The translations under genes and the position numbers were made by a program. Of a DNA stretch of 20,965 bases, positions 1 to 20,965 are shown piece after piece. Numbering within the stretch: the stretch's first letter is position 1; every line of letters begins with the position of its first letter. The notes below the pieces were generated by a model. That model was not told the DNA's origin, did no database searches, and worked only from the letters and a program-made list of their open reading frames with translations. The stretch comes from Planctomycetaceae bacterium. GTDB lineage: Bacteria; Planctomycetota; Planctomycetia; Planctomycetales; Planctomycetaceae. Where the stretch lies: contig DLVV01000305.1 in assembly GCA_003445035.1 (NCBI GenBank), positions 1 to 20,965 on the forward strand, read 5' to 3'.

Positions 1-1607
1 GGATGGTCGATCCCGACTGGGATCGGGACCGACGGGCTCGGGGTATCGCCGATGACTCGGTCACGCCTCCGGTCGTCGACCGACGGATCGTGATGACCAC
101 CGGGTCCCACCACCAGCAGACCTACTGGGTCGCCAGCCGCTGGGGATACGAACTGCTGCAGTTTCCCTGGGAATTCCACATCGCCGAGAAGATGTGGTTT
201 CCGACCGAGGACGCGGAGTTGCGTGAGGAATCCGACGAGCGCTACTCGGGACACTGGAACTCCAGTTGCATTCACTGCCATTCGGTGGCCCCCAATCCCG
301 GATTCCTCGAACCGGGATCCACGCGGATCCGTAGTAACACCGCCGATGTGGAATTCGTCATCCCGGGGATGGGACGGGCCAGTACCGACACGCTCAGGCC
401 CGCGACCGCCGCGCTCTACAGCGAGGTCGCCGAACTGGGAATCAGTTGCGAGGCCTGTCACGGCCCGGCCGCCGCCCACGTGGCCCACCACCGCAATCCG
501 GCCCGCCGACTGATCAGCCGACTCCGCGACGCGCCCGACCCGACGATCGTCAACCCCCGACGACTGGACCACGTGCGGAGTTCACAGATCTGCGGCCGGT
601 GCCACGCGCTGAAAATGCCTCACCAGAAGGAGAAGCTACTCCGCGAACGGGACCCCTTCCGGCCCGGCGACGACCTGGAGGACCACTACCGGGTGGTCGG
701 CTTCGACGACCCCGTGCACCAGGAAATGAGCCGCCAGGGATCCCACCTCTACTGGAACGACGGTTCGTGCCGCCTGGGCGGTCGCGAGTTTCTCGGACAG
801 ATCGCCTCCAAGTGCTACACGCAGGGAAAGATGCAGTGCCTGTCCTGCCACGCGATGCACGACAGTGACCCCAACGACCAGTTGACGGTCGAGATGCGGG
901 GCGACCGGGCCTGCCTGCAGTGTCACACCGGGTTCACCGGCAGCCGGTTGACCCAGCACACCCACCACGCCGGAAGCTCGACCGGCAGCCGTTGCTACAA
1001 CTGCCACATGCCCCACACGTCCTACGCATTGTTCACCGCGATCCGGATTCACCGGATCAAGTCGCCCGAGGTGCTGCCGGTCCGGCACGCCGCTCAACCC
1101 AACGCCTGCAACCTCTGTCACCTGGACAAGTCACTGGAGTGGACCAACAAACGCATGGCACGCTGGTACGGTCGCAAGCCGACCCAGTTGGACGAGGAAG
1201 AACGCGAGTTGGCGGCCGGGGTGCTGTGGATGCTCCGGGGGGATGCGGCCCAGAGGGCGATCGCCGCCTGGCACACCGGCTGGGAACCGGCCCGGCAGGC
1301 AACCGGCGGATCCGACTGGGCGGTGCCGCTGCTGGCCCGGCTGCTGGAGGACACCTATTCGGCGGTCCGGTTCATTGCCTGGCAGAACCTCAAGGCATTG
1401 CCCGGTTACGAGGAACTGGAGTACAACTTCGTCGGGCCCAAGCCTCGGCGGTCCGCCGCGATGGAGTCGGTGATCGGAGATTGGCGTTCGGGACGGACCG
1501 ACATCCCCTCGGCACTGCCGGTGACCGCCGACGGACGGCTCGATTTCGAGCGATTGTCAGACCTGTGGAAGCGACGTGACCAGCGTCCGGTGGAGATTCC
1601 CGAATGA
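1..1607 (+). CDS. Multiheme c-type cytochrome (octaheme-like), 5' end outside window
   Basis: The product is probably a periplasmic or membrane-anchored electron-transfer protein. The first complete codon is at 3, and 534 residues are visible. Seven CXXCH heme sites can be read: CIHCH (89-93), CEACH (149-153), CGRCH (197-201), CLSCH (279-283), CLQCH (304-308), CYNCH (331-335) and CNLCH (369-373). The protein aligns along its length with the complete paralogue at 2099-4000. The visible start VDPDW matches residues 120-124 of that paralogue, so about 118 N-terminal residues, including an anchor and one more heme, lie upstream of the window. After the last heme, about 140 residues (LLARLLEDTYSAVRFIAWQN and neighbours) look like alpha-helical HEAT-type repeats. 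The gene ends in an ATGA overlap with the next gene. The cytochrome c554-like family assignment is from motif pattern only, and the redox partner is unknown. Confidence 0.85.
   Translation, partial: MVDPDWDRDRRARGIADDSVTPPVVDRRIVMTTGSHHQQTYWVASRWGYELLQFPWEFHIAEKMWFPTEDAELREESDERYSGHWNSSCIHCHSVAPNPGFLEPGSTRIRSNTADVEFVIPGMGRASTDTLRPATAALYSEVAELGISCEACHGPAAAHVAHHRNPARRLISRLRDAPDPTIVNPRRLDHVRSSQICGRCHALKMPHQKEKLLRERDPFRPGDDLEDHYRVVGFDDPVHQEMSRQGSHLYWNDGSCRLGGREFLGQIASKCYTQGKMQCLSCHAMHDSDPNDQLTVEMRGDRACLQCHTGFTGSRLTQHTHHAGSSTGSRCYNCHMPHTSYALFTAIRIHRIKSPEVLPVRHAAQPNACNLCHLDKSLEWTNKRMARWYGRKPTQLDEEERELAAGVLWMLRGDAAQRAIAAWHTGWEPARQATGGSDWAVPLLARLLEDTYSAVRFIAWQNLKALPGYEELEYNFVGPKPRRSAAMESVIGDWRSGRTDIPSALPVTADGRLDFERLSDLWKRRDQRPVEIPE
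894..968 (+). repeat. Inverted repeat copy 1 (shared by the two cytochrome genes)
   Basis: These 75 bases match the reverse complement of 2747-2821 at 73 positions, with 59 consecutive identical bases at 903-961. The repeat lies over the CLQCH heme site and the adjacent GSRLTQHTHH segment of both proteins. It is coding sequence, not a mobile element. Confidence 0.9.
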
Positions 1608-2086
1608 GCGACGACGTGGGAACCGGCGAGGCGATTGTGCGACGGCACATGGTGATCGGCTGGTGGAGCCTGCTGATCTTCGTGACTCTCGGACTCGTGC
1701 TCGAATCGCTGCACGGGTTCAAGGTGGCCTGGTATGTCAACTCAGGTCAGCCCGAGACCACGAGGTTGATGCTCAGGCTGGCTCATGCCCACGGCACCTT
1801 TCTGTCACTGGTACACCTGGCCTTTGCCTGGAGCGTGTCGCAGGCGGGCGGATTCAGCCCGAAATCGCGATCCCGGGCCTCGAGAAGCCTGCAGGGAGCC
1901 GGGATCCTGATCCCGGCAGGATTTCTGCTGGCCGGAATGCCCGGGTTCGTTCGGACCGGTGGATTGCGACTGGGTGTGCTGGGCGGTGACCCCGGCCTGG
2001 GCATCGTGCTGGTGCCCATCGGTGCCCTGCTGCTGCTGCTGGCGGTGTTCCTGACCGCACGCGGCGTCGCCGCCACCTCAGACTGA
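1604..2086 (+). CDS. Small four-helix membrane protein of unknown function
   Basis: This is a 160-residue hydrophobic protein with four likely membrane spans, near residues 19-36, 64-82, 96-113 and 128-151. The first loop carries HG and the start of span 2 carries HAHG. These histidines could be metal or heme ligands, but nothing in the sequence proves it. The start codon overlaps the stop of the upstream cytochrome (ATGA at 1604-1607). A GGAG at 1592-1595 sits eight bases ahead, so translation coupling with the cytochrome is likely. The coupling suggests a membrane partner, for example a quinol-side or anchoring subunit. I do not recognise a named family. It ends 12 bases before the stop of the convergent cytochrome gene, leaving no room for a separate terminator. 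Confidence 0.75.
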   Translation: MSDDVGTGEAIVRRHMVIGWWSLLIFVTLGLVLESLHGFKVAWYVNSGQPETTRLMLRLAHAHGTFLSLVHLAFAWSVSQAGGFSPKSRSRASRSLQGAGILIPAGFLLAGMPGFVRTGGLRLGVLGGDPGLGIVLVPIGALLLLLAVFLTARGVAATSD

Positions 2087-2098
2087 CCGCCGGACCCG

Positions 2099-4000
2099 TC
2101 ACTCGGGCACGGCGACCTCGCGGTAGTCCCGCTCGAGCAGCAACTTCTCGGTCCGCTTCCGGTCCAGGCCCTCGCCCGGTACCAGGACCGTTCGCCGTGC
2201 CAGGTCGGGATCGAGCCTCTCCGACCCCGACGCCCATTCCTTCCTCAGTCTCAGCCAGACCGTCTCACGCCCGGATCGCGGCCCCACGAAATCGAAGGCC
2301 AGTTCGCTGCGAGTGGGATCGCTTTTGAGGGCCTGCCACGCCAGCCAGCGGTTGACCGAGTAGGCATCGTCGAGTTGTTCGGCCAGGTGCGGCACCAGCC
2401 AGTCGGTGCCGGAGGCTTTGCGAGCGGGCGGCCAGCCAGCGTGCCAGATCGACACGGCCCGCTGCACCGGATCACCCTGCAGCAACAGCAGTACCCACGA
2501 GGCCACCGTCTGCTCCTCCTCGACCAGTTCGGCCGGCTCGTGCCCGTACCACTCGACCATCCGCTCGGACGTCCAGCCAGCCGACCGATCCAGGTGGCAC
2601 AGGTTGCAGGCGTTGGGGCGGCCGCCTCCCCGGATCGAAACGACTTTCGGACTGTCCACCCGGTGACTGCGAATCGCCCCAAGCAGTGCGTACGACGTGT
2701 GGGGCATGTGACAGTTGTAACAACGGCTGCCGGACGACCCGGCGGAGTGGTGAGTGTGCTGGGTCAACCGGCTGCCGGTGAACCCGGTGTGACACTGCAG
2801 GCAGGCCCGGTCACCCCGCATTCCGCTGATCAACTGGTCGTCGGCCGGCGCATCGTGCATCGAGTGACACGACAGGCAGGACATCTTGCCCACGGTGTGA
2901 CATTTCGAGTCCACGTGCCCAAGGTACTCGCGGCCGCCGACCCAGCACGCTCCATCTGTCCAGTAGACCGGCTTGCCCATCTGCTCCATGCGGGTGTGCA
3001 GCGGACTGTCGGCAAGCACCGTTTCGAAAGCCGTCGACAAATCCTCTCCGGGCTGATAGCGGTAACCGTTGGCCAGGTAGTCCTCCTGGTCGGGCGAGAG
3101 GAAGGTGCTGTGACACTGGCCACAGACCCGCGAGGCTCCCCGGTGATCCAGCCTGGCGGGATTCACGATGGTGGGGTCCGCAGAACCCACCGGCGGCTTT
3201 GCCACGGCCGAACCGCCCACACGGGACGACTCCGCGTGGCGGGCCACGTGCTTTCGCCCTGCCCCATGACACGCCTCACAACTGATCCCCAACTCGGCCG
3301 CCTCGGTCCGCACTTCCAGTGTTCGCCTGTTCATCCCGGGTCGGCCACCGGTGCTGTGACACGTCAGGCAGTTGTCGTTCCAGGTGATGAAGTGCCGAGG
3401 AGATCTCGGTGGCTCGAGAAATGCGTCCTCGCGCGGCATCCACCGCTCCTCGCCAATATGGAAGTACCAGGGAATCTGCCGCAGCAGGTTGCCGCGAGCA
3501 CCGGGAATCCAGTAGCCCTGGACATGATGCGACCCGGTGGTCATCACCACGGGACGAGTCACCCGGTGCAGTTCGGATTCGCCGTCGATCGCCGATGACT
3601 CACGGCCGTCCTCGATCTGGACCGATTCCCAGTCGGGATCGACCAGGTTCACCTCGAAACGATCCCCCGTCCGGGTCAACTCGTAACGACGCCCCCGCGA
3701 CTCCAGCCTCACGCCATCGAAGGGAGCCAGCACCGTTTGAGGCGTGGCTTGCTGAGTCATCGTGCGATGGAAGGTCGCGTGCCAGCTGTCGTGCTGCTGC
3801 CGGTGACACTCCTGGCAGGCCGACGAACCGACGAAATCTCCGCGGGGTCCGAGTTGCGGTAGAGGATCGTCGGCCGGAGCGGGCACGATCTTTCTCTGCG
3901 AATCCAGGTACCAGCTGCGCCAGACCAGGCCGACAACGACCAGCCCGACCAGGGCCGCGACCGATCCCAGGAACAACTTGCCTCGACCAGCCACCAGCAC
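2099..4000 (-). CDS. Octaheme c-type cytochrome with C-terminal HEAT-like region
   Basis: This 633-residue protein has an N-terminal membrane anchor or uncleaved signal (residues 9-27) and eight CXXCH sites: CQECH (62-66), CLTCH (211-215), CEACH (241-245), CGQCH (293-297), CLSCH (375-379), CLQCH (400-404), CYNCH (427-431) and CNLCH (465-469). The uneven spacing, with a lone first heme and then a cluster, resembles the cytochrome c554-like multiheme group. Residues from about 475 to 600 form the same helical repeat tail as the paralogue at 1-1607. The start is a GTG at 4000 with AGGAG only two bases upstream. A GTG two codons later has a better eight-base spacing and may be the real start. The gene is divergent from the DUF1549 gene at 4186. 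The role in electron transfer is inferred from the hemes; the substrate is unknown. Confidence 0.9.
   Translation of the reverse strand: MLVAGRGKLFLGSVAALVGLVVVGLVWRSWYLDSQRKIVPAPADDPLPQLGPRGDFVGSSACQECHRQQHDSWHATFHRTMTQQATPQTVLAPFDGVRLESRGRRYELTRTGDRFEVNLVDPDWESVQIEDGRESSAIDGESELHRVTRPVVMTTGSHHVQGYWIPGARGNLLRQIPWYFHIGEERWMPREDAFLEPPRSPRHFITWNDNCLTCHSTGGRPGMNRRTLEVRTEAAELGISCEACHGAGRKHVARHAESSRVGGSAVAKPPVGSADPTIVNPARLDHRGASRVCGQCHSTFLSPDQEDYLANGYRYQPGEDLSTAFETVLADSPLHTRMEQMGKPVYWTDGACWVGGREYLGHVDSKCHTVGKMSCLSCHSMHDAPADDQLISGMRGDRACLQCHTGFTGSRLTQHTHHSAGSSGSRCYNCHMPHTSYALLGAIRSHRVDSPKVVSIRGGGRPNACNLCHLDRSAGWTSERMVEWYGHEPAELVEEEQTVASWVLLLLQGDPVQRAVSIWHAGWPPARKASGTDWLVPHLAEQLDDAYSVNRWLAWQALKSDPTRSELAFDFVGPRSGRETVWLRLRKEWASGSERLDPDLARRTVLVPGEGLDRKRTEKLLLERDYREVAVPE
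2747..2821 (-). repeat. Inverted repeat copy 2 (shared by the two cytochrome genes)
   Basis: This is the partner of 894-968 within the octaheme cytochrome gene. The two differences are single third-position C/T changes near the two ends of the block. Confidence 0.9.
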
Positions 4001-4036
4001 CTCTCCTGAGCGAATCTCCCGATGAGCCTCTCCTTG

Positions 4037-4042
4037 AGTATA
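4037..4042 (-). promoter_or_regulatory. Possible -10 element for the octaheme cytochrome gene
   Basis: The reverse strand reads TATACT, five of six matches to TATAAT, about 37 bases before the GTG start at 4000. No convincing -35 box was found at 15-19 bases spacing, so the call is tentative. Confidence 0.3.
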
Positions 4043-4119
4043 TCGGCAGGAAGGCGGTCAGAATCCGAGCCGGGCAGCATCTCGCGACGACAACGCCCCG
4101 GCTTCTCTGCGGCCACTCG

Positions 4120-4149
4120 TTGCCGCCCATTCCCAACTCCCGATAGAAT
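4120..4149 (+). promoter_or_regulatory. Likely sigma-70-type promoter for the DUF1549/DUF1553 gene
   Basis: TTGCCG at 4120-4125 and TAGAAT at 4144-4149 are separated by 18 bases and lie about 36 bases before the GTG start at 4186. The match is four of six plus five of six. It sits in the 185-base divergent gap shared with the octaheme cytochrome gene. Confidence 0.45.
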
Positions 4150-4185
4150 CAGGTTGAACCCTCCCCCTTTCAGGACAAGCCCCGC

Positions 4186-6969
4186 GTGACAGGTTTCCGG
4201 CCCATCGCCGCGGCAATCCTCGGTCTCGCCGTGACCACCGGCCACACGGCCCCGCCGGACCTGCCTCCGGCGGTCAAGCGGCAGATCAACTTCGACCGGG
4301 ACGTCCGGCCGATCTTCGTGAAACACTGCTTCTCCTGTCACGGACCCAAGCGGCAGGAAAGCGACTACCGGCTCGATCGTGCCCGGGTCGCCGTCTCCGG
4401 CGGTGACCTCCAACAGAAACCCATTCGCCCCGGCAACGGGGCTGCCAGCCCCCTGCTTCGCTACGTCGCCGGACTCGATCCCGATACCAGGATGCCGCCC
4501 AAGGGCCCGCGACTGGACCGGAAACAGCTGGCCGTGCTGCGAGCCTGGATCGACCAGGGGGCCCGGTTTCCACGCTCGGCCGGCGACTCGATGACAAGAA
4601 CCTCGCACTGGTCGTTCCAACCCCTGGATCGGCCGACCCCGCCGAAAATCCGCGGCGGTGGCAACCCGATCGACGCCTTCGTCGGCCGTCGGCTGGCCAA
4701 AGCGAAGCTCGATTTTTCGCCACGGGCCGATCGTCGCACGCTCGCCCGTCGCCTGCACCTGGCCATGCTCGGCCTGCCACCGTCTCCGGAAACCGTCGAC
4801 GCCTTCATCGCCGACCTTCACCCCGCCGCATGGGAACGCCTGGTTGACGGCGTGCTGGCCCATCCACACTACGGCGAACGCTGGACGCGGCACTGGCTCG
4901 ACGTCGTCCGCTTCGCCGAATCGCACGGATTCGAAACCAACCGCGAACGGACCAATGCCTGGTACTACCGAGACTGGTGTGTCGAGGCGCTGAACGCCGA
5001 CATGCCCTACGACCGGTTTGTCGTGTCCCAACTGGCCGGGGATGCGATCGGCGAGAGTGCCGGCACGGGTTTCCTGGTCGCCGGCCCCTACGACCTGGTC
5101 AAGAGTCCCGACGTCTCTCTGACACTGGCCCAGCGTCAGGATGAACTGGCCGACATGGTCAACACCACCGGTACCGCCGTGCTGGGACTCACGCTGGGAT
5201 GTGCACGATGTCATAATCACAAATTCGATCCGATCCCCCAAACCGACTACTACGCGCTGACGGCCGTCTTTGCCGGGGTCCGACACGCCGACCGACCGCT
5301 GGACCGCCCGACCCCCCAGGCCCAGCTCGCCGTCCTCCGCAAACAACTCGCAGGTCACCGTCGGCAGCTCGCCGAACTCATCACCAAGCTCAGGCTCCCG
5401 GTCAACGCGAAGCACAACATCGAGAAATTCGCCCCCACCAGGGCCCGCTTCGTCCGCTTCACGATCCGCAACACCAACAGCAGCGAACCGTGCCTGGACG
5501 AACTGGAGATCTACACTGCGGCGAGTCCGGGCCGTCCCGCCCGCAACGTGGCGCTGGCCACCAACGGAACCAAGCCCACCTCCTCGGGCAACTTCGGTCC
5601 GCACCCGTTCCACAAGCTCGCTCACATCAACGACGGAAAGCACGGCAACAGCCACAGCTGGATCTCGAACCAGTCGGGCCGTGGCTGGGTGCAACTGGAA
5701 TTCCCCGAGACGGTCGTGATCGATCGGATCGAGTGGGGTCGCGACCGTCAGCAGAAGTTCAGCGACCGGCTGCCGACCCGGTACTGGATCGAAGTGGCCG
5801 AGAAGGCCGGAGAGTGGCACGAGGTGGCCGGGATCGCCGACCGTGCCCCCTTCGGATCCTCAAACACCGCTCCGGCCGACCGGTTGGCTCGCAGTGATCT
5901 CAGCCGGGAAGCCGCCCTGGCTCGTGGACTCCAGGGGCAGATCGGCGAGCTGACCACACGACTCAATGGACTCGCCAAGGGTCCCACCGCCTACGTCGGC
6001 CGGTTCGACCCGCCCCCGGCCACGCATCGACTCTACCGCGGCGACCCCCAGGCTCCCCGAGAGGCCATCGCCCCGGGGGGGCTGACCATTCTTGCCCCTC
6101 CACCGATGGCCATGAACGAACCCGAACAGGCCCGGCGACTGAAACTCGCCCGCTGGCTGGTCCGCCCCGACAACCCGCTCACCCCGAGGGTGATCGTCAA
6201 CCGGTTGTGGCACTACCACTTCGGGACCGGACTGGTGTCCACTCCGGGTGACCTCGGGGCCAACGGCAGTCTCCCCTCGCACCCCGAACTGCTCGACTGG
6301 ATGGCCGGCAGGATGGCCGGAACCGGCTGGTCGCTGAAATCGCTGCACCGCCTGATCCTCACCTCGCGGACCTGGTGCCAGTCCAGCCGTCCCCGTGCCG
6401 ACGCGACAGCCCTGGATGCGGGAACACGGCTGTTGTGGAGATTCCCGCCCAGACGCCTGGCGGCCGAGGCGATCCGCGACAGCATGCTGTCGGCCAGTGG
6501 CGCCATCGACCGCCGCATGGGCGGACCGGGGTTCAAGGTCTTCGAAATCGTGATGGAAAACGTCCGGCACTACTCCCCCAAGAAGACCTACACCGTCAAC
6601 GAGTGGCGGCGGATGGTCTACATGACCAAGATCCGACAGGAGCAGGATGAGGTGTTCGGAGCGTTCGACTGCCCCGACGGCAACCAGGTGATCGCCCGCC
6701 GCAGCCGATCCACCACGCCGCTGCAGGCCCTGGGACTGCTCAACGGCAACTTCGTCCTACAACAGTCCCGGATGCTGGCTCGCCGGTGCGTAACCGACAC
6801 GCCCGGAGGCAGCACCGGCGATCGCGTCGCCCGAGCCATCCGCCTGGCATTCGGTCGCCCGCCCACACCTTCCGAAATCGACGCCGGCACCCGGCTCGTC
6901 GACCGCCACGGCCTGGCCGCGCTGGCCCGTGCCCTGCTCAATTCCAACGAGTTCCTCTGGCTGCCCTGA
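4186..6969 (+). CDS. Planctomycete PSCyt1-DUF1549-discoidin-DUF1553 protein
   Basis: This 927-residue exported protein has a short N-terminal signal (about 1-22). A PSCyt1 cytochrome segment (about 33-130) carries the heme site CFSCH (48-52). A DUF1549/PSCyt2 domain (about 155-365) contains GLTLGCARCHNHKFDPI, with a second CXXCH at 339-343. A discoidin (F5/8 type C)-like insert covers about 420-550 (LDELEIYTA, GRGWVQLEFPETVVIDRIEW). A DUF1553 domain follows, from about 650 to 920 (NRLWHYHFGTGLV, SHPELLDWMA). Start is GTG 4186 with AGGA ten bases upstream; no ATG fits. The next gene, 30 bases on, encodes DUF1501, the usual partner of this family. The family is typical of planctomycetes, and its biochemical role is not settled. 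The discoidin insert suggests glycan binding (inference). Confidence 0.92.
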   Translation: MTGFRPIAAAILGLAVTTGHTAPPDLPPAVKRQINFDRDVRPIFVKHCFSCHGPKRQESDYRLDRARVAVSGGDLQQKPIRPGNGAASPLLRYVAGLDPDTRMPPKGPRLDRKQLAVLRAWIDQGARFPRSAGDSMTRTSHWSFQPLDRPTPPKIRGGGNPIDAFVGRRLAKAKLDFSPRADRRTLARRLHLAMLGLPPSPETVDAFIADLHPAAWERLVDGVLAHPHYGERWTRHWLDVVRFAESHGFETNRERTNAWYYRDWCVEALNADMPYDRFVVSQLAGDAIGESAGTGFLVAGPYDLVKSPDVSLTLAQRQDELADMVNTTGTAVLGLTLGCARCHNHKFDPIPQTDYYALTAVFAGVRHADRPLDRPTPQAQLAVLRKQLAGHRRQLAELITKLRLPVNAKHNIEKFAPTRARFVRFTIRNTNSSEPCLDELEIYTAASPGRPARNVALATNGTKPTSSGNFGPHPFHKLAHINDGKHGNSHSWISNQSGRGWVQLEFPETVVIDRIEWGRDRQQKFSDRLPTRYWIEVAEKAGEWHEVAGIADRAPFGSSNTAPADRLARSDLSREAALARGLQGQIGELTTRLNGLAKGPTAYVGRFDPPPATHRLYRGDPQAPREAIAPGGLTILAPPPMAMNEPEQARRLKLARWLVRPDNPLTPRVIVNRLWHYHFGTGLVSTPGDLGANGSLPSHPELLDWMAGRMAGTGWSLKSLHRLILTSRTWCQSSRPRADATALDAGTRLLWRFPPRRLAAEAIRDSMLSASGAIDRRMGGPGFKVFEIVMENVRHYSPKKTYTVNEWRRMVYMTKIRQEQDEVFGAFDCPDGNQVIARRSRSTTPLQALGLLNGNFVLQQSRMLARRCVTDTPGGSTGDRVARAIRLAFGRPPTPSEIDAGTRLVDRHGLAALARALLNSNEFLWLP

Positions 6970-6999
6970 CTCCCACTCGCCCCGTGAAACCCCTGCCTC

Positions 7000-8454
7000 A
7001 TGTCACCACGCACTTCACTGGACCGACGCCGGTTCCTGGGAGATTCGGCCACCCTGCTCGGGTCCACCGCCCTGGCAACCCTGCTGGACCAGGACGGGGT
7101 GCTGGCCGACGCACCGATCCGGCCGGCCATCAACCCCTCCAGTCCCCACGCTTCACGGTCGGCCCACTTTCGGCCACGCGCTCGCCAGGTGGTGATGATC
7201 TTCTGCAGCGGAGGCTTCAGCCCGCTGGATTCTTTCGACTACAAGCCCGAACTGATCCGCCGCCACGGAGAACCACTGCCGGGCAAGAAGCTGATCACCT
7301 TCCAGGGCGAGCAGGGACGGCTGACACGGCCGCTGTACCCGTTCCGTCCGCGTGGCGAAAGCGGCAAGATGGTCTCGACGCTGGTCGACCACCTCGGAGA
7401 ACTCGCCGACGAGATGTGCTTCGTGCACTCGGTGACCACCAAGACCAACACGCACGGTCCGGCCGAAAACGTGATGTCCACCGGCTTCACGCTCGACGGG
7501 TTCCCCAGCATCGGTGCCTGGGTCAGCTACGCCCTGGGCAGCGAAGCGGATGACCTGCCCGCCTTCGTGGCAATCCCCGACCCCCGGGGCAAGCCTCAGT
7601 CCAGCGTCAACAACTGGGGACCGGGCTTCCTGCCAGCGGCCTTCCAGGGCACCGATTTCAACGCCGCACGACCCATCCGCAACCTGGCCCGGCCGACTTC
7701 GATCACCCCGGCTGCCGACACCGCCACCCGCCGTTTTCTCGATGCCCTCAACCGGAAACACCTCGATCGTTTCCCCGGCGACTCCGAACTGGCCGCCCGA
7801 ATCGCCAGTTACCAGCTCGCGGCACGCATGCAGCTGTCGGTCCCCGAGATCACCGACCTCTCGACCGAATCCCGTTCGACGATCCGACTCTACGGTGCCG
7901 ACTCCCGAAATCCCCTGAAAGCCGGCTTCGCCCGTAACTGTCTGCTGGCACGCAGACTGGTCGAACGAGGTGTTCGCTTCATCCAGCTCTTCAACGGCAG
8001 CTACCAGACCGGCGGAGAGGGGACCAGCAACTGGGACGGCCACAAGAAACTCAAGGTGCAGTACGACGTCCACGGCCCGATTCTCGATCAGCCCGCCGCC
8101 GGGCTGCTGGCCGATCTCAAGCAACGCGGGCTGCTCGAGGAGACCCTGGTCGTCTTCTGCAGCGAATTCGGTCGCATGCCCACGTTCCAGAAGGGGGCCA
8201 GTGGGCGAGACCACAATCCCGACGGATTCACCGTCTGGATGGCCGGGGCAGGTGTCAAAGCTCCATTTTCCTACGGTGCCACCGACCCGTTCGGACACCG
8301 AGCGGTCGAACCCCCCGCCAGTGTTCATGATGTCCATGCCACCATCCTGCACCTGGCTGGACTCGAGCACCGCCGTCTCAGCATCTACCACAACGGAATC
8401 CAGAGACGGTTGACCGACGTCCACGGCGACGTGATCACCGACGTGCTCGCCTAG
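7000..8454 (+). CDS. DUF1501 family protein, Tat-exported (first copy)
   Basis: This is a 484-residue protein. The N-terminus has a twin-arginine signal, DRRRFLG (8-14), followed by a hydrophobic stretch, so export in folded form is expected. Family hallmarks are [13 protein letters not shown] near residue 70 and CSEFGRMP near residue 387, followed by [18 protein letters not shown]1501 proteins belong to the alkaline-phosphatase/sulfatase-like superfamily. The Asp and His residues in these motifs are consistent with metal binding, but an enzymatic activity is not proven for the family. It starts 30 bases after the DUF1549/DUF1553 gene and is very likely co-transcribed with it. No Shine-Dalgarno sequence is visible. 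A second DUF1501 gene lies at 9145-10470 and is clearly divergent in sequence, so this is not a recent duplication. Confidence 0.92.
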
Positions 8455-8767
8455 TCTACCGGGATCACCAGGATCACCGGAATTGCCATCGGATGGCCGA
8501 AGTCCCAGGTTCTCGGGATTGCGGACAAAATCAACAAATCCCCGAAGCGGTCGTGGCGAAACCGGATCCGTTCGGGATAAGATCCGGTGTCATGAACAGG
8601 GGTGGCCATCGCTCCCCCGGCTTTTGGTTGAATTTCCTGCCAGTGGGCATGAAACGATGGGTCGGTACCAGATTCTGGTGCCCGTCCGGTCCGGATTTTC
8701 CCCCTGGCTCTCCGTTTCTTGTCGGTCACCAATAAAGTCGTTTTCGGGCACCGTAAGGAGTTCTCTG
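8455..8767 (+). other. 313-base intergenic region; presumed leader of the cold-shock gene
   Basis: No convincing protein gene is present. The frame of the cold-shock gene is open far upstream, but that upstream translation is low-complexity and unrelated. Visible items are a nine-base-period direct repeat of GGATCACC at 8462-8469 and 8471-8478, an inverted repeat at 8561-8588, and the ribosome binding site AAGGAG at 8755-8760. Long structured leaders are common for cold-shock genes in other bacteria; a similar role here is inference. Confidence 0.5.
8561..8588 (+). promoter_or_regulatory. Inverted repeat overlapping a weak -10 element
   Basis: ACCGGATC at 8561-8568 and GATCCGGT at 8581-8588 are perfect eight-base arms around a 12-base spacer. 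TAAGAT at 8578-8583 could serve as a -10 box (four of six). Whether this is an operator, a leader hairpin or chance cannot be decided from the sequence. Confidence 0.3.
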
Positions 8768-8974
8768 ATGGCGCGGGGACAAATCAAGACTCTGACAGAT
8801 CGTGGTTTCGGGTTCATTTCCAGCGATGGAGCGGATGTGTTTTTTCACATGTCCACGCTGGAAGGCGAAGGTCAGTTCGACATGTTGCAAGAAGGGCAGG
8901 CGGTCGAATACGAATCCGAACCCGGTGAACGCGGCCCGCGGGCAACGATGGTCCGGATCGTCACGGACGAATAA
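8768..8974 (+). CDS. Cold-shock domain protein (CspA family)
   Basis: This 68-residue protein is a single OB-fold cold-shock domain. The RNA-binding motifs RNP1 (RGFGFI, 12-17) and RNP2 (DVFFHM, 23-28) are both intact, and the length is typical for CspA-type proteins. These proteins bind single-stranded RNA or DNA and act as RNA chaperones in the cytoplasm. The ATG at 8768 is chosen because AAGGAG (8755-8760) lies seven bases upstream and the family begins here (MARGQIKTL). The frame is open further upstream, but that extension has no family similarity. The gene stands alone, with a long leader before it and a strong hairpin right after its stop. Some family members are cold-induced and others are constitutive; the sequence does not tell which applies. 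Confidence 0.93.
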   Translation: MARGQIKTLTDRGFGFISSDGADVFFHMSTLEGEGQFDMLQEGQAVEYESEPGERGPRATMVRIVTDE

Positions 8975-8975
8975 A

Positions 8976-8998
8976 CACCCGGGACCACATCCCGGGTG
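8976..8998 (+). terminator. Hairpin after the cold-shock gene
   Basis: CACCCGGGA and TCCCGGGTG form a perfect nine-base-pair GC-rich stem with a five-base loop, starting two bases after the stop codon. There is no following T-run, so it may be an atypical terminator or a 3'-end stabilising hairpin. Confidence 0.6.
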
Positions 8999-9004
8999 AC
9001 CCGA

Positions 9005-9049
9005 CGGCCTCCGGAAGTCCGGGCCGACGCGCGGGCCAATCGGATTGGC
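9005..9049 (-). terminator. Two further hairpins in the convergent gap
   Basis: A hairpin at 9005-9026 has CGGC/GCCG outer and CCGG/CCGG inner stems. A second at 9035-9049 (GCCAAT, three-base loop, ATTGGC) follows. Both lie between the cold-shock gene and the stop of the minus-strand DUF1501 gene at 9145 and could stop transcription from either side. T-runs are absent. The 95 bases from 9050 to 9144 show nothing further. Confidence 0.35.
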
Positions 9050-9144
9050 ACGAAACCGCACGTGCCTGGTTCACGCCGCGCCGTGCGGCTCTCACCGGAT
9101 CGGGATGCGTTCGGCCCAGCCCACGGCGATTCTGCCGGGTCCGG

Positions 9145-10470
9145 CTACGTCAACTCGTGGATCGGCCGTCCACCGCCGACGATGCTCACCGGCCGACCGC
9201 TGGCATCCTCGTTGTGGGTTCCCAGCGAGATGCCCATCGCGTGGTAGATCGTGGCCAGCACATCCAGTGGCGTGCTTGGCCGTTCCTGGACACCGCCACC
9301 GTGACGTTCGCTGGCTCCAACGACTCGCCCCCCAACGATCCCGCCGCCGGCCAGCATCACCGTGAAGCAGTTCGACCAGTGGTCGCGGCCGGCGTGACCG
9401 TTGATCAACGGCGTCCGGCCAAACTCGCCGGCACAGTAGACCAGGGTGTTTTCGAGCATCCCCCGCTGGTCGAGATCCTCCAGCAGCGTGGCCATGGCAG
9501 CATCCAGCGGAGGCAGGTGCTGTTCGAGGTTCTGGTGGACTTCGTTGTGATGGTCCCAGTACCCGGTGTTGACCGTGACCACCCTCGCGCCGGCCTCGAC
9601 CAACCGTCGGGCCAGCAGGGCGCTCTGCCCGTACTGGTGACGACCGTATCGTTCCCGCAGGGCAGCGGGTTCGGAGTCGATTTCGAACGCCTTGCGGACC
9701 TCCTCACCGGTGACCATCTCGAGTGCCTTGGCCTTGAAGGCGTCCAGGCCGTCCATCACTCCTGTGCGGTCGATGTCGCGGCGAAGGGAATCGAAGCGGA
9801 CCAGCAAATCGCGGCGTTTGCGCACATTGCTGAGGTCCAGCCCGCCCGGCAACGCCAGGTTGGGGACCTTGAAGTCCTTGCTGTTCGGATCGGCTCCGAC
9901 CTCGAACGGATCGTAGGACGCCCCCAGGTAAACCGACTTCTGGTACCCGAACGCCTCGGCCTTGGGGACCGCGATGTAGGCGGGCATGTGGGGCGAGCGT
10001 GAACCGAGGGCCTTGTTGATGACCGAACCGAACGAGGGATGCTGCGCGGCGATCCGGGCCAGCGTCGGTCCGAAATATCCCGTCTGCATCCAGTGCGCCG
10101 ACGGAGCGTGGATACCGTTCTCGTGGTACACGCTGCGGACCTGGGCGATCTTGTCCATCACCTTGGCTTGCCTGGCAAATCGCTCGCCGACGATCGTTCC
10201 GGGCACGTTGGTCTTGATCGGGCGGTACGGACCACGGTACTCGGCCGGAGAATCCGGCTTCATGTCGTAGGTGTCCTGCTGGCTCATGCCGCCATGAGTC
10301 CAGAAGACGATCAGCGACCGTCCCTTGTCGCGGGTCGCGTCGGCGGCGACCGCTTCCCGCTCCAGAAGACTCGAAAGCCCCAGCCCCAGCAGTGGGGCCC
10401 CGACTTGCAGGAAGTTGCGTCGGGAAATGCCGTCACAGTTTCGGTAGGTGCGTCCGGGCACGGTCAACAT
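9145..10470 (-). CDS. DUF1501 family protein, Tat-exported (second copy)
   Basis: This is a 441-residue protein. Start ATG 10470 is chosen because AGGAG lies seven bases upstream (10478-10482) and the protein then opens with a short leader and twin-arginine signal SRRNFL followed by a hydrophobic run. An open frame continues 41 codons upstream but reads as low-complexity sequence. Hallmarks of the alkaline-phosphatase-like DUF1501 family are FWTHGGMSQQDTYDMKP near the N-terminus and GEFGRTPLINGHAGRDHWSN near residue 360. It follows the DUF1549/DUF1553 gene at 10551-12830 with an 80-base gap, the usual pairing of these families. The biochemical activity is not established for the family. The convergent neighbour is the cold-shock gene. 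Confidence 0.93.
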   Translation of the reverse strand: MLTVPGRTYRNCDGISRRNFLQVGAPLLGLGLSSLLEREAVAADATRDKGRSLIVFWTHGGMSQQDTYDMKPDSPAEYRGPYRPIKTNVPGTIVGERFARQAKVMDKIAQVRSVYHENGIHAPSAHWMQTGYFGPTLARIAAQHPSFGSVINKALGSRSPHMPAYIAVPKAEAFGYQKSVYLGASYDPFEVGADPNSKDFKVPNLALPGGLDLSNVRKRRDLLVRFDSLRRDIDRTGVMDGLDAFKAKALEMVTGEEVRKAFEIDSEPAALRERYGRHQYGQSALLARRLVEAGARVVTVNTGYWDHHNEVHQNLEQHLPPLDAAMATLLEDLDQRGMLENTLVYCAGEFGRTPLINGHAGRDHWSNCFTVMLAGGGIVGGRVVGASERHGGGVQERPSTPLDVLATIYHAMGISLGTHNEDASGRPVSIVGGGRPIHELT

Positions 10471-10477
10471 CGTTGGA

Positions 10478-10482
10478 CTCCT
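10478..10482 (-). promoter_or_regulatory. Ribosome binding site that fixes the start of the second DUF1501 gene
   Basis: The reverse strand reads AGGAG seven bases before ATG 10470. It supports this start over the longer open frame that begins at 10593. Confidence 0.75.
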
Positions 10483-10550
10483 GCAACCCCCACCCGCGGC
10501 GACGGGCGGCGATGGTCTGCTTCTATTCCTAGTGTTCGAAACGAACGGGG

Positions 10551-12830
10551 CTAGTGGATGAACAAAAACTCGTTGGTCGCCAGCAATGCCCACATCAGCG
10601 ACTGGTAGGCCGCCTTGCGATCCGACTCCGACTCCAGGTACTCCAGCGCGGTGCGGGATTCCTCGTCACGAGGCCGGCGAGAAAAGATACGGACAAACAG
10701 TTCCTGCACGTTCTCGGAATGCGTTTTCTTGTTGGCAGCCAGGCGGGTGACAAAACCACTCTTGTCGGCCAACTTCCTCTGGATCTCACTGGAACTGACC
10801 AGTTCCAGGGCCTGGGCCAGCGCCGGGTCATCGGTACGCTCGCATTCGCAGGCACTTCTCCGGTCGGGACGCCCGAACACGTCCAGGAAATGCACCGAGA
10901 CGTTCTCGTCGGGCAACTCGATGGCGCGGGTCCCAGACGGGAACTTGCCACCGCGGTCGCCGGGGAAGACGGTCGGCACGTCCAGCACCTGGCTGAAGGC
11001 GTCCAGCAACACCTCGGCCTTCAGCCGCCTGGGATAGAACCGGGCGTAAGACTGGGTATCGAGACGGTTGGAGTCGTTCGGTTGGCTGCTGGTCCGATAG
11101 GCCCGGCTGCCGGCGATGCGGCCGACCAGGTGCTTCAGGTCGAACCCACTGGCGATGAAGTCGCGGGTCAGCCATTCCAGCAATTCGGGATTCGACGGCG
11201 GATTGCTGCTTCGCGAGTCATCGATCGGATGCACCAGGCCCCGACCCAGGAAATGGCCCCACATGCGATTGACCATCGTTCGGGCAAAAAACGGATTGTC
11301 ACGACGGGCCAGCCAGCGGGCAAACCGCTGCCGGGGATCGTCGAAAGGTGACAAGGACAGGTCCGGACCGCCCAGTGGCCTCGGAGGAATCACTCGACCA
11401 GTACGAGGATGACGCACCTGGCCGGAGGACCGGACGTAAATTCGTTCGTTGGTCGGCACCTCCGCGTCGGCAAACCCACCACGACGCCCCACCCGGGCAA
11501 ACACCGCCGCCAACCCGTAGTAGTCGGCCTGGCTCCAGGGTTCAAACGGGTGGTGATGGCACTGGGCACACTGGATCCGCACTCCCAGGAACGCCTGCGC
11601 CACGCTTTCGACGTAATCGACCGAGGTCCGCACCTGCCGGTACCAGACCGTCGGTGGATTCTCGCGCTGGCTGCCGGTGGCCGTGAGAATCTCGGCCACG
11701 AACTGATCGTAGGGCTTGTTGGTCGCCAGGGAGTCACGGATCCATCCGGCGAACAAGGCCGTCCCCGGCCGCTGCTTGCTGGTCGAATACCCCTTGCCAC
11801 GGTTCCTGAGAATGTCGGCCCACTTCATCGCGAAGTACGCCGCGTATTCAGGCCGGTCCAACAGCCGGTTGATCAGCCGTGTTCGTCGGCCCGGACGACG
11901 ATCGGCTTCGAAGGCTCGCACCTCCGCAACCGTCGGCAATGTCCCGCAGATGTCCAGCGACAGCCGCCGGATCAATGTTGCGTCATCGACCTCTCCGGAC
12001 GGCCGGATCCCCAGCCGCGCCCAGCCCTCGACCAGGAAACGGTCGACCGGCGAAGCGTCTTTCGGCAGGGCCACCGGCTCGGTCGCCTTGCCGAAGGGCA
12101 CCGTGCCCTGGTAGACGGCCATCTTCCCACCGTAGCGGGCCAGCACCGCGAACAGCCCACCACGCTCGCCGGTTGTCACCGAGCCGGACCCGCCAACTCC
12201 GCCGATTTCCGGCTCGTTGGACAGGTACAACGCCTGGTGAGTCACGTCGCGGTGGGTGCCGTTGGAGAATCTCGCCGAGAGCTTCAGCTGTTCAGTCGAG
12301 TTGACCGGCAACACGCCCCGGGTCGGAGTCATCGTCAGTTCAACCAGCACCGGATCGTCGTCCCGTGGCGGAGCGGCCCCCTGCCGGATCCAGTCGGCCA
12401 GGACCCGGTAGTCGGGAGAACCGATTCCCAGGCGGCGGCCCCCACCGTGAGGCACTCGCCCGATGGCCTTCTGCAGCAGCAGGCTGCTGTCGGGATCACC
12501 GGCAAAAACGCGGCGACCACGTGCCTCCTTGACCAGCGACTCGTGATCGAACGCCGGAACGAACCCCAGCAAAGACAGCTTGAACCCGTTCTGGCCAGTC
12601 GACTTGCCGTGACAACCGCCGCTGTTGCAACCCAGCTTGGTCAGGATCGGCACCACGTCGGCGGCGAATGCGATTCGAGCGGGGGCATCGCCGGCACGAA
12701 CCTCCGACGAACCGAACAGCACCACGGCCAACACCGTGACGACCGTCGTAGCCGAAACCACGCGAACGACGGCCCCGTACGACTCGCGTCGTGGCTTTGC
12801 GGAGCCATATTGTCTGCAGTTGACGTCCAT
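10551..12830 (-). CDS. DUF1549/DUF1553 protein with CX4CH heme-like site and Ig-like domain
   Basis: This 759-residue exported protein has a positively charged N-terminus and a hydrophobic signal (about 20-46). Residues 68-74 (CNSGGCH) form a CX4CH site characteristic of this subfamily. A beta-rich, Big_2-like Ig domain (about 160-245, with FSNGTHRDVT) follows. DUF1549 (about 258-450) includes IQCAQCHHHPFEPWSQADYY, with CXXCH at 421-425. DUF1553 covers about 495-755 (RTMVNRMWGHFLGRGLVHPI, and a C-terminal ATNEFLFIH). The domain order differs from the other copy at 4186-6969, which has PSCyt1 and a discoidin insert instead. ATG 12830 has no clear ribosome site, and internal GTG codons near residue 22 are alternatives. 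It sits between the selenoprotein gene (66 bases upstream) and DUF1501 (80 bases downstream). The exact biochemical role is unknown. Confidence 0.92.
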   Translation of the reverse strand: MDVNCRQYGSAKPRRESYGAVVRVVSATTVVTVLAVVLFGSSEVRAGDAPARIAFAADVVPILTKLGCNSGGCHGKSTGQNGFKLSLLGFVPAFDHESLVKEARGRRVFAGDPDSSLLLQKAIGRVPHGGGRRLGIGSPDYRVLADWIRQGAAPPRDDDPVLVELTMTPTRGVLPVNSTEQLKLSARFSNGTHRDVTHQALYLSNEPEIGGVGGSGSVTTGERGGLFAVLARYGGKMAVYQGTVPFGKATEPVALPKDASPVDRFLVEGWARLGIRPSGEVDDATLIRRLSLDICGTLPTVAEVRAFEADRRPGRRTRLINRLLDRPEYAAYFAMKWADILRNRGKGYSTSKQRPGTALFAGWIRDSLATNKPYDQFVAEILTATGSQRENPPTVWYRQVRTSVDYVESVAQAFLGVRIQCAQCHHHPFEPWSQADYYGLAAVFARVGRRGGFADAEVPTNERIYVRSSGQVRHPRTGRVIPPRPLGGPDLSLSPFDDPRQRFARWLARRDNPFFARTMVNRMWGHFLGRGLVHPIDDSRSSNPPSNPELLEWLTRDFIASGFDLKHLVGRIAGSRAYRTSSQPNDSNRLDTQSYARFYPRRLKAEVLLDAFSQVLDVPTVFPGDRGGKFPSGTRAIELPDENVSVHFLDVFGRPDRRSACECERTDDPALAQALELVSSSEIQRKLADKSGFVTRLAANKKTHSENVQELFVRIFSRRPRDEESRTALEYLESESDRKAAYQSLMWALLATNEFLFIH

Positions 12831-12896
12831 CCCATCAGCATACGCGAATGGGAAGGCCGACCCCAGTCCAAAGCTCGAGCCAGGACCCCTGGCCGA

Positions 12897-14534
12897 TTAT
12901 CGGCTGCGGGCCAGGATCGACGTGGCGGTGACGGGTCCCGATTCGGTGGGTGAGTGCTTCACCACGATCCGATCCCCGGGTTGCAGATCCGACAATCGGG
13001 CCGCCTGGCGGTTGCGTTCGATCCGGGTCTTGTCGTCGATCCGAACCGATTGCGTCCCACCTCCCCTTTTCTCGACCGTCAACTGGCCCCGCTTGGCATC
13101 GATACTGGCCACTCGTCCAAAGGCTGCCGTCGCCGGCCCCTGCGGCGATTCGGGCCGACCGCCAAATCCGCGCGGGCGTCCCCTGAAATCTCCGGGACGT
13201 CCCCCGAACCCGCCGGGACGACCGCGGAAACCACCGGGACGACCACCAAAACCGCCCGGCCGACCACCGAAATCGGGACGTCTGCCGAACCCGGGACGAC
13301 CGGCCAGATCACCTCGACCACCTCCCGGACGCTGCCCGCCACGGCGGGACCTGGTTCGCCCACCGTCACGATCACCCTTCAATTGCACCGTGTAGGTCTG
13401 GGTCACGGGTCGGCACCAGCCTTCCTTGTCGTTGCAGGCGAAGTACTTGACCACCAGTTTCAGCGGCTCACGCGAGTCGCCCAGTTCGACTGTCGCCAGG
13501 AACTCGCGGGGATCGACATCGGCCGGCTCTTTCACCTCCGGACCCGTCCACTCGCCCGGCTTGACCCGCCCGTCGAGACCCGGTTTCTCACCGGAACTCT
13601 CAACAAAACGTACGCGGATCGGTTCCACCAGGTTGTTCCAATGAACGTGGTACAACGGATCCAGCATGAAGCGAATGTGGAGTTGTCCCTTGCCCTCCGA
13701 GAGCAGGGCGGAATCGGCCTCGGCACGCAACTTGGCGTAAAACGGCGTGGCGTCCGAGCCCTTCTCGATCAACGGCTCGATCACCAGCGGACGCATGTCG
13801 CCGGGCAACTCGATCCGCTTGACCACTCCACGAGCCGCGGCCCTGGGCGGAGCCTCCTGGACGAGTTCCAGGTCAGCCGGATCGGTGGGATTCTCGACCT
13901 TGCCAACCAGTTCCTCCAGATCCGCTCGCAATGCTGCCGGATCACTCCAGGCTCGCTTTCTGACCAACCGCCCCTTGCCGTCAACCACGAACTCGCTGTT
14001 GGGCGCGTTGCCCAGTGCGTGCTTGATCGGGTTGTCGATGGCATCACAGATCCAGGTGAACCCCGATCCCAGCGTCCTGCGGGCCTCCTTCACGTGAGCC
14101 AAGCGTTCCTTGAGCGTGTACGGCCGGACGTAACCGTTGTGCTCCGGATGAGCCAGTGCCTTGTAGACGTAATAAAACCGAACGCCACGGGATTCGTAGT
14201 CGACACGGACGGCCTCCAGACCGGAGACACTTCTCAGGAAAGGCGGTCAGGTCAGGCAGCCGAAGACCAGGACCTTGTAGTCGCCCTTCAGCGCCCTCAG
14301 GCTCAACGGCTTCCCGTCGGCTGTGAAACCGGAAACGTCCGGCAACGGCTCTCCGAGCTGGGGCGAGGCCGAGTCGAATCGGCGAACCATCCGCTCTCGT
14401 GCCGACTCGCCGCCCTGGCGAGACTCGCCCGGTTTCCGCGTCGGCCTCGACCGATCGTCGCGCCGCGAATCCTGTGCCAGGGCCCCTGCAGAGCTCAGCA
14501 GGCCAACCAACACGACCACGAGAAACTGTTTCAT
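12897..14534 (-). CDS. Deiodinase-like redoxin selenoprotein with in-frame UGA (Sec96) and extended C-terminus
   Basis: Read through one in-frame TGA (14247-14249), the gene encodes 545 residues. Residues 1-21 are a signal peptide (cleavage near ALA-Q). A charged linker precedes a thioredoxin-fold domain (about 58-212): LGEPLPDVSGF, then VLVFGCLT-Sec96-PPF, YYVYKALAHPEHNGY, TLKERL, and SEFVVDGKGRLVRK. This follows the iodothyronine deiodinase pattern (FGSCT-U-PPF, a downstream AHP-DG motif, LEDRL). Cys93 and Sec96 make a CXXU pair. Next come a DsbD-N-like region (about 230-390, with CNDKEGWC at 367-374), RPGGFGG-type repeats (413-459) and a DUF5666-like tail (470-543). ATG 14534 has GGGAG eight bases upstream. 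The frame is open before and after the TGA. A periplasmic redox role is inferred; the substrate is unknown. A nonsense mutation or sequencing error is the alternative. Confidence 0.85.
13158..13298 (-). repeat. Tandem 21-base coding repeat (RPGGFGG heptads)
   Basis: Five in-register heptads (RPGGFGG, RPGGFRG, RPGGFGG, RPGDFRG, RPRGFGG) occupy 13158-13262, preceded by two six-residue units at 13263-13298. The DNA repeats with a 21-base period but is imperfect. The encoded segment is a flexible Arg/Gly/Phe-rich linker. Confidence 0.85.
14219..14249 (-). promoter_or_regulatory. Candidate bacterial SECIS hairpin
   Basis: Directly at the UGA, GACCG (14248-14244) can pair with CGGUC (14223-14219). 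Inside this, GAGA (14235-14232) pairs with UCUC (14227-14224) around an AGUG loop. The loop starts 15 bases after the UGA and has G at its second position, close to what is known for bacterial SECIS elements. An eight-base bulge on the 5' side makes the lower stem uncertain. An alternative lower stem uses CC/GG next to a U-C mismatch. Confidence 0.5.
14247..14249 (-). other. In-frame UGA, predicted selenocysteine codon
   Basis: This is codon 96 of the redoxin gene. It falls at the active-site position held by selenocysteine in deiodinases and by cysteine in ordinary redoxins. Only one base change separates it from a Cys codon. Confidence 0.8.
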
Positions 14535-14542
14535 TACCCGAA

Positions 14543-14547
14543 CTCCC
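14543..14547 (-). promoter_or_regulatory. Ribosome binding site of the selenoprotein gene
   Basis: The reverse strand reads GGGAG eight bases before ATG 14534. It supports translation starting ahead of the signal peptide, upstream of the UGA. Confidence 0.65.
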
Positions 14548-14594
14548 GAAATCCAAACCCCTTTCGTCTGTCCACATCCTACACCGTCCCGAGA

Positions 14595-14610
14595 TTGTCG
14601 TCACCGACAA
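14595..14610. promoter_or_regulatory. Dyad in the divergent selenoprotein/acyltransferase promoter region
   Basis: TTGTCG and CGACAA form perfect six-base arms around TCAC, about 60 bases before the selenoprotein start and about 110 bases before the acyltransferase start. It could be an operator. Promoter boxes on either strand of this 184-base gap are weak. Confidence 0.25.
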
Positions 14611-14718
14611 CATCCACCCGCCAAGGTTGGCTCGCTTGCGAGTCTCCACTGTTTGCTTTCTCTTGGTCATGCCCGGATACGCACAGTCCGTTCAACCCGC
14701 CGACCGACAGGCCCTGCC

Positions 14719-16164
14719 GTGGTCTTCAGTTCACACTTGTTCGTCTTCTACTTCCTGCCGCTGGCACTGTTGCTCTACTACGCCGCGCCGGTCCGGACGC
14801 GACACCTGCTGCTGACGGTCCTCAGCTATCTCTTTTACGGTTGGGCCAACCCGCTGTTCGTCGTGCTGATGGCTTTCTCGACAGCCGTCGACTACGCCTG
14901 TGGTCGGGTGATCGCAGCCGAACCGACCGACAGGGCCGTCGAGGTCGACGGAAAGCCGCCCCGCAGCCGACGGCAGAGGACCGCCCTGGCCATCTCGATC
15001 GTCACCAACCTCTCTCTGCTGGGCTTCTTCAAGTACTTCAACTTCGGAGTGGACAGCTTCAACACCCTGGTCACCGCGCTGGGTGCTCCGGGCTGGCAAT
15101 GGGACACCTTTTTCCGCATCACGTTGCCGCTGGGAATCAGTTTCTACACGTTCCAGTCGATGAGCTACACGATCGATGTCTACCGGGGCCATGCGGCAGC
15201 CATCGGCAACCCGATCGACTTCGCGTGTTACGTCTCGATGTTCCCCCAACTGGTTGCCGGACCGATCATCCGGTTCCACGAGGTGGCCCGGCAACTCGAA
15301 CAGCGAACCCACACGCTCGAGAAGTTCGCTCGTGGAACGGCGCTGTTCAGCCTCGGCCTGGCCAAGAAGGTCCTGCTGGCCAACTCGTGCGGCCTGTTGG
15401 CCGACCTGGTCTTTAATGCTGGTGGCCGCAGTTGCCTGGACGCCTGGATCGGCCTGCTGGCTTACTCGTTCCAGATCTACTTCGATTTCAGCGGCTACAG
15501 CGACATGGCCATCGGCCTGGGCCTGATGCTGGGGTTCACCTTCCCGAAGAACTTCGACTCACCCTACCGCTCGGCCTCGATCACCGAGTTCTGGCACCGC
15601 TGGCATCTCTCGCTCTCCAACTGGCTCCGCGACTACCTCTACATCCCGCTGGGAGGAAATCGCCTCGGCACGTCACGGACCTACATCAACCTCGCCATGG
15701 TGATGTTGCTGGGTGGACTCTGGCACGGAGCCGCCTGGACATTTGTCGCCTGGGGCGCGTTGCACGGTGGGGCGCTGGCGTTCGAACGCGGACTCGGCAA
15801 GCAGAGCCTCTACCACCGTTGGCCCCGACCGTTCCGCGTGGCGATCACGTTTGTCGTCGTCGCCATCGGCTGGGTCTTCTTCCGTTCGGATTCGATCACC
15901 GCCGCCGGCAGCTTCCTCGCCTCGCTGGTCGGAGCCACCTCGACCGAACCCGGTGACCTGCTGCTCTCGGGAATGACCCACCAGCCGTGGCTACTGGGCT
16001 GGCTGGGTGTCGCCGCGATCGTGACCTGGGCGGCCCCGCAAAGCTGGGACTGGACAAGTCGGATCACCGCGCCGCGAGCCGTTGCGATGCTCGGCCTGTT
16101 CTGGGCCTCGCTGTTGCTGCTGACCACCCAGTCCTTCAACCCCTTCATCTACTTCATCTTCTAG
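14719..16164 (+). CDS. MBOAT family O-acyltransferase (AlgI-like)
   Basis: This 481-residue polytopic membrane protein is of the AlgI/DltB class and moves acyl (probably acetyl) groups across the membrane for polysaccharide O-acetylation. The start GTG at 14719 gives the family's usual opening, MVFSSHLFVFYFLPLALLLY; the open frame upstream has no family similarity. Hallmarks are YFDFSGYSDMAIGLGLMLG, FWHRWHLSLSNWLRDYLYIP (from residue 291) and LWHGAAWTFVAWGALHG, in which His336 is the conserved catalytic histidine of MBOAT enzymes. Length matches AlgI proteins. Two AlgX/AlgJ-like genes follow at once (21-base gap, then an ATGA overlap), so the three very likely form one operon and one acetylation machine. 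The polymer is unknown; it need not be alginate, because no alginate synthesis genes are in the window. Confidence 0.92.
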   Translation: MVFSSHLFVFYFLPLALLLYYAAPVRTRHLLLTVLSYLFYGWANPLFVVLMAFSTAVDYACGRVIAAEPTDRAVEVDGKPPRSRRQRTALAISIVTNLSLLGFFKYFNFGVDSFNTLVTALGAPGWQWDTFFRITLPLGISFYTFQSMSYTIDVYRGHAAAIGNPIDFACYVSMFPQLVAGPIIRFHEVARQLEQRTHTLEKFARGTALFSLGLAKKVLLANSCGLLADLVFNAGGRSCLDAWIGLLAYSFQIYFDFSGYSDMAIGLGLMLGFTFPKNFDSPYRSASITEFWHRWHLSLSNWLRDYLYIPLGGNRLGTSRTYINLAMVMLLGGLWHGAAWTFVAWGALHGGALAFERGLGKQSLYHRWPRPFRVAITFVVVAIGWVFFRSDSITAAGSFLASLVGATSTEPGDLLLSGMTHQPWLLGWLGVAAIVTWAAPQSWDWTSRITAPRAVAMLGLFWASLLLLTTQSFNPFIYFIF

Positions 16165-16185
16165 ATCTCCCCACGACCCCCGGTC

Positions 16186-17856
16186 ATGACAACCACACGA
16201 GAAGAACAGGCCGCCGTGGAACTCGGCACAACCGACGTCACACCGTCGGTCGCCCGGATGATGGTGGCCTCGTTCGCCATCACCCTGATGGCAGTGCCGG
16301 CGATACAGTGGGCTGGGGAACTGCAGACCTTCGCCGTCGGCGACCGCAATTCGCCGTGGCCGTCGGCCGCCGAGATCCTCACCGCACCGACGGTCGTCTT
16401 CCAGCGGTGGTCACGGGACGATCCGGATGACGTGGCCGGCAAGACCCTGGCAGCCAACGCCGAACTCCTGGCCGAGATCCAGCGTTACGAGACGTCGCTT
16501 GAGGATCGGTCGATCACCACCACCGTGCTGCTGGGATCAACCCGCAGACACCTGGCCGGCTGGTTCGGCTGGGGAACCGAAGACGCCTGGATCGGCCGTG
16601 GCGGTTGGCTGTTCTACCGCCCCGATCTCGACCACAGCACCGGTCCCCCGTTCCTGGCCCCGGATGTTCTCGCCCGCCGCCGTCGCGGTGGACGCGAGTT
16701 CTCGGCAAGACAACACCCTGACCCGCGACCCGCCATTCTCGACTTCGCCCGTCAACTGGCCCGACGCAACATCCGGCTCGTGCTGGTCCCCACACCGACC
16801 AAGGCCATGGTGCATCCCGAGCATTTCGGCGGCCACACCGGTGCCGACCGACCGTCGATGCACAACCGCTCATACCTCGAACTGGTGCGGACGCTCGAAG
16901 ACAACGGTGTCACCGTTTTCGACCCCCTGCCGATCCTCCTCCGCCGCCGCGGACAAGCCGGCGAAGATCAGTTCCTGTCCACCGACACCCACTGGCGTCC
17001 CGAGGCGATGGAAGCGGTGGCCAGGGACCTCGCCGCGCAACTCTCGGACCGGAAACACGTCGACACCGTCGAGACGAATTCCGGCCAGACCCGCACGACG
17101 GTGTCGGTGACCGGGCAGGGCGACCTCGAAACGATGATGAGGCTGGGACCGGGCCCGGCGGCTTTCCAGCGGCAGACGGTCACACTCAACCAGGTTCTCA
17201 CAGCCGATCGCCGGAGCCACTGGCAGCCCGATCCGACAGCCAGGGTGCTGCTCCTGGGCGACAGCTACACCAATATCTACTCTCTCGACCCGATGGGCTG
17301 GGGCCAATCCGCCGGGTTCGCCGAGCAACTTTCCTGGCACCTCGGACAGCCCGTCGATCGCATCTCCAGAAATGCCGATGCTGCCCACGCCACGCGAAGA
17401 CAACTCGCCTCCGATCCGAAACGCCTGGACGGCAAGACCGTGGTCGTGTGGCAACTGGCCGTCCGCGAGTTCAGTTCCGGCGACTGGCCGCTGATCCGGC
17501 TCGGGAGACCCGACAGCGACCCGGGTTCAACGCGGTCGCACGACGCGGTCGACTTCCGCGGCACGGTCCTGGCCACCTCGGGGGTCCCGACTCCCGGCAC
17601 TGTCCCGTACCGCGATGCAGTCCTTTCGCTCCACGTCACCGACAGCAATGGAAACCAGCGGATCGTCTTCTGCATGGGCATGAAGGACAACCGGCTGGTG
17701 CCCGCGGCACGGCTGAAGCCCGGAGACCTCTTGACCGCTCGGCTCATCCCGTGGACAACCGTCGAAAAGACGTACGGACGATTGGTCCGAATCGAGCTCG
17801 ACGACCCCGAATTCCGACTGGTCGACCTGCCGACCTTCTGGGGAGACCTCAAATGA
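16186..17856 (+). CDS. AlgX/AlgJ-like SGNH-fold O-acetyltransferase, membrane-anchored
   Basis: This 556-residue protein has one N-terminal membrane span (about 25-43), so its catalytic part lies in the periplasm. The ALGX/SGNH-like domain shows GWLFYRPDL, LVLVPTPTKAMVHPEHF, the Asp-His pair in STDTHW (Asp267, His269) and the nucleophile serine in LLGDSY (Ser360). These residues form the expected catalytic triad. In AlgJ/AlgX systems such proteins accept acetyl groups from the MBOAT partner and transfer them to the polysaccharide. The last roughly 110 residues are a beta-rich extension without a recognised family. No Shine-Dalgarno sequence is visible before ATG 16186. The stop overlaps the next start (ATGA at 17853). 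Confidence 0.85.
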   Translation: MTTTREEQAAVELGTTDVTPSVARMMVASFAITLMAVPAIQWAGELQTFAVGDRNSPWPSAAEILTAPTVVFQRWSRDDPDDVAGKTLAANAELLAEIQRYETSLEDRSITTTVLLGSTRRHLAGWFGWGTEDAWIGRGGWLFYRPDLDHSTGPPFLAPDVLARRRRGGREFSARQHPDPRPAILDFARQLARRNIRLVLVPTPTKAMVHPEHFGGHTGADRPSMHNRSYLELVRTLEDNGVTVFDPLPILLRRRGQAGEDQFLSTDTHWRPEAMEAVARDLAAQLSDRKHVDTVETNSGQTRTTVSVTGQGDLETMMRLGPGPAAFQRQTVTLNQVLTADRRSHWQPDPTARVLLLGDSYTNIYSLDPMGWGQSAGFAEQLSWHLGQPVDRISRNADAAHATRRQLASDPKRLDGKTVVVWQLAVREFSSGDWPLIRLGRPDSDPGSTRSHDAVDFRGTVLATSGVPTPGTVPYRDAVLSLHVTDSNGNQRIVFCMGMKDNRLVPAARLKPGDLLTARLIPWTTVEKTYGRLVRIELDDPEFRLVDLPTFWGDLK

Positions 17857-18953
17857 CCCGTCCATCCCTGGCGATCATCCTGGTGATGGTTGTCGCCGGC
17901 CTGCTGATCAACCCGGCACATGCCGGCCAGCCCACCGCCTCCGCCACCTCCCAGGTCACCAACTTCCACAACATCGTCCGACTGCTGGCCATCGGTGCCC
18001 AGCAGCAGAAACGGACGGCCATCCGGGGCACCGACGGCTGGATGTTCTTCGTGCCCGAACTCCGTGCGCTGACCGTCGGACCGTTCTGGGGCGACCGGTC
18101 CAGCACGGTCTCACGGGCCAGCAACAAGCGGTATGCCGATCCCCTCGAACCGATCACCGATTTCCATCGCCAACTGAAGCGGGCAGGAATCCGGTTGCTG
18201 GTGGTGCCGGTCCCGGCCAAGGTCTCGGTCTACCCCGAGCGAGTCGCCCAGAACATCTCGTTCGGTCCGTCTGACACCCCCGGGAAGACGTCTCCACCGC
18301 GACTCGATGTCCACCACCAGGCCTTCCACAAGCTGCTGGTCGCTCGCGGTGTCGAGGTGGTCGACCTGCTGCCCGTGTTCCTCAAACAACGTCACGATCG
18401 GCGGGGGCCGTTGTACTGCAAGACCGACACACACTGGTCGGGTCGTGGCGTGGCCGTGGCCACCGCCACCATCCTCAATTCGGTCGGAAAACCGAAGTGG
18501 CTCCGCGACCTGCCCCGCCGCAAGTCGGTTTCCGACACAAAACCGGTCACCATCACCGGGGACCTCGCCCGCACGCTCGATGCCGACAAACCGGTCCGGG
18601 AGACGTTGCCGCTGACTTTTGTCGGCCAGGCGAAAAGAGGTGGTCGCCCCGTCCCCACTCCCGTGTCACGAACCAGCCCGGTGCTGGTGATGGGCGACAG
18701 CCACACGCTGGTCTTCCACGACCCGACCTTACACGCCGCCGGTGCCGGGTTGCCCGATCACATCGCCGCGGGACTCGGCCTCGCCGTCGACCTGGTGGGG
18801 GTCCGGGGCTCGGGCGCCACCGCCACTCGCATCTCGCTGCTGCGACGCCGCGACAACCTCAAGGGCAAGAAACTCGTCATCTGGTGCTTCTCGATCCGCG
18901 AGTACACCGAGAGTTTCAGTGGCTGGAGGGTGGTCCCGGTCATTCGCCGCTAG
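17853..18953 (+). CDS. Second AlgX/AlgJ-like SGNH-fold protein, secreted
   Basis: This 366-residue protein has a cleavable signal peptide (MTRPSLAIILVMVVAGLLIN, cleavage near AHA-G at 24-25). The domain repeats the pattern of the preceding gene: DGWMFFVPEL, LLVVPVPAKVSVYPE, KTDTHW (Asp192, His194) and VMGDSH (Ser282). All catalytic residues are therefore present in both tandem copies. ATG 17853 overlaps the stop of the upstream gene and has GGAG seven bases before it; the open frame extends upstream but is only a shadow of that gene. It probably works with the MBOAT protein and its membrane-anchored paralogue in polysaccharide O-acetylation. The division of labour between the two is unknown. 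Its last 14 bases overlap the convergent hydrolase gene. Confidence 0.87.
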   Translation: MTRPSLAIILVMVVAGLLINPAHAGQPTASATSQVTNFHNIVRLLAIGAQQQKRTAIRGTDGWMFFVPELRALTVGPFWGDRSSTVSRASNKRYADPLEPITDFHRQLKRAGIRLLVVPVPAKVSVYPERVAQNISFGPSDTPGKTSPPRLDVHHQAFHKLLVARGVEVVDLLPVFLKQRHDRRGPLYCKTDTHWSGRGVAVATATILNSVGKPKWLRDLPRRKSVSDTKPVTITGDLARTLDADKPVRETLPLTFVGQAKRGGRPVPTPVSRTSPVLVMGDSHTLVFHDPTLHAAGAGLPDHIAAGLGLAVDLVGVRGSGATATRISLLRRRDNLKGKKLVIWCFSIREYTESFSGWRVVPVIRR

Positions 18954-20730
18954 CCGAATCCGCAGCCGCCTTGACCGGCCCTGTCCGCTTCAGCAGGGCC
19001 TGCCGGACGTCCATCACCGCGATCGTCTTCTTGGACACCGGCCGGATCTCGAATCGGTAGAGTCCCGCGCGAGGGATCGTCACGTGTCCGATCGACCGCT
19101 GGCGGAACGCCTGGAATCCTCCGGTGTCCTCCACGGTGAATGACAGTTGCTGCCCGGCCACGCGGACCGCCACCCGGCTGCCACCGTGCCCCTTGCCGCA
19201 ACCCTGCAGCACCCCCACCTCGTAACGCCCGGGCCGCTCGACGTAGACGCTCCACCAGCAAAAGTCCTCGACACGGGTCCAGTACCCGACCGTGTTCTTG
19301 TGAGGCTGGGGCTCGTACCTGAGGTTCTTGCCGACGACGACGGCATCGTGAGACCCCAGTACGATCGCATCCGAGCCGGTCGTCGCCGGAGCGACCACCC
19401 TGGGCAAACGCGAACTCCAGGGACGACCCACCGTCGTGATCCGGATTCTCACGCTGGACGTATCCCTGTTCGGCACCCCACCCCCGGTCCGGGCCAGTGT
19501 CGGCAACCGAATTTCCCAGTGGGTCTGCTTGGGAGCGATCTTCAGTTTCCGTGGCTTGCCGGGGCCGAGGATCTCGACGGTCTTCACCGGGTTGTTCAGC
19601 CGGGGCAGTTTCAGCACGCGGTTCGAGACATTGCCGACGACGACCAGTTCAACCCGGTCGTCCCCGCGAAACACTTTGATCCCCTCGGCCTTCAGCCAGG
19701 CCCCGTCCCATGTGATCAACTGACCGGGAGTCGGATCACCAAGAGTCTGGGCCAGAAAATCGTCGATCTCGTCAACCATCACGTCAAACCACGGGTGCTG
19801 GTTCCAGCAACCGTGTCGACCTCGGTGATAAACCCGGGCCCGGGTGGTCACCTTGTGGCCGGCCAGTCGGGCACGTCCCTCGGCGTTGGCCGCCACCGCA
19901 TCGTACTGGCCCCTCAGGAACAGCATCGGGGGCGTCCTGGGTGAAAAGTGGGTGAACGGAGCTCCCAGCCGGTACAACTCGGGAGCCTGGTCCAGCGTCC
20001 TGCCGAACCACTTGTTGGCATTGGAACTCTCGGGCTGTTCTCGCGACTTTCGGGCGACCGGACCGGTGGTCAACTGCATCGGCCCGGCCAGCACCACCGC
20101 CGCCTGGATCGCACTGGAAACGTCCGCGTGCCCCCCCCGGCCCTGCAGCGACGCCACGTGCGGTGCCGCGGCCATCAGCCCGACCAGGTGTCCTCCGGCC
20201 GAACCCCCAACGGCTCCGATCCTCTTCGGATCGACGTGGTACCGCCTGGCCGACGCCCGCAGCCACCTCGTCGCGGCGTTGCAATCGTGAACCGCCGCGG
20301 GAAACTTCGCCTCCCCGCCCAACCGGTAGCCGATCGCCACGGCGACATAGCCCCGACGGGCCAGGGCGGTGGCCAGAGGATGGAACTTGGCCTTGTCGCC
20401 TTTCAGCCAACCGCCGCCGTGGACGACAATCACCGCCGCCCGCGGCCGTTTCGCCACGGCCTGGGGCACGAACACGTCGGCGGTCATCTTTCGTTCACCG
20501 TTGACGGCGTACACGACGTCACGCTGCACCGCGATCTCCAGGCCACCGCCGGCCGATTCGGTCGTGACCCGCGAGACGGCCAGGCCACGGGCCTTCAGGT
20601 CCTTGCGGATGGTCGCCGGAGACGACTCGTTCACCGGGGTCACTTTTGGTGGCGCGGCCACCACCGCACCCGCGATTCCCAGCAGCAGCAACACGGTTCC
20701 CAGGTAATCCGGCACGCGGCAACGAATCAT
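18940..20730 (-). CDS. Secreted alpha/beta-hydrolase (carboxylesterase-like) with C-terminal beta-rich domain
   Basis: This 596-residue protein has an N-terminal signal (cleavage near residue 26). An alpha/beta-hydrolase domain (about 70-335) has the oxyanion motif HGGGW (104-108), the nucleophile elbow GGSAGG with Ser177, probable Asp277 in RGQYDAV and His306 in GRHGCW. This is the layout of BD-FAE/acetylesterase-type enzymes. After about residue 340 come a beta-rich linker domain (IKVFRGDDRVELVVVG, as in sulfatase or fucosidase tails) and a C-terminal beta-sandwich (about 470-580, YWTRVEDFCWWSVYVERPGR) that looks carbohydrate-binding. Start ATG 20730 has a GGGAGAGA purine run upstream. The likely role is removal of ester groups from polysaccharides outside the cytoplasm; the substrate is unknown. 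It is convergent with the acetylation operon and overlaps it by 14 bases. Confidence 0.88.
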   Translation of the reverse strand: MIRCRVPDYLGTVLLLLGIAGAVVAAPPKVTPVNESSPATIRKDLKARGLAVSRVTTESAGGGLEIAVQRDVVYAVNGERKMTADVFVPQAVAKRPRAAVIVVHGGGWLKGDKAKFHPLATALARRGYVAVAIGYRLGGEAKFPAAVHDCNAATRWLRASARRYHVDPKRIGAVGGSAGGHLVGLMAAAPHVASLQGRGGHADVSSAIQAAVVLAGPMQLTTGPVARKSREQPESSNANKWFGRTLDQAPELYRLGAPFTHFSPRTPPMLFLRGQYDAVAANAEGRARLAGHKVTTRARVYHRGRHGCWNQHPWFDVMVDEIDDFLAQTLGDPTPGQLITWDGAWLKAEGIKVFRGDDRVELVVVGNVSNRVLKLPRLNNPVKTVEILGPGKPRKLKIAPKQTHWEIRLPTLARTGGGVPNRDTSSVRIRITTVGRPWSSRLPRVVAPATTGSDAIVLGSHDAVVVGKNLRYEPQPHKNTVGYWTRVEDFCWWSVYVERPGRYEVGVLQGCGKGHGGSRVAVRVAGQQLSFTVEDTGGFQAFRQRSIGHVTIPRAGLYRFEIRPVSKKTIAVMDVRQALLKRTGPVKAAADSASGE

Positions 20731-20782
20731 CGTCTCTCTCCCATGAGGTCCGGCTCCGATCCTAGCCGGACCCGCGAACCCT

Positions 20783-20812
20783 CTGCCAGTCGCTGTCGCG
20801 GTTTGGTATCAT
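20783..20812 (+). promoter_or_regulatory. Possible promoter for the Tat-signal gene at the window end
   Basis: CTGCCA at 20783-20788 and TATCAT at 20807-20812 are spaced by 18 bases and lie about 50 bases before ATG 20863. The match is four of six plus five of six. Confidence 0.35.
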
Positions 20813-20862
20813 CCCGGCTGAGCCCCGACGACGTTCTCCTCCGCCCCCGGACACAACTTGCC

Positions 20863-20965
20863 ATGAGTGACGAAACCACCCGTCGCGACTTCCTCCAGGC
20901 CGGCGTCGCCGCCGGTGTTGCCCTCGGACTCGCCGAGGAACTCCTCGGAGCCCAGCAGGACAACG
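20863..20965 (+). CDS. Tat-exported protein, N-terminal fragment only
   Basis: Only 34 residues are in the window. They contain a twin-arginine signal, TRRDFLQAG (6-14), followed by a hydrophobic alanine-rich stretch, so the product is exported by the Tat route. Planctomycete genes with this opening encode, among others, Gfo/Idh-type oxidoreductases and DUF1501 proteins. The mature domain lies beyond the window, so no product can be named. It is divergent from the hydrolase gene, with a candidate promoter between them. No Shine-Dalgarno sequence is visible. Confidence 0.7.
   Translation, partial: MSDETTRRDFLQAGVAAGVALGLAEELLGAQQDN

Follow-up and report, generated by a model that had tools for sequence, protein, structure and literature searches.

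A UGA-interrupted deiodinase-like gene in a Planctomycetaceae bacterium: evidence for a likely selenoprotein with a second, probably DsbD-alpha-like domain

Two open reading frames (ORFs) that share a frame on the minus strand of a Planctomycetaceae bacterium contig raise the question of whether they are separate genes or the two parts of a single selenoprotein gene, joined across a UGA codon. The window, by which we mean the whole stretch of DNA analysed (20,965 nucleotides), contains an upstream ORF running from an ATG at 14534 to a TGA at 14247 (95 aa) and a downstream ORF running from a TTG at 14102 to a TAA at 12897 (401 aa). An earlier note on this DNA had reported that the 144 bases between them are free of stops, and the TGA is indeed the sole stop separating the two. 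Reading through it produces a protein of 545 residues with the motif FGCLT-U-PPF, in which U occupies position 96, and which contains the downstream segments AHPEHNGY, TLKERL and FVVDGKGR listed in the note. The signal peptide and ribosome site that it had placed upstream of the UGA are also recognizable, as a signal-peptide-like start (MKQFLVVVLVGLLSSAGALA) preceded by a GGGAG. Residues 1-41 of the predicted model have a pLDDT below 50, and the protein is probably exported. Behind the signal-peptide-like start, the read-through protein is made up of a redoxin domain, a middle domain, a Gly/Arg-rich linker and a DUF5666 domain (Table 1), the last being matched by its profile in only 2 of 21 family members at E<=1. 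The comparisons described below support the selenoprotein reading of the note, and we consider it likely that the locus encodes one selenoprotein in which a deiodinase-shaped redoxin domain is joined to a DsbD-alpha-like domain.

Table 1. Features of the predicted selenoprotein gene, with positions in the window.
Feature	Position	Strand	Basis
Predicted selenoprotein gene, complete, read through the UGA (545 aa, Sec96)	12897..14534	-	TAA stop 12897-12899; single frame kept in 21 other loci
Putative ribosome-binding site, GGGAG, 8 nt before ATG	14543..14547	-	read from sequence
Signal-peptide-like start, residues 1-20	14475..14534	-	by eye; export probable
Deiodinase/peroxiredoxin-type thioredoxin-fold domain, residues 57-212	13899..14366	-
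Cys93, three residues before Sec (CxxU)	14256..14258	-	21/21 Sec members; 32/32 listed Cys/Ser database relatives covering the site
UGA codon, predicted to be read as selenocysteine 96	14247..14249	-	TGA in 21/22 relatives; listed database relatives Cys 31/32, Ser 1/32
Putative bacterial SECIS hairpin GUCUCC-GGUCU-GGAGGC, loop start 24 nt after UGA	14212..14228	-	folding, alignment, published model
Probable DsbD N-terminal (DsbD-alpha-like) domain, residues 277-381	13392..13706	-	PF11412 profile and Foldseek
Invariant Cys367 and Cys374 (C-x6-C)	13413..13436	-	21/21 Sec members; 31/31 listed database relatives covering residue 96 and the Cys pair
Gly/Arg/Pro-rich low-confidence linker, residues 398-467	13134..13343	-	sequence and predicted model; length differs between relatives
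C-terminal DUF5666 domain, residues 473-540	12915..13118	-	PF18914, E 3.9e-8; absent from most of the family

Conservation of the frame and of the UGA

Scanning genome contigs with the read-through protein yielded 22 related loci, each from a different genome. The planctomycete affiliation proposed in the earlier note holds for 18 of the 22 record titles, which name Planctomycetota or groups within it, but the family is also found in Acidobacteria/Acidobacteriota (three titles) and Verrucomicrobiales (one). The codon aligned to residue 96 was TGA in 21 of the 22 loci, and no second in-frame stop was present in these 21, one of which (L029) is on a contig that starts inside the gene. The frame spanning both ORFs and the gap is therefore not a matter of chance, since 21 further loci preserve it and have their TGA at the identical codon. 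For the 20 TGA loci of alignment A1, identity to the window protein ranged from 92 to 40%. Locus L027 was left out of A1 and of the tree owing to N bases and retained in alignment A2, while L046, a Cys form with a disrupted frame, was excluded from both alignments and from the tree. Values of dN/dS for the window against its nearest relative were 0.145 for residues 51-95, 0.034 for residues 97-212 and 0.317 for residues 213-395, i.e. both sides of the TGA are under purifying selection. Locus L046 (a Verrucomicrobiales record, around 461) has TGC for TGA and a break in the frame immediately downstream, with the hairpin sequence retained, and is either a recent Sec to Cys change or an assembly error. 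It demonstrates that Cys forms and broken frames exist, as would suit an ordinary Cys protein disrupted by a nonsense mutation or by an error of sequencing, but that explanation is in effect refuted by the same-codon TGA in 21 of 22 loci from different genomes, the purifying selection on both sides and the lack of any other in-frame stop in the 21. The earlier note had itself argued against a decaying pseudogene, and the random stops that it proposed to look for in close relatives are not what these show: they hold the TGA in place.

The family was then traced in a protein database, where a full-length search, in which scoring was confined to the 7988 candidates with the most words in common, returned 847 relatives. 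Among the best 120 of these, 115 start after the UGA (their first residues align past query position 96) and five cover it, bearing out the prediction that standard annotation would truncate or split the gene. A second search with residues 45-215 returned 224 relatives, the best 120 being listed. The two lists together comprise 194 proteins: in 162 the start lies beyond the UGA, and the other 32 span the site. At residue 96 these 32 have Cys in 31 cases, Ser in one and Trp in none. The note's question of whether homologues have U or C at position 96 is thus answered by TGA in the genomic loci and Cys in nearly all listed database relatives covering the site, the Sec/Cys pairing that a selenoprotein family should show. 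Databases reveal almost nothing of the family, since gene callers take the UGA as a stop. Among 149 Planctomycetota genomes searched at E<=1e-20, the family itself was represented by the window's own genome and two distant hits only (L063 and L064), neither of which matches the pattern FGC-x-x-[stop/C/S/U/T]-P. Additional domains were observed in some relatives. EF-hand profiles match 5 of 21 members (L037, L038, L041, L042 and L045), and EF-hand-like repeats can be seen by eye in the N-terminal extensions of the same five, as well as C-terminally in L042 and L045. A Cys form whose source name is acetyl esterase/lipase (P0020) has the redoxin and DsbD-like parts followed by an alpha/beta hydrolase.

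The downstream hairpin and the selenocysteine machinery

The bacterial SECIS model, as given in the passages of PMC13188914 available to us, has a loop of 3-9 nt with a G in its first two positions, a stem of 4-16 bp, a spacing of 16-37 nt and an MFE of -7.5 kcal/mol or lower. The hairpin that follows the UGA in the window lies within all these bounds, with a 5-nt loop (GGUCU), 6 bp, a spacing of 24 nt and an MFE of -8.4 kcal/mol over 19 nt or -9.3 kcal/mol over 29 nt. Local folding recovered it or a close variant in 22 of 22 rows, although 5 of the 22 were weaker than -7.5 on 29 nt (-6.7 to -7.3). When identical rows were counted once (21 distinct of 22), 88.4% of cells could pair, compared with 33-60% when the pairing was slid. 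One pair changes from CG to GC in three rows and one from UA to UG in seven, four are invariant, and one has C-A in 11 rows. Covariation alone is weak, as 37 of 500 shuffles reach its score and 400 of 500 have at least as many pairs in which both bases differ. Stronger evidence for a SECIS element comes from synonymous constraint in the alignment of 21 genes: all 21 use GTC at codon 103 and GAG at codon 107, codons 104 and 105 have zero synonymous differences, and of 309 windows of seven codons the one at residues 102-108 has the lowest synonymous variation. Folding of the 66 nt from the UGA did not select this hairpin and was modestly better than shuffles (z -1.64); the putative element is picked out by comparison across relatives, not by folding alone. 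An Rfam scan of the window found no SECIS or other RNA family at gathering score at the site, and a snoRNA match at E<=10 (18.2 of 60 bits) was set aside as chance-like.

The genome that contains the window (467 contigs, 97.0% complete) was searched for the selenocysteine machinery. All three protein genes for which the earlier note had advised a search were detected over cut-off: selB (337.8 bits for both pieces) and selA (488.5 bits) adjoin on contig C11, and selD (346.3 bits) is on C436. Over-cut-off matches in 14 control genomes numbered two for selB, one for selA and two for selD, with weaker matches in many; for selB, elongation factors raise the signal below cut-off in most controls. 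A whole tRNA-Sec gene, also on the note's list, was not found: none of 11 Rfam matches in this genome was over cut-off, and the eight of them that were fetched are Ser, Leu and Gly tRNAs according to ARAGORN. The genome of the nearest relative has a tRNA-SeC (TCA), and contig C353 of the window's genome ends at base 17 of that gene, so that the simplest account of the missing tRNA-Sec is a gap between contigs rather than loss of the gene. Of four relatives' genomes, three have a whole gene over cut-off; contigs C11 and C436 carry none beside selAB or selD. For selB, 21 of 22 relatives' genomes were over cut-off, the remaining one (G158) having a 195.6-bit piece at a contig edge. The selD gene of the window's genome (L019, G000:C436:42-962) itself has an in-frame TGA, in SCAG-U-AGK, which fits the UxxK recorded for SelD in the passages of PMC13188914. 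It is likely to be a selenoprotein gene, and the genome would therefore hold at least one further Sec gene. In a Phycisphaerales genome (L044, 2234-5365), the family gene lies 3' of selA on the same strand, and a 642-aa ORF before selA is probably selB, judging from the coordinates of that genome's selB match.

An open frame, with TGA taken as a residue, is not in itself proof of selenocysteine; UGA could instead be reassigned (to Trp, for example) or plainly read through. Such an explanation is nevertheless very improbable, given the Cys, Ser and absent Trp at residue 96 of the listed relatives, the constrained SECIS-like hairpin and the Sec machinery in the genome.

The redoxin domain and its probable DsbD-alpha-like neighbour

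The earlier note had equated FGCLT-U-PPF with the active-site pattern of iodothyronine deiodinases. The window protein does have the deiodinase fold and a Sec-Pro-Pro-Phe type site, but its Cys stands three residues before Sec (CxxU), whereas that of deiodinase 1 stands two before (Cys124-Sec126). The deiodinase profile PF00837, with which the note proposed to search, matches 21/21 members at E<=1 (best 1.4e-9), the window protein scoring 16.2 of the 27 bits at cut-off; NCBIfam NF038285 matches 21/21 at E<=0.01 (best 5.5e-30), with a partial 50.6 bits for the window protein against a cut-off of 250. The best VIA-align match was mouse DIO2 (9h48), followed by DIO3 (4tr3). Thr95, Tyr124 and His129 are invariant in Sec members and align with the Thr, Tyr and His of the proton relay proposed for deiodinases, which, in the passages of PMC11592359, also includes a Glu two residues before the His (Glu160 and His162 in DIO2). 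The position of this Glu is Leu127 in 21/21 members. The protein can thus be called deiodinase-like but not a deiodinase, as it is under the PF00837 cut-off and has Leu at the relay Glu. It further differs from the animal enzymes in being probably exported, in having two domains and in a shorter loop after AHP. ResA/TlpA thiol-disulfide oxidoreductases have a CxxC active site; here the second Cys is replaced by Phe99 (Sec96-Pro-Pro-Phe99), and the partner Cys precedes Sec.

We looked for other deiodinase-like genes in the 149 Planctomycetota genomes with NF038285, which matched at E<=1e-10 in 56 of them. In 47, the window's own genome included, there was a match with exactly one in-frame TGA, and some genomes (G150, G062) have four or five such matches. 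Deiodinase-like genes with an active-site TGA (mostly FGSYT-TGA-PPF) look widespread in this phylum. Among 20 fetched loci (L066-L085), 19 had TGA in FG-x-x-T-TGA-x-PF and one (L066) had Cys; by eye, a GC-rich hairpin follows the TGA in L067 and L069. The 16 loci with the pattern FGS[YC]T-[stop/C]-x-PF were taken for the tree (L066, L070, L073 and L076 were left out). These genes, like the reported bacterial deiodinase-like selenoproteins, belong to the fold family of the window protein and have Sec at the corresponding position, but their 16 rows have Ser, Glu and Arg in place of Cys93, Leu127 and Ser180. We take the Arg at position 180 to occur in animal deiodinases as well. In a maximum-likelihood tree of 68 redoxin domains (21 Sec and 31 Cys/Ser members of the window family, plus 16 from the other clade), the split between the two has 100/100 support. 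Within the window family, repeated loss or gain of Sec is probable, as the best tree needs four changes, of which well-supported branches force only two; many inner branches are weak.

These comparisons bear on whether the Sec96 domain is a true dehalogenase that strips iodine or bromine from aromatics like animal deiodinases. The VIA-align ranking and the invariant Thr95, Tyr124 and His129, aligned with the relay as presented in the passages of PMC11592359, would favour this activity, and some record titles suggest water-column samples (DeepCast_65m, Offshore_80m). On the other hand, the relay Glu is Leu and the Arg of all 16 FGS[YC]T rows is Ser in 21/21 members, the loop after AHP is shorter, and thyroid hormone is not expected in bacteria, according to the passages of PMC1088965. 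We regard a true dehalogenase as quite unlikely.

The second domain, missed in the earlier note, is probably DsbD-alpha-like, judging from profile and model comparisons. The DsbD_N profile PF11412, run on residues 213-395, gives a match at E<=0.1 in all but one of the 21 members (20 of 21), the best E being 5.9e-6; the window reaches 18.2 of the 25 bits at cut-off. A separate model of the domain had a mean pLDDT of 88.9. With it, Foldseek ranks 1-7 were all DsbD N-terminal domains, at E 0.004-0.008 with none at or below 0.001 and TM-scores near 0.3 by query; VIA-align gave no separation of the domain from other beta-sandwiches. Its invariant Cys pair lies near the C-terminal strands, as in the DsbD N-terminal domain, with which it would share the beta-sandwich and the two invariant Cys near its end. 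It differs from DsbD in its position behind a Sec redoxin and in the lack of a visible membrane part. Glutaminyl cyclase, obtained for this domain in a sequence search of solved structures (weak matches, E 0.3), was taken as chance.

A possible electron path and the place of the family

The following scheme would account for these features. SelB, acting on the hairpin just after the UGA, would deliver Sec-tRNA to residue 96, and the mature protein would consist of a Cys93-x-x-Sec96 thioredoxin domain joined to a DsbD-alpha-like domain bearing Cys367/Cys374. The Sec96 selenolate would reduce an electrophile outside the cytoplasm, the candidates being peroxides, oxidised thiols and halogenated compounds. 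Once oxidised, the selenium would be caught by Cys93 as a selenenylsulfide, as by the proximal Cys in deiodinase 1, whose Cys124 role Cys93 could fill. For reduction of the Cys93-Sec96 selenenylsulfide, the fused Cys367/Cys374 pair would be a natural candidate; it would be recharged by a membrane carrier of the CcdA/DsbD type, for which the one DsbD_TM (CcdA-type) locus of the genome (56 bits, cut-off 27.1) could serve. We put this relay forward tentatively. The opposite direction can be envisaged, the DsbD-alpha-like domain being an output through which the Sec domain sends electrons or oxidation via Cys367/Cys374 to exported proteins, much as DsbD gamma does to alpha. The N- and C-terminal domains of DsbD, solved as a complex (1vrs), offer a precedent for such a step between alpha and a thioredoxin-fold domain. 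The peroxiredoxin/deiodinase-type site, with Phe at the second Cys of ResA, would rather favour substrate attack over disulfide relay, and we consider the output direction unlikely.

Neighbouring genes were considered as a clue to the substrate (20 ORFs, 11 of the 22 loci) and discarded: an MBOAT gene on one flank and PSCyt2/PSD1 on the opposite flank are common to L026, L027, L028 and the window, and the other eight differ. The window also contains two similar multihaem cytochrome genes on opposite strands (3-1607 and 2099-4000), with common stretches such as GSRCYNCHMPHTSYAL, which look like an inverted duplication, and two PSCyt2/PSD1 plus DUF1501 gene pairs (4186-8454 and 9145-12830), a pairing familiar in planctomycetes.

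Bacterial deiodinase-like selenoproteins have been reported before. Table 1 of a 2026 inventory of 119 prokaryotic families and subfamilies (PMC13188914) gives Deiodinase-like protein as PF00837 with the motif UxxC, and includes one rhodanese/DsbD fusion; that table has no row combining CxxU-PPF with DsbD-alpha. The same PF00837/UxxC assignment appears in the relevant part of a 2022 review. Two marine papers of 2005 and 2008 (PMC1088965, PMC2398784) mention deiodinase-like Sec proteins, in passages that give no domain detail and, for 2008, in a table without motif, so that fragments of the window family may sit among their sequences. The main text of a 2016 planctomycete genome paper, which deals with selenoproteins among other things, does not mention deiodinase, and among open papers searched by title and start of abstract none describes the two-domain protein. 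The two-domain CxxU protein would appear to be a variant of the already known deiodinase-like selenoproteins. It may possibly represent an undescribed subfamily, an extracytoplasmic selenoenzyme with its own reductase domain, in which electrons from a membrane carrier of the CcdA/DsbD type would pass through the fused DsbD-alpha domain to Sec; the enzyme would act on peroxides or halogenated compounds.

In planctomycetes, deiodinase-shaped genes whose active site has a UGA thus form two or more clades. In the clade described here, the fused Cys pair points to a likely reductant. If the proposed relay is true, the protein would combine in one envelope polypeptide what deiodinases and peroxiredoxins obtain from separate reductants. 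The family bears on the role of bacterial deiodinase-like selenoproteins and on the way in which Sec enzymes are kept reduced outside the cytoplasm.
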